Shown piece after piece: positions 1-64,000 of a stretch of 64,000 nt of DNA. A model generated the notes under the pieces. It searched no databases. It was not told the DNA's origin and saw only the letters and a program-made list of their open reading frames with translations. Positions within the stretch are counted from its first letter, which is position 1. Each line of letters begins with the position of its first letter. The DNA comes from Halorubrum cibi (GTDB lineage: Archaea; Halobacteriota; Halobacteria; Halobacteriales; Haloferacaceae): assembly GCF_900182635.1 (NCBI RefSeq), contig NZ_FXTD01000002.1:124001-188000 (forward strand). Reading direction: 5' to 3'. The translations under genes were made by a program, and so were the position numbers.

Positions 1-1
1 C

Positions 2-421
2 GTCGACTCCTGTGACACGGTCGGTTCCTGCGCGCAGATCGGCGCGGACGTGAAACTCGGCGCGAACACCCTGATCGGCGGCGTGCTCGAACCGATCGAG
101 GACGCTCCGGTCGTGATCGAAGAGGGGGTCTCGCTCGGCGCGGGCTGTCGGGTCACGAGCGGGTTCCGGGTCGGCAAGAACTCGATCGTCGGGGAGAACA
201 CCCTTCTCACGCCGCGGATCCCCGTCTACGACCTCGTCGAGGAGGAGGTGATCTACGGCCACCTTCCCGCCGAGCGCCGGGCGTTCACGCGGATGGTCGA
301 GTCCTCGGTCGGCGAGCACGACCTCTTTTCGGGCGGCGCGTACAAGCCCGCGGTCGTCGCCACGGACGTGGAGACGGAGACGCTGGAGGCGACGCGGCGC
401 GAGGGGGCACTACGGGAATGA
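2..421 (+). CDS. dapD: Tetrahydrodipicolinate N-succinyltransferase, C-terminal part
   Basis: The reading frame is open from base 2, so the gene starts upstream of the window and only about 139 C-terminal residues are seen. They show the left-handed beta-helix hexapeptide pattern (CAQIGADVKLGANTLIGG, VSLGAGCRVTSG) of the DapD acyltransferases. The family makes N-succinyl-2-amino-6-oxopimelate from tetrahydrodipicolinate and succinyl-CoA in lysine synthesis. Its TGA overlaps the lysA ATG by 4 nt, so it is part of the operon that follows. Other hexapeptide acyltransferases are possible from sequence alone, but the neighbours strongly favour DapD. Confidence 0.9.
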   Translation, partial: VDSCDTVGSCAQIGADVKLGANTLIGGVLEPIEDAPVVIEEGVSLGAGCRVTSGFRVGKNSIVGENTLLTPRIPVYDLVEEEVIYGHLPAERRAFTRMVESSVGEHDLFSGGAYKPAVVATDVETETLEATRREGALRE

Positions 422-1758
422 GCCGGCGGAACTCCGACGCCGAGGACGCCGACGCGAACCCGCCCGTCCGACGCGTGAGCGACTGGGACGCGGACCGGCT
501 CGCCGCGCTCGCCGCCGAGCACGACACGCCGCTGTACGTCCAGGACCTCGACCGGGTCCGCGAGAACTGCGAGCGCCTGCTGTCGGCGTTCCCCGACGCC
601 GACGTGCGGTACGCCGTCAAGGCACACACCGGCCGCGCGGTGCTGGAGGCGGTCCGCGAGGCGGGCCTCGACGCGGAGTGCGCCTCCGCCGGGGAGGTCG
701 ACCGCGCGCTCGCGGCCGGCTTCGGCGGCGACCGGCTCCACTACACCGCGGTCAACCCGCCCGCCCGCGACCTCGACTACGTCGTCGACGTCGCGGAGCG
801 GGAGCCGGGGCTCACGGTAACGGCCGGCGCGGTCGACACCCTCGACCGTTTGGCCGAGCGCGGTTACGACGGCCGGCTCTGTCTCCGGGTGAACCCGGGC
901 GTCGGGGCGGGCCACCACGCGAAGGTCACCACCGGCTCGGCGCCGAAGTTCGGCGTCCCCTACGACCGGGCCGCGGGCGTCGCCCGCGAGGCGGCCGAGC
1001 GGTTCGACGTGGTGGGCGTCCACGCGCACGCGGGCTCCGGGATCGATCCGGACCAGCTCGACAGCCACCGCGAGCTCGTCGCGCGGATGGGCGATCTCGC
1101 ACTGGAGCTGACCGATCCGGATCCGGCCGACGCCGATCCCCTCGACCTCGAATACGTCGACGTCGGCGGCGGCTTCGGCGTTCCCTACCGCGAGGACGAC
1201 GATCCCCTCGATCTGCCCGCCGTCGCCGACGCGACGCGAGACGCCGTCGGCGACCTCCGCGGACTCGCGCTCGCGATCGAGCCCGGCCGGTACGTCGTCG
1301 CCGACGCGGGCGTCCTCCTGACGCGGGCGAACACCGTGAAGCCGACGCCGGAGGGGACGGTCGTCGGCGTCGACGCCGGGATGACGGATCTGCTCCGCCC
1401 CGCGATGTACGACGCGTACCACCCGATCCGCAACCTCGGCGGGGCCGACGGCGAGCCGGCCCCGGCGGACCGCGAGACGGAGTCCGTCGCAGTCGCGGGA
1501 CCTATCTGTGAGACCGGTGATAGCTTCTGTACGGATCGCGCGCTGGCGCGCCCGGCCCGCGGGGACCTCCTCGCGATCGGCGTCGCAGGCGCGTACGGAT
1601 ACGAGATGGCGAACCAGTACAACTCGCGGCCGCGGCCCGCGGAGGTCGCGCTCGCGGACGGGGAGGCGACGGTCGTCCGGCGGCGCGAGCGGCTCGCGGA
1701 CCTCACGACGGCCGAGCGCGAGGCGGACGGGACGGCCGAGACGGAGGTGGGCCGATGA
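418..1758 (+). CDS. lysA: Diaminopimelate decarboxylase
   Basis: This 446-aa protein is a fold-III PLP enzyme that decarboxylates meso-diaminopimelate to L-lysine. Visible motifs are the PLP lysine region YAVKAHTGRA near residue 63, the HAHAGSG phosphate-binding loop, GGGFGVPY, EPGRYVVADAG, the active-site cysteine block CETGDSFCTD, and the C-terminal GAYGYEMANQYNSRPRP. Length is normal for the family. The ATG lies in an ATGA overlap with dapD, and the end overlaps dapF the same way, which implies translational coupling. Haloarchaea lack peptidoglycan, so the pathway serves lysine production here. Confidence 0.97.
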   Translation: MSRRNSDAEDADANPPVRRVSDWDADRLAALAAEHDTPLYVQDLDRVRENCERLLSAFPDADVRYAVKAHTGRAVLEAVREAGLDAECASAGEVDRALAAGFGGDRLHYTAVNPPARDLDYVVDVAEREPGLTVTAGAVDTLDRLAERGYDGRLCLRVNPGVGAGHHAKVTTGSAPKFGVPYDRAAGVAREAAERFDVVGVHAHAGSGIDPDQLDSHRELVARMGDLALELTDPDPADADPLDLEYVDVGGGFGVPYREDDDPLDLPAVADATRDAVGDLRGLALAIEPGRYVVADAGVLLTRANTVKPTPEGTVVGVDAGMTDLLRPAMYDAYHPIRNLGGADGEPAPADRETESVAVAGPICETGDSFCTDRALARPARGDLLAIGVAGAYGYEMANQYNSRPRPAEVALADGEATVVRRRERLADLTTAEREADGTAETEVGR

Positions 1759-2732
1759 GCACTCACGCCGTCCCGGTCGAGAAGTACCACGGCACCGGCA
1801 ACGACTTCCTCGTCGTCGACGCCGGCGAGGGCGTCGGCGACCGCTCGGCGTTCGCGCGGGCGTACTGCGACCGCGAGACGGGCGTCGCGGCCGATACGGT
1901 CGACGGCCCGATCGACGGCGCGGGCGAGCACGGAGACGCGACCGATGACGCCGCCGACTCCGCGGGTCGCCGCGGGGCCGACGGCGTCCTCTTCTTGGAG
2001 ATCGGTGAGCGCTACCGACCCACCCGCGTCGTGATGACGCTCGTCCAGCCGGACGGCTCGACTGCCGCCATGTGCGGCAACGGCGCGCGCGTCGTCGCCC
2101 GCTGGGCGCACGACCGGACCGGTGACCACGAGTTCATGATCGACACGCAGGCAGGAACTCGCCGCGCGATCGTGAGCCCCGACGGAACCGAGGTGACCAT
2201 CGAGATGGGGGTACCGCGGTTCGATCCTACCTCCGTCCCCGTCGACCGCGACGAACCGCTCGTCGAGGAGGCGATCGAGGGGTTGACCGTCACCGCGGTC
2301 GATACCGGCGTTCCGCACGCCGTGTCGTTCCTCGATGGCGGCCGCGACGACCCCGACGGGATCGACGCCGTCGACCTCGACGCGGTCGCGCCCCCGGTCA
2401 GGCACGCGGACGTCTTCCCACAGGGCGCGAACGTGAACCTCGCGGCGGTCGTCGACGCGGGCGGCGAGGGGGAGGACGGCCGCGACGACCCGGCCGTCAT
2501 CGACCAGCGAACCTTCGAGCGCGGCGTCGAGGGGGAGACGCGTTCCTGTGGGACCGGCGCGGTCGCGATCGCCGCCGTCGCCCGCCGGTTGGGACTGATC
2601 GACGGCGACACGGCCGTGACCCGTCCTCCCGGCGGCGAGTTGCGCATCACGGTCCCGGACGACGACCACGCGACCCTCACCGGCCCGGTCGCCCGCGAGT
2701 TCTCGGGGCGGGTCGCCGCGGACCCGCGATGA
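1755..2732 (+). CDS. dapF: Diaminopimelate epimerase
   Basis: This 325-aa enzyme interconverts LL- and meso-diaminopimelate without a cofactor, using two cysteines. Both catalytic motifs are present: MCGNGARVVARWA near residue 97 and ETRSCGTGAVAIA near residue 262. The N-terminus EKYHGTGNDFLVV is typical. It is longer than the usual ~275 aa because of acidic, glycine-rich insertions around residues 50-75 and 235-250, a common haloarchaeal pattern. It overlaps lysA upstream and the M20 peptidase downstream by 4 nt each. Confidence 0.97.
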   Translation: MSTHAVPVEKYHGTGNDFLVVDAGEGVGDRSAFARAYCDRETGVAADTVDGPIDGAGEHGDATDDAADSAGRRGADGVLFLEIGERYRPTRVVMTLVQPDGSTAAMCGNGARVVARWAHDRTGDHEFMIDTQAGTRRAIVSPDGTEVTIEMGVPRFDPTSVPVDRDEPLVEEAIEGLTVTAVDTGVPHAVSFLDGGRDDPDGIDAVDLDAVAPPVRHADVFPQGANVNLAAVVDAGGEGEDGRDDPAVIDQRTFERGVEGETRSCGTGAVAIAAVARRLGLIDGDTAVTRPPGGELRITVPDDDHATLTGPVAREFSGRVAADPR

Positions 2733-3991
2733 CCGACGCACGCGACGAGGTCGACGCCTCCCCCACCCCCGACACCGGCGAAACCGACTTCGATCCGGTG
2801 GCGTTCCTCGAGAGGGCGGTCACGACCCCCTCACACGAGGGCGTCGAGGAGATGCGTCGGCTGCTCGTGGAGACGCTCGAGGAGTTCGGCGTCGACGCCG
2901 CGGTCGACGATGCCGGCTGCGTCGTCGCCGAGAAGGCCTCGCCGGTCCCGGAGGACGGTCCGCACGTCGTCGCGAACACGCATATCGACACCGTCACCCC
3001 GAACGTCCCCTTCGAGCGCGACCGCGAGGCGACCGGTCCGGAGGCGGGAGAAACGGAGATATCGGGCGGGACTGGACCCGCGGACGTGATCCGCGGTCGC
3101 GGGGCGTGTGACGCCAAGGGACCGCTTGCGGCGATCCTGTACGGCTTTCTCGCCGCCGAGCCGGCGCGCGGCCGGCTCACTCTGGCGGTGACGCCCGACG
3201 AGGAGACCCTCTCTCTGGGGGCCGCGGCGCTGACCGGCAAGCTGCCGGGGACGGACGACCGACTCGACGGGGACCTGTACCTCGTCGGCGAACCCACCGG
3301 CCTCGACGTCTGTACGGCCGCGAAGGGTCGGTTCCAGGGAACGATCGAGCTCTCCGGCGAGGCGGCACACGCGGCAGAGTTCGCGGGCGCGAACGCGGTC
3401 GCGGCCGCGGAGGGGGCGCTCTCCGCGATCCGCGGGTTCGACGCGGACGCGGACGACCACCCACAACTCGGCCCGCCGAAGCTCACGCCGACCGTCGTCG
3501 ATGGCGGCGGGGCGACGAACCAGGTGCCGGCCGACTGCGCGGTCACGGTCGACCGGCGGAGCGTCCCCCCCGAAACGGCGGGGGGGTTCCGGAGCGCGCT
3601 CGAGGAGGCGGTCCGGGCCGCGATCGATTCGATGGACGGGAGCGCGGCGGCCGTCGACGTCGACGTCGCCCTCACCGACCGTGAATCTCCCTTCTTCGAG
3701 GCGTTCTCGACCGATCCGGATCACGAGTTCGTCGGCACCGTCGCGGAGGCGGCGCGGTCGGCGGCCGCGGACGCCGGACTCCCGATCGGTCGCGGCGGCG
3801 CGGTTCGGCCGTTCGGTGCGGCCACGGAGGCCTCGTACTTCGCGCCTGCGCCCACCGTCGTCTTCGGGCCGGGCGACCTCACGGACGACGCCGGTGCGGT
3901 GGCTCACGCCGAACGCGAGTACGTCAGGGTTCGGGAGATCGAGGCCGCGGCCGCGACGGTCGCGGACGTCCTCCACCGGACGCTCGGGTGA
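2729..3991 (+). CDS. dapE: M20 family deacylase, probable succinyl-diaminopimelate desuccinylase
   Basis: This 420-aa metallopeptidase-fold protein carries the M20 metal-site motifs: NTHIDTV, GRGACDAKGPLAA, PDEETLSLGA and VGEPTGL. The family includes DapE, ArgE and LysK, which remove an acyl group from an amino acid. Its place as the last gene of a dapD-lysA-dapF run, with a 4-nt overlap, points to desuccinylation of N-succinyl-LL-diaminopimelate. The internal dimerisation domain (about residues 190-310) is present, so it should be active. The specific substrate is an inference from the operon. Confidence 0.9.
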   Translation: MTDARDEVDASPTPDTGETDFDPVAFLERAVTTPSHEGVEEMRRLLVETLEEFGVDAAVDDAGCVVAEKASPVPEDGPHVVANTHIDTVTPNVPFERDREATGPEAGETEISGGTGPADVIRGRGACDAKGPLAAILYGFLAAEPARGRLTLAVTPDEETLSLGAAALTGKLPGTDDRLDGDLYLVGEPTGLDVCTAAKGRFQGTIELSGEAAHAAEFAGANAVAAAEGALSAIRGFDADADDHPQLGPPKLTPTVVDGGGATNQVPADCAVTVDRRSVPPETAGGFRSALEEAVRAAIDSMDGSAAAVDVDVALTDRESPFFEAFSTDPDHEFVGTVAEAARSAAADAGLPIGRGGAVRPFGAATEASYFAPAPTVVFGPGDLTDDAGAVAHAEREYVRVREIEAAAATVADVLHRTLG

Positions 3992-4066
3992 GGCGGGGCG
4001 CGCAGGGTACGCGCGCGGTTCGGGTGAGGCGGGACGTGCGCGATCGGTTCGGCCGCTCGCCCCGCG

Positions 4067-4453
4067 CTACCCGACGAAGAAGTCGATCGCGTCGTGTTTC
4101 GACTGGCCCTTGTACAGCTCCGAGTAGCCGCAGCTCGCACACGAGACGACGACGAACCGGCGGTTCTGGACGTCGAACAGCTTCGTGAGTCCCGTCCCGC
4201 TCGTCGCGATCTCGTCGGTCTCGGTCCCCTCGCTGCCGCATTTCGGACAGCCCGAGTCGCCATCCGATCCGAGCGTCTCCGCGTCGGCGTCGGCGCGGCT
4301 CTCGTTCCAATTTCCGCTCTCGTCGTCGTACTCGGCGCGACCGGGACCGGGGCCGTCGTCGTCGCCGGTCGCTCGCTCGCCGCCGTCGCTCCCGGCGTCC
4401 GTCGAGTCGTCGCCGAAGACCGAGTAGCTCGTGTCGTTGTCGTCGGAGGGCAT
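4067..4453 (-). CDS. Zinc-ribbon nucleic-acid-binding-like protein
   Basis: This 128-aa protein has an acidic, disordered first half (about residues 1-65) and a C-terminal zinc ribbon with CPKCG and CASCGYSELYKG. The block EIATSGTGLTKLFDVQNRRF between the two cysteine pairs matches the small archaeal and bacterial zinc-ribbon family annotated as putative nucleic-acid-binding (DUF2082-like, from memory). It is convergent with the lysine operon and lies downstream of the methyltransferase remnant on the same strand. No direct function is known. Confidence 0.8.
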   Translation of the reverse strand: MPSDDNDTSYSVFGDDSTDAGSDGGERATGDDDGPGPGRAEYDDESGNWNESRADADAETLGSDGDSGCPKCGSEGTETDEIATSGTGLTKLFDVQNRRFVVVSCASCGYSELYKGQSKHDAIDFFVG

Positions 4454-4516
4454 CGTCTCGGCCCAGAACGGTCGTGAATAAAGCCTTTCCGGCGGCTCTC
4501 ACGGCGGCGGCCGGAG

Positions 4517-5070
4517 TCATCTCCGCTTGACGCCCACGAAGTACGCCGGGTTACTGCTCCATCGACGCTCGAACGTCGTCCGGATGGCGAAGACGACGTC
4601 CCACCCGTCGACGGCCCGGAATCGGGCCCGGAGTTCGTCGGGCGAGATCCCGTACGACCCTCCACCGGCGCGGCGGGCGTCACCGAGTACGCAGTACAAC
4701 CCCCCGCTCGGGACGACCGCCGACAGCCCGTCGACGAACCGGTTCCGTTCGCCGTCTCCGAGGACGTGGAGCATCGCCGAGTCGACGACGGTTCGGAAGG
4801 AGAACCCGGCGTCCCGGAGCCCGTCGAGGTCCAGCGCGTCCCGGACGAGGAAGTGCGCGGGCACCCGCCTTCTCGGCAGCCTGCCGGATGGCGAGCCGTG
4901 AGAGATCGATGCCGAGGACTTCGTGGCCTTGTCGAGCGAGAAACAGCGAGAGCTCGCCGGTGCCACAGCCGACGTCGAGAACCGGCCCGCGGACGAGTCC
5001 GGCCTCGGCCAGACGGACGAACGCCCGCTGTGGTCGACCGATGTCCCAGTTTGGGACGCCGGCGTACGCC
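4517..5070 (-). pseudogene. Class I SAM-dependent methyltransferase, frameshifted and 5'-truncated
   Basis: Two minus-strand frames together encode one methyltransferase. The upstream frame reads PNWDIGRPQRAFVRLAEAG, then the SAM-binding motif VLDVGCGTGELSLFLARQG and LGIDLSRLAIRQAAEKAG. The downstream frame continues with VPAHFLVRDALDLDG, TVVDSAMLHVLGD and VPSGGLYCVLGD to the stop at 4517. The frame changes near 4862-4875, where a few residues also appear to be missing. The 5' end is lost because the coding sequence abuts the tnpB remnant near 5070, removing roughly the first 10-15 codons and the promoter. It is most likely a dead gene; the substrate is unknown. Confidence 0.8.
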
Positions 5071-6032
5071 GGCACGACGCACAGTTCACCCGCGTTCGCC
5101 TCTCGAAAGGCCGCAACCTCAAAGAACACCGTTCAGACTTCATCCTCTGCGAGTACCAGACTCGTTCGGATGTTGACCTGACCGAGTGGGACATTCAACA
5201 GGTTCGCGCGATCTACAAGCGCGACGAGTGGCGTCTTCAATTCGTCTGTCGCACCGTCATCGACCCGGATTCACCGGGCGACGAGGTGGCCGGTGTTAAC
5301 CTCGGGATCTGTAACTTCGCCGCCGTCTCTTTCGGCGGCGAATCGGTGTTGTATCCCGGTGGCGCACTCAAAGAGGACGAATACTACTTTACGAAGAAGA
5401 AGGCAAAATGCGACGATTCCTCGTCTCGTGAGGCCGCCCGTCTTGACCGGACGCGGACTGGTCGCCGGACACACTTCTTACACGCACTCTCGAAAGCGAT
5501 TGTCAAGGAGTGTATCGAACGAGGTGTCGGGACTCTTGTCGTTGGCGACCTCGGCGGGATCCGAGCGGACGACGAGAACGGCGAACCACGCAACTGGGGC
5601 GACCACGGCAATCTTGACTTGCACGGGTGGGCGTTTGACCGCTTCACGGCGCTACTCGACTACAAGGCGGAAGCCGAGGGTATCGACGTGGAGTTGGTGT
5701 CGGAACGCGCTACGTCGAAGTCGTGCTCGGCGTGCGGCCACACAGACGACAACCAACGTGTCGAACGTGGGTTGTACGTGTGCGAGGAGTGCGACACGGT
5801 TGCGAACGCGGACGTGAACGGTGCGGTGAACATTCGACAAAAGGTACTCCCGAGTCTCGCCACGGATGGCGTTGACGAGACGCATCGCGTCTCGTCCGCA
5901 CACCAGAACGCGAAGCGTTCTGGGGACGGCGATAGGGATAACGGCTGGTTGGCACAGCCAGCGGTTCACCCGTTCGACCGCAGAGAGGGCAGTTTCGCCC
6001 CGCGAGAACAGGTCGTGAACCGCGAACCGTAA
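5071..6032 (+). pseudogene. tnpB: TnpB (IS605 group) remnant lacking its N-terminal third
   Basis: From about 5071 the frame aligns with residue ~128 onward of the intact TnpB at 22363 (DAQFTRVRLSKG against DTQYNRVRLSKG), so about 127 N-terminal residues are gone. The rest is open to a stop at 6032 and keeps the zinc ribbon (CSACG, CEEC) and the ADVNGA motif. The RuvC-I motif reads GVNLGI where the intact copy has GVDLGI, so the first catalytic aspartate is asparagine (codon at about 5298). With the truncation, nuclease activity is very unlikely. An open frame continues upstream to 4923, but that part is antisense methyltransferase sequence. Confidence 0.85.
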
Positions 6033-6095
6033 TATCCCAACTCAGCGGTATGGTGCCGTGGGATTCCCGCGTCTTCAGGCGCGAGAGGATGTCAA
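5071..6095 (+). mobile_element. Remnant of an IS605-group tnpB-only element
   Basis: The right end is preserved. After the tnpB stop comes the same block as in the intact element (ATATCCCAA, GCGGT, GGTGCCGTGGGA, then a short hairpin around CGTCTTCAGGCGCG at 6069-6084) ending in GAGGATGTCAA at 6095. The left end and its TTTAC target are gone. The missing left side coincides with the missing start of the methyltransferase on the other strand, so one deletion probably removed both. Confidence 0.8.
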
Positions 6096-6137
6096 TCGGG
6101 GATACACCACCGGGAGCATCCGTCTGCGGCCGAGCGT

Positions 6138-6155
6138 CCGTACGGATCCGTACGG
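6138..6155. repeat. 18-bp perfect palindrome
   Basis: CCGTACGGATCCGTACGG reads the same on both strands. It sits between the right end of the tnpB remnant and the stop of the NYN-domain gene (minus strand), 11 bp past that stop. It may form a 3'-end hairpin for that transcript or bind a dimeric protein. Confidence 0.6.
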
Positions 6156-6166
6156 CTACCTAGCGG

Positions 6167-6664
6167 TTACAACAGGAATCGGTCCTCGTGTTCGTCGATG
6201 TCGACGAAGTCGTCGACGGCGTCGACCAGCTCGTCAGCCGTGGAGCTGCCGAGACCGATCGCCTCGACGCGGACGCCCTCGTGTCTGAGGTGCGAACAGA
6301 GCCGGGCGAAGTCGCCGTCGCCGGTACACAACACGACGGTGTCGACGTGGTTCGCGAGCGTCACGGCGTCGAGGCTCATCCCCACGTCCCAGTCGGCCTT
6401 CTTCGAGCCGTCCGCGAACGTCTTGATGTCCTTGATCTTGGCCTCGAAGCCGATGTCGCGGAGCGCCTCGAAGAAGCTCTCCTCCTCCGGTGAATCCGCG
6501 CGGATCACGTACGCGATGGCCCGGACCAGCGAGCGCTCGCGGACCGCCTCCTCGAGCAGCGCCGAGTAGTCGATGTTCCGCGAGTAGCGGCTCTGTGCGG
6601 AGTGATAGAGGTTCTGTGAATCGGCGAGAATACCGACGCGCTGTGCGGGATGAGTGTCGACCAT
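6167..6664 (-). CDS. NYN domain (LabA/DUF88-like PIN-fold) protein
   Basis: This 165-aa protein has the NYN/PIN-like fold, a family of putative metal-dependent ribonucleases. ILADSQNLYHSAQ near the N-terminus gives the first acidic residue, and VVLCTGDGDFARLCSHLRHEG gives the TGDGDF block. The KKADWDVGMSLDAVTLA stretch between them is typical of LabA-like proteins. The start at ATG 6664 (MVDTHPAQ) is preferred over a 26-codon longer frame because the extension has no family resemblance. The intergenic space to the divergent GH68 gene holds the promoters. RNA substrate unknown. Confidence 0.85.
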   Translation of the reverse strand: MVDTHPAQRVGILADSQNLYHSAQSRYSRNIDYSALLEEAVRERSLVRAIAYVIRADSPEEESFFEALRDIGFEAKIKDIKTFADGSKKADWDVGMSLDAVTLANHVDTVVLCTGDGDFARLCSHLRHEGVRVEAIGLGSSTADELVDAVDDFVDIDEHEDRFLL

Positions 6665-6808
6665 ACGGGACCGACCACCGGCTCCGGCTAGGGTCTTGGG
6701 ATCCGTCGCGAGCGCGTGGCGGACCCGCGAGCCCGGCCACACCGATCCGCACAGTCAATTTTTCACGGGTGTAGTAACCGTTTTTTGCCCCACCGCCGAA
6801 GGGCCGGT

Positions 6809-8098
6809 ATGACGAACGATAGCGACGGTCGCGCCGTCTGGACGCGGGAGGCCGCCGGCCGGATCGAGCGTACGGACGACACCGTCGCACCGGTCATCTA
6901 TCCGCCGGAGACCGACCGGTTCGACGGGTTCCACGTCTGGGACACGTGGCCCCTGCGGAACCGCGACGGCTCGCTCGCGGAGATCGGCGGCTACCGCGTC
7001 GTCTGCGCGCTCACGACGACCGACGACCTGCTCCCGGGCAAACGCCACGACGTGGCGTCGATCCACTACTTCACGTCGCCGGACGGGGAGTCCTGGAGCC
7101 ACGGCGGTCCCCTCTTCTCGGGCGACGCGCTCGGGTCGCGGCAGTGGGCCGGCTCGACGATGGTCGACGACGGCGACGTCTACGCCTTCTACACCGCCGC
7201 GGGCGAGCGCGGCGAGGACGACCTCGCGTACACCCAGCGGATCGCGGGCGCGACCGGCGGCAGGGTCCACGTCGACGACGACGGCCTCCGGATCGACGGC
7301 GAGTGGGACCACGAAGTCCTGCTCGAGCCGGACGGAGACCTCTACGAGCGCGAGGCGCAGTCGCGGGGGATGACCTACACCTTCCGCGACCCGTGGTTCT
7401 TCGAGGACCCCGGAAGCGGCGAGACGTACCTCCTCTTCGAGGCGAACACGCCGGTACCGGAGGGGGCGGACCCCTGTGACGGGGACCCCGAGGCCGCAGA
7501 GTTCAACGGGAGCATCGGGATCGCGCGCTCGCCGACCGGCGACCCGATCGAGTGGGAGCTGGAGCCGCCGCTCCTCGACGCGGTCTGCGTCAACCAAGAG
7601 CTGGAGCGACCGCACCTCGTCGTCCGCGACGGCACCTACTACCTGTTCGTCTCCAGCCACCAGCACACGTTCGCGCCGGGGATCGTCGGCTACGACGCGC
7701 TGTACGGCTTCGTCGCCGACGACCTCCGCGGCGAGTACCACCCGCTGAACGGCCACGGCATGGTCGCAAGTAACCCCGCGAACGCGCCGTTCCAGTCGTA
7801 CTCGTGGACCGCCTACGACCACGGCGGAGAGGTGCTCGTCGTCAGCTTCTTCAACTACTACGAGTACGTCGGCGAGAGCCTCGACGGAATCGCCGAATTG
7901 CCCGAGAGCGAACAGCGCCGCCGGTTCGGCGGAACGCTCGCGCCGACGCTCCGGCTCGGTCTCGACGGCGACCGGACCGAGTTGCTCGGCACGCTCCGAC
8001 ACGGCTCCCTGCCGCTTCCCTCCGAGGAACTCTCCCCCGTGGACCGCGGCGGTCGGCCGCGCGGAACCGACCGAGACGACGGTTCCTACCGGTCCTAA
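6809..8098 (+). CDS. Glycoside hydrolase family 68 enzyme (levansucrase/fructosyltransferase-like)
   Basis: This 429-aa five-blade propeller enzyme has the three GH68 catalytic elements: the nucleophile Asp45 in HVWDTWPLR, the RDP motif (Asp194) in FRDPWFFED, and the acid/base Glu266 in ELERPH. Family members cleave sucrose and transfer fructose to water or to a growing fructan. The start at 6809 gives MTNDSDGRAV; upstream codons are intergenic. No Sec or Tat signal is visible, unlike most secreted levansucrases, so it may act inside the cell. It overlaps the convergent AMP-binding gene by 4 nt. Confidence 0.9.
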   Translation: MTNDSDGRAVWTREAAGRIERTDDTVAPVIYPPETDRFDGFHVWDTWPLRNRDGSLAEIGGYRVVCALTTTDDLLPGKRHDVASIHYFTSPDGESWSHGGPLFSGDALGSRQWAGSTMVDDGDVYAFYTAAGERGEDDLAYTQRIAGATGGRVHVDDDGLRIDGEWDHEVLLEPDGDLYEREAQSRGMTYTFRDPWFFEDPGSGETYLLFEANTPVPEGADPCDGDPEAAEFNGSIGIARSPTGDPIEWELEPPLLDAVCVNQELERPHLVVRDGTYYLFVSSHQHTFAPGIVGYDALYGFVADDLRGEYHPLNGHGMVASNPANAPFQSYSWTAYDHGGEVLVVSFFNYYEYVGESLDGIAELPESEQRRRFGGTLAPTLRLGLDGDRTELLGTLRHGSLPLPSEELSPVDRGGRPRGTDRDDGSYRS

Positions 8099-8859
8099 CG
8101 GACCAGATCCGGCAGCGCCGACACGTCGATCCGCGCGGGATCGGGCGGCTCCGCGTCCGGGTCGTCGACGACGGCGAGATCGCCGAGAGACGTCGATTCC
8201 GGGGCCGTTTCCCCCGCGGCCCCCGCGAGGACGACCACGCCCCCGCGAGCGAGCGGCGCGACCACGCCCGCCGCGAGCGTCCGCGGGTCCGCGAAGGTCG
8301 TTCGCACGACGACCCGCGTCCCGGCGTCGATCCCGCGCTCCGTCGCCACGACCTCCGCCGCGTCGAGCAGCCGGCGGTGCGAGACGTCCCCGCGCTCACT
8401 GCGGACGACGGGGTCGTTCGGAGAGACCATCGCGGGCGGCGTGGCGGGGTTCTCGCTCCACAGCTCCTGCTCCCAGTGCGTCGTCTCCGATCGCTCGGGC
8501 GGGCCGTCGAACGCGGCGAGGTTCGTTCCCGGCTTCGGGTCGAGCGAGCCCTCGCGGTCGACGGGGGCGACCACGACCCGGTCGCCCGCCGCGATGCCCG
8601 CGATCGGATCGAACCGAACCGCCGCGCCGAGCCCCGCCGCGCCGAGGAACGCGAGCGTCGCGTGGAGCCCCGGGGTCGGGTCGACGGCGACGGTCGACCC
8701 CTCGCGCGCGCCGAGGTACCGAAGCACGTTCGCGGCCTTGTACGCGTTGGTGATCAGGTCGTGAGCGGTCCGCTCGCGGCCGTCCGGCGTGACGAGCGCC
8801 GGATCGCGGCTCCGCCGGTCGCGCGCGAGCAGGTCGCCGACGACCTCGGTTCCGTTCAC
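8095..8859 (-). CDS. Short AMP-binding (acyl-CoA synthetase-like) protein
   Basis: This 254-aa protein resembles the N-terminal region of ANL-superfamily acyl-CoA synthetases: ALVTPDGRERTAHDLITNAYKAANVLRYLGA, then LGAAVRFDPIAG and GGVVVLAGAAGE. It is less than half the usual ~550 residues. I see no TSGTTG-like P-loop, no YGxTE and no C-terminal catalytic lysine domain, so ligase activity is doubtful. It starts with GTG 3 nt after the cupin stop and is presumably co-transcribed. It may be a conserved degenerate family or a remnant. Confidence 0.65.
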   Translation of the reverse strand: MNGTEVVGDLLARDRRSRDPALVTPDGRERTAHDLITNAYKAANVLRYLGAREGSTVAVDPTPGLHATLAFLGAAGLGAAVRFDPIAGIAAGDRVVVAPVDREGSLDPKPGTNLAAFDGPPERSETTHWEQELWSENPATPPAMVSPNDPVVRSERGDVSHRRLLDAAEVVATERGIDAGTRVVVRTTFADPRTLAAGVVAPLARGGVVVLAGAAGETAPESTSLGDLAVVDDPDAEPPDPARIDVSALPDLVR

Positions 8860-8862
8860 GCC

Positions 8863-9183
8863 TCAGGGCGCGCCCGCGACGACCATCCGGGAACCGTCCG
8901 CCTCGAACGAGAGCGTGCGGCTCGACTCGGGGTCGACGCGGACCGCGTCTCCGGCCGCGAGCGGGATCGACTCGCCGTCGACCTCCATCGTCGCCTCACC
9001 TTCGAGGAGGACGTACACCTCCTCCTGGCCGTCCCCGGCGTGGTCGTGTTCCATTCCGTCCCAGTCGGCGTCGGCCTCGACGACCGTGACGCCGAGCTCC
9101 GCGCAGTCGAGCGCCTCGCGGAGGAAGTACATGCCGGGCGCTCTCGGTTCGACGTCGGTGTAGGTGGCCTCGTCGTAGCCCAT
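8863..9183 (-). CDS. Small cupin-domain protein
   Basis: This 106-aa single-domain cupin carries the first motif as DGMEHDHAGDGQEEVYVLLEG and the second as LAAGDAVRVDPES. The His, His and Glu of motif 1 could bind a metal; the second-motif histidine is replaced, so metal binding may be partial. Cupins of this size include small-molecule isomerases, dioxygenases and sensors; no substrate can be named. It is the first gene of a two-gene unit with the short AMP-binding protein, 3 nt apart. Confidence 0.8.
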   Translation of the reverse strand: MGYDEATYTDVEPRAPGMYFLREALDCAELGVTVVEADADWDGMEHDHAGDGQEEVYVLLEGEATMEVDGESIPLAAGDAVRVDPESSRTLSFEADGSRMVVAGAP

Positions 9184-9239
9184 ACCGTCACTTGGGCCTG
9201 ACGCCCGAAAAGCCTATGCTCGGATCCGCTTTCGCCGTT

Positions 9240-10409
9240 TCAGAACGTGCTCTTCAGCTTCTCGAAGAATCCGCCGCCGACGTCGATATCCTCGCCGCCG
9301 GCCTCCGCGAACGCCTCCAGCGCCTCGCGCTGCTCCTCGTTGAGCGACTCGGGGACGACGACGGCGACCTGTACGTACAGATCGCCGCGGCCGCGCCGCC
9401 GGAGGTGGGGCATTCCCTTCCCCTTCAGCCGGAACGTCTCGCCGCTCTGAGTGCCCGCTGGCACGTCCATCTCGACGGTGCCGTCGACCGTCTCCACGTC
9501 TATCGTGTCGCCGAAGACCGCCTGCGGGAACGAGACCGCCTCGTTGACGCGGAGGTCGTCGCCGTCGCGCTCGAACCGGTCGCCGACGTCGACGTCGACC
9601 TCGATCAGCAGGTCGCCGTTCGGCCCGCCGTTCTCGCCGGGCGCGCCCTCCCGCTCCATCCGGAGGCTCTGTCCGGACTGGATCCCCGCTGGAACCTCGA
9701 CGGTGAGCGTGGCCTCCTCGCGAACGATCCCGTCGCCGCCGCAGTCCGAACAGTCCTCGCTGTACACCTCGCCCGCACCTTCACACCGCGGACAGGTGGA
9801 GGTCTGCTGGACGCGCCCGAGCGGCGTCTGTTGGACCTGCCGCACCTGTCCCTGCCCGTTACACTGCGGGCAGGTGTTCACGTCGGCGTCGGAGGGATGC
9901 CCCTCCCCGTCGCAGGTGTCACACCGCGTCGGTCGCGTGATCGTGAACTGCTTTTCGGTCCCCTCGAAGGCTTCCTCGAGGTCGACGGTGAGGCCCGTCC
10001 GGAGGTCCGTGCCCTGTCGCGGGCGGTCGTCGCGTCGGCCGCCGCGGCCACCTGGACCGCCGCCACCGCCGAAGAACTGGTTGAAGATGTCCTCGAAGCC
10101 GCCGGCGCCGGCGCCGCCCGCGCCACCGAACGGCCCTCCCGCGCCGCCGGGACCGCCCCCGCCGCCGGTCGCGCCGCGTTTGTCGGCCTCCGTGAACCGC
10201 TCGTGGCCGAGCTGGTCGTACTGCTGGCGCTTCTGGTCGTCCGTGAGCACCTCCTTCGCCTTCTGTATCTTCTTGAACCGCTCCTCGGCGTCGTCCTCGT
10301 CGCTGACGTCGGGGTGGTGTTTCGCGGCCTTCTTCCGGTACGCCTTCTTGATCTCGTCCTCGTCGGCGTCCCGGGAGACACCCAAGACGTCGTAGAAGTC
10401 CTCGCTCAT
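9240..10409 (-). CDS. dnaJ: Chaperone DnaJ (Hsp40, type I)
   Basis: This 389-aa co-chaperone stimulates DnaK ATP hydrolysis and delivers unfolded clients. It has a J domain with the HPD motif (KHHPDVSDED, about residues 31-40) and a long Gly/Phe-rich linker (about 72-125). A zinc-binding region follows with four CxxCxGxG-type repeats (CDTCDGEGH, CPQCNGQGQ, CPRCEGAGE, CSDCGGDGI), then the C-terminal substrate-binding domains. Length is normal. It lies 112 nt downstream of dnaK on the same strand. Confidence 0.97.
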   Translation of the reverse strand: MSEDFYDVLGVSRDADEDEIKKAYRKKAAKHHPDVSDEDDAEERFKKIQKAKEVLTDDQKRQQYDQLGHERFTEADKRGATGGGGGPGGAGGPFGGAGGAGAGGFEDIFNQFFGGGGGPGGRGGRRDDRPRQGTDLRTGLTVDLEEAFEGTEKQFTITRPTRCDTCDGEGHPSDADVNTCPQCNGQGQVRQVQQTPLGRVQQTSTCPRCEGAGEVYSEDCSDCGGDGIVREEATLTVEVPAGIQSGQSLRMEREGAPGENGGPNGDLLIEVDVDVGDRFERDGDDLRVNEAVSFPQAVFGDTIDVETVDGTVEMDVPAGTQSGETFRLKGKGMPHLRRRGRGDLYVQVAVVVPESLNEEQREALEAFAEAGGEDIDVGGGFFEKLKSTF

Positions 10410-10521
10410 GCGTTACGTTGGTGGTGTGGTCGTGGTTCGGTCGTGTTAAGCGGCGCGGCCGACGGCGACGCCGGGAGACGTCGACGTGGCCGGTGGCGGC
10501 GCGTCGGTCCGGTCGGGGCGA

Positions 10522-12459
10522 CTACTCGTCGGTCTCGTCGTCCTCGTCGTTCACGTCCTCGAAGTCCGCGTCGACGTACTCCTCGTCGTCGCCGTCGCCG
10601 TCGGCACCGCCGGGACCCGCACCGCCCATGCCGCCGGGGCCGGCTCCGCCCATGCCGCCCATTCCGCCCGGACCGGCGCCGCCCGCGCCGCCGGGACCGG
10701 CCTGTGCGGCCTGCTGTTGTTGATACATCTGTTTGCCGATCTCCTGGAGCTGTTCGGAGAGCGCCTCGGTAACCTCCTCGATCTCCTCGGTGTCGGCGTC
10801 GTCGTCCTCGAGCGTCTCCTCGACGTCCTCGATCGCCGCCTCGATGTCGGCGACGAGGTCGTCGTCGACCTCCTCCTCGTTCTCCTCGAGGAGCGTCTCC
10901 GCGCGCTGGATCGACGTCTCGGCCTCGTTTCGCGCCTCGATGCGCTCGCGGCGGGCCTCGTCCTCCTCGGCGTGCTTTTCGGCCTCCTCTTGCATCTCCT
11001 CGATCTCCTCGTCGGAGAGGCCGACGCCGCCCTCGATGGTGATCGACTCCGCGTTGCCCGAGCCTTGGTCTTCGGCCTCCACGTTGACGATGCCGTTCTC
11101 GTCGATGTTGAAGGAGACCTCGATCTGGGGGGTTCCGGCGGGGGCCGGCGGGATGCCCGACAGCTGGAACGCGCCGAGCAGCTCGTTCTCCTCGGCGATC
11201 TCGCGTTCGCCCTGGAAGACGCGGACGTTCACGGAGGTCTGGTTGTCCGCGGCCGTGGTGAACACCTTCGACTCCTCCGTCGGAATGGTGGTGTTCTTCT
11301 CGATGAGCCGCTCGAAGAGGCCGCCCTTCACCTCGATGCCGAGCGAGAGCGGCGTCACGTCGAGCAGGACGATGTCGTCGACGTCGCCGGAGAGGACGCC
11401 GCCCTGGACCGCCGCGCCGAGCGCGACCGCCTCGTCGGGGTTGACGTTCTTCTTCGGTTCCTGACCGACGAGCTCCTCGACTTTGCCCTGGACCTGCGGC
11501 ATCCGCGTCGAGCCGCCGACGAGGATGACCTCGTCGATGTCGCCCTTGTCGTAGCCCGCGTCGGAGAGCGCCTGCTCCGTCGGTTCGACCGTCCGGTCGA
11601 GGAGGTCAGACGTGAGGCTCTCGAAGGTCGCTCGCGTGACCGACTGCTCGAGGTGGACCGGGCCGCTGTCGGTCGCGGTGATGAAGGGGAGGTTGACCGT
11701 GGTCTCCTTCTTGTTCGACAGCTCGATCTTCGCCTCCTCGGCGGCGTCCTTCAGCCGCTGGAGCGCCTGCCGGTCCTCCCGGAGGTCGATCCCGTGGTCG
11801 TTCTCGAACTCCGCCGCGATGTGGTCGATGAGCGCCTCGTCCCAGTCGTCGCCGCCGAGGTCGTTGTCCCCGTTCGTGGCGACGACCTCGTAGACGCCGC
11901 CGCCGAGGTCCAGCACCGACACGTCGAACGTGCCGCCCCCGAGGTCGTATACGAGGACGGTCTGGTCGGACTCGTCGTCGAGGCCGTACGCCATGGAGGC
12001 GGCGGTCGGCTCGTTGACGATGCGCTCGACGTCGAAGCCGGCGATCTCGCCGGCGTCCTTCGTCGCCTGCCGCTGTTTGTCGTTGAAGTACGCGGGGACC
12101 GTGATCACGGCCTTCTCGACGTCGTCGCCGAGGTACTCCTCGGCGTCGCGTTTGATCTTCTGGAGGATCATCGCCGAGATCTGCTCGGGGCTGTACTCGT
12201 CGTCCCCGATCTCGACGGAGTAGTTCTCCTCGCCCATGTGGCGTTTGATGGACTGGATCGTCCGGTCGGGGTTCTGGACGGCCTGGTTCTTCGCCGGCTT
12301 CCCGACGAGCCGCTCGCCGTCGTCCGAGAAGGCGACGACCGACGGGGTCGTCCGGTCGCCCTCCGCGTTCGCGATGATCTCGGGCTCGTCGCCCTCCATC
12401 ACCGCGAACGCGGAGTTGGTGGTACCGAGGTCGATACCGAGGATCTTGTTGGTCGCCAT
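10522..12459 (-). CDS. dnaK: Chaperone DnaK (Hsp70)
   Basis: This 645-aa ATP-dependent chaperone starts with [15 protein letters not shown] and carries [27 protein letters not shown] and the substrate-binding region LGTFQL-like block [16 protein letters not shown]. The C-terminus ends in a Gly/Met-rich and then strongly acidic tail, normal for haloarchaeal DnaK. It works with DnaJ encoded downstream. The usual third partner, grpE, is not found in this window; upstream is tpiA instead. A TATA-like CCTTTAA (minus strand, 12487-12494) lies about 30 nt before the ATG. Confidence 0.98.
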
Positions 12460-12486
12460 CTTGCCCGCAAATACCGGCTTGTGTCG

Positions 12487-12494
12487 GTTAAAGG
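12487..12494 (-). promoter_or_regulatory. Probable TATA box of dnaK
   Basis: On the minus strand CCTTTAAC lies about 30 nt upstream of the dnaK ATG, the usual distance for a short-leader haloarchaeal transcript. The rest of the 197-nt spacer to tpiA holds no gene that I can support. Confidence 0.45.
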
Positions 12495-12656
12495 TTACTA
12501 GACGCCCCGATATTCGGATCGATACGATGTCGACGCAGTCTTGCGTTTTCCGCGATCGTGGTAGCCACTCACATCGGTGTCTTTATACTGACCCGCTAAC
12601 CCAGCCGCCCTGTGGAAAGGGGACCCCCGCCCGACGCCGCGGAACGAGCGGCCGGT

Positions 12657-13301
12657 TCAGAGCCCGGAGACGAGGTCCTCGAGCACCGCCGCCGGGTCGT
12701 CCGCCTTGGCGACGCCGGAGGCGAGGAGGACGCCCGACGCGCCGAGGTCGGCCGCCGCGTCCACGTCGTCGCCGGTGGAGACGCCGGCCCCGCAGAACAC
12801 GTCGACGGCGGGGTCGACCGCCTCGGCGGCCGCGACCGCGTCCTCGACGATTCCGGGGTCCGCCGTCGCGACGGAGACGTCGCCGCCGATCAGTTCGGGC
12901 GGTTCGACGGCGACCGCGTCGGGCGAGAGCGCCGCGGCCGCGCCGACCTGCGCCGGGTTGTTCGCGCAGACGATCGTCTCCAGGTCGGCCCGCTCTGCCG
13001 CCTCGACGGAGCCGTCGATATCGGCGAGTTTGAGTCGGTTCTCGGAGTGGTTGATCAGCGTCCCCTCGGCCCCGTTGTCGGCGACCGCCTCGGCCAGCGT
13101 CGACCCGGTGTGGGAGCCGTGCGCGTTCGGCGAGACGTGCTGGGCCCACGTCTCGACGCCCGTCTCGGCGACGCGGGCGAGGTCGGCCGCCTGCGGAGCG
13201 ACGCCGATCCGCGCGCCCGACGCCTCGGCGACGTCGCGGGCGGCGGTCGCGACCTCGATCGGATCACAGGGATACGCCTTGAGGTTCACCAGGATGAACA
13301 T
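12657..13301 (-). CDS. tpiA: Triose-phosphate isomerase, archaeal short form
   Basis: This 214-aa glycolytic enzyme interconverts glyceraldehyde 3-phosphate and dihydroxyacetone phosphate. It starts [13 protein letters not shown] with the substrate lysine. The catalytic histidine is in LINHSENRL, the catalytic glutamate in VEPPELIGG, and the phosphate loop in [11 protein letters not shown]. The length matches archaeal TIMs (about 220 aa) rather than bacterial ones (about 250). The start at 13301 was chosen because the 22-residue extension has no homology and overlaps the promoter (TATTTG about 25 nt upstream). Confidence 0.97.
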
Positions 13302-13468
13302 ACGCCGGGTAACGGACGGGGGCGCAAATACCTTCGTGGTCGGTCGGCTCTCACGGATCGAGGGCACCGAAGCGGCCGCCTCCCGAAGCGAGGAGCCTCC
13401 GGAGCAACACTCTTAACCTACCGGGGATACCGACACACGAACCCGCGTTTCGACGGGTCCGATACCGC

Positions 13469-14233
13469 ATGTCGCTCATCGAGATCATCTCAGGAGTCGA
13501 GGCTCGCGAGGCCACACTGACGGTGTTCGATCGAGACCCGAGCGTCGCCGAGACGCTCGCGGAGCACTTCGCGGATCGGAACCTCCGGGTCGTCGCGGAG
13601 CGCCCTGCGGAGGGACCGACCGGCTACGCCGTACTCTCGCGCGGCGGCGAGTTCGTGACTGCGGTCTCGGTGGACGAGGTCCTACCCGGTTCCGCCGGCG
13701 GGGACGCCGACGGACCGCCCGGAGAGGCCGACCGGGCACCCTCCCGCCGGGTCGGTGAGCCGGTCTTGGATCACCTCGACGAGACGCTTTTCACCTCGTA
13801 CTCGCGTTCGGACATGGTCGCCGCCTCCCGCGAGATCGAGGACCGGGCCTGGCGCGTGGGCGACGGCGAGCTCCACGCGGGGTTCCAGACGCTCGACGTC
13901 CTGACGGGGGAGTCGAACACCTATGATCGGCTCGGCGGGAAGGAGCGCCTCGAAGTTCACGCGTACGCGGCCGCGGAAGGAGAGGCCCCGAACACCGATC
14001 GGTACGAGGTACACATCGGCCGCACCGCCGAGATCCGCGAGACGTGGTTCGTCGCCTACGACGGCGGCGGCTTCGACGGCGCGAAGTGTGTGCTGCTCGC
14101 CGAGGAGCGCGAGCCCGACCGGTTCTACGGCTTCTGGAGTTACGATCCGGACACCGTCGACCGAGTCATCGACTACCTGACGGAGCGGTACGGCACGTCC
14201 GAACGCCAGGGCGAGGACGACGCGACCGCCTGA
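13469..14233 (+). CDS. DICT sensory-domain protein
   Basis: This 254-aa protein resembles haloarchaeal DICT-domain proteins: TLTVFDRDPSVAETLAEHF and FAVLSRGGEFV-like YAVLSRGGEFVTAVS early, then FTSYSRSDMVAASREIEDRAWRVG, LHAGFQTLDVL, ETWFVAYDGGG, KCVLLAEEREP and YGFWSYDPDTVD. DICT domains are signal-sensing modules found with two-component and cyclic-dinucleotide proteins. No output domain is visible. It lies 118 nt upstream of a large multisensor regulator on the same strand and probably forms a signalling pair with it. The ligand is unknown. Confidence 0.8.
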   Translation: MSLIEIISGVEAREATLTVFDRDPSVAETLAEHFADRNLRVVAERPAEGPTGYAVLSRGGEFVTAVSVDEVLPGSAGGDADGPPGEADRAPSRRVGEPVLDHLDETLFTSYSRSDMVAASREIEDRAWRVGDGELHAGFQTLDVLTGESNTYDRLGGKERLEVHAYAAAEGEAPNTDRYEVHIGRTAEIRETWFVAYDGGGFDGAKCVLLAEEREPDRFYGFWSYDPDTVDRVIDYLTERYGTSERQGEDDATA

Positions 14234-14351
14234 CGCCGAACGCCCTCACCTGAGACGGAAGCCTCTCCACCCGACACCGGAGTCCTCTCAGTTCGGTACG
14301 GCCACGAGGTCGGCCGGTGTCTTGAACCGCGCCGACGTTCAAGGACGGGTA

Positions 14352-17321
14352 ATGACCTTCGAACCGAGCACGCTCGCTTCCTCGCGGCTGCTGTTGGTCG
14401 GAGACGAGACGTGGGTCGAGTCGTTCGCCGACGCGGTAGAGACGAAACTCGGAGCGACGGTTCGGACGGTTTCGACGGAAGCACACGCGCTCGAATCGAT
14501 CCGCACGCGGCGACCGGACGCCGTCGTCACCGCGCATCGGCTCCCCGAGGCCTCCGGGCTCGACCTGCTCCGGGAGGTCCGCGACCGGGACGCCACGCTC
14601 CCCGTGATCGTGGCGACCGCGTCCGGGAGCGAGGCCATCGCGAGTGAGGCCATCGCCGCCGGCGTCGCCGACTACGTACGTCTCGATCCCGCCGCCGGCG
14701 CCGCCGACTCGGTTTCGAAGCTCCTCGATCGAACCGGAGACGCGATCGAGACCGCCCGACGCGACCGTGCCCGGCGCGACCGCGCTCGGCAGTTCGACGC
14801 GATATTACGCGACGAACGGACCGCGACGTGGGTCCTCGACGCCGATGGCTTCGTCGATCGGATGAATCGGACGGCTCGCGAGCTGTCCGGCCGCCCCGGT
14901 GGCAGCGACGGCGGCGACGGCCCCGTCGCCGTCTCCCTCTGGGAGCACCCGCACTGGTCGGATTCGGACCGAGTCCAGAGCGACGTCAGACGGGTGGTCG
15001 AGGCCGCGCTCGAGGGTGGGTTCGGAAACGCAGTCGTCATCCGCGGTTCGGACCGCGGCGGAACGGGAGAGAGCGAATCGACCGGCGACAGCGGAGACGG
15101 AGACGTCGACCGGGCCGTCGGAGACGGAGACGACGCGGATCGGGCCGTGATCGAACTGTCCGCGCGTCCGGTCACCGACGACCGTGGAGAGTTGGTCTCC
15201 GTCGTCGTCGAGGGCGTCGACATCACGGACTACGCCGACGTGGAGCGCGACCTCCGTCGGTCGGAGGAGCTACACCGGGTCACGCTCAACAACATGACCG
15301 ACACCGTTCTCATCACCGACGAGGAGGGGGAGTACACCTACGTCTGCCCCAACGTACACTTCATTTTCGGGTACACGGCCGATGAGATACGTGAACTCGG
15401 CACCATCGACGACCTCCTCGGCGAAGATCTCTTCGATCGGGAAGCGCTCGCCGAGGAGGGCGTGTTGAAGAACATCGAGTGTACCGTGAGCGACGAGGCG
15501 GGTCGAGAGCACACGCTCCTGGTCAACGTTCGGGAGGTGTCCATCCACGACGGGACCCTGCTGTACAGCTGCCGGGACATCACCAAGCGAAAACAGCGCG
15601 AGCAGGCGCTCGCGACCCTCCAGGAGACGGCGAGGGAGTTCCTGTACGCCGGGACCGACGGGGAGATCGCCCGGCGCGTCACGGCGGACACGCCGGACGT
15701 GCTCGGTCTCGAGGCCGCCGCGGTGTACCGCTTCGATCCCGACGCCAACGCGCTCCGCCCCGCGGCGTACTCCGACGGGATGAAGCAGGCCCACGGGTCG
15801 CTCTCGCCGGTCGACGCGGACGGCGAGACGCTCGTGGGTCACGCCTTCGTCGAGGACGAGCGCCTGTTCCTCGAGGACGTCCACGCCGACGACCGGCTCT
15901 CGGATCGGTCCACGGACCTCCGGAGCGCCGCGTTCATCCCGCTCGGGGGGAACGGCGTGTTCGTCGCCGGCACGACGTCGGTCGGCGCGGTGGACGAGGT
16001 GACCCGCGAGCTCGCCGACCTGCTCGCGGCGACCGCGGAGGCCGCGTTCGATCGGATCGCGCGGGAGGAGCGCCTCCGAGAACAGGACCGGGAACTACAG
16101 CGACGAAACGACCGGCTCACGTCGCTGAACCGGATCAACGAGACCATCCGCGAGGTCGATCGCGCGCTGGTTCACGCGGAGACCCGCGAGGAGGTCGAAC
16201 ACGCCGTCTGTGAGCTGTTGACCGGTGACGACCGGTTTCGCTTCGCCTGGATCGGCTCGACGAACGCGACCGGGGAGACGCTCACGCCGCGGGCGTGGGC
16301 CGGCGCGGGGAAGGGATACCTCGACGACCAGTCCGTCTCGGTGGCGGCGAGCGGGGTCGAGCCGGCCGGTCGGACGGCGGCGACCGGCGAGATGACCGTG
16401 ATCGGAAACGTCCCCGGCGGACTTCGGGAGGAGGAGTGGCGAAAGACCGCCGTGTCGCGTGATTACCTCTCCGTGGTCAGCGTGCCGCTCGTATACAACG
16501 ACTTGACGTACGGCGTCCTCACCGTCTACGCGGAGGAGCGCGAGGCGTTCTCCGAGATGGTTCAAGCGGTGTTCGCGGAGCTCGGCGAGACGATCGCTTC
16601 GGCGATGGGCGCGATCGAACGGAAGAACGCGCTCTTGACGACGTCCACGACGCGCGTCGAGTTCGCCGTCGAGGACTCGACCTTCCTCCTCTCGCGGCTG
16701 GCGCGGGGCGCCTCGTGTACGGTGTCCTATCAGGGGGGTGCGCGCCAGACCGCGGAAGGGAGCTACGTCTTCGTCGAGGTGGAGGGAGCGACCGTCGAGT
16801 CGGTCGCGGCGATCGCACGGGAACTCCTCTTCGTGGACTCCGTCCGCGAGATCAACGCGACCGAGACGGGAGGCGTGTTGCGGTTGCGGCTCTCGCGACC
16901 GTTCCTCGCGGAGGAACTGGCCGATCACGGGGTCGTGTTTCACAGCGCGTCCGCGACGCCGTCGTCGACGAACGTCGTCATCGACGTCCCCGAGGGCGTC
17001 GACGTCTCGCGGATCGGTCGCCTGCTGGAGGAGACGTTCGAGGAGACGCGGCTCGTCTCGAAGCGGACCCGGGACCGGGCGGCCGGACGCGACCTCCACT
17101 CGCGGTTCCTCGGAGAGTTGACCGACCGACAGCTCGAGGTGGTCCAGACCGCGTACTACGGAGGGTTCTTCGAGTCACCTCGAGAGCGCTCCGGCGAGGA
17201 GATCGCCGAGACGCTCGACATCTCCTCGTCCGCCTTCTACCAGCACGCCCGCGCGGTTCAGCGGAAGCTGTTCTCGGCGCTCTTCGACGAGCGGAACGTC
17301 GAGGTCGCCGACTCCCCGTGA
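14352..17321 (+). CDS. Bacterio-opsin-activator type multisensor regulator (pseudo-receiver, PAS, GAF, HTH-10)
   Basis: This 989-aa protein reads, in order: receiver-like domain (about 10-120), a PAS-like segment (about 150-285), a PAS domain (about 300-415, LNNMTDTVLITDEEG), two GAF domains (about 430-570 and 600-750), the Bat-type domain (about 775-925) and a C-terminal HTH-10 (LTDRQLEVVQTAYYGGFFESPR). In the receiver the normal phospho-acceptor position reads VVTAHRLP, where VSDYRLP-like is usual, so the aspartate is replaced and phosphorylation is unlikely. ATG 14352 is preferred over a TTG 30 nt earlier. It is a cytoplasmic transcription factor; targets are unknown. Confidence 0.88.
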   Translation: MTFEPSTLASSRLLLVGDETWVESFADAVETKLGATVRTVSTEAHALESIRTRRPDAVVTAHRLPEASGLDLLREVRDRDATLPVIVATASGSEAIASEAIAAGVADYVRLDPAAGAADSVSKLLDRTGDAIETARRDRARRDRARQFDAILRDERTATWVLDADGFVDRMNRTARELSGRPGGSDGGDGPVAVSLWEHPHWSDSDRVQSDVRRVVEAALEGGFGNAVVIRGSDRGGTGESESTGDSGDGDVDRAVGDGDDADRAVIELSARPVTDDRGELVSVVVEGVDITDYADVERDLRRSEELHRVTLNNMTDTVLITDEEGEYTYVCPNVHFIFGYTADEIRELGTIDDLLGEDLFDREALAEEGVLKNIECTVSDEAGREHTLLVNVREVSIHDGTLLYSCRDITKRKQREQALATLQETAREFLYAGTDGEIARRVTADTPDVLGLEAAAVYRFDPDANALRPAAYSDGMKQAHGSLSPVDADGETLVGHAFVEDERLFLEDVHADDRLSDRSTDLRSAAFIPLGGNGVFVAGTTSVGAVDEVTRELADLLAATAEAAFDRIAREERLREQDRELQRRNDRLTSLNRINETIREVDRALVHAETREEVEHAVCELLTGDDRFRFAWIGSTNATGETLTPRAWAGAGKGYLDDQSVSVAASGVEPAGRTAATGEMTVIGNVPGGLREEEWRKTAVSRDYLSVVSVPLVYNDLTYGVLTVYAEEREAFSEMVQAVFAELGETIASAMGAIERKNALLTTSTTRVEFAVEDSTFLLSRLARGASCTVSYQGGARQTAEGSYVFVEVEGATVESVAAIARELLFVDSVREINATETGGVLRLRLSRPFLAEELADHGVVFHSASATPSSTNVVIDVPEGVDVSRIGRLLEETFEETRLVSKRTRDRAAGRDLHSRFLGELTDRQLEVVQTAYYGGFFESPRERSGEEIAETLDISSSAFYQHARAVQRKLFSALFDERNVEVADSP

Positions 17322-17323
17322 GT

Positions 17324-17368
17324 GTTCACTATCCAACCCCTCGAACTATCATGGGTTGGATAGTGAAC
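17324..17368. promoter_or_regulatory. 16-bp perfect inverted repeat after the HTH-10 gene
   Basis: GTTCACTATCCAACCC (17324-17339) and its exact reverse complement (17353-17368) flank a 13-nt loop. The first arm begins 3 nt after the regulator's stop codon. The small zinc-ribbon gene starts 71 nt further on. It could be an intrinsic 3'-end hairpin of the regulator transcript or an operator for a dimeric factor controlling the small gene. Confidence 0.7.
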
Positions 17369-17439
17369 CACACCGTACAGGTGGATCCCGCCGGTACTCG
17401 AGGGAAGAGCATCGGACCCGACGGTGCTCGCGTGTTACA

Positions 17440-17580
17440 ATGAGAGACGTGACCCAGGACGCCGATAGAGAGGCCGCCTACGAGTGTTTCGATTGCGGGA
17501 ACGTCGTCGACGGGACGAATCCGGGACGCTGTCCCGAGTGTGGGAGCGCGATGCGGAATCGCGGGACGCCGATCGAGTAG
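17440..17580 (+). CDS. Rubrerythrin-like zinc-ribbon microprotein
   Basis: This 46-aa protein has two cysteine pairs, YECFDCGNVV and RCPECGSAMRNRG, forming a rubredoxin-like/zinc-ribbon knuckle as in the small haloarchaeal proteins labelled rubrerythrin-like. It starts at ATG 17440 and ends at TAG 17580. It lacks the di-iron four-helix domain of true rubrerythrins. It may bind zinc or iron; the role is unknown. It sits between the 16-bp inverted repeat and the 21-bp tandem repeat. Confidence 0.75.
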   Translation: MRDVTQDADREAAYECFDCGNVVDGTNPGRCPECGSAMRNRGTPIE

Positions 17581-17589
17581 CCGATTTCG

Positions 17590-17673
17590 ACCGCCGAGTG
17601 ACTGATATCAACCGCCGAGTGACTGATATCAACCGCCGAGTGACTGATATCAACCGCCGAGCGACCGATTTCA
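17590..17673. repeat. 21-bp tandem repeat, three identical units and one degenerate unit
   Basis: The unit ACCGCCGAGTGACTGATATC plus A occurs at 17590-17610, 17611-17631 and 17632-17652 without a mismatch, followed by a diverged fourth unit at 17653-17673. It fills the convergent space between the zinc-ribbon gene and aMBF1. Each unit contains GATATC. There are no spacers, so it is not a CRISPR array. Confidence 0.9.
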
Positions 17674-17689
17674 CTCCCGGCCGACCCGA

Positions 17690-18211
17690 TCACTCCTTCC
17701 GTTTGACCACGTCGCCGAGCGTCATCGTCCCGGCGTCGTTCGATTCCCAGTCGGCGTCGACGTCCTCGCCCTCGACGAGCGAGACGTCGAGCGCGCGCTC
17801 GAGCTTCCGCTGGATCTCGTCGGTGGGGAGGGTGTCGCCGCGCTCAAGCTTGCGGATCAGGCTCGCCTTCTCGTTGAGGTCGTCCGCGAGTTCCTCCTGG
17901 CTCAACCCCTTCGACTCCCGGGCCTTCCTGATACGGTCGTCGTAGTCGGTGGCGATCTCCTCCATGTCGTCGAACATGTCGCGACGACGCTTCGAGCCGC
18001 CCGAGGAACCGCTCGAACCGCCCGAAGAGGAGGACGAGGATTTTCCCGAACTGGAACTCGTCGAGTACTTGCTCCCGGCGGAGCTGCTCGGCTCCTCACG
18101 GACCTCCGTGCCGAAGTCCGTACAGGAGCTACACAGCTCCAACTCGGCGCCTTCGACCTTCGTCGTCGTCAGGGAGGCCTGCTCGGCACCACACATTTCA
18201 CACTGGGGCAT
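17690..18211 (-). CDS. Archaeal multiprotein bridging factor 1 (aMBF1)
   Basis: This 173-aa protein has an N-terminal zinc ribbon (MPQCEMCGAEQ ... LCSSCTDFG), a Ser/Gly-rich linker (about residues 45-75) and a C-terminal Cro-type HTH (RKARESKGLSQEELADDLNEKASLIRKLERG). This is the architecture of archaeal MBF1, thought to link transcription and translation and shown in some archaea to bind the small ribosomal subunit. The start at MPQCEM (18211) is chosen over a frame 5 codons longer. It is divergent from the aldo/keto reductase. Confidence 0.92.
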   Translation of the reverse strand: MPQCEMCGAEQASLTTTKVEGAELELCSSCTDFGTEVREEPSSSAGSKYSTSSSSGKSSSSSSGGSSGSSGGSKRRRDMFDDMEEIATDYDDRIRKARESKGLSQEELADDLNEKASLIRKLERGDTLPTDEIQRKLERALDVSLVEGEDVDADWESNDAGTMTLGDVVKRKE

Positions 18212-18285
18212 ACGCGGGGCTAACACAGCCGGTCGTATAAAGGGTGCGCCGCGGGACTTATCCCTCGAGCGGGGAGACCGAACGC

Positions 18286-19254
18286 ATGGAGTACACGACG
18301 CTCGGGAACACCGGAACGACCGTGAGTCGCCTCTGTCTCGGCTGTATGAGCTTCGGAAGTGGGCACGACTGGATGCTCGACGAGGAGGAGAGCGAGGAGC
18401 TGATCGAGCGCGCGATCGAACTCGGAGTGAACTTCTTCGATACCGCGAACGTCTACTCGAACGGCGAGAGCGAGGAGATACTCGGGGACGTGCTCGCCGA
18501 GTACGACCGCGACCGGCAGGTCGTCGCCACCAAGGTGTACGGCGAGATGGACGAGTCGAACCCGAACGCGAGCGGGCTCTCGCGGAAGGCGATAGAACAG
18601 GAACTCGAGAACAGCCTCGATCGACTCGGAATGGAGACGGTCGACCTCTATCAGATCCATCGCTGGGACGAGGAGACGCCGATCGAGGAGACGCTCGCCG
18701 CCCTCGACGACGCGGTCCGCCGCGGGAAGGTCCGTCACGTCGGCGCCTCCTCGATGTGGGCCCACCAGTTCGCCGAGGCGCTACACGCGAGCGATCGGGA
18801 GGGATACGAGCGGTTCGTCACGATGCAGAACCTCTACAACCTCGCGTACCGCGAGGAGGAACGCGAGATGATCCCGCTCTGTGAGAAGGAGGGGATCGGC
18901 ACCCTCCCGTGGAGCCCGCTCGGTGCGGGCTACCTGACGCGCCCCTACGAGGCGGACGACGCGACCACGCGCGGGGAACACGAGACGGAGATCGGCCGGC
19001 CGTACCGCGAGGGCGGCGGCGAGGAAGTCAACGCCCGCGTCGAGGAGTTGGCCGACGAGCGGGGCGTGAAGATGGCGCAGATCGCGCTCGCGTGGGTACT
19101 CGAGAAGGACGTCGTCGACGCGCCCATCGTCGGGACTTCGAGCGTCGAGCATCTCGAGGACGCGGTGGAAGCGCTCGAGATCGACTTGTCCGGATCCGAC
19201 GTCGAGTGGCTCGAGGAGCCCTACGAGCCGGTCCGCGTCTCCGGACACGAGTGA
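18286..19254 (+). CDS. Aldo/keto reductase
   Basis: This 322-aa TIM-barrel oxidoreductase carries the AKR catalytic tetrad: Asp52 and Tyr57 in FFDTANVYSNGESEE, Lys83 in VVATKVYGEM and His125 in YQIHRWDEE. The C-terminal NADPH-binding segment PIVGTSSVEHLEDAVEAL is also present. It most resembles the YajO/Tas-like group that reduces aldehydes and ketones. The start at ATG 18286 (MEYTTLGNTG) is the family norm. The substrate cannot be told from sequence. Confidence 0.92.
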   Translation: MEYTTLGNTGTTVSRLCLGCMSFGSGHDWMLDEEESEELIERAIELGVNFFDTANVYSNGESEEILGDVLAEYDRDRQVVATKVYGEMDESNPNASGLSRKAIEQELENSLDRLGMETVDLYQIHRWDEETPIEETLAALDDAVRRGKVRHVGASSMWAHQFAEALHASDREGYERFVTMQNLYNLAYREEEREMIPLCEKEGIGTLPWSPLGAGYLTRPYEADDATTRGEHETEIGRPYREGGGEEVNARVEELADERGVKMAQIALAWVLEKDVVDAPIVGTSSVEHLEDAVEALEIDLSGSDVEWLEEPYEPVRVSGHE

Positions 19255-19371
19255 GACCGGCGGCGGGTGGTCGCCGGTCCCTCGCCGACGTCCGTTCGTC
19301 CCCACTCGGCGGTCGTGAGTCGCCGTGGGTCGCCGTAACAATCATAAGAATACGCTATATACCCACACGCA

Positions 19372-20127
19372 GTGGCATCCCGACAGGGCGGGTCGGGGGC
19401 CGAGGAGGTCCCCCGTCCCGGATCGACGGAGCGTCGGACCGCACCGCACACGGCGTCACCCGAGACCGCGTCACCCGAGGCCGATCGGCGCCGCGCGTCG
19501 ACCGCGCGACCCGGTTCGCCCGAGTCGCTCCCGTCTCGGGAGCGGGCGACCGATCCCGACCGCGGACGGTCGACGCCCCCGCGGAGGCGCACGCCGGAGG
19601 ACCCACCCCTCCGCGATCCCGGGTCGTACGCGCTCACGAACCACTTCCGCGAGCGGTTGGAACAGCCCGGTCGGTACGTCTCCACGCGAACCGTGACCGA
19701 GGCGATCCGGCGTGGACAGCTCCGCTGGAACCGGACGGACGGCTGGCGATTCGCGCTGGTCGACGGGGGGATCCGATTCGTCGTGGTCGTGAGCGACACC
19801 GAGACCGACTCGCCGGTCGTCGTCACCGGCTGGACCGAGGTGGCGGACCACGAGGCCGCGCTCGAGGCGGGTCGGTTCGACCCGGTCGACGTCGACACCA
19901 TCGCCCTCCGAGCCGCGCTGAGCGAGACGCCGGAGACCACGATACCAGACCGCATCCGGCCGCGAACGGTCACCCGACCGTTCGTCGTCGGCGATCACCG
20001 CCTGGAGACCGAGCCTGGCGAGCCGTTCGTCCGCTGTGTCGGGTGCGGTTGTCGGTTCCGCTCGAAGGAGGCGCTCACCTCGAAGCGCTGTCGCGGTCGG
20101 TCCGACGGGCGGTCCGGCGGGCGGTAG
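19372..20127 (+). CDS. Haloarchaeal protein with disordered N-terminus and C-terminal CxC motifs
   Basis: This 251-aa protein is unrecognised. Residues 1-80 are Pro/Arg/Ser-rich and probably disordered. Residues about 85-165 form a compact domain (YALTNHFRERLEQPG, VTEAIRRGQLRWN, FRFVVVV-like IRFVVVVSD, VVTGWTEV) with a weak resemblance to small RNase-toxin-like DUF4258 folds. The end carries CVGCGCRFRSKEALTSKRC, a possible zinc site. The GTG start at 19372 is uncertain: a TATATA at about 19355 would place transcription start near or after it, so a downstream start is possible. Confidence 0.55.
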   Translation: MASRQGGSGAEEVPRPGSTERRTAPHTASPETASPEADRRRASTARPGSPESLPSRERATDPDRGRSTPPRRRTPEDPPLRDPGSYALTNHFRERLEQPGRYVSTRTVTEAIRRGQLRWNRTDGWRFALVDGGIRFVVVVSDTETDSPVVVTGWTEVADHEAALEAGRFDPVDVDTIALRAALSETPETTIPDRIRPRTVTRPFVVGDHRLETEPGEPFVRCVGCGCRFRSKEALTSKRCRGRSDGRSGGR

Positions 20128-20178
20128 GTGCGCGAACGGACCACGTCCCTCGGCCTCAGGCGCGGCCTCGCGTTCGCG

Positions 20179-20874
20179 TTACTCGCCCCCGTCCGACTCG
20201 TAGGTGACCTCGATGCCCCGCGGCACCGGACGGAGGAGGTACGTCCCGTTCCCGCGCTCGACGGGCGCGAAGTCGGCGGTGAAGCTCGTGACCGATTCCT
20301 CCCTGATCTCGAACTCCTGGTTGAACGTGAGCGGCGCGTTCCCGGGCAGTTCGACGGTCGCCTCCCCGCCGTCCGCGAGGGTCGCGTCGGTTCCAGAGAC
20401 GTCGAGTTGGAGGTACGGATAGGTCCCGATGGTCAGCTCACGCTCGTCGATCAGCTGGGTTTTCTCGCCCTGTAGCCGGACGAGATCGGCCTCCTGTGGC
20501 TCGTCGAACTCGTGGTACTCACGTCCCTGCGGGCCGTCCTCGTCGGACGACTCGTCGTCGCTACCGTCAGATCCGGTCTCGTTTCCGTCTCCGGGATCGG
20601 TCTCGTTGCCGTCATCGACGTCTCCCTCGTCGTCTCCGTCCCCCTCCCCGCCGCCGTCGCCGCCTTCCGGCCCCAGCCAGATCCCGTCGATCGTGACGAC
20701 GAGCGACTCGAAGTCGCCGATGTCGGCCGGCTGGTCGGTGATCGACGTCGCGAGCGTGCCGGTCGCACGGCCGACACAGCCGGCGAGCCCGGCCGTTCCG
20801 AGCGCGGCGGCACCGGTCGCACGGAGATACTCACGACGGCCGATCGCCCCGAGGCGCTCGAACCGGTCGCTCAC
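20179..20874 (-). CDS. DUF4382-like Tat lipoprotein
   Basis: This protein of about 231 aa has a twin-arginine stretch RREYLRATG followed by a lipobox TAGLAGC, so it is probably a Tat-exported, lipid-anchored surface protein. GTLATSITDQPADIGDFESL and VVTIDGIWLGPEG match the DUF4382 family; the middle is a long Asp/Gly/Glu linker. GTG 20874 is chosen because GGGAGGTG lies 6 nt upstream on the minus strand and the previous gene ends 1 nt before it. A longer ATG start at 20904 would overlap that gene by 29 nt. Function unknown. Confidence 0.8.
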   Translation of the reverse strand: MSDRFERLGAIGRREYLRATGAAALGTAGLAGCVGRATGTLATSITDQPADIGDFESLVVTIDGIWLGPEGGDGGGEGDGDDEGDVDDGNETDPGDGNETGSDGSDDESSDEDGPQGREYHEFDEPQEADLVRLQGEKTQLIDERELTIGTYPYLQLDVSGTDATLADGGEATVELPGNAPLTFNQEFEIREESVTSFTADFAPVERGNGTYLLRPVPRGIEVTYESDGGE

Positions 20875-20875
20875 G

Positions 20876-21172
20876 TCAGACACCTCCCGCGCCGTCGAGG
20901 TCATTGCCGGCGAGATCGCTCACCGCGTCACCGAGGTTCTCGACCTCCCCCGACAGGAAGCCGTCGACCTCGTTCAGGAGGTCGCCGACGAACTCCGGAA
21001 CGGGCTCCGGAAGGTCGCTCGGCGGTCCGGCGTCGTCGCTGGCGTTCGCGTCCGGGCCGACGTCGGCGGGGGCGTTCGACCCGGCTGCGGCGACCCCGCC
21101 GGCCGCGACGCCGGTTCCGATCAGTACGACCGCGGCGAGCGCTCCGAGGAGCGCGGTTCGAATGGCGTTCAT
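20876..21172 (-). CDS. Small exported protein of unknown function
   Basis: This 98-aa protein starts MNAIRTALLGALAAVVLIG, a Sec-type signal, then an Ala/Gly/Asp-rich segment and a helix PEPVPEFVGDLLNEVDGFLSGEVENLGDAVSDLAG. I recognise no family. It is the first gene of a unit with the DUF4382-like lipoprotein, separated by 1 nt and with a strong ribosome-binding site inside its end, so the two products may work together at the cell surface. Confidence 0.65.
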   Translation of the reverse strand: MNAIRTALLGALAAVVLIGTGVAAGGVAAAGSNAPADVGPDANASDDAGPPSDLPEPVPEFVGDLLNEVDGFLSGEVENLGDAVSDLAGNDLDGAGGV

Positions 21173-21379
21173 TGCGAGTCGCGCTCGAGCCGCTATCGAC
21201 TTCAATCACCCACTCGCTTCGCCCGGTTCGGTTCGGATTAACTCGGATTAATCCGGTTCGAGAACCCGTGAGGCAGTCGATTTCGAACGACCCGTCTTCG
21301 GCGGGATCGGCGACGCCCACGACGCCGGAGGCGGACGGCGCGCAGTGGCAGGGACGACCCGGCACGCGGCGAGAGCACC

Positions 21380-22114
21380 TCAGCCCGCGGCGGAGAACAC
21401 GGGATCCTCGTCGTCGCCGTGGCGGAGGTACTGGACGGCGGCCCCGCCGACCAGGAACGCGAGGAACGCCGGGATCGAGGGGGCGGCCTGCTGGGTGATC
21501 GCGAGCACCTCGCCGGCGAGGACGGCCCGCCACACCGGGTACGCCGTCGCGAGGACGCCGGCGCCGAGCCCGGTCAGCGCCAGCGACATGATCGGGTCGG
21601 CGTACCGCATCGCCAGGATCCCGGCGACGACGCCGACGAAAAGCGAGGCGAGGAGGAACCGCTGGAACTCGGGCTGTACGAACAGGCCGGAGCCGGCGAG
21701 CGCCGCCGGGTCGATCGCCTCGACGATCGGCGCTCCGGATCCCGCCGGGTCGTACACCCGATCGAGGACCGACTCGCCGACCGTCAACACGAGGGTCGCG
21801 AGCGTCGAGAAGAGGAATGCCGAGATCGCCACGGCGAACCGGGCGACGAGCGGAACCAGCCCACGACCGAGGAACGCGCCGATCAGCACGAGCGACGCGG
21901 CGAACCCGATCCGGCCGCCGGTCGAGACGGTCCCCGAGGCGACCCGCGGGACGACGACCCAGCCGACCACCCCGCCGCCGGCAGCGCCGGCGATCCACCC
22001 GGTCCAGCCGAGGACGCGGTCCGTGAGGTCGTATGCGGCGATCACCAACACGGCCCCGATCAGCGTGTTGACACAGAGCAACGCGAACACCACCGGCGTC
22101 TCCGCGAGGGACAT
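21380..22114 (-). CDS. Multi-pass membrane protein of unknown function
   Basis: This 244-aa protein has about six or seven hydrophobic segments, for example FALLCVNTLIGAVLVIAAY, AASLVLIGAFLGRGLVPLV, FLLASLFVGVVAGILAM and PAFLAFLVGGAAVQYL. The start MSLAETPVV at 22114 is chosen because the 70-codon upstream extension runs into the left end of the tnpB element. No transporter or enzyme motif is visible. Its promoter region contains a 13-bp direct repeat (GGCCTACGTCTCG at 22171 and 22192). Confidence 0.7.
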   Translation of the reverse strand: MSLAETPVVFALLCVNTLIGAVLVIAAYDLTDRVLGWTGWIAGAAGGGVVGWVVVPRVASGTVSTGGRIGFAASLVLIGAFLGRGLVPLVARFAVAISAFLFSTLATLVLTVGESVLDRVYDPAGSGAPIVEAIDPAALAGSGLFVQPEFQRFLLASLFVGVVAGILAMRYADPIMSLALTGLGAGVLATAYPVWRAVLAGEVLAITQQAAPSIPAFLAFLVGGAAVQYLRHGDDEDPVFSAAG

Positions 22115-22236
22115 GCGCCGGGCTACCGCCCGATGTCGTATAGTTCTATTGACGACAGGGTCGGCCGGGCGGCCTACGTCTCGCTCCGGCCGGCCTACGT
22201 CTCGTCCGAGCGGTTTACGGAGAATCGAGGAGAAAG

Positions 22237-22256
22237 CCTCGCGCTTTAGCGCGGGG
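22237..22256 (+). repeat. Left-end hairpin of the tnpB element
   Basis: CCTCGCGC, loop TTTA, GCGCGGGG forms a subterminal hairpin with one G-T pair, 18 nt inside the left end. Single-strand transposases of the Y1 type recognise such hairpins. The right end has the same stem with loop TTCA. Confidence 0.75.
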
Positions 22257-22362
22257 ATGAATCCGACACTTCCTTTCACACTCCACCGGTCGATGGCACA
22301 GCTGGATATTCCACGATATTCCAATCCAAGCCATCAAGTAATTTTATCTACATAGGTTACGT

Positions 22363-23643
22363 ATGGCGAAACAGGTCGTTACCAGCACCTACACTGCTTC
22401 CATACGGAACCAGTCGCGGGTGCAAGACGACCTTGATTCGCTCGGGTTCGCCGCCTCAAAACTCTGGAACGTCGGACGGTGGACGTGTAGTCGGATCTGG
22501 GATGAAATCGATCACATCCCTAACCACAACGAACTCACCACGTACCTCAAAACCCACGAATGCTATGATGACCTCCATTCTCAGTCAAGTCAGCGAGTCC
22601 TTCAAGAACTCGCTGAGGCGTTCAACGGCTGGTACGGCAAACGGCAAAACGGAGATACGAAAGCGAACCCGCCCGGCTACCGCAAACACGGCGATGAACA
22701 TCCGCGTTCGACGGTGACGTTCAAAGCCGCTGGCTTCAAACTCGACACCCAGTACAACCGCGTCCGACTCTCAAAAGGATCGAACCTGAAAGAGTACTGG
22801 TCGGATTTCGTCCTGTGTACGTACCAAACTCGCCCCGACGTTGACCTCTCCACCGTGAAGACTGTCCAACAGGTTCGGGCAGTCTGGACGGGTGAGGAGT
22901 GGGAACTCCACTTCGTCTGTAAGGTCGAGATCGACGTGACTGACGCCCTCGGTGAGAAGACGGTGGGTGTTGACCTCGGTATCAACAACTTTGCGGCACT
23001 CGCCTATGAAGACGGCCACAGCGAACTGTACCCGCTGAACTGCTTGAAACAGGACGACTACTACTTCAGCAAGCGGATCGCTCAGTGCGACAACTCGAAC
23101 TCCGAGCAGGCCACGCGGTCGAACCACAAGAAATCGGCTCGCCGCACACACTACTTCCACACACTCTCGAAACACATCGTCCAACGATGTGTTGAGGAGG
23201 AAATTGGAACGATCGTAGTGGGCGATCTCTCCGGCATCCGTGAGGATGAAGAGATCAGCGAGTCAAAGAACTGGGGTAAACACGGGAATCTTGACCTGCA
23301 CTCGTGGGCGTTCGACCGCTTCACCGACCTCCTCGAATACAAAGCTGAGATGGAAGGAATCACGGTTGAGCCAGTGTCTGAGCGGGACACCTCGAAGTCG
23401 TGTTCGTGCTGTGGTCGGGAACGAAAGGCGAACCGTGTTGAACGCGGACTGTATGTCTGTGATGAGTGCGGTACAGTGGCGAACGCAGACGTGAACGGCG
23501 CTGAGAACATTCGGCAGAAAGTATCTCCGAGTTCACCGAATCTTTCGGTGAATAGGAGTAACGGCTGGTTGGCACAGCCATCGACGTTCCTGTTTGACAA
23601 GGAAACTGGTGCGTTTGCACCTCAAGAACAGGTCACGTCGTAA
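22363..23643 (+). CDS. tnpB: TnpB RNA-guided endonuclease, IS605 group
   Basis: This 426-aa protein begins MAKQVVTSTYTASI and contains the RuvC-I motif GVDLGINNF (Asp204), a zinc ribbon (Cys347/Cys350 in CSCC, Cys366/Cys369 in CDEC) and RuvC-III ADVNGA (Asp376). TnpB proteins are nucleases guided by an RNA read from the element's right end and favour return of the element to empty sites. At the usual RuvC-II glutamate the sequence is VVGDLSG, with Gly287; nearby acidic residues in GIREDEE might substitute. Length is full. About 45% of the residues match the decayed copy at 5071 in clear blocks. Confidence 0.92.
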   Translation: MAKQVVTSTYTASIRNQSRVQDDLDSLGFAASKLWNVGRWTCSRIWDEIDHIPNHNELTTYLKTHECYDDLHSQSSQRVLQELAEAFNGWYGKRQNGDTKANPPGYRKHGDEHPRSTVTFKAAGFKLDTQYNRVRLSKGSNLKEYWSDFVLCTYQTRPDVDLSTVKTVQQVRAVWTGEEWELHFVCKVEIDVTDALGEKTVGVDLGINNFAALAYEDGHSELYPLNCLKQDDYYFSKRIAQCDNSNSEQATRSNHKKSARRTHYFHTLSKHIVQRCVEEEIGTIVVGDLSGIREDEEISESKNWGKHGNLDLHSWAFDRFTDLLEYKAEMEGITVEPVSERDTSKSCSCCGRERKANRVERGLYVCDECGTVANADVNGAENIRQKVSPSSPNLSVNRSNGWLAQPSTFLFDKETGAFAPQEQVTS

Positions 23644-23713
23644 ACCACAATATCCCAAACCAGCGGTGCGGTGCCGTGGGAATCCTCGCGCTTCAGCGCG
23701 GGGAGGATGTCAA
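23560..23713 (+). ncRNA. Probable omega RNA (reRNA) of the tnpB element
   Basis: In TnpB systems the guide RNA scaffold covers the 3' part of tnpB and the right end, and the guide is the flanking DNA. The region just upstream of TCAA is conserved with the decayed copy (CAATATCCCAA, AGCGGT, GGTGCCGTGGGA, hairpin, GAGGATGTCAA) even though the flanks differ. The guide would begin at 23714 with GCCTCGGCGTTCCGCTTGGT. The 5' boundary is a guess. Confidence 0.5.
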
Positions 23714-24198
23714 GCCTCGGCGTTCCGCTTGGTGTAGGCGTCGAGCGCCGTCTCGATCGTGGACAGGTCGCGGGTGACGCGGCCGTCGGCGACGCGCATG
23801 AACCCCGGCGTGTACGACGCGGAGTAGTCGAAGATCCGGTTGACGCCGCGTTTCGGAACCGAGATCGGAGTGAACGACTCGACCGTGTACACCCGCGTGG
23901 TCGGGAACGCGGTCCAGAACGTGCCGCTGGCCCAGCGGTCCTCGTCGACGAACGTCTCGCCCACTCGGCCGGTGGCGACGTACTCGCCGTCGTGGTAGAA
24001 CAGGAGGAGATCGCCGGACTCCATGCGGTCGAACGTCGAGCCGTTCCCGCTGTCGTCGTCGACGGCCCACAGCCGGACTTCCTCGACGTCCGCGAGCGGC
24101 TCCGGCCGGTCGGGGTACTCGGCGAGGTCGACCGCGGACCGGACCGTTCGATCGAAGTTCTCCGGATCGACCGGGACGAGAAAGACGTTGTCGCTCAT
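23710..24198 (-). CDS. EVE/PUA-like domain protein
   Basis: This 162-aa protein resembles the EVE-like (PUA/YTH fold) modules found alone or at the front of haloarchaeal restriction-type nucleases: VRLWAVDDDSGNGSTFDRMESGDLLLFYHDGEYVATGRVG, RWASGTFWTAFPTTRVYTVESF, SVPKRGVNRIFDYS. Such modules read modified bases. The start MSDNVF (24198) fits a leaderless transcript from TTTTAAAT at about 24221-24228; another ATG lies 9 nt earlier. The stop codon TGA is supplied by the TCAA end of the inserted tnpB element, yet the protein end (KRNAEA) is the same as in the reconstructed empty site. Confidence 0.7.
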   Translation of the reverse strand: MSDNVFLVPVDPENFDRTVRSAVDLAEYPDRPEPLADVEEVRLWAVDDDSGNGSTFDRMESGDLLLFYHDGEYVATGRVGETFVDEDRWASGTFWTAFPTTRVYTVESFTPISVPKRGVNRIFDYSASYTPGFMRVADGRVTRDLSTIETALDAYTKRNAEA

Positions 24199-24296
24199 TG
24201 TCCCCATTTTCGCCGGGAGGGATTTAAAAGCGTTCGTTGACCGACCGCGACCGATCCGCCGGTATCAGTTTATCGGCCGGTATCGGCCGCTCCCGC

Positions 24297-24647
24297 TCAC
24301 TCTCCGTCGTATTCGTCGTAGAGCCGGTCCATCCGGGCGGCCATCACGAAATCGGATCGGTGGAGACCGTCGATGTCGTGGCTCCACATCTCGATGCCGA
24401 CTTCGCCCCACGAGAGGTGGATGTCGGGGTGGTGCCACTCCGCCTCGGCGAGCTCGCCCACGTCGTTCGTGAACTCGAGGGCGGTCGCGAAGTCCTCGAA
24501 GGGGTACATCGCCTCCAGGTGGTGCTCCTCGATCACCTCCCAGGCGTCGCCGAGTTCGTCGAGGTGGTCGGCGTACTCCTCCGGCGTCAGCGGCTCGTCG
24601 TCCTCGGCGGACGGCTCCACCGGCTCGTCGGCGAGCGAGGATGTCAT
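24297..24647 (-). CDS. 4a-hydroxytetrahydrobiopterin dehydratase (pterin carbinolamine dehydratase)
   Basis: This 116-aa enzyme dehydrates 4a-hydroxytetrahydropterin made by aromatic amino acid hydroxylases. The core [20 protein letters not shown] and [17 protein letters not shown] contains the family's conserved histidines and aspartates. The N-terminus carries an acidic extension of about 20 residues, normal in halophiles. The start MTSSLADEP at 24647 is chosen; an upstream frame extension has no resemblance to the family. In many prokaryotes lacking an aromatic hydroxylase the role is unclear. Confidence 0.9.
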
Positions 24648-24804
24648 GTGCTCCCGTTGGACTCGGAGGGGTTTGTACCTTCCGCGCCGGGAGTCGGCTC
24701 CCGTCCATCGAACTCCGTCTCCATCGTCTTCGGGAGCCATCCGCGAGAGTTGGCTTGCTTATAAGACGGATGTTTCGGTTGTGTTTCGAGTGGACAGAAG
24801 GGAA

Positions 24805-25070
24805 CAGTTGCTGGCGCGGTGAACTCGTCCAAAGCCCCAGTCACGAGGACTCGCGTGACTCGCTGTGGTCCTCGTCGCTCGTTTCCTCGCTCCTGCGGTC
24901 CTTGCGTCGTCAGGCTTCGTCCTCGCAACTGCCCCTTTGAGTCCCACCCAACCGCAACCGCCCCGCACCTCATTCCTCCCCAGCCTCGCGGTTCGCGCTC
25001 TCCGAGCGCTCACCGCGTCCCTCGCGGGCTCCTCGTGCCCCGGTGGGGCACTCGGAGGCGCGCCACCGCA
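24805..25070 (+). repeat. Dispersed two-hairpin repeat, copy A
   Basis: This non-coding block fills most of the 24648-25183 gap. Conserved pieces in order: CGCGGTGAAC, CGTCCAAAGCCCCAG (24826-24840), AACTGCCCCTTTGAGTCCC (24927-24945), CCGCACCTCA, CTCCCCAGCCTCG, CCCTCGCGGGCTCCTCGTGC and GGAGGCGCGCCACCGCA. Hairpin 1 pairs CGAGGAC (24844-24850) with GTCCTCG (24919-24925). Hairpin 2 is CGCGGTTCGCGCTC, loop TCC, GAGCGCTCACCGCG (24987-25017), with 12 of 14 pairs. Copies B and C are at 36506 and 37581. Confidence 0.85.
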
Positions 25071-25183
25071 CAGCAGGATCGCTCGTTCTTTCCCCTGTAG
25101 TGAGCGGTTCACCGACGGCGTGCGAACGGTTCCATGAATCCGTATACGGGAGCGTTAAACCGCTCCCGGTCGTCGGAGAAGCC

Positions 25184-26011
25184 ATGAACTTCGACGCCAC
25201 GTTCGGCACGGACGCGCCGGTGATCGGCATGATACACCTGCCCGCGCTCCCCGGCGCTCCCGGCGCGCCCGACGACGGCGCGGTCGCGATGGACGCCGCC
25301 GTCGACCGCGCCGTGGACGACGCGAGAAAGCTCGAGTCCGGCGGCGTCGACGGCCTGATGATCGAGAACTTCGGCGACGCGCCCTTCTACCCCGACGACG
25401 TGCCGAAACACACGGTTGCGGCGACGACTCGCGCCGCGACGGCCGTCGCCTCGGCGGTCGAGTTACCGATCGGGATCAACGTCCTCCGGAACGACGCCGA
25501 GGCCGCCGTCTCCGTCGCCGCCGCGGTCGGGGCGGCGTACGTCCGGGTGAACGTTCACACAGGCGCACGCGTGACCGACCAGGGGATCGTCGAGGGGCGC
25601 GCTCACGAGACGGTCCGGCTCCGCGAGCGGCTCGGCGTCGACATCGGGATCTTCGCCGACACCGACGTGAAACACTCCGCGCCGCTCACGCCGGCCGAGT
25701 ACTCCGCGGAGTCGTTCGCCGACACCGCCGAGCGCGGACTCGCGGACGCCGTGATCGCCTCCGGGTCGGGGACGGGTCACGCGGTCGACGGCGACGCGCT
25801 GGAGGCGGTCGTCGCCGAGCGCGAACGACACGGGCTCGACACGCCCGTCCTCGTCGGCAGCGGCGTCCGGCCCGACACGGTCGGCGACCTCCTCGGCGTC
25901 GCCGACGGCGTCATCGTCGGGACCGCGCTGAAGGAGGGCGGCGAGACGACCGCCCCGGTCGACCCCGACAGGGTCGCGGAGCTGGTCGCGCGGGCGGACG
26001 ACGTTCGGTGA
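25184..26011 (+). CDS. BtpA/SgcQ family TIM-barrel protein
   Basis: This 275-aa protein has the BtpA-family pattern: VIGMIHLPALPGAPG, GVDGLMIENFGDAPF, LPIGINVLRNDAEAA, YVRVNVHTGARVTDQGIVEGRAHE, FADTDVKHSAPL and PVLVGSGVRPDTV. The founding member affects photosystem I in cyanobacteria; others sit beside sugar and nucleoside genes, and the archaeal role is unknown. ATG 25184 is the family start; the longer frame runs into repeat copy A. TTAAAC about 30 nt upstream may be the TATA element. Confidence 0.9.
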   Translation: MNFDATFGTDAPVIGMIHLPALPGAPGAPDDGAVAMDAAVDRAVDDARKLESGGVDGLMIENFGDAPFYPDDVPKHTVAATTRAATAVASAVELPIGINVLRNDAEAAVSVAAAVGAAYVRVNVHTGARVTDQGIVEGRAHETVRLRERLGVDIGIFADTDVKHSAPLTPAEYSAESFADTAERGLADAVIASGSGTGHAVDGDALEAVVAERERHGLDTPVLVGSGVRPDTVGDLLGVADGVIVGTALKEGGETTAPVDPDRVAELVARADDVR

Positions 26012-26244
26012 CTCCGGTCCCTTCGGCGGCGATGATGGTCACGACGACCGAGTAGGATCAGCGTACCCGGACCCGAAGAAACGAAGACGACCGGCCTTTC
26101 CGCGTCTGGGAAGTCCTCTAAATGCCCGGTACAGCTTGTAGCTTTCAAGTGGCAGTATCGTCCCACGCCACGTCAGGGGAGACATGATTCCAACAGCGCT
26201 TTGAGAGTCCAGATCGCCCCGTCTTCCCCGTCTCACAGACAAAG

Positions 26245-26250
26245 CCTATA
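26245..26250 (+). promoter_or_regulatory. Probable TATA box of the PQQ-repeat lipoprotein
   Basis: CCTATA within AAAGCCTATACCG lies about 25 nt before ATG 26275, the spacing of a leaderless haloarchaeal transcript. The remaining spacer 26012-26244 shows no gene I can support. Confidence 0.5.
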
Positions 26251-26274
26251 CCGAACCGATCAAAGCTAGAGTGT

Positions 26275-27498
26275 ATGTCTCCGTACTCGAGACGCCACGC
26301 CCTCCGCGGCGGTCTCGTTACAGCGACGGCCTGTCTTGCGGGATGCGTGTTCTCTCGAGACGAAGACGGCGAAGAGAACGAGCGCGGACGAACGCTTCAC
26401 GAGTCGGATGTCACTCTCAGTTCGACAGCCTCGTGGCCGAGCTACAGGCGTGATGCTCGCAATACCGGGTACGATTCCGACGTTTCGGGTCCGAGAGATG
26501 ACGCTACAGTCGCTTGGCGGTATAGTGCTCGCACCGAGGCGGAATCGGGCGTCGTCGTCGACGGCGGTCGCGTGTATGCTGGCGGATCGATCCTCGACGG
26601 AGAAACTGGCCAGCGGATCGGCGGGGAGTGGGGTGGCCACACGACTACGCCGACCGTCGCCGACGGGACCCTCTTCGTCCCCACGTTCGACCTCGAGGGA
26701 CGAGATCCCGCGACCGGAGAGCTCGATTGGACGTTCGAGCCGGATTCACAGGCCGGCGGACTGGGAGGGGTGACCGTCGCCGACGGGACCGCATACGTTC
26801 TGGGGAAACTGGGGAAACGCGGACGGCCGCCGATATATGCGGTCGATGGTACGTCGGGCGAAGAGGAGTGGCGGTGGACTCCCGACGGCGACGAGATCGG
26901 GTCGGTTCGATCGCCGCTCGCAGTCGCCGACGACACCGTCTATCTCCTCGACGAAAACGGCATAGTGTGTGCTATCGACCGCGAAACTGGCGACGAGAAG
27001 TGGCGACGGCCCACCTTCGTCAGAACGTCCAGTTCCCCGGTCGTCGTCGATGGAACGGTGTACTTCGGCTCGGAGGACAGCGAAGCGACCGCGCTCCGTG
27101 CCGAGGACGGGGAACCACGATGGCGTACGAGACTCGCTCACGAGTCGGAGGAGACCGTCGCGGTCACGTCCGAGTCGGTCTTCGCGACCGGTGGTGAGAA
27201 CGTGACGCGTCTCTCGACGGCGGACGGAACGATCGAGTGGGAGCGGCAGTTTGACGACGTGGGCCAGCTCGGCTCACCGACGGTCGCTGGTGACACCGTC
27301 TACGTGGGGTCTCGAAGCGACGGAACGGTCCTCGCTCTCGCGGCGGGAGATGGGACCGAGAACTGGCGCGTCGAGACGCGGAGCGTCTCTTTCGGAGACT
27401 ATACTCGGAGCGGAGTCGTTGATGGGCCAGCCGTAGTCGACGGCGTCGTGTACGTTGCGACAGAGCCCGGCGATGTGTACGCGATCGCGGAGCTGTGA
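26275..27498 (+). CDS. PQQ-repeat beta-propeller Tat lipoprotein
   Basis: This 407-aa protein starts MSPYSRRHALRGG with a twin-arginine signal and a lipobox CLAGC, so it is probably anchored outside the membrane. The rest is a BamB/PQQ-type propeller with repeated units such as VVVDGGRVYAGGSILDGETG, TVADGTLFVPTFDLEGRD, VVDGTVYFGSEDSEATALRAEDG and VAGDTVYVGSRSDGTVLALAAGDG. No enzyme motif is visible; such propellers serve in protein binding or surface assembly. GC content is visibly lower than in surrounding genes. Confidence 0.85.
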   Translation: MSPYSRRHALRGGLVTATACLAGCVFSRDEDGEENERGRTLHESDVTLSSTASWPSYRRDARNTGYDSDVSGPRDDATVAWRYSARTEAESGVVVDGGRVYAGGSILDGETGQRIGGEWGGHTTTPTVADGTLFVPTFDLEGRDPATGELDWTFEPDSQAGGLGGVTVADGTAYVLGKLGKRGRPPIYAVDGTSGEEEWRWTPDGDEIGSVRSPLAVADDTVYLLDENGIVCAIDRETGDEKWRRPTFVRTSSSPVVVDGTVYFGSEDSEATALRAEDGEPRWRTRLAHESEETVAVTSESVFATGGENVTRLSTADGTIEWERQFDDVGQLGSPTVAGDTVYVGSRSDGTVLALAAGDGTENWRVETRSVSFGDYTRSGVVDGPAVVDGVVYVATEPGDVYAIAEL

Positions 27499-27559
27499 CC
27501 ACTACGGAAAGCAGTTAGCGACGTGCGGTGTCCGGAACTGAATCGGTAAAATCGTCCCG

Positions 27560-28384
27560 CTACTCTATTTCTAGCCGCCAGACGCCGTCAGCCTCGACCT
27601 CGATCCACGAAATACCGGCCGGACTCGCACGCGTCTCGCCGGAGAACTCGCCGATCTGGTTAAACACGACCTCGTCCGGGGTCCCTCCGCTTGCGTCCTC
27701 GTTGTAGACCTCGACGACGAAGTTCCCGCCGTCGGACTCGTGCTCGCCAGTGAACGTCGTCGTCTCCGCAAGCTCGACCGGTCCGACTACCGCGTGTCCG
27801 TCGCCGCTGGCACTGACGCTTGGGGTCCGAATCTCCTCCGGTGGCGCAAACGGCTGCCCGACCGTCATCGACCAGTTGCGTTCGGTCGCGACGGCGAAGT
27901 CGTAGTCCCCGCTATCAGCCGCGAAACAGGCGGCTCCAGCCGTGTCAGAACTGTTGACTACGAGTCCTCCTACTGACCCATCGGTCTCGACGATGAAGTT
28001 CTCTTCACTATCGTTTTGGAAGGCGACGACCGTGAACGCCGATCGAAGTGGAACGGCATCTATGCCGGCCGAGTCGTCGCTAGTGAACGTCTTACTCTGC
28101 GGATCGAACAGCGGATGGTCGGTGTCGAGCGTGTCTCTAACGTCTAACAACGTGTTCGCATCTGACCGCTTCGTGGCACCGATTCCTCCATCCAAGTCCC
28201 GTTCCCGTACCGCTTCATCCTCCGTCTCTGATTGGTTTGGCTGCTCACTGTTATCCGAATCCCGCTCGCTCGGTTCCCCAGCGTTATCCGTACCCCCACA
28301 GCCAGTAAGTGCGGCGACTCCCGCCACCGATAGCCCGAGTATGGCTCGGCGATCGAGGGAACGCGTACGCGGTGGACCAGTCAT
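27560..28384 (-). CDS. Tat lipoprotein of unknown function
   Basis: This 274-aa protein starts MTGPPRTRSLDRRAILGLSVAGVAALTGCGG: twin arginines, hydrophobic core and lipobox ALTGC. A Ser/Asp/Glu-rich linker follows, then two beta-rich parts (PLRSAFTVVAFQNDSEENF and TTFTGEHESDGGNFVVEVYNED). The second half resembles small ligand-binding beta-sandwiches, but I recognise no family. Start 28384 is chosen because upstream codons lack a signal. It is convergent with the PQQ-repeat lipoprotein and shares its lower GC. Confidence 0.7.
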   Translation of the reverse strand: MTGPPRTRSLDRRAILGLSVAGVAALTGCGGTDNAGEPSERDSDNSEQPNQSETEDEAVRERDLDGGIGATKRSDANTLLDVRDTLDTDHPLFDPQSKTFTSDDSAGIDAVPLRSAFTVVAFQNDSEENFIVETDGSVGGLVVNSSDTAGAACFAADSGDYDFAVATERNWSMTVGQPFAPPEEIRTPSVSASGDGHAVVGPVELAETTTFTGEHESDGGNFVVEVYNEDASGGTPDEVVFNQIGEFSGETRASPAGISWIEVEADGVWRLEIE

Positions 28385-28662
28385 TACGACCCGTTCCGAC
28401 ACCTGAAAGATAAGCTCTGTGGGCCTTCCGTGCGTTCCCTTCTCATTCCCCGTTTCGGGTACTCCGCCGAATACAACGCCTAGAGTCGCCGTTTCGAACT
28501 CTCGGTTCCGCAAAGACGGGATTCCGAGACGAGGATTGAGCGGCTTGCCCTCCGAATCCCGTCAAGTGAGCGAACGAATTGGCCCTGTACCGAGCGATCC
28601 GCTGCTGCTCCGAGACGGGAACAGACACAAGGACTATTCGAGGGGCCCGCCTCGGGCGACGT

Positions 28663-29043
28663 ATGAGCGATGCCGACGCGGACGCCGAGGTGACGGTGGA
28701 GTTCGGCGAGGACGGGCTGGTCCCCGCGATCGCACAGGACGCCGAGGACGGCGAGGTGTTGATGCTCGCGTACGTCTCGCCGGAGGCGCTCGAGCGGACC
28801 CGCGAGACGGGCGAGGCCCACTACTACTCCCGCTCGCGCGATGAGCTGTGGCACAAGGGCGGCTCCTCGGGTCACACTCAGAGCGTCGAGGAGATCCGCG
28901 TCGACTGCGACGCCGACACGCTGCTGTATCTCGTCGATCAGTCGGTCGGCGCGTGCCACACCGGTCACCGGTCGTGTTTCCACCGCACGATCGACGGCGA
29001 AAACGTCGGCGAGCGAGTCTTCGACCCCGACGAGGTGTACTGA
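28663..29043 (+). CDS. hisI: Phosphoribosyl-AMP cyclohydrolase
   Basis: This 126-aa enzyme opens the adenine ring of phosphoribosyl-AMP in histidine synthesis. Motifs are [23 protein letters not shown]-like [20 protein letters not shown], the metal-binding [13 protein letters not shown] and the Cys/His block [13 protein letters not shown]. It is the stand-alone archaeal form without the HisE domain. ATG 28663 is chosen for its match to the family. Its TGA overlaps the ATG of the next gene (TGATG). Confidence 0.95.
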
Positions 29044-30221
29044 TGGCCCCTCCGGAAGTCGGTCGTGACTCCGAGACGGAGCCCGACCCCCCATCCGCCG
29101 ACGCGACCCGGTCCGCTGGCGAGGCGGCCGCGGAGCTTCGCGAGCGGTACGACGAGCTCTCCCGGCTCGAGTCACGTATCGCGGAGCTGGGACGCGATCG
29201 CGTGGAGACCGCCGCCGACGCCTACCGCCGGGCCCACCGCGTGCTCGATCAGTACGAGGAGGACGCGGTCGGCACCGGCGACTTCGGCTCGTACGTCCAG
29301 TTCGAGGGGGAGTTCGCGAACGCGGTCGACGTCGACGACGACGTGCCCGCGGCGGACGCGTTCGCCGACGCCGACGAGGCCGTCGACAAGCGCCGGCTCT
29401 CCGAGTCCGACTTCGCCGCGGCCCGCGAGGCGCTCGAGCCCGCCGGCGACTACGTCGAGTTGCTCGCCGACCGCGACGACGCGGTCGACGCGTACCGGCG
29501 CGCCCGGAAGGCCGCCACCGACGCCCGCGACGACCTCGACGACCGGCTCGAAGAACTGCGTGAGGTCGCCGACATGGCGGACGCCGACCTCGACGCCGAC
29601 GTCTCGCGGCTCCGCGAGCCGATCGAGAGGTACAACGACGCGGTCCGCGAGTCGTTCCGCGAGTTCTACGCCTCGGAGTCCACCCGTGACGTCCTGGACT
29701 TCCTCGAGCGCGCGGACGCGACCCCCTTCGTCGACGCCGACCTCCCGCCGACGGACCTCCGCGAGTACGTCGACGAGCATCCCGCCGGCAAGGAGCCGAT
29801 CCCCACCCTGCTCGAGTACGCCGACTACTCCAACTCGAAGCTCGAACACTACGTCGACGACGTGGGGGCGCTCCGGACCGCGGTGGCCGTCCACCAGACG
29901 TTCCTCGACCGGATCGACGCGGAGCCGCTGACGCTCGACTGGCCGCCCGCCCCGGGCGACGAGCTGGCCTACGAGATCGACGAGCTGGTCCCGCTCGTCT
30001 CGCGGATCGCCGACGACGAGGCGGTCGCGGAACTCCGGTCGATCCGCGATCTCGCCCGCGACGAGGAGTACGAGCGGCTCCGACGCGCCGCGGTCGTGCG
30101 GGACGCGCTCGACGCCGAGGAACTGGCCCTGATCGAGCGCGGCGAGGTCGACGATCGGGTCGACGAGGCGGAGCGGACGCTCTCGCTCGTCGACGACGTG
30201 CTCGCGGAGACGGAGCGGTAG
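29043..30221 (+). CDS. Haloarchaeal coiled-coil protein
   Basis: This 392-aa, strongly acidic protein is mostly helical. Heptad-rich stretches include AAELRERYDELSRLESRIAEL (about 28-48) and ARDDLDDRLEELREVADMADA (about 160-182). A conserved-looking middle reads PAGKEPIPTLLEYADYSNSKLEHYV. No catalytic motif, signal peptide or membrane segment is visible. It is translationally coupled to hisI by a 1-nt overlap, but a histidine-related role is not implied by its sequence. I recognise it only as a conserved haloarchaeal type. Confidence 0.75.
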   Translation: MAPPEVGRDSETEPDPPSADATRSAGEAAAELRERYDELSRLESRIAELGRDRVETAADAYRRAHRVLDQYEEDAVGTGDFGSYVQFEGEFANAVDVDDDVPAADAFADADEAVDKRRLSESDFAAAREALEPAGDYVELLADRDDAVDAYRRARKAATDARDDLDDRLEELREVADMADADLDADVSRLREPIERYNDAVRESFREFYASESTRDVLDFLERADATPFVDADLPPTDLREYVDEHPAGKEPIPTLLEYADYSNSKLEHYVDDVGALRTAVAVHQTFLDRIDAEPLTLDWPPAPGDELAYEIDELVPLVSRIADDEAVAELRSIRDLARDEEYERLRRAAVVRDALDAEELALIERGEVDDRVDEAERTLSLVDDVLAETER

Positions 30222-30298
30222 GGACGGCATGGCAGGTGGCCGGCAGGTTGCCCCGTCGACCGCGGCAGTTTAAGTCCCGAGGGCGACGAGACGACGAC

Positions 30299-30697
30299 AT
30301 GACCCGATTCGACGCCGCGACGGAGTCGGAGCGACTGGCGCTGTTCGCGGACGCGGCGGCGGCCCACCGCGCCCGGTCGAGCGACGTGATGACCGTCGAC
30401 GTCGACCCCGACAGCGACGTCACGGACGGCGGGGAGGTCCCGCCGTGGATCCAGCTCGTGGGCACCGAGATCGTCCTGGACTGTACCGACGACGAACTCG
30501 ACCGGCTGAAGGGCCTCCTCGACGAGTTCCCCGAGTTCCGGATCGACGAACTCGTGACGCCGGAGGAGGCGGAGGGCACGAACGCGGTCGTCACCGCCCG
30601 GTCGGACGCGAACCGCGTTGCGGGGTTCATCGAGCGCGCCTTCCGGGAGGTGTACGGGCTGGAGGAGACGTACAAGGCGTGGGTCACCGCGGTCTGA
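30299..30697 (+). CDS. Conserved haloarchaeal protein of unknown function
   Basis: This 132-aa acidic protein has no motif that I can name. Features are an N-terminal helix ATESERLALFADAAAAHRAR, a middle PPWIQLVGTEIVLDCTDDELDRL and a C-terminal helix RVAGFIERAFREVYGLEETYKAWV. It looks like a compact cytosolic alpha/beta domain. The ATG at 30299 follows a TTTAAG element about 30 nt upstream, suggesting a leaderless transcript of its own. Confidence 0.7.
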   Translation: MTRFDAATESERLALFADAAAAHRARSSDVMTVDVDPDSDVTDGGEVPPWIQLVGTEIVLDCTDDELDRLKGLLDEFPEFRIDELVTPEEAEGTNAVVTARSDANRVAGFIERAFREVYGLEETYKAWVTAV

Positions 30698-30783
30698 CGA
30701 GCGTCGATCGGCGCGCTCCCGTCGTCGACCGTTTCGTCTGCGGGATCAATAGCTTGAAACCGGCTCCGGACCCGTACACGCAC

Positions 30784-30948
30784 ATGGCGCTCGAAAAGGA
30801 CGTGGACTGTCCGGCCTGCGGGGAGACGCACTCGTTCTACCGGACGGCGGCGACGACCCTCCACCTCGGGGAGAAGACGAAGTGGCGGTGTCCGGAGTGC
30901 GGCTTCGGCTACATCGAGATCAACGGCATCAGCACGCTGTCGGCCTGA
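30784..30948 (+). CDS. Small zinc-ribbon protein
   Basis: This 54-aa protein has two CPxCG knuckles, DCPACGETHSFYRT and WRCPECGFGYIEING, separated by about 28 residues, a classic zinc ribbon. It starts at ATG 30784 and ends at TGA 30948. It lies just after the unknown 132-aa gene on the same strand. CPxCG microproteins are abundant in haloarchaea and several affect growth or biofilm formation; the role of this one is unknown. Confidence 0.75.
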   Translation: MALEKDVDCPACGETHSFYRTAATTLHLGEKTKWRCPECGFGYIEINGISTLSA

Positions 30949-30976
30949 CTCCTCCCTTCTTCGATTCCCGATCTCC

Positions 30977-31882
30977 TCACCCGATCAGCCCGATGATCGC
31001 GTAGAGCGACGCGATCGACGCGACCGTCGTGGCGAAGACGTTCCGGGAGGCGAACTCGGCGTCGCCGCCGAGCTCGGTCGCGAACACGTACGTCGAGACC
31101 GCCGTCGGCGTTCCGAGCATGACCACGCCGGCCGCCAGCGCCGCGCTCCCGACGCCGAACCCCGAGAGCGTCAGCCACGCGATCGCCGGGGCGAGACCGA
31201 GCTTGAGCGCGAGGACCGATCCGGTCGCGCCGGGGTCGGTCACCGGGAGGTCGACGCGGAGCGACGCCCCGACGCAGAGCAGCGCCAGCGGGAGCACGAG
31301 CGACCCGAGGAGGTCGAGCCCGGAGGTGACCACGACGGGCACGGGAACCCCCGCGGCACCGATCGCGACCCCGGCGACCAACGCGATCAGGACGGGGTTC
31401 CGCGCGAGGGCGCTCGCCTCGCGGGCGACGCTCGTCTCGGCCCCGTTGACGGTGCTCAACACGGTGACGGTGAGCGGCACCTGGACTAAGAGCGCCACGC
31501 CGAGGACCACGCTCGCGAGCGCGGTCACGTCCGGCTCGAACGTCGCGGCGACGAGCGGCAAGCCGAGGTAGCCGAGGTTCGAGTGGTACGACTGGACGAC
31601 CGCCACGCTGCGGCGCGCCGTCGGCCGGTTCCGGTGGAGGAGCCACGCGACAGCGGCGGTGCCCAAAAGGGAGGCGAGGACGGCGACGACGAGCGCGCCG
31701 GAGAGGAGGTCCGCGATCGACCGGTCGTACGTCGCGACGAAGACGAGCGAGGGGAGCGCGACGTAGTAGGTGGCGGCGTTGAGTCGGTCGGTCCGAGACG
31801 CGTTCAACGCGCCGACGCCGCGGAGTCCCGTGCCGACGAGCAGCACCCCGAGCATCCAGAGGAGGCGCAGGAGAACGTCCAT
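30977..31882 (-). CDS. AEC-family transporter
   Basis: This 301-aa membrane protein has about ten hydrophobic segments in two halves, as in the auxin efflux carrier superfamily: VLLVGTGLRGVGALNA, ATYYVALPSLVFVATYD, SNLGYLGLPLVAATFE, LLGSLVLPLALLCVGASL, VVMLGTPTAVSTYVFA and a C-terminal LYAIIGLIG. The family exports organic anions such as malate or malonate; the substrate here cannot be told. It is convergent with the zinc-ribbon gene. Confidence 0.88.
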   Translation of the reverse strand: MDVLLRLLWMLGVLLVGTGLRGVGALNASRTDRLNAATYYVALPSLVFVATYDRSIADLLSGALVVAVLASLLGTAAVAWLLHRNRPTARRSVAVVQSYHSNLGYLGLPLVAATFEPDVTALASVVLGVALLVQVPLTVTVLSTVNGAETSVAREASALARNPVLIALVAGVAIGAAGVPVPVVVTSGLDLLGSLVLPLALLCVGASLRVDLPVTDPGATGSVLALKLGLAPAIAWLTLSGFGVGSAALAAGVVMLGTPTAVSTYVFATELGGDAEFASRNVFATTVASIASLYAIIGLIG

Positions 31883-32003
31883 GCCGCCCGGACGCGTCCG
31901 GCGATGTTGACCGTTCCGGCGAGGCGGAGCCGTCCGATCGGACGGCGACCGAATCGGGCCGGGCGCGATCGCGTCGGGCCGGGTGCGATCGAGTCGGAGT
32001 GAC

Positions 32004-32801
32004 CTACAGGTTCGCGTTGCCCGCGCCGCCGTCGAGGACGATCGACTGGCCGTTGATGTACCCCGACTTCGGCGAGGAGAGGAACGCGGCGGTGTTGCCG
32101 AGTTCCATCGGGTCGCCGATGCGCTCGACGGGAATTCCCTCGCCCCAGGCGGCGAGCCCCTCCTCGTAGGAGTCGTACTCGCCGCGCTCGACGGCCTGGT
32201 TCACGAGGTCCTCGATCCGGCTCGTCTCGTGCGGGCCGGGGAGGACGGCGTTCGCGCGCACGTCCGGCGCGAGCTCCTTCGAGAGCGTCTTCTCCAGTCC
32301 GATCACGCTCATGCGGACGGAGTTCGAGAGGACGAGCCCGTCGATGGCCTCCTTGACCGACCGGGAGGCGACGTTGACGATGGTGCCGCCGTCGCCCTCC
32401 TGAAGCGGGTCGGCCGCCTCACGACAGAGGCGGACGACGCTCATCACGAGCAGGTCGTACGCGTGGTACCAGTCGTCGTCGTCGGTGTCCAGGAACGGCC
32501 CGGACGGCGGGCCGCCCGCGGAGGTGACGAGGTGGTCGAGCCGACCGAACTCCTCGAGCGTCTCGTCGACGAGCCCGACCACGTCGTCCTCGTTCGTCAG
32601 GTCGCCCTGGACGGGGTGGACGCGCGCGTCGCCCGTCGCCTCCTCGCGCAGTTCCTCGGCGGCCGCTTCGAGTCGGTCCCCGTCGCGGCCGTTGATCACG
32701 ACGTTGACGCCCTCGCGGGCGAGTGCGGTCGCGGCCGCGTTTCCGAGCCCGTCGCTGGACGCCGTCGTCAGCGCCACGTTGCCCTCGATCTCTAGATCCA
32801 T
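32004..32801 (-). CDS. SDR-fold oxidoreductase-like protein lacking the catalytic Tyr-Lys
   Basis: This 265-aa Rossmann protein follows the short-chain dehydrogenase plan: VALTTASSDGLGNAAATALA in place of TGxxxGxG, LVTSAGGPPSG in place of NNAG, and the C-terminal GYINGQSIVLDGG. Where YxxxK is expected it reads LSNSVRM, so the catalytic tyrosine and lysine are absent; the nucleotide motif is also atypical. This matches an SDR-like subgroup without the standard tetrad. It is divergent from a CoA-transferase gene. It may bind a cofactor or a partner, or use other residues. Confidence 0.85.
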   Translation of the reverse strand: MDLEIEGNVALTTASSDGLGNAAATALAREGVNVVINGRDGDRLEAAAEELREEATGDARVHPVQGDLTNEDDVVGLVDETLEEFGRLDHLVTSAGGPPSGPFLDTDDDDWYHAYDLLVMSVVRLCREAADPLQEGDGGTIVNVASRSVKEAIDGLVLSNSVRMSVIGLEKTLSKELAPDVRANAVLPGPHETSRIEDLVNQAVERGEYDSYEEGLAAWGEGIPVERIGDPMELGNTAAFLSSPKSGYINGQSIVLDGGAGNANL

Positions 32802-32918
32802 ACGACGACTGTCTCACCCGACGAGTTAATGGTTACCGACTCGGCCACCGGGGCCGGCGACGAGGGCTTTATGCCGGTCGGCTCGGAGGTGCGCGTATGC
32901 GAGGAATGCGAGGCAACC

Positions 32919-34169
32919 ATGGTCGGTGAGGCGCGCGACCCGTCGGGCGACACCGGGCCGCTGGACGGCGTCACGGTGCTCGACGCCTCCCGCGTGCTCG
33001 TGGGACCGTTCTGTACGATGCAGCTCGGCGACCTCGGCGCGGACGTGATCAAGATCGAACGGCCCGGCGTGGGCGACCAGACGCGGACGTGGGTGCCGCC
33101 GGCCTTCGGCGAGGGCGAGAACGCCCAGAGCGCCTACTATACGAGCGTCAACCGGAACAAGCGCTCGGTCGTGTTGAACCTCGCGAGCGAGGAGGGGCAG
33201 GACGTCTTCCGCGACCTCGCCCGCGAGGCCGACGTCGTCGTCGAGAACTTCCGGGTGGGCAAGACCGCCGACTGGGGCCTCGATTACCCCGACCTCGTCG
33301 AGGAGAACCCGGAACTGATCTACTGCGGCATCTCCGGGTACGGCGAGTGGGGCCCCGACCGCGACGCGCCGGCGTACGACATCGTGATGCAGGCGAAGGG
33401 CGGGTTGATGTCGATCACGGGCGTCGAGGACGGCCCCCCGGTCCGGATCGGCGTCGCGCTCGCGGACATCGGCGCGGGGATGTACGCCACCCAGGCGATC
33501 CTGGCCGCGCTGCTGGAACGCGAGCTCGGCGACGGCACGGGTCAGAAGATCGACGTGAGCCTGCTCGACGGCCAGGCCGCCTGGATGAGTTACATGGCGG
33601 CGAACTACTTCGCGAGCGGCGAGTCGCCCGGGCGGATGGGGAGCAAACACCCGAACATCGCGCCGTACCGCGCGTTCGAGACCGAGGACGACTACGTCGT
33701 CGTCGGCTGTTCGGCGGACTCCTTCTGGCCGCGGCTGTGTGACGCGCTCGACCGGCCAGACCTGCTCGCCGACGAGCGGTTCGAGATCAACGAGAAACGG
33801 GTGAAAAACCGCGAGGCACTCGACGCCGAGCTCGAAGCCGAGTTCGGCGCGATGACGACGGAGGAGGCCGTCGAGACGCTCACCGGCCACGACGTGCCCG
33901 CGAGCCACGTCCGCGACATGGCGGAGCTGTTCGACGACCCGCAGATCGAGGCGCGCGACATGCGCCTCGAGATAGACCACCCCGAGGTCGGCACCGTGGA
34001 GGTGCCGGGGTCGCCGATGAAGTTCTCGCGGACGCCCGTGACGGTCCGCCGGCACCCGCCCATGCTCGGCGAACACACCGAGGACGTCCTCCGCGAGTAC
34101 GGCTACGCCGACGAAGACCTCGCCGATCTCGTCGAGGCGGACGTGATCCCCGAGCCGGTCGAAGAGTAA
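32919..34169 (+). CDS. Class III (CaiB/BaiF) CoA-transferase
   Basis: This 416-aa enzyme moves CoA between organic acids. It starts GPLDGVTVLDASRVLVGPF, followed by LGDLGADVIKIERPGVGD, NRNKRSVVLNL, VVENFRVG and the block with the catalytic aspartate, APAYDIVMQAKGG. The C-terminal PPMLGEHTEDVL is also typical. ATG 32919 is preferred; in-frame starts at 32829 and 32871 would add residues outside the family. The acids used cannot be predicted. The divergent SDR-like gene may belong to the same pathway. Confidence 0.92.
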   Translation: MVGEARDPSGDTGPLDGVTVLDASRVLVGPFCTMQLGDLGADVIKIERPGVGDQTRTWVPPAFGEGENAQSAYYTSVNRNKRSVVLNLASEEGQDVFRDLAREADVVVENFRVGKTADWGLDYPDLVEENPELIYCGISGYGEWGPDRDAPAYDIVMQAKGGLMSITGVEDGPPVRIGVALADIGAGMYATQAILAALLERELGDGTGQKIDVSLLDGQAAWMSYMAANYFASGESPGRMGSKHPNIAPYRAFETEDDYVVVGCSADSFWPRLCDALDRPDLLADERFEINEKRVKNREALDAELEAEFGAMTTEEAVETLTGHDVPASHVRDMAELFDDPQIEARDMRLEIDHPEVGTVEVPGSPMKFSRTPVTVRRHPPMLGEHTEDVLREYGYADEDLADLVEADVIPEPVEE

Positions 34170-34237
34170 GCCGACCCGAACCGATCGGGGGTTCGCCGAC
34201 CGATGGAGCAAAGTCCCCCGGTGTGTGATCCCAGGCC

Positions 34238-35452
34238 ATGGAGACCACCGACGCCTTCGAGGGGCTCTCGTGTGTCGACTGCGAGGAGACGTTCGACGCC
34301 GAGACGGCCACGCACCGGTGTCCGGACTGCGACGGGATCTTGGACCCGAGCTACGACCTCGATCGGATAGACCTGACGCCCGCGGACCTCGAGGGCCGCC
34401 CCGGCGAGTCGATGTGGCGGTACGAGGAGCTGCTCCCGTTCACCCGCGAGGCCGCGGTGACGCTCGGGGAGGGGGACACCCCGCTCGCCGAGTGTCCCGC
34501 GCTCGCGGAGGCGATGGGCGTCGGGCGGGTGCTCCTGAAGGACGAGGGCGCGAACCCGACGGGGACGTTCAAGGACCGCGGGCAGTCGCTCGCGATGACC
34601 GCGGCGCGCGAGCACGGCGCGAGCGAGGTGGCGCTGAACAGCGCCGGCAACGCGGGGCAGGCGGCGGCGGCGTACGCGGCCCGCGCCGACCTCGACGCGC
34701 ACGTCTTCCTGCCGTCGCGGGCGGGGTTCACCCAGAAGGCGATGACGGAGGTCCACGGCGCGGACCTGACCGTGACCGACCCCGTCGGCGGGGACTCGCA
34801 GATCGGCGACGCGGGCCGGGCGTACGCCGCGGCGATGGACGATCACCCCGACTGGTACTCCACGAAGACGTTCGTCACGCCGTACCGCCACGAGGGGAAG
34901 AAGACGATGGCGCTGGAGCTCTTGGAGCAGCTCGACTGGGAAGCTCCGGACGCGGTGGTGTACCCGACCGGCGGCGGCGTCGGGCTCGTCGGGATGCACA
35001 AGGCGGCCCGCGAGGCCCGCGCGCTCGGCTGGTGTGACGACCTCGTGCCGATGTACGCCGCACAGGCGGCGGGGTGCGCACCGGTCGTCGACGCCTACGA
35101 GGCTGGCGCGGACCGCCACGAGCCGCTCGCGGACGGGGAGGTCGACACCGCCTGTAACGGGATCGCGATCCCCGATCCGGGCGCGAGCCCGCTGATCCTC
35201 GAGGCGATCCGCGAATCGGACGGCGGCGCGGTCGCGACGACCGACCGCGAGATCCTCGACGCCGCGATCACGGTCGCCCGCGAGGAGGGGCTCGAGATCG
35301 GCGCGACGTGCGCGGCGGCGGCCTCGGGGGCGTTCGCGCTCGCGGAATCGGGCGAGTTCGGCCCGGACGACACGGTCGTCCTCCTGAACACGGGCGCGGG
35401 AAACAAGGACGTCGACACCCTTCGGGCACACGTCGGCGAGAGCGAGGCCTGA
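34238..35452 (+). CDS. thrC: Threonine synthase
   Basis: This 404-aa PLP enzyme converts O-phosphohomoserine to threonine. It has an N-terminal zinc ribbon (SCVDCEETFDAETATHRCPDC) typical of the archaeal form, the PLP lysine in NPTGTFKDRG, SAGNAGQAAAAYAAR, YPTGGGVGLVGMHKA and the C-terminal LLNTGAGNKD. Length is normal. It is a stand-alone gene between the CoA-transferase and 6-phosphogluconate dehydrogenase. Confidence 0.93.
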   Translation: METTDAFEGLSCVDCEETFDAETATHRCPDCDGILDPSYDLDRIDLTPADLEGRPGESMWRYEELLPFTREAAVTLGEGDTPLAECPALAEAMGVGRVLLKDEGANPTGTFKDRGQSLAMTAAREHGASEVALNSAGNAGQAAAAYAARADLDAHVFLPSRAGFTQKAMTEVHGADLTVTDPVGGDSQIGDAGRAYAAAMDDHPDWYSTKTFVTPYRHEGKKTMALELLEQLDWEAPDAVVYPTGGGVGLVGMHKAAREARALGWCDDLVPMYAAQAAGCAPVVDAYEAGADRHEPLADGEVDTACNGIAIPDPGASPLILEAIRESDGGAVATTDREILDAAITVAREEGLEIGATCAAAASGAFALAESGEFGPDDTVVLLNTGAGNKDVDTLRAHVGESEA

Positions 35453-35522
35453 CGCGCGTCGGAAGCGAGGACGGCCCCGACGAACCGGAACCACTAGGGC
35501 GGGCGGCGGCCACCCCTCGCGC

Positions 35523-36476
35523 ATGGAACTCGGCGTCATCGGACTCGGGCGGATGGGGCGGATCGTCGTCGACCGGAGCCTCGCGGCGGGCCACGACGTG
35601 GTCGCGTTCGACCTCTCGGCGGAGGCGACGGCCGCGGCCGCGGAGGCGGGTGCGGAGCCCGCGGACTCCGTCGCCGACCTCTGTGACCGGCTCGACGGGT
35701 CGAGCGGGGGGGACGGAGGCGGATCGAGCGCGGGCGACGGCAAGCGGATCTGGCTCATGGTGCCCGCGGGCGACGCGGTCGATGCCACGCTCGCCGACCT
35801 CGAACCCCACCTCGGGAGCGAGGACGTCGTCGTCGACGGCGGCAACTCCCACTTCGAGGCGTCGGTCCGGCGCGCCGAGAACGCCGACGCGGCCTACCTC
35901 GACTGCGGGACCTCCGGCGGCCCCGCGAGCGCCGAGGAGGGGTTCTCGCTGATGGTCGGCGGTCCCGAGTGGGCGTACGAGGAACTCGTGCCCGTCTTCG
36001 ACGCGGTCGCGACCGGCCCCGACGGCCACGACCGGATGGGCGAGTCCGGCTCGGGTCACTACGTGAAGATGGTCCACAACGGCGTGGAGTACGCGCTGAT
36101 GCAGGCGTACGGCGAGGGATTCGAGCTGCTCGCCGAGGGTCGGTACGATCTCGAGATGGAGTCCGTCGCGCGCACCTGGAACAACGGCGCGGTGATCCGG
36201 TCGTGGCTGCTCGAGCTCTGCGAGGAGGCGTTCCGCGAGGAGGGCAACGACCTGGGCGACGTCGCCGACCACGTCGCCGGGGGGTCGACCGGGACCTGGA
36301 CCGTCGAGGAGGCGCTCGAGCAGGAGGTCCCCGTCCCGCTCATCTACGGGGCGCTCGCCGAGCGGTTCGACTCGCGCAACGAGGGCCGGTTCTCGCGCCG
36401 GCTCGCAAACCGGCTGCGCTACGGCTTCGGGCGACACGAGGTGAAACGCCGGGAGGACGGGAGCATAGAGGAGTAG
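35523..36476 (+). CDS. gnd: 6-phosphogluconate dehydrogenase, short form
   Basis: This 317-aa enzyme oxidatively decarboxylates 6-phosphogluconate to ribulose 5-phosphate. It has the dinucleotide motif GVIGLGRMGRIV, WLMVPAGDAVDATL, VVDGGNSHFEASVRRA and the catalytic lysine in GHYVKMVHNGVEYALMQAYGEG. The length matches the short (GndA-like) form rather than the ~470-aa enzyme. In haloarchaea this enzyme feeds the oxidative pentose phosphate route. A Gly/Ser-rich insertion near residue 60-70 is halophile-specific. Confidence 0.93.
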   Translation: MELGVIGLGRMGRIVVDRSLAAGHDVVAFDLSAEATAAAAEAGAEPADSVADLCDRLDGSSGGDGGGSSAGDGKRIWLMVPAGDAVDATLADLEPHLGSEDVVVDGGNSHFEASVRRAENADAAYLDCGTSGGPASAEEGFSLMVGGPEWAYEELVPVFDAVATGPDGHDRMGESGSGHYVKMVHNGVEYALMQAYGEGFELLAEGRYDLEMESVARTWNNGAVIRSWLLELCEEAFREEGNDLGDVADHVAGGSTGTWTVEEALEQEVPVPLIYGALAERFDSRNEGRFSRRLANRLRYGFGRHEVKRREDGSIEE

Positions 36477-36505
36477 CGAACTGGGGAAACGGAGTCGAAC
36501 TCGTC

Positions 36506-36895
36506 TACCGAGGTGGCGCGCCCGGGAGCGGGCCGGCGGCCCGCGACCGGAACGCGAGGGACGCGGCGAGCGCTCGGAGAGCGCGAGCCGCGAGGCTGGG
36601 GAGGCGTGAGGCGCGGGTGCGTTCCCGCAAGCGTAGCGAGCGGGAGCACGGAAGTCGCAGCCCGCGCAGCGAGCGAAGTGAGCGAGCAGGACCGTCTTCC
36701 GGTGGTGCGGGGCGGGGGCGGGACTCAAAGGAGCAGTCGCCGGCGGCGGAGCCGCCGGCTGCCAGAGGCGCGTAGCGCCTCGCTGTCGCGAGGACGAAGC
36801 ACGGCGATGGAAGCACCGCAGCGAGTGAGCGGAGTGAACGAGCGAGGAGCACACCGAGCCGCGCGAGTCCTCGCGACTGGGGCTTTGGAGGTGTT
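36506..36895 (-). repeat. Dispersed two-hairpin repeat, copy B (inverted)
   Basis: This block lies in the 36477-37092 gap and reads on the minus strand. Its head CTCCAAAGCCCCAGTCGC is at about 36892-36874 and its tail GGCGCGCCACCTC at about 36510. Hairpin 1 pairs GTCGCGAGGAC (36785-36795) with GTCCTCGCGAC (36867-36877). Hairpin 2 pairs 36562-36575 with 36579-36592; compared with copy A one pair changes from T-A to C-G, keeping the stem. B carries an extra hairpin, GCCGGCGGC/GCCGCCGGC, at about 36739-36759. A decayed second head is at about 36930-36950. No gene is seen here. Confidence 0.82.
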
Positions 36896-37092
36896 CTCCG
36901 TCGTCGTCCGGTTCAGTGCGTATGGTCGAGCGACTAGGACTTTGGCGGTGGCCTCCGTCCTGGCGCAAGGAACCACTGAATAACCGAGACCCGAACACCG
37001 GCTCTCGTGTTGTCGTCACACGACGAGTATCAGTATCGTTCATCCGCGAGTAACGCTTATGTACGATCGTGTCAGAGGTTACCACGCACAGA

Positions 37093-37437
37093 ATGTTCGA
37101 ACGCTTCTCGAGCGGATACTACCTGGGCGAACTGTACGTGGAGCCCCACGACGGCGACCGGGCCGCCATCCAGCGGGCCGACCACGAGCGGGTCAACGAG
37201 CAGCTGTACGCGGACGGCGAGGGGGTAGAGCGACTCGACGCGCCGCTGGTGATGAAACTCGATTCGGGCCACATCCCGGTCGACGGCGACGAGGGGGTCC
37301 CCAGCGGAACGCTCGCGGTCCCCCGATCGCTCGCGGACGACGACCTGCCGTCCAAGCGGAACGTCCTGCTCGCGGACGCCGACCGCGCCGAGAACCTCCT
37401 CCGGTGGGAGGGGTGGGAGCCGTACGTGGACGTCTGA
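37093..37437 (+). CDS. DUF5802-like haloarchaeal protein
   Basis: This 114-aa acidic protein reads MFERFSSGYYLGELYVEPHDG, then RADHERVNEQLYADGEGVERLDAPLVMKLDS and SGTLAVPRSLADDDLPSKRNVLLAD. I recall this as a conserved haloarchaeal family (DUF5802) of unknown function; there is no signal peptide or membrane segment. The start at ATG 37093 matches the family; an 8-codon longer start exists. It is enclosed by repeat copies B and C, whose heads both face the gene. Confidence 0.75.
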   Translation: MFERFSSGYYLGELYVEPHDGDRAAIQRADHERVNEQLYADGEGVERLDAPLVMKLDSGHIPVDGDEGVPSGTLAVPRSLADDDLPSKRNVLLADADRAENLLRWEGWEPYVDV

Positions 37438-37580
37438 GGACGCTCGATCGAAGCGTTCGAGACGGGGATCTTCTCCGGTGTGAACAGTATCTACGAAATC
37501 CGGTCGTTCGGCTGTACGTTGCTAAAACCACGATCGGAGAAGATATCTCCAAAGCCCCAGCCGCTCGGCTATACGTGGTT

Positions 37581-37852
37581 GCCGGCGCGGTGAACACGTC
37601 CAAAGCCCCAGCCGGGAGGCGGGCGCACGCTCGTTGCGCTCCTCACTCAGTCGCTGCGCTCCTTCGCTCCGGTGCTTACGTCGCCTGCGCCCGCCTCCCG
37701 ACTGCCCCTTTGAGTCCCGCCCCGCCCACTCCGCTCCGCACCTCACGCCTCCCCAGCCTCGTCGGCCGTCCTCCGCGTTGCTCCGGCCGGCCGACTCCCT
37801 CGCGGGCTCCTCGTGCCCCGCTGGGGCACTCGGAGGCGCGCCACCGCACTGC
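37581..37852 (+). repeat. Dispersed two-hairpin repeat, copy C
   Basis: This block fills most of the 37438-37926 gap. It carries the shared pieces GCCGGCGCGGTGAAC, CGTCCAAAGCCCCAG (37597-37611), ACTGCCCCTTTGAGTCCC (37701-37718), CCGCACCTCACGCCTCCCCA, CCCTCGCGGGCTCCTCGTGC and GGAGGCGCGCCACCGCA. Hairpin 1 is a perfect 15-bp inverted repeat, 37613-37627 with 37686-37700. Hairpin 2 pairs GTCGGCCG (37761-37768) with CGGCCGAC (37788-37795). Stem sequences differ fully from A and B while the position is kept. A partial extra head lies at about 37545-37560. Confidence 0.85.
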
Positions 37853-37926
37853 GAATGGGATTCTCCGATCGACGCCCGAGTATCGCCGGTCGACGCACCT
37901 TTGAGGGCGGCGTGGGACCTGCCCTC

Positions 37927-38832
37927 ATGATCGACCGGCTGCTCGGGCGCGCCGAGCTGAAAGAGCGGATCGCGGAGCTCGAAGAGGAGAAGCGCCACCT
38001 GGAGCGGCGCGCGGAGGCCGAGGAGGAGCGGCGGTCGGACGCGGTCGCGGACCGCCAGCGCGCCGAGGAGCGCGTCAACCGGCTCGAAAAGCGGATCGAG
38101 TCGCTCGAGGATCGCGTCGAGCGCGCTGAAGGCGACGAGGAGACCGTCGAGTTCCGCCGCGTGACCGACGCGTACGGACCCCGCCTCGCGGACGCGCTCG
38201 GTCGGCTCCGCGGGATCGAGAGCGACGATCCCGAGGGCGTGCTCACCGCGTTCGTCCCCGACGGCGCGGTACCCGAGAGCGTCCGCGAGGGGTTCGGCGA
38301 CCGCACGCCGCTCGTCCGGCGGGCCGCGCCCGCGGTCGTGGTCGCCGACGACACGGGCGCGGTGAGCGCCGCGCTCTCGACGCCGATCGCTCCGGAGCCG
38401 TTCGATCGGTGGTCCGATCGTCCCCGACTACCCGACGAGTGGTTCCGCCCGACTGGCCGGTTCGCGTTCGCGCTGGTCCGGTCGGACACGTTCGCGCTGG
38501 GGGTATACGAGGACGGGGAACGAGTCGAGTTCGAGGGGTTCACCTCCGACGTGAAGGGCGCCCACTCGAAGGGCGGATTCTCGCAGGGCCGATTCGAGCG
38601 ACGGCGCGAGGGACAGATCGACGAGCATCTCGAGCGCGCCCGCGACGCCCTCGGCGACCTCGAAGCCGAGGGAGGAGTCGAACGAACCGTCGTCGTCGGC
38701 GAGCGGAGCGTGCTCGGCGAGGTCCGCGAGTTCGCCGACCACACGGACGTGACCGACGCGACCGGCGATCCGAAGGCGGCCCTCGAGGACGCGTTCCGCG
38801 ACTTCTGGACCGTCCGGATCCACGCCGTCTGA
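37927..38832 (+). CDS. Vms1/ANKZF1-type peptidyl-tRNA hydrolase (release-factor fold)
   Basis: This 301-aa protein has an N-terminal coiled coil (LKERIAELEEEKRHLERRAE, about 10-75) and a C-terminal eRF1-like domain (about 175-290). That domain carries the catalytic-loop motif GGFSQGRFERRREGQ, the GxxQ signature of Vms1 and the archaeal VLRF1 group. These enzymes cut nascent chains from peptidyl-tRNA on stalled large subunits. It is the archaeal counterpart of a ribosome-quality-control factor. ATG 37927 is chosen; a longer frame enters repeat copy C. Confidence 0.85.
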   Translation: MIDRLLGRAELKERIAELEEEKRHLERRAEAEEERRSDAVADRQRAEERVNRLEKRIESLEDRVERAEGDEETVEFRRVTDAYGPRLADALGRLRGIESDDPEGVLTAFVPDGAVPESVREGFGDRTPLVRRAAPAVVVADDTGAVSAALSTPIAPEPFDRWSDRPRLPDEWFRPTGRFAFALVRSDTFALGVYEDGERVEFEGFTSDVKGAHSKGGFSQGRFERRREGQIDEHLERARDALGDLEAEGGVERTVVVGERSVLGEVREFADHTDVTDATGDPKAALEDAFRDFWTVRIHAV

Positions 38833-38842
38833 GAGTGGAAAC

Positions 38843-38877
38843 TCCGGTCGTTCCTCGTCGAAAAGCGAGGAAGATCC
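38843..38877 (+). terminator. Hairpin after the Vms1-like gene
   Basis: TCCGG-tcg-TTCCTCG, loop TCGAAAAG, CGAGGAA-gat-CCGGA forms a 12-bp stem with a symmetrical 3-nt internal loop, starting 11 nt after the stop codon. It may define the 3' end. There is no T-run directly after it, so terminator function is inferred. Confidence 0.45.
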
Positions 38878-39032
38878 GGAAAATGGTGCCAATAACTATG
38901 GTACTCGCACACATAGACCGTCCCGGAGGGACTCGTCACACGCTCCCTCCCCCCTTTCTCGACCCGAGCGCGGACTGCGATAGGCGTCCTCCTGAGGGAT
39001 AACACTAAACCGAGGACGGACGGTTATCGGCC

Positions 39033-41255
39033 ATGTCTCGGTTGGGGTCGTCTCCCGGCGTTCGTGCCGTCGTCGTCGCGTTGTTGGCCGCCTCGCTTCT
39101 CCTCTGTGGAGCGATCGCCGTCGCGGGCGGCGCTCCGGGCGCTCCGGGCGCTCCGGGTACCTCGGATGGACCGGGTGCTTCGGTCGAACCGACGGGGACG
39201 TTCGAGTTCGTCGACGACGCCTCCACGGAGACCACGGCGGGGTCGCTCGACGGGTCGGGATCGAACGCTGCCGACGTGGGTGACGAGGACACCATCGGCG
39301 TCCGGAACGAGCTCTCCGCGACCGACGAGACCGGGACGGTCGGCGTCACCACGACGGCGCACGTTCCCGACCGCGTCACGGGTCTCGAGATCACCCTGCT
39401 GACCGCGAACGGCGAGTCGGTCGAGGCCGACGGGTTCGAGCGCGTCGACGACGCGGACGGGACGGAGACGTGGGAGTGGGACGGCGAGACCGAACGCCCG
39501 TCGCTGGCGTACGAGATGGACGCGAACGTCTCGGGCGAGGAGTCGGGCCCGCTCGCGACCGGCGGCACCTACCGGTTCGTCGATACGGGGGAGTGGGCGC
39601 TCGTTAGAACCCCTCGAACCCGGATCGCGGGCTCGTACACCGGCGAGCCACGGATCCGATCCGCCCGCGAGAACGTCGTCGACGGCGAGGGCGTCGCCTC
39701 CCAGGCGATCGCGTTTCTCGGCCCCCACGAGGAACGCGTCCGCGAGGGCGACGAACAGCGGTATCGGCTGATCGTGCCCGAGGCGGCGGAGATGGAGGCG
39801 ACGCCCGAGGAGGTGTTCGACGTCTTCGAGGGCGCGGGGAACTCCCTCCGGGCGGGCGGTGTCGACGATGAAGTCGTCGCGATCGCGGCGCCCACCGGCG
39901 AGGTGGCCTGGAGCGTTCGGGGGCTTCAGACCGGCGACGCCGACCTGTGGGTCCGCGACGGCGAGCCGACCGGAACCGCCGACGACGTGTGGACTCACGA
40001 GTACGTCCACACCCGACAGGCGTACGACGCGGAGGCGAGCGCTCGGTGGTTCACCGAGGCGAGCGCGACCTACTACGCCGCGCTGTTCGCGCTCGACCGT
40101 GGCGCGACCGACTTCGACTCCTTCGAGCGGACGCTGGCCCGCGGCGAGCGAGACCCCGCCGCGTCGTCGGTCCTCGCCGACCCGGGAAGTTGGCGGGGGA
40201 ACGCGGACTACACCAAAGGGTCGCTCGTCGCCGGCGAGATCGACCGGCGGATACGGCTGGCGAGCGACGGACGGGCGTCGCTCGCGACCGTCTTCCGCGA
40301 CCTCAACGACGATCCCGATCCGGTCACGAACCGCGCGTTCCTCGACGCGGTCGAGGCGGCTGCCGGGGAGAGCGGCGACGACGAGGCGGCGACCGCGGTC
40401 CGCGAGGCGGCAGAACGCTGGATCACGACGAGCGCCGCCCCGGAGACGTGGGACCGCGACGCTCACGCCGAGGCATTCGGCGAGACCCCCGCGCAGATCG
40501 GGTACACGATCGCCGACGACGGCGTCCGCGCGACCGGCGAGTACCGGAACCGAACCGTCGACCGCGACCCGGTTCGGCTCGTCACCGGCGAGTCCATCGC
40601 GCTCGCGGTCGACGTCTCGAACACCGGCGGCACGACGGGGAGTTACGACCTGTCGCTGTCGGTCGACCGCGAGACGATCGAGACACGAAACGGAACGCTC
40701 GACGCCGACGAGGAGACGACCGAACGGTTCGAGCGAACCTTCACGGAAGCGGGCGAGTACGCGGTTCGGGTCGGGAGCGAGACGCTCACCGTCGCCGTCT
40801 CCGATCCCGCGGACGCGCTCGTCCGCGGGGTCTCGACCGACGCCGACCGCGTGACCGCCGGGGAGTCGGTTGTCGTGACCGCGACCGTCGCCAACGACGC
40901 GTCGATCCCCGCGGGCTCGGAACTCGAGTTCCGGGTCGACGGCGAGACCGTCGGGACCGAACCGGTCCGGCTGGACGTCGGCGCCGAGGCGACCGTCGAA
41001 CGGGAAGTGACCGTCCCGGAATCGGGCGACCGTGACGTCGCGACCGTGAGCGTCGTCGGCCCCGTCGACGAGGCCTCGACGACGGTGACCGTCGAGCGCG
41101 ACGGTGACGGGACCGGCGAGGCGAGCGACGCCGACGGATCGGCCGACGATTCCGACGGGACGACCGACGACGGCGTGACCGGTTTCGGTCCGGTCGTCGC
41201 GCTCGTCGCGCTGCTCTCGCTCCTCGGATTATCGAGTCGACGCAGGTCGCGGTGA
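39033..41255 (+). CDS. Secreted gluzincin-like metallopeptidase-type protein with C-terminal sorting signal
   Basis: This 740-aa protein has a Sec signal (VVVALLAASLLLCGAIAVAGG) and a putative zinc site HEYVH (residues 322-326) followed by WFTEASATYYAA (Glu342), as in M61-like gluzincins. CARDB-like adhesive domains follow (about 505-690). It ends in an acidic Ser/Asp/Gly linker, TGFGPVVALVALLSLLGL and RRRSR. The tail matches a PGF-CTERM archaeosortase signal except for T in place of P. It is probably a cell-surface protease or a peptidase-like adhesin. Confidence 0.82.
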   Translation: MSRLGSSPGVRAVVVALLAASLLLCGAIAVAGGAPGAPGAPGTSDGPGASVEPTGTFEFVDDASTETTAGSLDGSGSNAADVGDEDTIGVRNELSATDETGTVGVTTTAHVPDRVTGLEITLLTANGESVEADGFERVDDADGTETWEWDGETERPSLAYEMDANVSGEESGPLATGGTYRFVDTGEWALVRTPRTRIAGSYTGEPRIRSARENVVDGEGVASQAIAFLGPHEERVREGDEQRYRLIVPEAAEMEATPEEVFDVFEGAGNSLRAGGVDDEVVAIAAPTGEVAWSVRGLQTGDADLWVRDGEPTGTADDVWTHEYVHTRQAYDAEASARWFTEASATYYAALFALDRGATDFDSFERTLARGERDPAASSVLADPGSWRGNADYTKGSLVAGEIDRRIRLASDGRASLATVFRDLNDDPDPVTNRAFLDAVEAAAGESGDDEAATAVREAAERWITTSAAPETWDRDAHAEAFGETPAQIGYTIADDGVRATGEYRNRTVDRDPVRLVTGESIALAVDVSNTGGTTGSYDLSLSVDRETIETRNGTLDADEETTERFERTFTEAGEYAVRVGSETLTVAVSDPADALVRGVSTDADRVTAGESVVVTATVANDASIPAGSELEFRVDGETVGTEPVRLDVGAEATVEREVTVPESGDRDVATVSVVGPVDEASTTVTVERDGDGTGEASDADGSADDSDGTTDDGVTGFGPVVALVALLSLLGLSSRRRSR

Positions 41256-41399
41256 GCGGGATCGAGGTCGTTGACGACGGAGGGCTGTTTCTCGAGCGTT
41301 CGCGGGATCGCCCGACGGGACGATCGCCGAAGTCGCGACTAACTCATCGGAAAACGGAGGATATCAGTCGGTCCGATCCGGGCGGATCCCGAGTCGGCT

Positions 41400-41990
41400 C
41401 TACTTGCCCTGTCGGTCGTTGCCGGTGACCGACGGACGGGTCTTCTCGGTTCCCTTGCCGCGGGTGCGCTGGCCGCGACCCTTGGTGCCGGCGGAGGTGA
41501 GTCCACGGAACGCGCGACCCTTGTGGTCGTCCGAGCAGATCCAGTTGAGCTCCTCGTCGTTCTCGATCGCGGGGTGAGCGGGATCGACCAGGATCACTTC
41601 GTGCCACTTCTGGGAGCCGTCCTCGCCGACCCAGTAGGAGTTGAGCACGCGCAGGTTGCGGTACTTCCGGGAGGCGCGCTCCTCGGCGATGCGCTGGATC
41701 GACTTGCGCCGCGAGAGGCGGTTGACGCCCTGGCGCTTCGAGCGGCGCCCGGCCTTGTGACGCTGCTTGCGCGATCCGCCCTTGCGGACGCTCACGCGGG
41801 CGACGACGACGCCCTGTTTCGCCTTGTAACCCAGCTCGCGGGCCTTATCGAGCCGCGTGGGTCGGTCGATCCGCTCGATGGCGCCCTGGTCGCGCCACTC
41901 CTGTTTGCGCTGCCACTGGAGTTCCGCGAGTTTCCCCTCCTTGGGGGACCGCCATGCGTCCTTGATGTGCGAGTAGAAGCTTCGTGCCAT
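41400..41990 (-). CDS. rpl15e: Ribosomal protein eL15 (L15e)
   Basis: This 196-aa basic ribosomal protein reads [82 protein letters not shown] and [12 protein letters not shown], a full match to archaeal L15e of the large subunit. The start at 41990 (MARSFY) is the family norm; a 4-codon longer reading is unlikely. It stands alone, convergent with the secreted peptidase-like gene. Confidence 0.98.
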
Positions 41991-42261
41991 TGTCTTGTCC
42001 ACGGACGCTTGCGATTCGGCCGGAACCCGGCCACATGTCGTCTCGTCCCGAAGCGAGGTCGTCGGACCGACTCCGCTCCGGCGGCGAGTGCCCGCTGGAC
42101 GTCCGTACCAGCGAGTTGATCGAGATTTCCGCGCGTTCGATCATAAGGGCTTCGCTCCGCGTCGGGCGTGCCGAGAGGTCACACGGAACGACGTCATCGA
42201 CTCTACACGTCGAATCGACTCCGCACGTCGCGATCACGGCCGAGCGCGCACTCGTCAGCGT

Positions 42262-42284
42262 TTTATATATTCCTCGGGGAATAT
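42262..42284 (+). promoter_or_regulatory. TATA box and RHH operator of the CopG-like gene
   Basis: TTTATATAT (42262-42270) lies about 25 nt before ATG 42291, as for a leaderless transcript. Overlapping its 3' end is a perfect inverted repeat ATATTCC-TCGG-GGAATAT (42267-42284). Ribbon-helix-helix repressors bind such short palindromes, and this one would block both TBP and the start site, so autorepression is likely. The rest of the 300-nt spacer back to rpl15e shows no further gene. Confidence 0.75.
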
Positions 42285-42290
42285 CTCGAT

Positions 42291-42479
42291 ATGCCCAAGA
42301 TAAGCGTCGAGATTCCTGACGAGCTGTTGGCGGACCTCGACGAGCACGTCGGTGACGACGGGAAGTTCGTGAACCGCAGCGACGCGGTCCGGGCGTCGAT
42401 CCGCAAGACGCTCGACACGCTCGACGAGATCGACGCTCGCCACGGCCGGCTGACCGACGAGGACGGTTCGGATGAGTAA
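42291..42479 (+). CDS. CopG-type ribbon-helix-helix regulator
   Basis: This 62-aa protein has the RHH fold: strand KISVEIPDELLADLDEHV, then GKFVNRSDAVRASIRKTLDTL. RHH dimers use the N-terminal strand to read DNA. ATG 42291 lies 7 nt after the ATATTCC/GGAATAT palindrome, pointing to autoregulation. The stop overlaps the start of the queuosine-precursor transporter by 8 nt, so both are made from one message and the regulator probably controls that transporter. Confidence 0.9.
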   Translation: MPKISVEIPDELLADLDEHVGDDGKFVNRSDAVRASIRKTLDTLDEIDARHGRLTDEDGSDE

Positions 42480-43194
42480 CCGATCCGCCGACTCCGGAGC
42501 CGAACGGCTCCTCGCGGTCGATCCCTTCTCTCGCCCCGCGGTGGCGGCGGTGGGACTGGTAGCGCTTTTCGTCACCGCACTCGTCACCGCACAGGTCACC
42601 GCCGCGAAGGTGCTCGCGCTGTCGCTGCCGGTCGCGCTACCCGTGGTCGGTCCACAGATACTGCTCCCCGGCGCGGCGTTAGCGTACGCGGTCACCTTCT
42701 TTGCGTCGGACTGTCTGGCCGAGCTGTACGGTCGCCGGACCGCCCAGGTCGTCGTGAACGTCGGCTTCGCGATGAACTTCGTCGTGCTCGCGTTAGTGTG
42801 GTCGACGCTCGCAGCGCCGGGCGTCGACCCCGAGGTCGCCGCGGCCTTCGGGACCGCGCTCGGGCCGACGACCAACATCGTCGCCGGGAGCCTGCTGGCG
42901 TACGTCGTCAGCCAGAACGTCGACGTCGTGCTGTTTCACGCGATCCGCGACCGGACAGGCTCCGCGAACCTCTGGCTCCGCAACCTCGCGTCGACGGCGA
43001 CGAGCCAGGCGATAGACACGGTCATCTTCGTGTCGATCGCGTTCCTCGTCGCCCCGACTCTCCTCGGCGTCGGGGACGCGCTGCCGCTCGCCGCGGTGGG
43101 CGCGCTGATCGTCGGCCAGTACCTCCTCAAACTGCTGATCGCCGTGCTCGACACCCCGTTCGTCTACCTCGTCGTCGGCGCGGTCCGGGAGTAG
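42472..43194 (+). CDS. Queuosine precursor transporter (YhhQ/VUT family)
   Basis: This 240-aa membrane protein has about six hydrophobic segments and the family blocks TAQVTAAKVLALSLP, LLPGAALAYAVTFFASDCLAELYGRR, SQNVDVVLFHAIRDRTG and LWLRNLASTATSQAIDTVIF. YhhQ proteins import 7-deazaguanine precursors (preQ0/preQ1) for tRNA modification; in archaea this would feed archaeosine. It overlaps the RHH regulator by 8 nt. Confidence 0.92.
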   Translation: MSNRSADSGAERLLAVDPFSRPAVAAVGLVALFVTALVTAQVTAAKVLALSLPVALPVVGPQILLPGAALAYAVTFFASDCLAELYGRRTAQVVVNVGFAMNFVVLALVWSTLAAPGVDPEVAAAFGTALGPTTNIVAGSLLAYVVSQNVDVVLFHAIRDRTGSANLWLRNLASTATSQAIDTVIFVSIAFLVAPTLLGVGDALPLAAVGALIVGQYLLKLLIAVLDTPFVYLVVGAVRE

Positions 43195-43214
43195 CGGTCC
43201 GGCGGGAAACGGTT

Positions 43215-44243
43215 CTAGGCGACCGCGAGCGCTCGCGGGACGGCGTCGGGGAAGTCCGCCGGTATCCGATCGAACCGGTCGCCGCCGTCCGTCGTCCGGT
43301 GGAGCCCGTGGTTCGTGAGCGCCCAGATTTCTCCCGTCTCCGCTCCCGAGGCCAGGACGGCCCGGTAGGTCCCCTCGCCGCTCGGGATCCCCCGGTCGTC
43401 GAGTCGCTCCCAGATCGTCCCGTCCGCGTTCCCGTCGCCGCCCGTCGATCCGTCGTCGCCGGCCTCCCGTCGATACAGGTAGGACTCCCCCCGCCGGTGG
43501 GCGGCGTTCGCACCGCTCGCGGCGCTGGCGAGGACGCGGTCGGGGTCCCCGGGGTCGACGGCGAGCCCCCACACGTAGCCGTGGTCGAGCCCGTCGGCGA
43601 CGACCTCGAAGGAGCGTCCGCGGTCGTCGCTCTCGGCGTACCCGTCGCCTGCGGCGACGTACACTCGATTCGGAGCGTCCGGGTGAGTTGCGATCGTGTG
43701 GGTGTCCCGGCGCGATCCCGGCGGGCGGTCGGTCCACGTCGCGCAGCCGTCGGACGTGACGAGCAGCGCCCCGGCCTCGATCCCGACGTACCACCGCTCG
43801 GGATCGTCTGGACAGGGCTCGATCCACCGGACGTGATGGGTGTCCGGACGGGGCGGGAACGACCACTCCGACGCGGAGGGGACGTCGGTGACTCCCGCGA
43901 CGTGCTCGACCGATCCGCCGCCGTCCGCGGTCCGGTAGAGCCGCGAGGGTTCGGTGCCGATCCACGTCGTTTCCGGATCGTGCGGGCTCGTCGCGAGGGC
44001 GGTGACCGCGTCCGGGCCGGTTCCCTCGGGACCGAGCGCGTCTCCGGCGATCCGTTCGAACGACTCGCCCGCGTCGACAGAGCGGTAGAGCCCGTCGTCG
44101 AACGTCCCCGCGAACACGCGCTCGGGGGCCTCCCGGTGGATCGTCACGCACTCCACCCGTCGCCCGTCGAGACGGGTCTCGACGCGTCCCGTATCAAAGT
44201 CGACGACGCGGAGACCGTCGGAGTAGGCCGCGTACGCGTTCAT
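43215..44243 (-). CDS. BNR/photosystem-assembly-like beta-propeller protein
   Basis: This 342-aa protein has repeated propeller units with Asp-box-like turns: VFAGTFDDGLYRSVDAGESFERIAG, LYRTADGGGSVEHVAG, VTSDGCATWTDRP, YAESDDRGRSFEVVADG and LHRTTDGGDRFDRIP. The pattern matches sialidase/BNR or WD40/YVTN-type proteins common in haloarchaea. No signal peptide is seen with the start MNAYAAYSDGL (44243); a 27-codon longer reading overlaps the divergent promoter. It may be a scaffold or a glycan-active protein; no catalytic set is evident. Confidence 0.8.
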   Translation of the reverse strand: MNAYAAYSDGLRVVDFDTGRVETRLDGRRVECVTIHREAPERVFAGTFDDGLYRSVDAGESFERIAGDALGPEGTGPDAVTALATSPHDPETTWIGTEPSRLYRTADGGGSVEHVAGVTDVPSASEWSFPPRPDTHHVRWIEPCPDDPERWYVGIEAGALLVTSDGCATWTDRPPGSRRDTHTIATHPDAPNRVYVAAGDGYAESDDRGRSFEVVADGLDHGYVWGLAVDPGDPDRVLASAASGANAAHRRGESYLYRREAGDDGSTGGDGNADGTIWERLDDRGIPSGEGTYRAVLASGAETGEIWALTNHGLHRTTDGGDRFDRIPADFPDAVPRALAVA

Positions 44244-44292
44244 GCCCGTGAGAAGGGCGGGCGAGAACATAAGCGTGGACGCCGCAAGGGAT

Positions 44293-44314
44293 TTACCACC
44301 CCACACCGTGGTAA
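44293..44314. promoter_or_regulatory. Inverted repeat TTACCAC-N8-GTGGTAA upstream of the HExxH gene
   Basis: Perfect 7-bp arms (44293-44299 and 44308-44314) lie 9 nt before ATG 44323 in the divergent spacer with the beta-propeller gene. The position over the likely TATA/start region suggests an operator for a dimeric repressor. Confidence 0.55.
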
Positions 44315-44322
44315 CGGTAAGC

Positions 44323-45054
44323 ATGGATCTCCGCGTACAGGGGGACGTTCCCCCCGACCCGTTTCTCGGCGCCGCCGATCTGTTCGAAACCGAGTTCTCG
44401 CTCGAGGATCCCGTCTACGTCAAGGTTCGAGACGACCCCGACGAGCGGACGTGGGCCGGGCACTACGCCGACCACCACGTCCTCAACGTCTCCCGACGCG
44501 CCGCCACGAGCGCGATGGCTCGCGAGCTGGCGGTCCACGAGCTCTCGCACATGGCCCGCTACGAGGAGGGCCACGCCTCACACCTCCAGTCGACCGAGGA
44601 GGCGCTGTACCTCGGTCTCGCCGGCGAGACCATCGAGCGACGCAAGCTCGCGCACTGTTATCAGATCGCGAACCACATGAAGGACATCTACGCCGACGAC
44701 ATCACGCTCTCCGTCGCGCCGGCCGGCAAGCTGGTCGGCTTCCTCGAGTCCACGCTGGCGACGGCCGTCGCGGATCGACCCGACCCGAACCGGACCGGAT
44801 CGCCGCCGGTGACCGCCGGGGCCGACCCGGACATCACGGCGGTGAACGCGGCGTTCGCGCTGGCGCTCGTCGAACGACACGACCTCGCGGAGCCGAGCCA
44901 CCGCCTGTACGACCTCGCGCGCGCGGCCGAGAGCGACGCCGCGGACGTCGACGTCGACGGCTTCAAACGTCGATTTCTGGATCTCGGGCCGGATCCGAGC
45001 GAGAGCGCCTACCGGAGGGCGCTCGTCTCCGCCGCGCGCGCGTACGCCGTGTGA
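44323..45054 (+). CDS. DUF5781-like protein with HExxH motif
   Basis: This 243-aa protein reads VYVKVRDDPDERTWAGHYADH, then MARELAVHELSHMARYEEGHAS and CYQIANHMKDIYADDITLS. HELSH is a zinc-metallopeptidase type motif, followed by EEGHAS and a downstream Glu-rich helix that could complete a site. I recall it as haloarchaeal DUF5781. There is no signal peptide, so any peptidase would be cytosolic. ATG 44323 is chosen; the longer frame overlaps the divergent gene. Confidence 0.8.
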   Translation: MDLRVQGDVPPDPFLGAADLFETEFSLEDPVYVKVRDDPDERTWAGHYADHHVLNVSRRAATSAMARELAVHELSHMARYEEGHASHLQSTEEALYLGLAGETIERRKLAHCYQIANHMKDIYADDITLSVAPAGKLVGFLESTLATAVADRPDPNRTGSPPVTAGADPDITAVNAAFALALVERHDLAEPSHRLYDLARAAESDAADVDVDGFKRRFLDLGPDPSESAYRRALVSAARAYAV

Positions 45055-45149
45055 TTTTGTGACGACGTGACGAATATCGGACACGACCGACGACGCGGAT
45101 TCGATCGACGTTCGCCGTCCTCGTCCGTGTCGGTGCGTCGCCGGTCGCG

Positions 45150-46520
45150 TCAGTCCGCCTCGTCGGCCTGTAGCTCGTCCGCGTCGGCGGTCGACGCCTC
45201 GCTCGTCTCCTCGAGGACCGTGACTCGAGCCTTCATGATCCGCGTGTTGTCGACCCGTTCGATGCGGATCCGGACGCCGTCGAACTCGATCTGCTCGCCC
45301 TCCTCGACGAGCCGGCCCGCGCGGTTGAACACGAAGCCGGCGAGCGTCTCGAACTCCTCGCCCTCCGGGAGGTCGATACCGAGGATCTCGTTGACTTCGT
45401 CGATGTTGACCTCGCCTCGAACGAGCGCGACGTTGTCCTCGAGGAACTCGACGGGGGCGTCCTCGTCTCCCTCCAGGATCTCGCCGACGATCTCCTCGGC
45501 CATGTCCTCTAGGGTGATGATCCCCTCCGTCGTCCCGAACTCGTCGATGACGGTTACCATCTGGAGGCGGTTCTCCTGCATCTCCGCGAGCAGCTCGTCG
45601 GCGTTCTTCGACTCCGGGACGTGAAGCGTGGGTTTCACCACGCGCGCGAGCGACGGCTCCCCCTCGGAGTAGCGCAGTTCGCGGACCAGATCTCGGACCG
45701 TGACGACGCCGACGATGTTATCGAGGTTCCCCTCGAAGACCGGAACGCGCTCGTGGTCGGCGTGGATACACGTCTCGATGGCCTCCTCGACGCTCGACTC
45801 CTTCGCGACCGCGGTGACGTCGAGTCGGGGCGTCATCACCTCCTTGGCGATGGTGTTGTTGAACCGGAAGATGCGGTCGAGCATCTCGCGTTCCTCCTCC
45901 TCGATGACGCCCTCTCGCTCGCCCGTCTCGATGATGTCCTGGATCTCGTCGCGGGTGACGTAGGAGGTCTCGATCGCCGACCGGCCGCCGGTAACCTTGT
46001 TGACGACGCGCGTCAGGTAATCGAAGAGGACGACGAGCGGAAAGAGGACGTACTCCGAGAGCTTCAGCGGACGGGCGATCCGGAGCGACCACGACTCGGT
46101 GTTCTCGACGGCGTACGACTTCGGCGCGCTCTCGCCGAACAGGAGCACGAGCGCCGTGATCCCGAACGTGGCGATGGTGACGGCCTGTCCCTGCCCGAAT
46201 CCGAGATAGACGAGGAGTCCCGTCGAGATGGACGACATCGCGACGTTGACCATGTTGTTTCCGACGAGGATGGTGATGAGCAGGCGGTGGGGGTCGCTCT
46301 TCAGCGCCCGTACCGTGTCCGCTCCGGGGACGCCGTCCTCGACCAGGCTGTCGATCCGATGTTGCGGAAGCGAGAACAACGCGATCTCCGAAGACGAGAA
46401 GAAAGCCGACAGCGCGATCAACACGAGGATCGTGAGTGCGCCGAGGAGGGCGACAGTGGTGTCCCCCATCACCGGTAACTGGAGCGAACCGACTGTCAGC
46501 ACGCTTGGCGATAAGCCCAT
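45150..46520 (-). CDS. CNNM/HlyC-CorC family transporter with CBS domains
   Basis: This 456-aa protein has an N-terminal CNNM domain with about four membrane segments (ALTILVLIALSAFFSSSEIALFS, TILVGNNMVNVAMSS, TIATFGITALVLLFGESAPK, YVLFPLVVLFDYLTRVV). A CBS pair (about 205-330, MTPRLDVTAVAKESSVEEAI) and a CorC/HlyC domain (about 345-430) follow. The family is linked to Mg/Co or Na-dependent Mg transport. Its divergent neighbour is the thioredoxin-fold gene at 46672. Confidence 0.92.
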   Translation of the reverse strand: MGLSPSVLTVGSLQLPVMGDTTVALLGALTILVLIALSAFFSSSEIALFSLPQHRIDSLVEDGVPGADTVRALKSDPHRLLITILVGNNMVNVAMSSISTGLLVYLGFGQGQAVTIATFGITALVLLFGESAPKSYAVENTESWSLRIARPLKLSEYVLFPLVVLFDYLTRVVNKVTGGRSAIETSYVTRDEIQDIIETGEREGVIEEEEREMLDRIFRFNNTIAKEVMTPRLDVTAVAKESSVEEAIETCIHADHERVPVFEGNLDNIVGVVTVRDLVRELRYSEGEPSLARVVKPTLHVPESKNADELLAEMQENRLQMVTVIDEFGTTEGIITLEDMAEEIVGEILEGDEDAPVEFLEDNVALVRGEVNIDEVNEILGIDLPEGEEFETLAGFVFNRAGRLVEEGEQIEFDGVRIRIERVDNTRIMKARVTVLEETSEASTADADELQADEAD

Positions 46521-46671
46521 TATCGCCCCATTTCCGTGGGCACGCAGTTAAAGGGTTACCTTCGAACACCCCCGGTCGCGGGCGAGACGAGAAATCGTCG
46601 AACGCCGAGTGCGCCCGCCCCGCCGTGCCGCGGCCGACACGGTTACACTTCCCGCGACCGAAGCGGGGAAC

Positions 46672-46944
46672 ATGACGGATCCACAGATCACCCTGTACCG
46701 ACTACAGGCGTGTCCGTACTGCGAGCGGGTCGTGCGAACGCTCGACCGCCTCGGTCTCGAGTACCGGTCGCGGTACGTCGAGCCGATGCACTCCGATCGG
46801 AACGTCGTCAAGCGCGTCTCCGGCGCGCGGAGCGTTCCGGCGATCGTCGACCGGGAGACGGGCGTGACCATGTCCGAGAGCGCGAACATCGTGGAGTACC
46901 TCGAGGGAACCTACGAGGACGCCGGCGCGGCGGGGGGCGCCTGA
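46672..46944 (+). CDS. Glutaredoxin/GST N-domain protein with CPYC site
   Basis: This 90-aa thioredoxin-fold protein reads ITLYRLQACPYCERVVRTLDRLGLEY, SVPAIVDRETG and SESANIVEYLEGTY. The CPYC is the dithiol site of glutaredoxins; the cis-proline VPAI and the ESANIVEYL block are shared with GST N-domains. It may reduce disulfides or mixed thiols (haloarchaea use gamma-glutamylcysteine). Its TGA overlaps the next ATG by 1 nt, so it is made with the peroxiredoxin-like protein. Confidence 0.88.
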   Translation: MTDPQITLYRLQACPYCERVVRTLDRLGLEYRSRYVEPMHSDRNVVKRVSGARSVPAIVDRETGVTMSESANIVEYLEGTYEDAGAAGGA

Positions 46945-47453
46945 TGCCCGAGTTCGACGTCGTCGAACTCCCCGAGACGGACCACGTGACGGCAGGGGGG
47001 ACCGCCCCGGAGTTCACTCGGCCGCTGGTCGACGAGGAGTTCTGGGAGGACCGCTCGCTGTCGGAGATCGTGGACGGACCGACGCTTCTCGTCTTCCACC
47101 CGATGGACGGCGCGTTCCAGACGACGTACGTCTACAACGAGATCGACGACCGCGGGTGGTCGGACAGACTCCCCGTCTACGGCGTCTCGATCTCCTCGCC
47201 GTACGAGCACAAGGACCTGCTCGCCGAGCGGGGTGAGGGCGTGAAAGTCTTCTCGGACCCGAGCGCGGAAGTGATCGAGTCGTACGGCGTCGCCCACGAC
47301 ATCGACGGAATGGCGGGAGTCACGGAGGCGCGACCAGCGGTCTTCCTGCTCGACGACGACCGCGTCGTCCGGTACGCCTGGGTCGGGAGCGAGCACCCCT
47401 CGTTCCCCGACTACGACGCGGTCGAGTCGGCGATCGATGACCTCCTCGAGTGA
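46944..47453 (+). CDS. Cysteine-less peroxiredoxin-like protein
   Basis: This 169-aa protein follows the AhpC/TSA plan: GGTAPEFTRPLVDEEF, TLLVFHPMDGAFQTTYVYNEI, LPVYGVSISSPYEHKDLL, VKVFSDPSAEVIESYGVA and ARPAVFLLDDDRVVRYAWVG. The peroxidatic cysteine normally in the PxxxTxxC block is absent, and the whole protein contains no cysteine. Thiol-peroxidase chemistry is therefore excluded. It may be a chaperone-like or binding relative. It overlaps the CPYC-protein gene by 1 nt. Confidence 0.85.
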   Translation: MPEFDVVELPETDHVTAGGTAPEFTRPLVDEEFWEDRSLSEIVDGPTLLVFHPMDGAFQTTYVYNEIDDRGWSDRLPVYGVSISSPYEHKDLLAERGEGVKVFSDPSAEVIESYGVAHDIDGMAGVTEARPAVFLLDDDRVVRYAWVGSEHPSFPDYDAVESAIDDLLE

Positions 47454-47535
47454 GGACGTGGCCACGCGGTCCCGAAACGCCCCCCGAACGACCCGACCCG
47501 CTATCCTTTTTCGATCCGACCGCCTACGACGACCC

Positions 47536-48192
47536 GTGACCGACGACGCCGACACGGGTACCGAGGACGACGGACTCGACGCCGACGAGAGCAACGGGGG
47601 AGACCGCGAGACGCTCCGCCGGGCCGCGGACGCGGTCGCGGCCGGCGAGCTCGTCGTCTACCCGACGGAGACGGTATACGGATTGGGCGCGGACGCCCTC
47701 GACCCGATCGCGGTCGAGCGGGCCTTCGAGACGAAGGGCCGCGACCGCGACGACCCGCTCTCGCTCGGCATCGCGAGCGTCGACGCCGCGTCGAACCACA
47801 CCCGGCCGACCGCGCTCGCGACCGCGTTCATGCGGGCGTTCCTGCCGGGGCCGGTGACGGTCGTCGTCGAGCGGGACCAATCGGTCCCCGACGTGCTGAC
47901 CGGCGGCCGCGACCGCGTCGGCGTGCGCGTCCCCGACCACCCGGTGGCACGCGCGCTGCTCGAGGAGACGGGACCGCTGACCGCCACCAGCGCGAACGTC
48001 TCCGGGAACGGCAGCGTCACCCGCGTCACCGACCTCGACGAGCGGGTGCGCGACCGAGTCGCGGCCGTGATCGACGGCGGCGAGACCTCGGGTGCCGAGA
48101 GCACGGTCGTCGACCCCGAGAACGGGACGATACACCGGCGCGGCGCGATGGCCGGGGCGGTCGAGGCGTGGCTCGCGGACCCGCCGGTGTAA
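47536..48192 (+). CDS. Threonylcarbamoyl-AMP synthase (Sua5/YrdC family)
   Basis: This 218-aa YrdC-domain enzyme makes threonylcarbamoyl-AMP for t6A37 in ANN-decoding tRNAs. Motifs are VVYPTETVYGLGADALDP, FETKGRDRDDPLSL, FLPGPVTVVVERD, VGVRVPDHPVARALLEETGPLTATSANVSG and GAESTVVDPENG. It lacks the extra C-terminal Sua5 domain. GTG 47536 is chosen because TATCCTTTTTCG lies about 27-34 nt upstream, fitting a leaderless transcript; a longer ATG frame overlaps the previous gene. Confidence 0.92.
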   Translation: MTDDADTGTEDDGLDADESNGGDRETLRRAADAVAAGELVVYPTETVYGLGADALDPIAVERAFETKGRDRDDPLSLGIASVDAASNHTRPTALATAFMRAFLPGPVTVVVERDQSVPDVLTGGRDRVGVRVPDHPVARALLEETGPLTATSANVSGNGSVTRVTDLDERVRDRVAAVIDGGETSGAESTVVDPENGTIHRRGAMAGAVEAWLADPPV

Positions 48193-48198
48193 AAAAAA
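48191..48198 (-). terminator. T8 run terminating the gene at 48221-48487
   Basis: Read on the minus strand, eight T follow the stop of the 88-aa gene by about 23 nt. Poly-T tracts are the main archaeal terminators. The same bases overlap the TAA of the convergent YrdC gene on the plus strand. Confidence 0.65.
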
Positions 48199-48220
48199 GT
48201 CGGAGCGTGAGTGACGGCCG

Positions 48221-48487
48221 CTAGACCGAGAGGTCGCCCTTCGCTTTGATCACGTCGAGCGCCTCGGCGTCGACCGTGTCGACGTCGAGCCAGTGGGGAA
48301 CGTACTCGCGTTTGTCGTAGGCCTCCCGCTCGTCCGGAGTGCCGACGGTACACCAGAGCTGCGGCTCGTCGGGGCCGTGCCACCCGCCCTGCGTGCTGAT
48401 CCCGAAACAGACCAGCTCCTCGCCCTCGTACTCGATGATCGCGTCCCGACGAATGCCGGGGTCGCCGCGGACGATGAGGTGTCGCAT
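48221..48487 (-). CDS. HAH_0734-like small haloarchaeal protein
   Basis: This 88-aa protein reads MRHLIVRGDPGIRRDAIIEYEG, LVCFGISTQGGWHGPDEPQLWCTVG, EYVPHWLDVDTVDAEALDVIK and KGDLSV. I recall closely similar short proteins in haloarchaea under the name HAH_0734 family; no function is known. It has two cysteines but no paired CxxC, no signal and no membrane segment. A poly-T terminator follows it. Confidence 0.7.
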   Translation of the reverse strand: MRHLIVRGDPGIRRDAIIEYEGEELVCFGISTQGGWHGPDEPQLWCTVGTPDEREAYDKREYVPHWLDVDTVDAEALDVIKAKGDLSV

Positions 48488-48866
48488 ATCTCGAGGTTAG
48501 CGGGTTCATCGCTTAATCGCTTCGGTACGGACGATCACCACCGAGTGCGGGATCGCGGCAGAACCGATCACGTCCGGAACGTAGCCGGACCGATCACGTT
48601 CGGAGCGATCCCGTACGAATCTGGTTCGGAGCCGATCCCGTACGGACGGTCGCCATTGAATCCGGATCCGAATCGGAGATGTTCAGATCTCGTTAGAATA
48701 TCAAAACGTACGATCGCCTACTATCCGAATATAATCATCTATCAGGAACTGAGCCGGGATAGATAATGATAATCGTCTATCCTGTCGAAAATCGTTAAGT
48801 GAGCCGGGAGCGGATCGTACGGTAGAACGGGCGAGCGTCCTCCGGACGGCTCGTCGACCACCGACC
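48488..48866. other. AT-rich gene-free spacer with repeats and a possible operator
   Basis: No gene is seen. The left half holds short direct repeats: CCGATCACGTCCGGA and CCGATCACGTTCGGA about 30 bp apart, and two CGATCCCGTACG. The right half (about 48690-48800) is unusually AT-rich and holds a perfect inverted repeat GGATAGA (48757-48763) with TCTATCC (48776-48782), spacer TAATGATAATCG, about 85-110 nt upstream of the stress-protein gene. It may be a regulatory site. Confidence 0.5.
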
Positions 48867-49460
48867 ATGTCAGCAGACATCGACCCCGACACGAGCCGCC
48901 ACGGAGCAGAGCCGACCGCCAGGACCCCCGAGGGAACGGGATTCGACGCGGTCGATCGCGACCGCGATGCCGACGAGCGATCGGAGCTCCCAAACTCGGT
49001 CGACGAGCCGGACGACGGCAGCAGTCCTACACCGGCCGTCACCGGCCTCTTCGAGCGAGTGTTGATCGTCACGGACGGCACCGAACGCGGCGAGGCGGCC
49101 GTCGAGTCGGGGATCGACCTCGCGGCCGCACACGGCGCGACCGTGGACGCGCTGTACGTCGTCGACACGACCGAGGCGTGGGACATGGTGGTCGAGCGGC
49201 GCGAGGGCGAGGCCGCCGTCGAGGCCGCCGAGGCCCGCGGCCTCGAGCGCGGCGTCGACGTCGAGAAGTGGTTCCGCTACGGCACCGCCCACGAGGAGGT
49301 GCTGGATTTCGCCGACGCTCACGGCGTCGACCTCGTCGTGCTCGGATCGGCCCGTCGGACCGGGCTGGACCGACTCGTCCACCCCGAACCGCTCCCGACA
49401 CGGGTCCAACGCGGCGGGACGGTTCCCACGATGGTGGTCGGCGTCGACGACGAGCGGTGA
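48867..49460 (+). CDS. Universal stress protein (UspA family)
   Basis: This 197-aa protein has a disordered N-terminal extension (about 1-58) and one UspA domain: RVLIVTDGTERGEAAVESGIDLAAAHGATVDALYVVDTTEA, YGTAHEEVLDFADAHGVDLVVLGSARRTGLDRL and VPTMVVGVDDE. The nucleotide-binding glycines near LGSARRTG are partly kept. Such proteins aid stress survival; the ligand is unknown. The long AT-rich upstream spacer suggests regulated expression. Confidence 0.9.
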   Translation: MSADIDPDTSRHGAEPTARTPEGTGFDAVDRDRDADERSELPNSVDEPDDGSSPTPAVTGLFERVLIVTDGTERGEAAVESGIDLAAAHGATVDALYVVDTTEAWDMVVERREGEAAVEAAEARGLERGVDVEKWFRYGTAHEEVLDFADAHGVDLVVLGSARRTGLDRLVHPEPLPTRVQRGGTVPTMVVGVDDER

Positions 49461-49479
49461 GCTGGATCCGGATCGCTTC

Positions 49480-51300
49480 CTAGGGCGCGTAGTAGTACTC
49501 GCCGTCGCGCTTCTGTTGACGGTCCTTCTGTGAGTCCGGCTTGTTGATCCGGGGGCGACCGGTCCGCTCGTCGCGCCGGAAGGTGATGTCCAGGTCCGCG
49601 AGGAAGTCGTTCATCCCCTCGCGCATCTCCTGTGGACGGGTCGCGCGACCGCGCTCGGCCGGCTCGCCGTCGAACACCATCAGGCGGTCCGCGAGCAGGT
49701 CGATCATGTAGATGTCGTGATCGATCACCATCACGGTCGCGTCGTGGTTCTCCGCGTACCGGCGGATCGCGGTCGTCGCGCGCACCCGCTGTTCGACGTC
49801 GAGGTGCGCTGACGGCTCGTCGAGTAAGTAGAGGTCGGCGTCCTCCGAGAGACACGCCGCGATGGCGACGCGCTGGCGCTCCCCGCCCGACAGGTCCGTG
49901 AGGTCCTGTTCCATGATCCGGTCGAGCTGGAGCGGCTGGGCGACCTCCGTGTTCCAGTAGGAGCTACCGAACTCGTCGGTGATCGAGGAGAGGAACGCGT
50001 CGACCCGCATCGGCTGGTCGATCTCGATGTACTGGGGCTTGTACGCGATGTCGAGTTCGAACTCGAGGCTGCCCGTATCCGGCTCCAGCGAGCCGGCGAA
50101 CAGCTTCGCGAGCGTCGACTTCCCGATCCCGTTGGGGCCGACGACCCCGAGCACCTCCCCCTCGTGTATCGTTCCGCCCTCGACGCGGAGCCCGAACTCG
50201 CCCTCGCCGTAGGACTTCTCCAGATCCGGGTACTCCACGAGCGGCGTCCCCTTCGAGGTGGCCCGCGGGGCGTGCTCCTCGAAGGTGATGGCGGAGGGCC
50301 GGATCCGCATGTTCTCGTTGTCGAGGTACCCCTTGAGATACTCGTTGATCCCGTTTCGAACCGACTTGGGGTCCGTGATGACCCCGTACGCGCCCGGCTC
50401 CCCGTACGCGACGTGGAGGGTGTCGGCCAGGAGGTCGAGGATCGCGAGGTCGTGTTCGACCACGAGCATCGACCGATCCGACTCGGGCTCGTTCGCCAGC
50501 TCCTGGATGAGTCGCGCCGCGACCATCCGCTGTCCGATGTCGAGGTACGGCGTGATCTCGTCGAGGAAGTAGAAGTCGGCGTCACGAGCCAGACACGCCG
50601 CAATGGCGACGCGTTGGAGCTCGCCGCCGGAGATCGAGTCGATGTCCTGGTCCATCACCGGCCGGATGTTGAGCCGGTCGATGAGGTCGTCGAGCGCGCC
50701 GCGCTCGTCGGTCCGCTCAAGGAGCTCGCGGGTGTTGCCGTCGAACTGCTTGGGGATCTGGTCGACGTACTGCGGCTTCCGGGAGACGGTGACGTCGCCG
50801 GCCTCGAGCGCGGCGAGGTAGTTCTGGAGGCCCGTGCCGCGGAAGCGGTCGAGGACCCGCTCCCAGTCGGGCTCCGTCTCGTGGTCGCCGAGGTTCGGGA
50901 CCCGCTCGCCGGCGAGCGCGTGGACCGCCGTCGACTTCCCGATCCCGTTGGGACCCAGGATGCCGGTGACCTTGCCGGGCTCGGGGGTCGGGAGCCCGTA
51001 CAGCGCGAACGCGTTCTCGCCGTACCGGTGGACGGGTTCCTCCTCCAGCTCGGAGGGGAGGTTGATGATCTCGATCGCGTCGAACGGACACTTCTCGACG
51101 CAGATGCCGCAGGTCTCGCCGAGACAGATCTCCTCGGAGATCCGGATCTGGTCGGGGTCGCCCTCGTCGGCGTCCTCGCCGCGCTCGGTGATACACTCCT
51201 TTCCCGTCCGGTTGGGCGGACAGTAGTTGGCACACTCGTAGTTACAGCGATCCGGCTGGCACCGATCCAGGTCCACGACCGCGATGCTGTCGTCGGCCAT
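49480..51300 (-). CDS. Ribosome-recycling ATPase ABCE1 (Rli1)
   Basis: This 606-aa protein splits post-termination ribosomes with aRF1. Its N-terminus binds two Fe4S4 clusters (CQPDRCNYECANYCPPNRTG and CLGETCGICVEKCPFD). NBD1 has GPNGIGKST (about residue 118) and SGGELQRVAIAA; NBD2 has GPNGIGKST (about 388) and LSGGERQRVAIAA. All catalytic parts are present. It lies 1 nt downstream of an EMC6-like membrane protein gene and is presumably co-transcribed with it. Confidence 0.97.
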   Translation of the reverse strand: MADDSIAVVDLDRCQPDRCNYECANYCPPNRTGKECITERGEDADEGDPDQIRISEEICLGETCGICVEKCPFDAIEIINLPSELEEEPVHRYGENAFALYGLPTPEPGKVTGILGPNGIGKSTAVHALAGERVPNLGDHETEPDWERVLDRFRGTGLQNYLAALEAGDVTVSRKPQYVDQIPKQFDGNTRELLERTDERGALDDLIDRLNIRPVMDQDIDSISGGELQRVAIAACLARDADFYFLDEITPYLDIGQRMVAARLIQELANEPESDRSMLVVEHDLAILDLLADTLHVAYGEPGAYGVITDPKSVRNGINEYLKGYLDNENMRIRPSAITFEEHAPRATSKGTPLVEYPDLEKSYGEGEFGLRVEGGTIHEGEVLGVVGPNGIGKSTLAKLFAGSLEPDTGSLEFELDIAYKPQYIEIDQPMRVDAFLSSITDEFGSSYWNTEVAQPLQLDRIMEQDLTDLSGGERQRVAIAACLSEDADLYLLDEPSAHLDVEQRVRATTAIRRYAENHDATVMVIDHDIYMIDLLADRLMVFDGEPAERGRATRPQEMREGMNDFLADLDITFRRDERTGRPRINKPDSQKDRQQKRDGEYYYAP

Positions 51301-51301
51301 C

Positions 51302-51610
51302 TCAGAACGTCACCGCCGAGGTGAGAAGCACGGTGTAGCTGATGAACCACAGCGTGAACGTCATGAACGCCACGTAGAAGTTGTCCTTGACGCCGAAGTC
51401 GGTGATGTCGACCCCGAAGACGCTGTACACTGGGTACTGGAGGAACACGAACGCGCCGAGCACCACGAGCGCCATCGTGTCGGCGGCGGCGGCGGGATCG
51501 GTCCCGACGTAGGCGGCCGACACCACGCCTGCGGCGATCCCCGCGAGACAGCAGATCGTGGTGACGACCACGCTCCGGGCGTGCCCGGAGATCCCCGATT
51601 CGTCGCTCAT
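51302..51610 (-). CDS. EMC6-like small membrane protein
   Basis: This 102-aa protein has three predicted membrane helices: SVVVTTICCLAGIAAGVVSA, MALVVLGAFVFLQYPVYSVFGV and NFYVAFMTFTLWFISYTVLL. The size and pattern fit the archaeal EMC6-like group, related to a subunit of the eukaryotic membrane protein insertase complex. Its stop and the ABCE1 start are 1 nt apart. A TATA-like GGTTTTTCAC lies about 24-31 nt upstream of the ATG on the minus strand. Confidence 0.75.
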   Translation of the reverse strand: MSDESGISGHARSVVVTTICCLAGIAAGVVSAAYVGTDPAAAADTMALVVLGAFVFLQYPVYSVFGVDITDFGVKDNFYVAFMTFTLWFISYTVLLTSAVTF

Positions 51611-51646
51611 ACGTACGGATCCGCGAGCGCCCGTGAAAAACCGTTC

Positions 51647-51715
51647 GTTCCGCTCGTATTCGACCCGCCGTTCCGTTGGTATTCCGTCCACCGTTCCGCT
51701 CACATTCCACCCGCC
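51647..51715. repeat. Three imperfect 23-bp tandem repeats upstream of the EMC6-like gene
   Basis: Units 51647-51669, 51670-51692 and 51693-51715 each start GTTCCG and end CCGCC or CCACC, with ATTC in the middle. They lie 37-105 nt upstream of the EMC6-like ATG, just beyond its TATA-like element. The period of 23 bp is about two DNA turns, so factors bound there would face one side. Confidence 0.8.
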
Positions 51716-52029
51716 GTTCTACCGATCGGCCCCCGATCGTTCGGACTCGTCTCACCTACGTATCAACGGCCGAAATTGTCAGATCATAGATTATCCGATT
51801 GGGGGATCTATCGAAACCGATCGCACCCGATTCGACCAGCCCGTCGAGCCGACCCGTGTGCTGATCGCGCGCGAGGATCGAACGCTGACTGACTGGTCAG
51901 TCTAGCGGCGTTTGACGGCAAAATACTCCGAATCATGTCCAAGGATCCAGCAATAAATACCGGTTAACCGCTCCGGATCGGGGGTTTTGTATCAACATTT
52001 ATGCCCGTGTACGGTTTCGGTTCGTAGCG
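51716..52029. other. Gene-free spacer before the small HTH gene
   Basis: No gene is seen. It holds an inverted repeat GACTGAC-TG-GTCAGTC (51887-51893 and 51896-51902) and a TATA-like CATTTATG at about 51995-52002, roughly 30 nt before ATG 52030. The stretch 51770-51830 is AT-richer than the surroundings. Confidence 0.45.
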
Positions 52030-52311
52030 ATGGCTGGAACCCAAACGGAGGGTCTCGACGACCTCCCGCCGAGCGCCAAACTCGTCTTCAAGGTACTCGA
52101 ATACAACGGACCACTGACACAGAAAGGGATCGTTCAAGAATCGATGCTGTCGGCCCGGACCGTCCGCTACGCCCTCGAGCGGCTCGAGGGGATCGACGTC
52201 GTCGACGAGGACGTCTACTTCGCGGACGCCCGCCAGAACCTCTATAAGCTCACCGAGCCCGCCCAGGAGTTCACGAGCGGAGATCGGGATGCCTCCTGTA
52301 CGGCCGATTAG
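52030..52311 (+). CDS. Small winged-helix (MarR/TrmB-like) regulator
   Basis: This 93-aa protein is one winged-helix domain: LPPSAKLVFKVLEYNGPLTQKGIVQESMLSARTVRYALERLEGIDVVDEDVYF. The helix SARTVRYALERL is the likely recognition helix. There is no effector domain, so it may act with a partner or constitutively. Its stop overlaps the convergent gene by 4 nt. Confidence 0.85.
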   Translation: MAGTQTEGLDDLPPSAKLVFKVLEYNGPLTQKGIVQESMLSARTVRYALERLEGIDVVDEDVYFADARQNLYKLTEPAQEFTSGDRDASCTAD

Positions 52312-52616
52312 TTCCGCCCCTCACGCCCGACCGATCGGGCCCCCCGAACCGCTTCGAACACGGTGAGCGCTATCGCGACCAGAAGCGCCGACGTGGCCGC
52401 GAACACGAACGCCAAGAACGCGAACCAGACGCCGGGACCGACCACCGGGTACTCGCGGACCTCCACGAGCGGCCCGAGGAGTTCCAGCGCACGCGTGAGA
52501 TACAGCAGCGCCGCCAACGACGTCCCGATCACGACCCCGATGCGGACGTTCCGATAGAACGCCAGCGATTCGAGCAGGACGAGCATCGGAGGTTTGTCCG
52601 TCGTATCGTCGCTCAC
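52308..52616 (-). CDS. Small two- to three-helix membrane protein
   Basis: This 102-aa protein has hydrophobic segments VRIGVVIGTSLAALLYLTRAL, VVGPGVWFAFLAFVFAATSAL and a continuing helix ALLVAIALTVFEAV. It begins with GTG at 52616. No family is recognised with certainty; it looks like one of the short conserved haloarchaeal membrane proteins. It is convergent with the winged-helix gene. Confidence 0.7.
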   Translation of the reverse strand: MSDDTTDKPPMLVLLESLAFYRNVRIGVVIGTSLAALLYLTRALELLGPLVEVREYPVVGPGVWFAFLAFVFAATSALLVAIALTVFEAVRGARSVGREGRN

Positions 52617-52669
52617 GACGCCTCCTAACCGCTACACTCGCAAAGAGCCGTCGGAACGGGAACGGCGGT

Positions 52670-53479
52670 TCACAGTCGATCGGTCGGATCGAACTTCGGA
52701 CCCTCGTCGCGGTCTCGTCCGTTCGGCTCGCCCGACGTGTTGCCGTCGTCGGGTTCAGATCGCTCGAAACCGGGCGTTTCGATCGTGTCGATGTCCGTCG
52801 ATTCAAGCCCCGAAGCCAATCCGTCTCCGAGTCCGTAGGTGTCTCGAACCGTCCGCGCGAGCATCCCGTCGCGCTCGAAGACGACGTAGACGGCGACGAA
52901 CTCGTGTGCGGCGGGCCGGAGCACGAACACCTCGCGGGGCGCGTCGTCCGCCCGGTTCTCGTTGACTCGATCCACGAGCGGTTCCACCGGGATCCGGGCG
53001 GCTCGAAGCTCCGCGAACGTGTCGGTTCCGGGGCCGTCGGCGAACAGGTAGAGCGCGCCGTTCGGCTCGCCGTCGGTCGAGCGCGTCGTGACCGACCCCA
53101 CCGCCTCGCCGTCGGCGCGGATCCCACGCCACGCGTCGACGGCCGCCTCGAACATCCCCTGAACGTCGTCGCCGAACCGGAATCGACTCTCGCGGACGAC
53201 CGTTACTTCGGCGAATCTCGCGGTGCCGTCCTCCCACGCCAGCGTCGCGTCGACGACGGTGCCGGGATCGAGGTCGGCGATCCGATCGCCGAGTTCACCC
53301 TCGTAGCCGGTTGCCGTCGCGTACAGCGGGTCGTACGCCTCCGCCGCGTCCGGATCGGTCGGGTCGACCGGCCCCTCGGGCAGTTCGACGAGAACGAACT
53401 CGGGTGGACCGTCGCCGCCGTCGACGGGTCGTGACCGGCGGTCGTGGACCCGAAACCGCCCGGTCGTCGTCGGGTTCAT
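52670..53479 (-). CDS. DUF6663-like haloarchaeal protein
   Basis: This 269-aa acidic protein reads FVLVELPEGPVDPTDPDAAEAYDPLYATATGYEG, VVRESRFRFGDDVQGMFEAAVDAW, GALYLFADGPGTDTF and REVFVLRPAAHEFVAVYVVF. I recall it as a conserved haloarchaeal family (DUF6663) of unknown function. The C-terminal 50 residues are disordered. No signal or membrane segment. It is divergent from the methyltransferase gene, with a 23-bp duplication between them. Confidence 0.75.
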   Translation of the reverse strand: MNPTTTGRFRVHDRRSRPVDGGDGPPEFVLVELPEGPVDPTDPDAAEAYDPLYATATGYEGELGDRIADLDPGTVVDATLAWEDGTARFAEVTVVRESRFRFGDDVQGMFEAAVDAWRGIRADGEAVGSVTTRSTDGEPNGALYLFADGPGTDTFAELRAARIPVEPLVDRVNENRADDAPREVFVLRPAAHEFVAVYVVFERDGMLARTVRDTYGLGDGLASGLESTDIDTIETPGFERSEPDDGNTSGEPNGRDRDEGPKFDPTDRL

Positions 53480-53516
53480 ACGGACGGAACGGCCGGTCGT
53501 CGGATAAGCCGGTCGG

Positions 53517-53562
53517 AATCGGATCCGTCGTCGAGGCGGAATCAGATCCGTCGTCGAGGCGG
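53517..53562. repeat. Tandem 23-bp duplication in a divergent promoter
   Basis: Units 53517-53539 and 53540-53562 are identical except for one base (AATCGGATCC against AATCAGATCC). They lie between the DUF6663-like gene and the methyltransferase gene, about 60-100 nt upstream of the latter. Confidence 0.85.
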
Positions 53563-53620
53563 AATCGCCGACCCGGACGGATCCGTGTCGTTATGGGGTC
53601 GGCTCCCCAATCGGCGAGCA

Positions 53621-54244
53621 ATGGGGATCCTCGAGGACAAGTCGAACGCCCGGCTGTTCTACAAGTACCTCTCGAAGGTGTACGACCGGGTGAACCGGTT
53701 CAACTGGAACGACGAGATGCGCTCGGAGGCGCTCTCGTGGCTGGAGTTCGGCGAGGACGACCGCGTACTCGACGTGGGGTGTGGAACGGGATTCGGTACC
53801 GAGGGGCTGTTGGAACACGCCGAGGACGTCCACGGCCTCGATCAGAGCGTTCACCAGATGGAGAAGGCCTTCGAGAAGTTCGGCAAGCGCGACCGGGTGA
53901 ACTTCTACCGGGGCGACGCGGAGCGGCTCCCCTTCCGCGACGACGCCTTCGACGTGGTCTGGTCGTCCGGCTCGATCGAGTACTGGCCGAACCCCGTCGA
54001 GGGACTCAGGGAGCTCCGGCGCGTCGCGAAGCCGGGCGGACAGGTGCTCGTCGTCGGTCCCGACTACCCGCACAACCGCGTCCTCCAGCGCGTCGCCGAC
54101 GCGATCATGCTGTTTTACGACGAGGACGAGGCCGATCGCATGTTCGAGGAGGCCGGCTACGAGACGTTCGAACACCACATCCAGCGCGCGACCCCCCGGA
54201 GTCCGCGGGCGATCACGACCGTCGCGCGGGTCCCCGAGGAGTAG
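53621..54244 (+). CDS. SAM-dependent methyltransferase (type 11, quinone-methyltransferase-like)
   Basis: This 207-aa class I methyltransferase has the SAM motif VLDVGCGTGFGTEGLL, the acidic loop VHGLDQSVHQ, GDAERLPFRDDAFDVVWSSGSIEYW and LRRVAKPGGQVLVVG. The N-terminus ARLFYKYLSKVYDRVNRFNWND resembles UbiE/MenG and plastid MPBQ/MSBQ methyltransferases. Haloarchaea contain methylated menaquinones, so a quinone substrate is plausible but not shown. Length is normal. Confidence 0.85.
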   Translation: MGILEDKSNARLFYKYLSKVYDRVNRFNWNDEMRSEALSWLEFGEDDRVLDVGCGTGFGTEGLLEHAEDVHGLDQSVHQMEKAFEKFGKRDRVNFYRGDAERLPFRDDAFDVVWSSGSIEYWPNPVEGLRELRRVAKPGGQVLVVGPDYPHNRVLQRVADAIMLFYDEDEADRMFEEAGYETFEHHIQRATPRSPRAITTVARVPEE

Positions 54245-54310
54245 GTCGTCACGCGGAGCCCAGAAAAGGAAGTTGTCGCGGGAGTCCCCGACGCGTCCCG
54301 AACCGGGCGC

Positions 54311-54820
54311 TCATCCCGGACGGGCCGTCGCCTCCAGCGTCGCGATCGGTTGCTCGCGAACGGCGAGCCGCACTTCGATTCGATCGCCGGGAGCGACGTG
54401 GGGATCGTTCGTCCCGGCGATCCGAAACGACGCCGACCCGCCGACGATCCACTCGTCGCCGCTCGCGGCGTTGAACGCCCCGGTCGGTCCGGGCCTGAAG
54501 CCCGCCGCGGAGAAGAACGGCACTGGCGGCTGACGCGCCAGCGGCTCTCCGTTCACGCTGACGCGGACGGACAGATCGTCGACGGGGATCGGATCGCCGC
54601 CGTCGTGGGTGAGCGCGATCCGATCCCCCTCGACTTCCATCGAGATCACGGCGGTCGGGGCCGGTTCGGCGGGCGAACCGATCGTCGTCGCGGCCGTGAC
54701 GCCGGCCGCGAGAACGACGGTCATCGCGACGAGAAGCAGCCCGGCGAGCGGAGCGAGCGCGCGCGCCGAGCGGTGCGGAGCGGACGTGTTCGACGCGTGT
54801 ACTGGAGTTCGGGACGGCAC
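54311..54820 (-). CDS. Type IV pilin-like protein
   Basis: This 169-aa protein has an N-terminal hydrophobic stretch RALAPLAGLLLVAMTVVLAAGV, like the H-domain of haloarchaeal pilins, followed by a beta-rich domain (ISMEVEGDRIALTHDGGDPIPVDDLSVRVSVNGE, DEWIVGGSASFRIAG, GDRIEVRLAV) typical of the archaeal type IV pilin N-terminal family. GTG 54820 lies about 25 nt after TTTTATCC on the minus strand, fitting a leaderless message. The peptidase cleavage site is not obvious. Confidence 0.75.
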   Translation of the reverse strand: MPSRTPVHASNTSAPHRSARALAPLAGLLLVAMTVVLAAGVTAATTIGSPAEPAPTAVISMEVEGDRIALTHDGGDPIPVDDLSVRVSVNGEPLARQPPVPFFSAAGFRPGPTGAFNAASGDEWIVGGSASFRIAGTNDPHVAPGDRIEVRLAVREQPIATLEATARPG

Positions 54821-54868
54821 GGGCCGTCTGGTTCGTGATCGGATAAAAGGGGTCGCCGCCGACGGCGG

Positions 54869-56191
54869 TCACTCGTCGCCGTCCGACTCGGAGTCGCCCG
54901 CGACGTCGTCCGTCACCCGCGGCGTCTCGATGGGGTCGATGTCGTCGATCACGGCGACTCGCGGCTCGTCAACCACGGTGATCCGGTACGGACCGGCCGG
55001 CGAGAGCGTCCGAACCACGCCGTCCTCGTCGGTGTTCCCGATCGTCTCGCTCGGACTGCCGCCGGAGCTCTTCGTCACCGTGATCCCCTCGAGCGGGTCG
55101 CCCGTGGCCGGATCGAGGACCGAGACGGTCACCGGTCCACCGGGGTACGTCCGGTTGACGGTGACGTTGAACCCGTCCTCCGACGTCGACACGGACTCCG
55201 TGTCGGGGAACGCCGAGAGGGACATCCGCTGGTGTTCGAGGAACACCCGCTCCGTGCCGCCGCTGACGAACGTCCGGAGGCTCCCGAAGTCGTGGTCGAC
55301 GGTGATCCGCTGGACCGCCCCCGCACCGAGCGCGTTCGGCTCCCGGAGGTCGGTCGTCTCCGGGTAGCTCTCGATCGTCGCGTTGATCGCGGCTTCGCTT
55401 CCGAGGTCGTCGCCACCGCGGTCCCACCGATCGCGCCGGAACGCCTCCCTGACGTATTGGTCGCCGTCGATCGCGGCGAGGACCAGCGCGTTCGAACTCG
55501 ACTGGACGTGGATCTCGGTTCCCGTCCGATCGCCGCGGACCGTCTCGAGCGCGATCCGCCGGACTGGACCGTCGTACACCTGAAGCCGGACCTGAAGCGC
55601 GCTAACGCGGTCCGGCGTGTTGAACCCGTCCGTCTCCTCGGCGAGCTCGGAGAGCGTGTCGAGCCGGGCGTCGTATTCGCGTGCGAGCGCCGCGATCCGA
55701 ACCAGCTCGTCGAGGAGTTCGCGGTCGGTCAGCTCTCCCGAGGCGTGTGCGTTGATCGCCGTCGTCTGTCGACTGTCGAGGCTCACCTCGTTCTGTTCGA
55801 CCTCGTTTATCGCGGAGAGGATGCGTCGCTGCCGCTCGGCGTTCGTCTCGGCGGATTCGATGCGCCGTACCGCCGTTTCCGTGCGGAGGGCCGCGTCCGA
55901 GTCGCCGACCGCAAGTTCGAGGGACGTGCCGAGGTTGACGCCGCGCCGGTGGCTCGCGACCCGCGGCTCGACGCCGGGCGGCGTCGACAACACGCGGAGC
56001 GTGAAGTTCTCGCCGTGCGTCGAGGCCGGCGCGGTTCCCGGACCGATCGATCCCGTCCAACCGGAGTCGGACCCGGCGACGGCGGGCGACGACGCGGACC
56101 GAACGTCGGTCGACGCCCCGGCAGGGGCGATCCCCGCGGCGATCGAGGAGACGAGGAGGAGAACGGCGAAGACGACCGAGAGGGCTCTCAT
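54869..56191 (-). CDS. Exported haloarchaeal protein with helical and beta-sandwich parts
   Basis: This 440-aa protein starts MRALSVVFAVLLLVSSIAAG, a Sec signal. A helical middle follows (about 95-210, AVRRIESAETNAERQRRILSAINEVEQ), then a mixed domain (GPVRRIALETVRGD) and a C-terminal CARDB/carboxypeptidase-regulatory-like sandwich (PVTVSVLDPATGDPLEGITVT). No catalytic motif is recognised. It is divergent from a membrane-anchored winged-helix protein with a shared 206-nt promoter region, which hints at a functional link. Confidence 0.72.
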   Translation of the reverse strand: MRALSVVFAVLLLVSSIAAGIAPAGASTDVRSASSPAVAGSDSGWTGSIGPGTAPASTHGENFTLRVLSTPPGVEPRVASHRRGVNLGTSLELAVGDSDAALRTETAVRRIESAETNAERQRRILSAINEVEQNEVSLDSRQTTAINAHASGELTDRELLDELVRIAALAREYDARLDTLSELAEETDGFNTPDRVSALQVRLQVYDGPVRRIALETVRGDRTGTEIHVQSSSNALVLAAIDGDQYVREAFRRDRWDRGGDDLGSEAAINATIESYPETTDLREPNALGAGAVQRITVDHDFGSLRTFVSGGTERVFLEHQRMSLSAFPDTESVSTSEDGFNVTVNRTYPGGPVTVSVLDPATGDPLEGITVTKSSGGSPSETIGNTDEDGVVRTLSPAGPYRITVVDEPRVAVIDDIDPIETPRVTDDVAGDSESDGDE

Positions 56192-56397
56192 CGTCGTCGG
56201 CTTCTCCGGCGAGGGTGAAAAACCCACCCCAACTCGGCTGCGGCCTCGGTACGGCCGACGGGATGGAACCCGTCGCCGTCACGACACGAGATCCACCGTC
56301 TGCGGCGGCGAGGATCCGCCGCCGGTGCGGTTCTCGGCGAGTGGAGAGGCCGGCTATAGAAAGCGTTTTGCCCGGGGCGCGAGTGCCCCCGAACTAC

Positions 56398-57732
56398 ATG
56401 CGGAATCCCGCGACCCGCGTTCTCCTCGTCGCGTTCCTCGCCGTTGCCCTCGTGGCCGGATCGGGGATCGTCGTCGGGGAAACCGCACCCTCCATCCACC
56501 CGTCACCGCCGGATTCGACGCACTCGAGCTCGATAGAGACCGGTACGGCAGCGCAGGTCGAGGGGGCGACCGTGCCGACGGGAGAGACGCGGGTACGGAT
56601 CGACTTACAACCGAACCGCGACGCGCGGTGGGAGGTCGTCGTTCGATACGAGTTCGCCGATCCGAACCGAACCGCCGCGTTCGAGGCCGTCGGGGAGCGG
56701 TTCGTGGACGGGGAGGTGGGGCCGTCGCCGGCGCTGTTCGAGCGGTTCGCCGAGGAGGCGAGTCGGAACGCCGACCGCGAGATGTCGGTGGTGGACGTCG
56801 AGCGCGAGTTCGCGGTCATCGAGGATCCCGGAACGGGGAACGAGACCGACGGGACCGGCGGTGATGGAGAGGGAGGAACAGACGGCGACGTCGACGACGA
56901 GAACGTCGCCGCGGCCGGAGAGCTACGGTTGACGTTCGTCTGGACGGACTTCCTCGCGGAGGACGGCGAGTACCTCGTGTTGGGCGACGCGTTGACGACC
57001 ACCGAGAACGGGACCTGGCTCCGGTCGCTTCAATCCGGCCAGACGATCGAGGTGACCACGCCGGAGGGGTTCTCCGTCTCGGGGACGCCGGGCGCGAACG
57101 TGAGACTCGAGGACAACTCGGTGGTCATCGAGGGACCGCGAGTGTTCGCCGACGACGACCGCGTGGCGGTCGTGTACTCGCCGACGTCGGTGCCGGAGAC
57201 CGGTGAAACGCCGCCGTGGACGCTTCTGGCGGCCGCGATCGTCCTCGCCGCTCTCGTCATCGCCGGCGGGCTCATCGGTTATCGACGGTTCGATTCCGGC
57301 GGCGAACCGAACTCCGTCGGCGGATCGAGCGGCCCCGACTCGGGAGCGGCGGCCGGAACCTCGGCGGTCGGCGAGGACGGGGGCGGCTCGGACGCGCAGA
57401 ACGGCGGTGATCCCGCCGCCGAGGGCGAGGACGCGGAACCCGAGGAAGACCTCTCGCTGCTCTCCGACGAGGAGCGCGTCGAGCGCCTGCTCGATCGGAA
57501 CGGCGGGCGGATGCGACAGGCGGACATCGTCGGGGAGACGGGGTGGTCGGACGCGAAGGTCTCCCAGCTCCTCTCGGCGATGGCGGACGAGGGACGGGTC
57601 GAGAAGCTCCGGCTCGGTCGGGAGAACCTGATATCGTTGCCCGACGATCCCGCTGCGGGCGGCCCCGACGAAACCGACGAATCGGGCGGAGCGAGCGGAG
57701 CGGGCGGTTCTTCGAACGCCGACGAGACCTGA
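56398..57732 (+). CDS. Membrane-anchored protein with extracellular domain and cytoplasmic winged helix
   Basis: This 444-aa protein has a Sec signal (VLLVAFLAVALVAGSGIVVG), an extracellular beta domain (about 45-270), one membrane helix (LLAAAIVLAALVIAGGLIGYRRF, about 278-300), an acidic linker and a C-terminal winged helix (RVERLLDRNGGRMRQADIVGETGWSDAKVSQLLSAMADEGRVEKLRLGRENLISL). The layout is that of a one-component signal transducer sensing outside and binding DNA at the membrane. Ligand and targets are unknown. Confidence 0.85.
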   Translation: MRNPATRVLLVAFLAVALVAGSGIVVGETAPSIHPSPPDSTHSSSIETGTAAQVEGATVPTGETRVRIDLQPNRDARWEVVVRYEFADPNRTAAFEAVGERFVDGEVGPSPALFERFAEEASRNADREMSVVDVEREFAVIEDPGTGNETDGTGGDGEGGTDGDVDDENVAAAGELRLTFVWTDFLAEDGEYLVLGDALTTTENGTWLRSLQSGQTIEVTTPEGFSVSGTPGANVRLEDNSVVIEGPRVFADDDRVAVVYSPTSVPETGETPPWTLLAAAIVLAALVIAGGLIGYRRFDSGGEPNSVGGSSGPDSGAAAGTSAVGEDGGGSDAQNGGDPAAEGEDAEPEEDLSLLSDEERVERLLDRNGGRMRQADIVGETGWSDAKVSQLLSAMADEGRVEKLRLGRENLISLPDDPAAGGPDETDESGGASGAGGSSNADET

Positions 57733-57806
57733 TCCGACTCGCCACCCCGGAGCGGCGCCGAGTCCGGAGCCGAGGGTTCAAATCGGAGGCCGGCGAACGG
57801 CCGGGC

Positions 57807-58337
57807 ATGTACGCGGTCGTCGGCTGTAGCCGGTGCGGTAACCTCTGGCTCGTTCGCGACCCGCGAGCGAGCGAGACGGCCCGGTGCTCGCGGTGTGAGA
57901 AGACCCACCGGACCGCGAAGCTCAAACGCTTCTTCGAGTCCGAGGACCGCGACGCGGCCCGCGAGGCGCGTGCGGCCCTGCTCGCGAAGAAACGGGGCGA
58001 CTCGGAGGCCTTCGCGGCGGTCGACCATGTCGCGGAACTCGAACGCGCCGTCGAGGACGCCGGCGTCGACGACCGCGAGTATCTCGAGGCCTCCGGACTC
58101 GACGCCGACGCGGTGTTCGACGCCGGATCGCGCGCGGAGGGGAACGCGGGGTCGACGCCGTCGCGGAAGGAGATCGTTCGAGACGCGGTCGAGGAGGCGG
58201 CCGAGCCGACCGAGGAGGAGATCGTCGCGTACGCGACCGAGCACGGCGTCCCGGCCGACGCCGCACGCGATCTCCTGGAGAAGCTGACCCGCCGCGGGGA
58301 GCTCTCGGAGTCGCGGGGGCGGTACCGGACGCTGTGA
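57807..58337 (+). CDS. DUF5817-like zinc-ribbon protein
   Basis: This 176-aa protein starts MYAVVGCSRCGNLWLV, followed by ARCSRCEKTHRTAKLKRFFESEDRDAAREARAALLAKKRG, a four-cysteine zinc ribbon with a basic helix. The C-terminus (EEIVAYATEHGVPADAARDLLEKLTRRGELSESRGRYR) looks like a small winged helix, as in MCM-type C-termini. I recall this as haloarchaeal DUF5817; it may bind nucleic acid. ATG 57807 matches the conserved start. Confidence 0.8.
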   Translation: MYAVVGCSRCGNLWLVRDPRASETARCSRCEKTHRTAKLKRFFESEDRDAAREARAALLAKKRGDSEAFAAVDHVAELERAVEDAGVDDREYLEASGLDADAVFDAGSRAEGNAGSTPSRKEIVRDAVEEAAEPTEEEIVAYATEHGVPADAARDLLEKLTRRGELSESRGRYRTL

Positions 58338-58398
58338 CTCCGACGGATCCGGTTCGAATCGGACAAAGCACTTACCCCCGGGCCCGGATCGTCAGCGC

Positions 58399-59421
58399 AT
58401 GGACACGCGAAACACCCTCCTGGCGATCGCCGCCGCGGTCGTGCTCGCGGGCGCGGTCGGGATCGTCGCGGTCCCCGACGCCGTCGACGACCCGCGAGCG
58501 GACGCGGAGCGTCCCGGACAGATCGCTCTCGCGGACGTCGTCGTCGCTCCCGGCGAGATCCGCGGAGAGACGGCGACGCTGAACCTCCTCGTCGACCTCG
58601 AACATCGAGGATCGACCGTCGAGAACGTCACCGTTCGCCACCGCGCGATCGACGCTGACTCCGGGTTGCTCGTCGACGAGACGATCGTCGACGTCGGCGA
58701 CGTCGACCGCGAGGGGGAGACGACCGTGAACGGCAGCCTCGACGTGGATCGAGAGGGCGGGTATCGCCTCGAAACGGTGGTCTACGCCGACGGCGAGCGG
58801 CGGAGCGAACGGACCACGCGGGTCGCCGGCGTCTCGGCGCTCACGCCGACGTACGCGGACTCCCCGGTCGAGTTCTCCGACGGGAACGTCTGGCCGACGG
58901 TCGCCGTGAGCGTGGCCGAGACGACGGAGGAGACGGCGACGCTGTCGGTGTCGGTGTCGGTCACGAACCGCGGCGACGACGCCTCCGAGGAGATCGATCT
59001 CCGGCTGCTGCTCCGACAGGCGGAGTCGAACGTGATCGCCGACGAGGCGACCGAGACGGTCGGGTCGGTGCGTCCGGGTCGCACCGCCACGGTGACCACG
59101 ACGCTTGAGGCCCCCGACGGCTACAACTACTACGTCGACGCCGCGCTCTTCGACGACGACGTCCTGATAGACGAGACGCAGGGCGTGGCCAACCTCGATC
59201 CGCAAGAGCGGATCACCGCGAACGAGACGGTCCGGGACGTCTCCTTTGAGATCGAGGACTTCACCGAGGAGACCGGCGACGGCGGCCTCGACGGCGGGGT
59301 CGACGACGGCGCACCGGATCGCGCGGACGGGAGCACCGACGACAGTACGCCCGGCTTCGGCGCCCTCGTCGCGCTCGCCGGACTCCTCGCCGCGGCGCTC
59401 CTCGCACGGAGGTCGTCATGA
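58399..59421 (+). CDS. Surface protein with PGF-CTERM sorting tail
   Basis: This 340-aa protein has a signal (TLLAIAAAVVLAGAVGIVAV), two immunoglobulin-like CARDB-type domains (about 40-150, 160-285; for example TATLNLLVDLEHRGSTVENVTV and TATLSVSVSVTNRGDDASEEI) and an acidic linker. It ends in TPGFGALVALAGLLAAALLARRSS-type tail, a full PGF-CTERM signal processed by archaeosortase. It would be lipid-anchored outside. Its stop overlaps the next gene by 4 nt. Confidence 0.85.
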   Translation: MDTRNTLLAIAAAVVLAGAVGIVAVPDAVDDPRADAERPGQIALADVVVAPGEIRGETATLNLLVDLEHRGSTVENVTVRHRAIDADSGLLVDETIVDVGDVDREGETTVNGSLDVDREGGYRLETVVYADGERRSERTTRVAGVSALTPTYADSPVEFSDGNVWPTVAVSVAETTEETATLSVSVSVTNRGDDASEEIDLRLLLRQAESNVIADEATETVGSVRPGRTATVTTTLEAPDGYNYYVDAALFDDDVLIDETQGVANLDPQERITANETVRDVSFEIEDFTEETGDGGLDGGVDDGAPDRADGSTDDSTPGFGALVALAGLLAAALLARRSS

Positions 59422-59978
59422 GCGACGATCACCTCAACGCGCCGGCGGAGGATCCCACTGACGCGCCGAACGACGCCAGCGACTCACGGAACACCAGCGA
59501 CTCACGGAACACCGACGCCATGACTGACACCCCAGACGGAACGGAGACCGCCTCGACGACGACCGAACCGGCGACCGCCCCCGCGACCGAACCGGCGACC
59601 GCCCCCGCGACCGCTCCGGACGGGGGCACCGCGGAGGACGATCCCGAACCGTCCGAGGAGCGCGGGTCGCGGCTCTCCCGGCTCTCCTCGGACGACCTCC
59701 GCGGGCTGCTCGATCGGATCGGGCTCGCCGCCCTGGTGTTGCTCGCGCTGATCGCGGGCTGGAGCTTCTACAGCCAGACCGGGAGGGCGATCCGGACCTG
59801 GCTCGACCCCGCTTACCATCCGATCGCGCTCGCGGCGTTCAACCTCGCGGTGCTGTTCGTCGCGCTCGCGGGCGTGACCCACCAGCTCTACCGGATCCGC
59901 GTCGGCGACGGGGACGACTCCGAGCCTGCTCCGACTCGAACCGAAGAGCGGCGGACTCCCGAAGACGCGGAACGCTAA
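59418..59978 (+). CDS. Two-helix membrane protein with repetitive disordered N-terminus
   Basis: This 186-aa protein has a disordered first half with short internal repeats: SDSRNT twice and an EPATAPAT-type unit repeated. Then follow two membrane helices, LAALVLLALIAGWSFYSQTG and ALAAFNLAVLFVALAGVTHQLY. No enzyme motif. It overlaps the PGF-CTERM gene by 4 nt, so the pair is co-translated; it may anchor or assist the surface protein. Confidence 0.75.
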   Translation: MSDDHLNAPAEDPTDAPNDASDSRNTSDSRNTDAMTDTPDGTETASTTTEPATAPATEPATAPATAPDGGTAEDDPEPSEERGSRLSRLSSDDLRGLLDRIGLAALVLLALIAGWSFYSQTGRAIRTWLDPAYHPIALAAFNLAVLFVALAGVTHQLYRIRVGDGDDSEPAPTRTEERRTPEDAER

Positions 59979-59995
59979 CCGACCGGTCGATCGGG

Positions 59996-60352
59996 CTATT
60001 CCTCGGGCAGGTCGTCGGTGCCGGCGGGGATCCGCTCGACCTGCCCCGCGAGCGTCGCGGCGTCGGCGGCGACGGTGGATGCCTCGACACCCGCCTCGTC
60101 GGCGACCAGTTGGACGTGCGCCGCGAGCAGCGCGAGCGCACGCAACCCCTCGGACTCGGGGTCGTCGGCGGTTCGCTGGGCGAACGTGGTGTCCACCTCG
60201 CCGTCGCGGACGACGCCGACGTGGACCGCCTCGATCCCGTCGTCGTCGAGGAGGTCGCTGGCGCGCTCGAGTTCGGCGGCGAACTCGTCGTGCTCGTCGC
60301 CGTCGCGGTCCCCGCCGTCGCGTCCCTCGGAGGACTCGTCGTGGTTGCTCAT
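59996..60352 (-). CDS. Small acidic haloarchaeal protein
   Basis: This 118-aa protein has an Asp/Glu/Gly-rich head (about 1-25) and a compact domain: FAAELERASDLLDDDGIEAVHVGVVRDGEVDTTFAQRTADD and GLRALALLAAHVQLVADEAGV. I recognise no family. It lies on the same strand downstream of the Rieske gene with a 122-nt gap. Start 60352 is the first ATG of the conserved-looking part. Confidence 0.65.
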   Translation of the reverse strand: MSNHDESSEGRDGGDRDGDEHDEFAAELERASDLLDDDGIEAVHVGVVRDGEVDTTFAQRTADDPESEGLRALALLAAHVQLVADEAGVEASTVAADAATLAGQVERIPAGTDDLPEE

Positions 60353-60474
60353 GGACGGAGTTCGAGTGAACGAGGGAAAAGCGACTCGCTCCGAGTCGTC
60401 CGATGACGCAACGTCTGGGCGGAAGGTCGTGGCGCGTCTGAGAATGAACGTGGTGGATCGATCGACCGTGCGGT

Positions 60475-61311
60475 CTAGTCTTCCGGGCGCGGCCGCGCGA
60501 CGAACAGCGCCTGCTCGAGCGTGAACGGGTCGTAGCCGGACTGGTGACAGACGCAGTAGGTGCCGTCTCCGACGCCGTAGCGGGAGGACTCCTCGAGCTG
60601 CTTGTAGCCGGGGATACAACAGAAGTGCGTACAGACGTTGAGGTACGCCATGAACCCCTGGTCGGTCGAGGCCTCGATCCACTCGTCCTCCTGGGCGGCC
60701 TCCTCGATCCGCGTCGAGCGGATGACCGTCGCGTTGAGCGACGAGTCGGCGTCCTCGGAGCGCCACGTCACGGCCGCGGGCTTCCCGACGCCGTCGTTGC
60801 CGACGCCGTTGCCCCACGAGTCGTAGTCCTGGAAATCGTCGACGTGGATCCGGTCGCCCCCCTCGTACGTGTCGTCCTGCCACTCGTACTGGCCCGTCTC
60901 CGCGCGGAAGAGGTTGTCCGACTCGAAGTTCGGCGCCACGTTCTCCTGTGACTCCACGCCGCAGTACTGGAACCACGCGCCGGAGTACGTGCGGCCGCCG
61001 AGCTGTTCTTGGGCGACCTCGATCTCCACCCCGTTCTGCTCGATGGTCTGGACCTCGGGCCAGATCCCCTCGATGTACCCCTCGTCGGTGACGCGCACCG
61101 GGATCTGCGGGAGGCCGCGCGGTGCCGGACCGGTCACCTTGGCGATCGTCATCGCCGTGGTCTGCCCGCCGCCGACGCCGCCGGCGGTCGTCAGGGTGTT
61201 CACCGTCACCGACCCGGTCGCGCCGACCCCCGCGAGCGCCGCGCCGCCGACGACGCCCTTGACGAAGCGCCGCCGCCCGGACTCGGCCGGGTACTTGTCG
61301 GACATGCTCAT
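60475..61311 (-). CDS. Rieske iron-sulfur protein (cytochrome bc-type complex)
   Basis: This 278-aa protein has a Tat-type N-terminus (SGRRRFVKGVVGGAALAGVG) that also acts as membrane anchor. The 2Fe-2S Rieske site is CTHFCCIPGYK and CVCHQSGYDPF near the C-terminus (about 237-270). Such proteins pass electrons from menaquinol to a halocyanin or cytochrome. No cytochrome b gene is seen beside it here. Either of two close ATGs (61311, 61305) may be used; CCTTTTTACC about 25 nt upstream is a likely TATA element. Confidence 0.92.
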   Translation of the reverse strand: MSMSDKYPAESGRRRFVKGVVGGAALAGVGATGSVTVNTLTTAGGVGGGQTTAMTIAKVTGPAPRGLPQIPVRVTDEGYIEGIWPEVQTIEQNGVEIEVAQEQLGGRTYSGAWFQYCGVESQENVAPNFESDNLFRAETGQYEWQDDTYEGGDRIHVDDFQDYDSWGNGVGNDGVGKPAAVTWRSEDADSSLNATVIRSTRIEEAAQEDEWIEASTDQGFMAYLNVCTHFCCIPGYKQLEESSRYGVGDGTYCVCHQSGYDPFTLEQALFVARPRPED

Positions 61312-61499
61312 ACGATCGGTTCGGGATGGACCGGTAAAAAGGGTGACGAACCCGCCGGTTCTCCCCGGCTCGGCTCGTGGGCTTCGACGGAGTCGCGGCG
61401 GGCCGTCCCTCGCAAACGATCGTGAGCGTTCACTCGGATCCGAGGCAAACGTTCGGGGATACGGCAGTTTTAACCGGAACCGACCGAAGCGTGTGTGGT

Positions 61500-64000
61500 A
61501 TGGAGTTGCACAATCGGAGCGTGCGAACGGACGTCCGCGAGCTCGGCGCGCTGCTCGGCGACGTCCTCGCGGCACAGACTTCGACGGCGGCCTACGAGAC
61601 GGTCGAGGACCTCCGGACCGACGCGATAGCGTACCGCCGGGGCGACGCCTCGAGCCGCGACGCCCTCGAGGAGACGATCGACGGGCTCTCTGGACCTCGC
61701 GAGGACGTCGTCGCGCGCGCGTTCACGACGTACTTCGAGCTGATCAACCTCGCCGAGGAGCGCGAGCGCGTCCGCGCGGTCAGGAACGCGGACGCCGACG
61801 GCTCGTTACACGACTCCCTCGAGGCGACCGTCTCGGGACTCGCCGAGGCCGGCGTCGACGCCGAGGAGTTCGAGGACCTGCTCGCGGACGTGCTCATCGA
61901 GCCGACGTTCACCGCCCATCCGACCGAGGCGCGGCGGGCGACGGTCAAGGCGAAGCTCCGATCGATCGCGACCCACCTCGAGGAGCTGGACGAACGCGAC
62001 ATGACCGACCGGGAGCGGAACGCCGTCTGGCGCGACGTCACCGCCGAGGTGACGAGCCTCTGGGGGACCAGACAGGTGCGCCAGCGTCGTCCGGAGCCCG
62101 AAGACGAGGCCCGAAACGTCCAGTGGTACCTCGAGAACACGCTGTTCGACGTGGTCGGCGACGCCTACGAGGAGTTCGAGGAGACCATCTCGAGCGAGTA
62201 CGAGGCCGTAGACTGTCCCAAGCTCTTCGAGTTCCGGTCGTGGGCGGGATCCGACCGCGACGGCAACCCGTTCGTCACGCCCGAGGTGACGGCGGAGACG
62301 CTCGAACGGCAACGCGAGATAGCCGTCGAGAAGTATCGGGACCGGTGTAAACGGCTCTCGGCGGTGTTGAGTCAAGACGGGGACCGGTACGCGATAGACG
62401 GTCCCCTTCGGGAGTCGCTCGCGGCGGACGCCGAGCGCTTCCCGACCGTGGTGAAGGAGGCCCGCGAGCGGTACCCCGACGAGCCGTACCGTCAGAAGCT
62501 GAAGCTGATGCGCGAGCGGCTCGACCGCGTCGACGACGTGCGGCCGGGCGGGTATCCCGACGGCGACGCGTTCCTCGCGGACCTCGAGGTCGTCGCGGAG
62601 TCGCTCTCGGTCGACCGCAACGACGCGGTCCGCACCTCGTTCATCGAGCCGCTCCGCCGCCAGGTCGACACGTTCGGGTTCGTCCTCGCGTCGCTCGATC
62701 TCAGGGACCACCGCGAGAACCACACCGAGGCGGTCGCCGAGGCGGTCGCGGCCGAGGGCGTCGACTACCGCGAGATGGACGAGGAGGCGCGCACCGACTT
62801 CCTCACCGGGGCGATCCTCCAATCCGAGCCCGTCGTCGACGCGGAGGACCCCGGCGACGTCTCGGAGACGACGGAGCGCGTGTTCCGCCGCTTCCGCGAA
62901 CTCGCCGACTGGCAGGCGGAGTACGGCACGCAGGCGATAGACACCTACTGTATCTCGATGACGGAGGAGCCGAGCCACGTCCTCGAGGTGCTCTTCTTGG
63001 CCGACCAGGTCGGCGTCGTCTCCCTGCCGGACCACTGCGGACTCGACGTCGTCCCCCTCCTGGAGACGGAGTCCGCGCTCAACGGTGCGGAGCGGATCCT
63101 CGGCACGCTCTTCGAGAACGAGGCGTACGGCACCGCCCTCGAGACCAGAGGGGAGATCCAGGAGGTCATGCTCGGCTACTCCGACTCGAACAAGGAGAAC
63201 GGCTTTCTCGCGGCCAACTGGGACCTCTACAGGAACCAGCGCCGGCTCGCGAGCTTCTGCCGCGAGGAGGAGGTCACCCTCCGGCTGTTCCACGGTCGCG
63301 GCGGGTCCATCTCGCGGGGCGGCGGTCCGATGAACGAGGCGCTGCTCGCGCTCCCGAACGAGACGGTCACGGGTCAGGTGAAGTTCACGGAGCAGGGCGA
63401 GGCGATAGCCGAGAAGTACGCCAACCACCGGATCGCCGAGAGGGAACTCGAGCAGATGCTCGACGCGCAGATCCGCGCCCGCCACGAGGCCGACGAGGAG
63501 CCGACGGAGGACGTTCCAGACGAGTGGGTGGACGCGATGGAGACGATGGTGCCGGCCGCTCGAAGCGCCTACCGCGATCTGCTAAACGCCGACGGATTCG
63601 TCTCCTACTTCGGACAGGCGACGCCGATCTCCGTCGTCGAAGACCTCAATCTCGGTTCCCGGCCCGCCTCCCGAAGTGGGGAGCGAACCGTCGAGGACCT
63701 CCGGGCGATCCCGTGGGTGTTCTCGTGGACGCAGACCCGGCTCATCCTCCCCGGCTGGTACGCGCTGGGGACCGGGCTCGACGCCTATCTCGAGGACGCG
63801 GGAGAGGAGGCCGGCTTAGAGACGCTCCGGGAGATGTACGAGGAGTGGCCGTTCTTCCGGACGACCCTCGACAACGCCGCGCTCGCGCTCGCGCGAACGG
63901 AGCCGGAGATCGCCGCGGAGTACGCCGACCTGGCCGATGACGACCTCCGCGAGAGGTTCTTCCCGAAGCTCGTCGAGGAGTACGAACGCGGGCGTGAACT
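61500..64000 (+). CDS. ppc: Phosphoenolpyruvate carboxylase, 3' end beyond the window
   Basis: The frame runs from ATG 61500 to the window edge, about 833 of roughly 900 residues. Motifs include FTAHPTEARR (catalytic histidine, about residue 140), FRSWAGSDRDGNPFVT, VLASLDLRDHRENH, MLGYSDSNKENGFLAANW, LFHGRGGSISRGGGP and GQVKFTEQGEAIAEKYAN. The enzyme fixes bicarbonate onto PEP to give oxaloacetate. It is the full bacterial-type form. TTTTAACC about 30 nt upstream is a likely TATA element. Confidence 0.97.
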   Translation, partial: MELHNRSVRTDVRELGALLGDVLAAQTSTAAYETVEDLRTDAIAYRRGDASSRDALEETIDGLSGPREDVVARAFTTYFELINLAEERERVRAVRNADADGSLHDSLEATVSGLAEAGVDAEEFEDLLADVLIEPTFTAHPTEARRATVKAKLRSIATHLEELDERDMTDRERNAVWRDVTAEVTSLWGTRQVRQRRPEPEDEARNVQWYLENTLFDVVGDAYEEFEETISSEYEAVDCPKLFEFRSWAGSDRDGNPFVTPEVTAETLERQREIAVEKYRDRCKRLSAVLSQDGDRYAIDGPLRESLAADAERFPTVVKEARERYPDEPYRQKLKLMRERLDRVDDVRPGGYPDGDAFLADLEVVAESLSVDRNDAVRTSFIEPLRRQVDTFGFVLASLDLRDHRENHTEAVAEAVAAEGVDYREMDEEARTDFLTGAILQSEPVVDAEDPGDVSETTERVFRRFRELADWQAEYGTQAIDTYCISMTEEPSHVLEVLFLADQVGVVSLPDHCGLDVVPLLETESALNGAERILGTLFENEAYGTALETRGEIQEVMLGYSDSNKENGFLAANWDLYRNQRRLASFCREEEVTLRLFHGRGGSISRGGGPMNEALLALPNETVTGQVKFTEQGEAIAEKYANHRIAERELEQMLDAQIRARHEADEEPTEDVPDEWVDAMETMVPAARSAYRDLLNADGFVSYFGQATPISVVEDLNLGSRPASRSGERTVEDLRAIPWVFSWTQTRLILPGWYALGTGLDAYLEDAGEEAGLETLREMYEEWPFFRTTLDNAALALARTEPEIAAEYADLADDDLRERFFPKLVEEYERGRE

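Follow-up and report, generated by a model that had tools for sequence, protein, structure and literature searches.

An RHH protein of 62 aa, encoded directly upstream of a queuosine-precursor (preQ0) transporter in Halorubrum cibi, is quite probably a dedicated repressor of preQ0 supply. Together with its putative binding sites it points to a small, phylum-spanning regulon for this supply, in which RHH looks like a shared switch for preQ0 import and preQ0 synthesis in many archaea. Gene order, the operator, its conservation and positioning, and co-inheritance were read from sequence; from these we infer DNA binding, the direction of control and the signal.

The window (the whole stretch of 64,000 nt that was analysed) is a piece of contig C2 of a haloarchaeal chromosome, the genome comprising 3.18 Mb. 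The RHH gene lies at 42291-42479 on the plus strand and is followed on the same strand by the transporter gene (42472-43194, 240 aa, COG1738/YhhQ-type). The transporter ATG at 42472 precedes the RHH stop codon TAA (42477-42479), and the 8-nt gene overlap given in the preliminary description was thus confirmed (ATGAGTAA). The divergent gene upstream of RHH encodes ribosomal protein L15e. A TATA-like box, TTTATATA, was read from the sequence at 42262-42269 (plus strand, -29 to -22 from the RHH ATG), a position that fits a leaderless haloarchaeal promoter. The putative operator ATATTCC-TCGG-GGAATAT (ATATTCCTCGGGGAATAT, 42267-42284) consists of the AT-rich boxes ATATTCC and GGAATAT with centres 11 bp apart. 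It has 3 nt in common with the TATA-like box, as expected from the overlap described before. The 7-nt gap to the ATG at 42291 holds for the 16-bp core TATTC-N6-GAATA (42268-42283), whereas the 18-bp palindrome is separated from it by 6 nt (CTCGAT).

The 62-aa protein scored 25.5 bits against Pfam RHH_1 (cut-off 20.5), and its orthologues adjoin transporter or que genes. Identity with CdrS was ruled out (NCBIfam NF058555, 27.6 bits, cut-off 100). The nearest named relatives are from Halorubrum species, with 97% and 95% identity, and the best sequence match in the PDB was a NikR (E 0.15, weak). An AlphaFold monomer (pLDDT 82) contained helices at 10-17 and 29-50, the N-terminal strand not being formed in the monomer; a Foldseek search with this model gave no match at E < 0.001. 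Among 114 distinct RHH sequences K3 and P9 were invariant, S5 occurred in 113, and position 7 was always E or D, a conservation that is consistent with a single conserved DNA-reading strand. Also invariant were H19, K25, D45, D48, R50 and R53, and H51 was present in 98/114. The second protein exceeded the cut-offs of TIGR00697 (queuosine precursor transporter, 146.1 bits, cut-off 50.95) and of Vut_1 (PF02592, 163.6 bits, cut-off 27.2). Transport of preQ0 by this protein is supported by genomic context: among the matches listed, five of the six high-quality genomes without a transporter had QueC, and the sixth (G060) was without TgtA.

TATTC-N6-GAATA with ≤1 mismatch was found once in the window (0.09 expected). 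The exact pattern occurred three times in the 3.18-Mb genome and a reversed control pattern did not occur. As judged from coordinates, all three exact sites end 7 nt before the start codon of an RHH paralogue; the three paralogues among the matches listed start at C2:166291 (the window copy), C7:106814 (minus) and C7:155930 (minus). Since the upstream sequences of the two C7 copies are near-identical, these were counted as a single event in addition to the window copy. A chance palindrome was ruled out by the window expectation, the genome control pattern and shuffled promoters. On C7, a second transporter is divergent from queD, with GAATATTCGGGGAATAT between the two. An AT-richer island of this contig (L188, G000:C7:146001-166000, GC 0.507) carries an RHH paralogue with operator, queC-queE-queD and the second transporter. 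It also encodes a DpdJ-like helicase and a DpdK-like protein, and is likely a 7-deazaguanine DNA-modification island. The same contig has TgtA-like (perhaps DpdA-like) matches at 183685-187156.

Conservation upstream of orthologous RHH-transporter pairs had been set beforehand as the point on which the proposed operator depends, and the element was found there. With half-sites chosen after viewing these promoters and the que-linked ones, a box pair at N6 (11-bp period, ≤1 mismatch) was present in 36/83 RHH-transporter promoters, and dinucleotide shuffles, performed for spacing 6 only, gave a mean of 0.72 and a maximum of 3. The next best box spacing in this set was 12, and 47/83 promoters were without a box pair at ≤1 mismatch. 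Another 53 distinct named RHH-transporter promoters, all new sequences but with close relatives among them, yielded 30 box pairs (shuffles 0.67). The pair was also present at 9/11 RHH genes associated with que genes or the own-genome island, and at 1/29 stand-alone RHH genes. GAATA on either strand was found in 45/83 transporter-linked versus 3/29 stand-alone RHH promoters. Because the sequences are related, none of these counts are independent. CGAACG on either strand was observed in 8/29 stand-alone promoters (e.g. L170, L177, L194) and in 0/83 transporter-linked ones.

Across relatives the AT-rich boxes, with centres 11 bp apart, were either inverted (TATTC/GAATA) or direct (TATTC/TATTC, GATAA/GATAA). 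The operator had been described as a palindrome; the inverted form does exist, but often two direct boxes stand in its place, so that the palindrome of the window represents one variant of a less strict element. Of the two boxes, the closest named relative, Halorubrum halodurans (L227), has kept one and lost the second. Transporters without an adjacent RHH gene (47 loci) had no clear box-pair peak. The strict 16-bp pattern was found at 152 sites in 90 of 146 genomes versus 28 sites in 23 genomes for the reversed control (among the matches listed). Most of the strict-pattern sites listed are away from RHH and que genes, and the strict pattern alone therefore does not define an order-wide regulon.

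It is highly improbable that the boxes represent common promoter elements of haloarchaea (TATA, -10 region) which resemble an operator. They do lie between TATA and start, and stand-alone RHH promoters likewise have A+T peaks at -27 and -10; however, the stand-alone promoters show little or no A+T peak at box 1 (-23 to -20), N6 is sharply preferred over other spacings and dinucleotide shuffles, and the 3.18-Mb genome has just three exact sites, all at RHH genes.

The position of the boxes bears on the direction of control. Among 40 promoters with a box pair within 45 nt, the second box ended 7 nt before the ATG in 26, and in most operator-bearing promoters the boxes are located at -23 to -8. 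This is downstream of TATA and ahead of the probable transcription start, where binding would block initiation, which argues for a repressor. That other positions are workable for RHH proteins is indicated by the available part of a study on CdrS, which for the most part binds 41-110 nt ahead of start sites (PMC8406309), and in part of the window's genus box pairs lie at about -50 (L006, L007, L008, L010). Both observations would suit an RHH that activates preQ0 supply, a reading which the blocking position of most boxes makes quite improbable.

Order-wide (146 genomes), matches to the transporter were obtained in 131/146 genomes and to RHH in at least 137/146 (E up to 0.001); the RHH loci read are a fetched subset from the 137 genomes with an RHH match. 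RHH was encoded directly upstream of the transporter on the same strand in 83/130 transporter loci read. Its further neighbours are proteins which we take to be tatC2 and rlmE. Out of 80 named RHH loci, 62 had the transporter downstream, 14 only tatC2 and/or rlmE, one que genes and three none of these. In 22 of the 62, tatC2, RHH, transporter and rlmE all follow in this order within 3 kb, an arrangement which looks ancestral. It is present in Haloferax massiliensis and H. sulfurifontis with TATTCTCACGAGAATC before RHH. In Haloferax, a genetic model genus, the loci L289 and L290 carry RHH, operator and transporter. Upstream of RHH-less transporters in genus g12 of family f5 (L086, L095), stretches of the type GGGGAATCTC(G/C)GGGTATG were observed that have a short reading frame and may be remnants of a lost RHH gene.

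RHH was also found with the genes of preQ0 synthesis, in nine fetched loci and in three further cases by coordinates (RHH-queC neighbours in G011, G037 and G048, among the matches listed). It is the first gene before queD-queE-queC in L172, L173, L174, L180, L184 and L200 (some queC beyond the stretch read) and before a partial queD in L178, precedes queC-queE in L185 and is divergent from queDEC in L186. In L185, AATACC direct repeats with an 11-bp period were observed upstream of RHH, ending at the start codon. Presence of RHH (E < 1e-15) and QueC (E < 1e-20) agreed in 9/10 genomes of genus g12, family f5 (among the matches listed). Where RHH is encoded elsewhere, a box pair was detected in 31/53 regions upstream of queD (60 que loci minus 7 without detectable queD; shuffles 1.05, maximum 4), with inverted boxes in 15/53. 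An exact site was present in 11/17 queD loci read from family f7, and in G140, G112, G145, G106, G079 and G128 the queD site is the sole exact site genome-wide (among the matches listed). Some queD promoters had extra peaks at spacings 3, 9 and 14, for which we have no explanation. The RHH-transporter pair had been described as a complete unit; as the synthesis operon appears as a second target in many genomes, the pair is not self-complete. In another genome of the window's genus, a short, diverged RHH copy with ~50% identity was observed directly beyond queC (G115:C1:1492988-1493134; L208, 6989-7135).

Outside the order, a profile built from 19 RHH proteins was run on 294 genomes of the phylum and retrieved relatives in 110/294, 59 of the positive genomes lying outside the order. 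We infer from the phylum that some of these are methanogens. In 22/23 genomes from six families outside the order, RHH lay at most 500 bp from QueC, the transporter or both (gaps 20-499 bp), and G163 has a single run RHH-queC-transporter. In family f19, also outside the order, RHH adjoined neither QueC nor the transporter in 36/36 genomes. TgtA (TIGR00432) was present in 121/122 high-quality genomes. The one exception, G060, is 99% complete, belongs to the same family as the window genome and was also without RHH, transporter and a QueC-level match (among the matches listed); it may therefore have lost archaeosine altogether. Being one loss event, this joint absence is suggestive and no proof. 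The link to preQ0 and archaeosine that had been proposed for the unit is supported by RHH beside queD, queE and queC, by the same operator at queD and by the absence of RHH together with TgtA in this one genome.

According to another reading, RHH controls nothing but its own level; the transporter and queDEC would be carried along by gene order, and a different RHH factor would occupy the boxes at queD. Family f19 would fit this, as would the presence of other RHH proteins in these genomes (weak matches, among those listed) and the stand-alone RHH genes, which keep the protein without the operator. We nevertheless consider it unlikely, because RHH and queD share these boxes, placed at the same distance, many families have RHH linked to the transporter or to que operons, and RHH is present or absent jointly with the pathway.

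In the proposed mechanism of preQ0-supply repression, RHH would bind the two AT-rich boxes 11 bp apart between TATA box and start codon, probably with two dimers side by side on one helix face; the single helical turn between the boxes fits two cooperating RHH dimers, as in Arc-type repressors. Bound RHH would block its own gene and the co-transcribed preQ0 importer, and in other genomes also the preQ0-making queD-queE-queC operon. When the precursor (or its signal) runs short, repression would be lifted and more preQ0 imported or made for tRNA archaeosine. In strains with a Dpd-like island, preQ0 might additionally serve DNA modification. No recognised ligand domain was found in the RHH protein. 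Tentatively, RHH itself might sense preQ0, with the polar invariants outside the DNA-binding strand (H19, K25, D45, D48, R50, R53, and H51) as ligand site, although we regard this as rather doubtful. An RHH linked through gene order with the import or synthesis of preQ0 across the phylum offers a regulon that can be tested directly, access to the timing of archaeosine formation and possibly a minimal metabolite-sensing RHH protein.

Arc/CopG-type RHH repressors bind as dimers to half-sites ~11 bp apart and are autoregulated. Their targets differ, and they are related to the window RHH via Pfam RHH_1 only. An archaeal regulator of 7-deazaguanine supply was not found in the literature searched, the coverage of which excluded most subscription papers. 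In the paper on the CARF protein MM_0565, queC and one archaeosine enzyme appear as table entries only. As far as the accessible text states, arcS, tgtA and queD of H. volcanii respond to perchlorate (PMC12175516). Like the window RHH, the haloarchaeal cell-division regulator CdrS is a short RHH protein whose gene immediately precedes one with which it is probably co-transcribed; according to the available part of PMC8406309, its targets and its more distant sites differ from those of the window RHH. COG1738, the family of the window transporter, includes the preQ0 transporter YhhQ of E. coli and has archaeal homologues, which suggests salvage; no archaeal regulator is described in the accessible part of this source (PMC5372724). 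The same part places COG1738 of different bacteria under preQ1 riboswitches, which also control que genes and yhhQ (PMC5372724). The likeness is feedback control of queuosine-precursor synthesis together with COG1738 transport genes. In the riboswitches, however, an RNA senses preQ1, whereas the archaeal system of the window consists of a 62-aa DNA-binding protein and DNA operators. If RHH does sense preQ0, a protein of ~60 residues would play in archaea the part that the preQ1 riboswitch plays in bacteria, throughout a phylum that comprises haloarchaea and their relatives.
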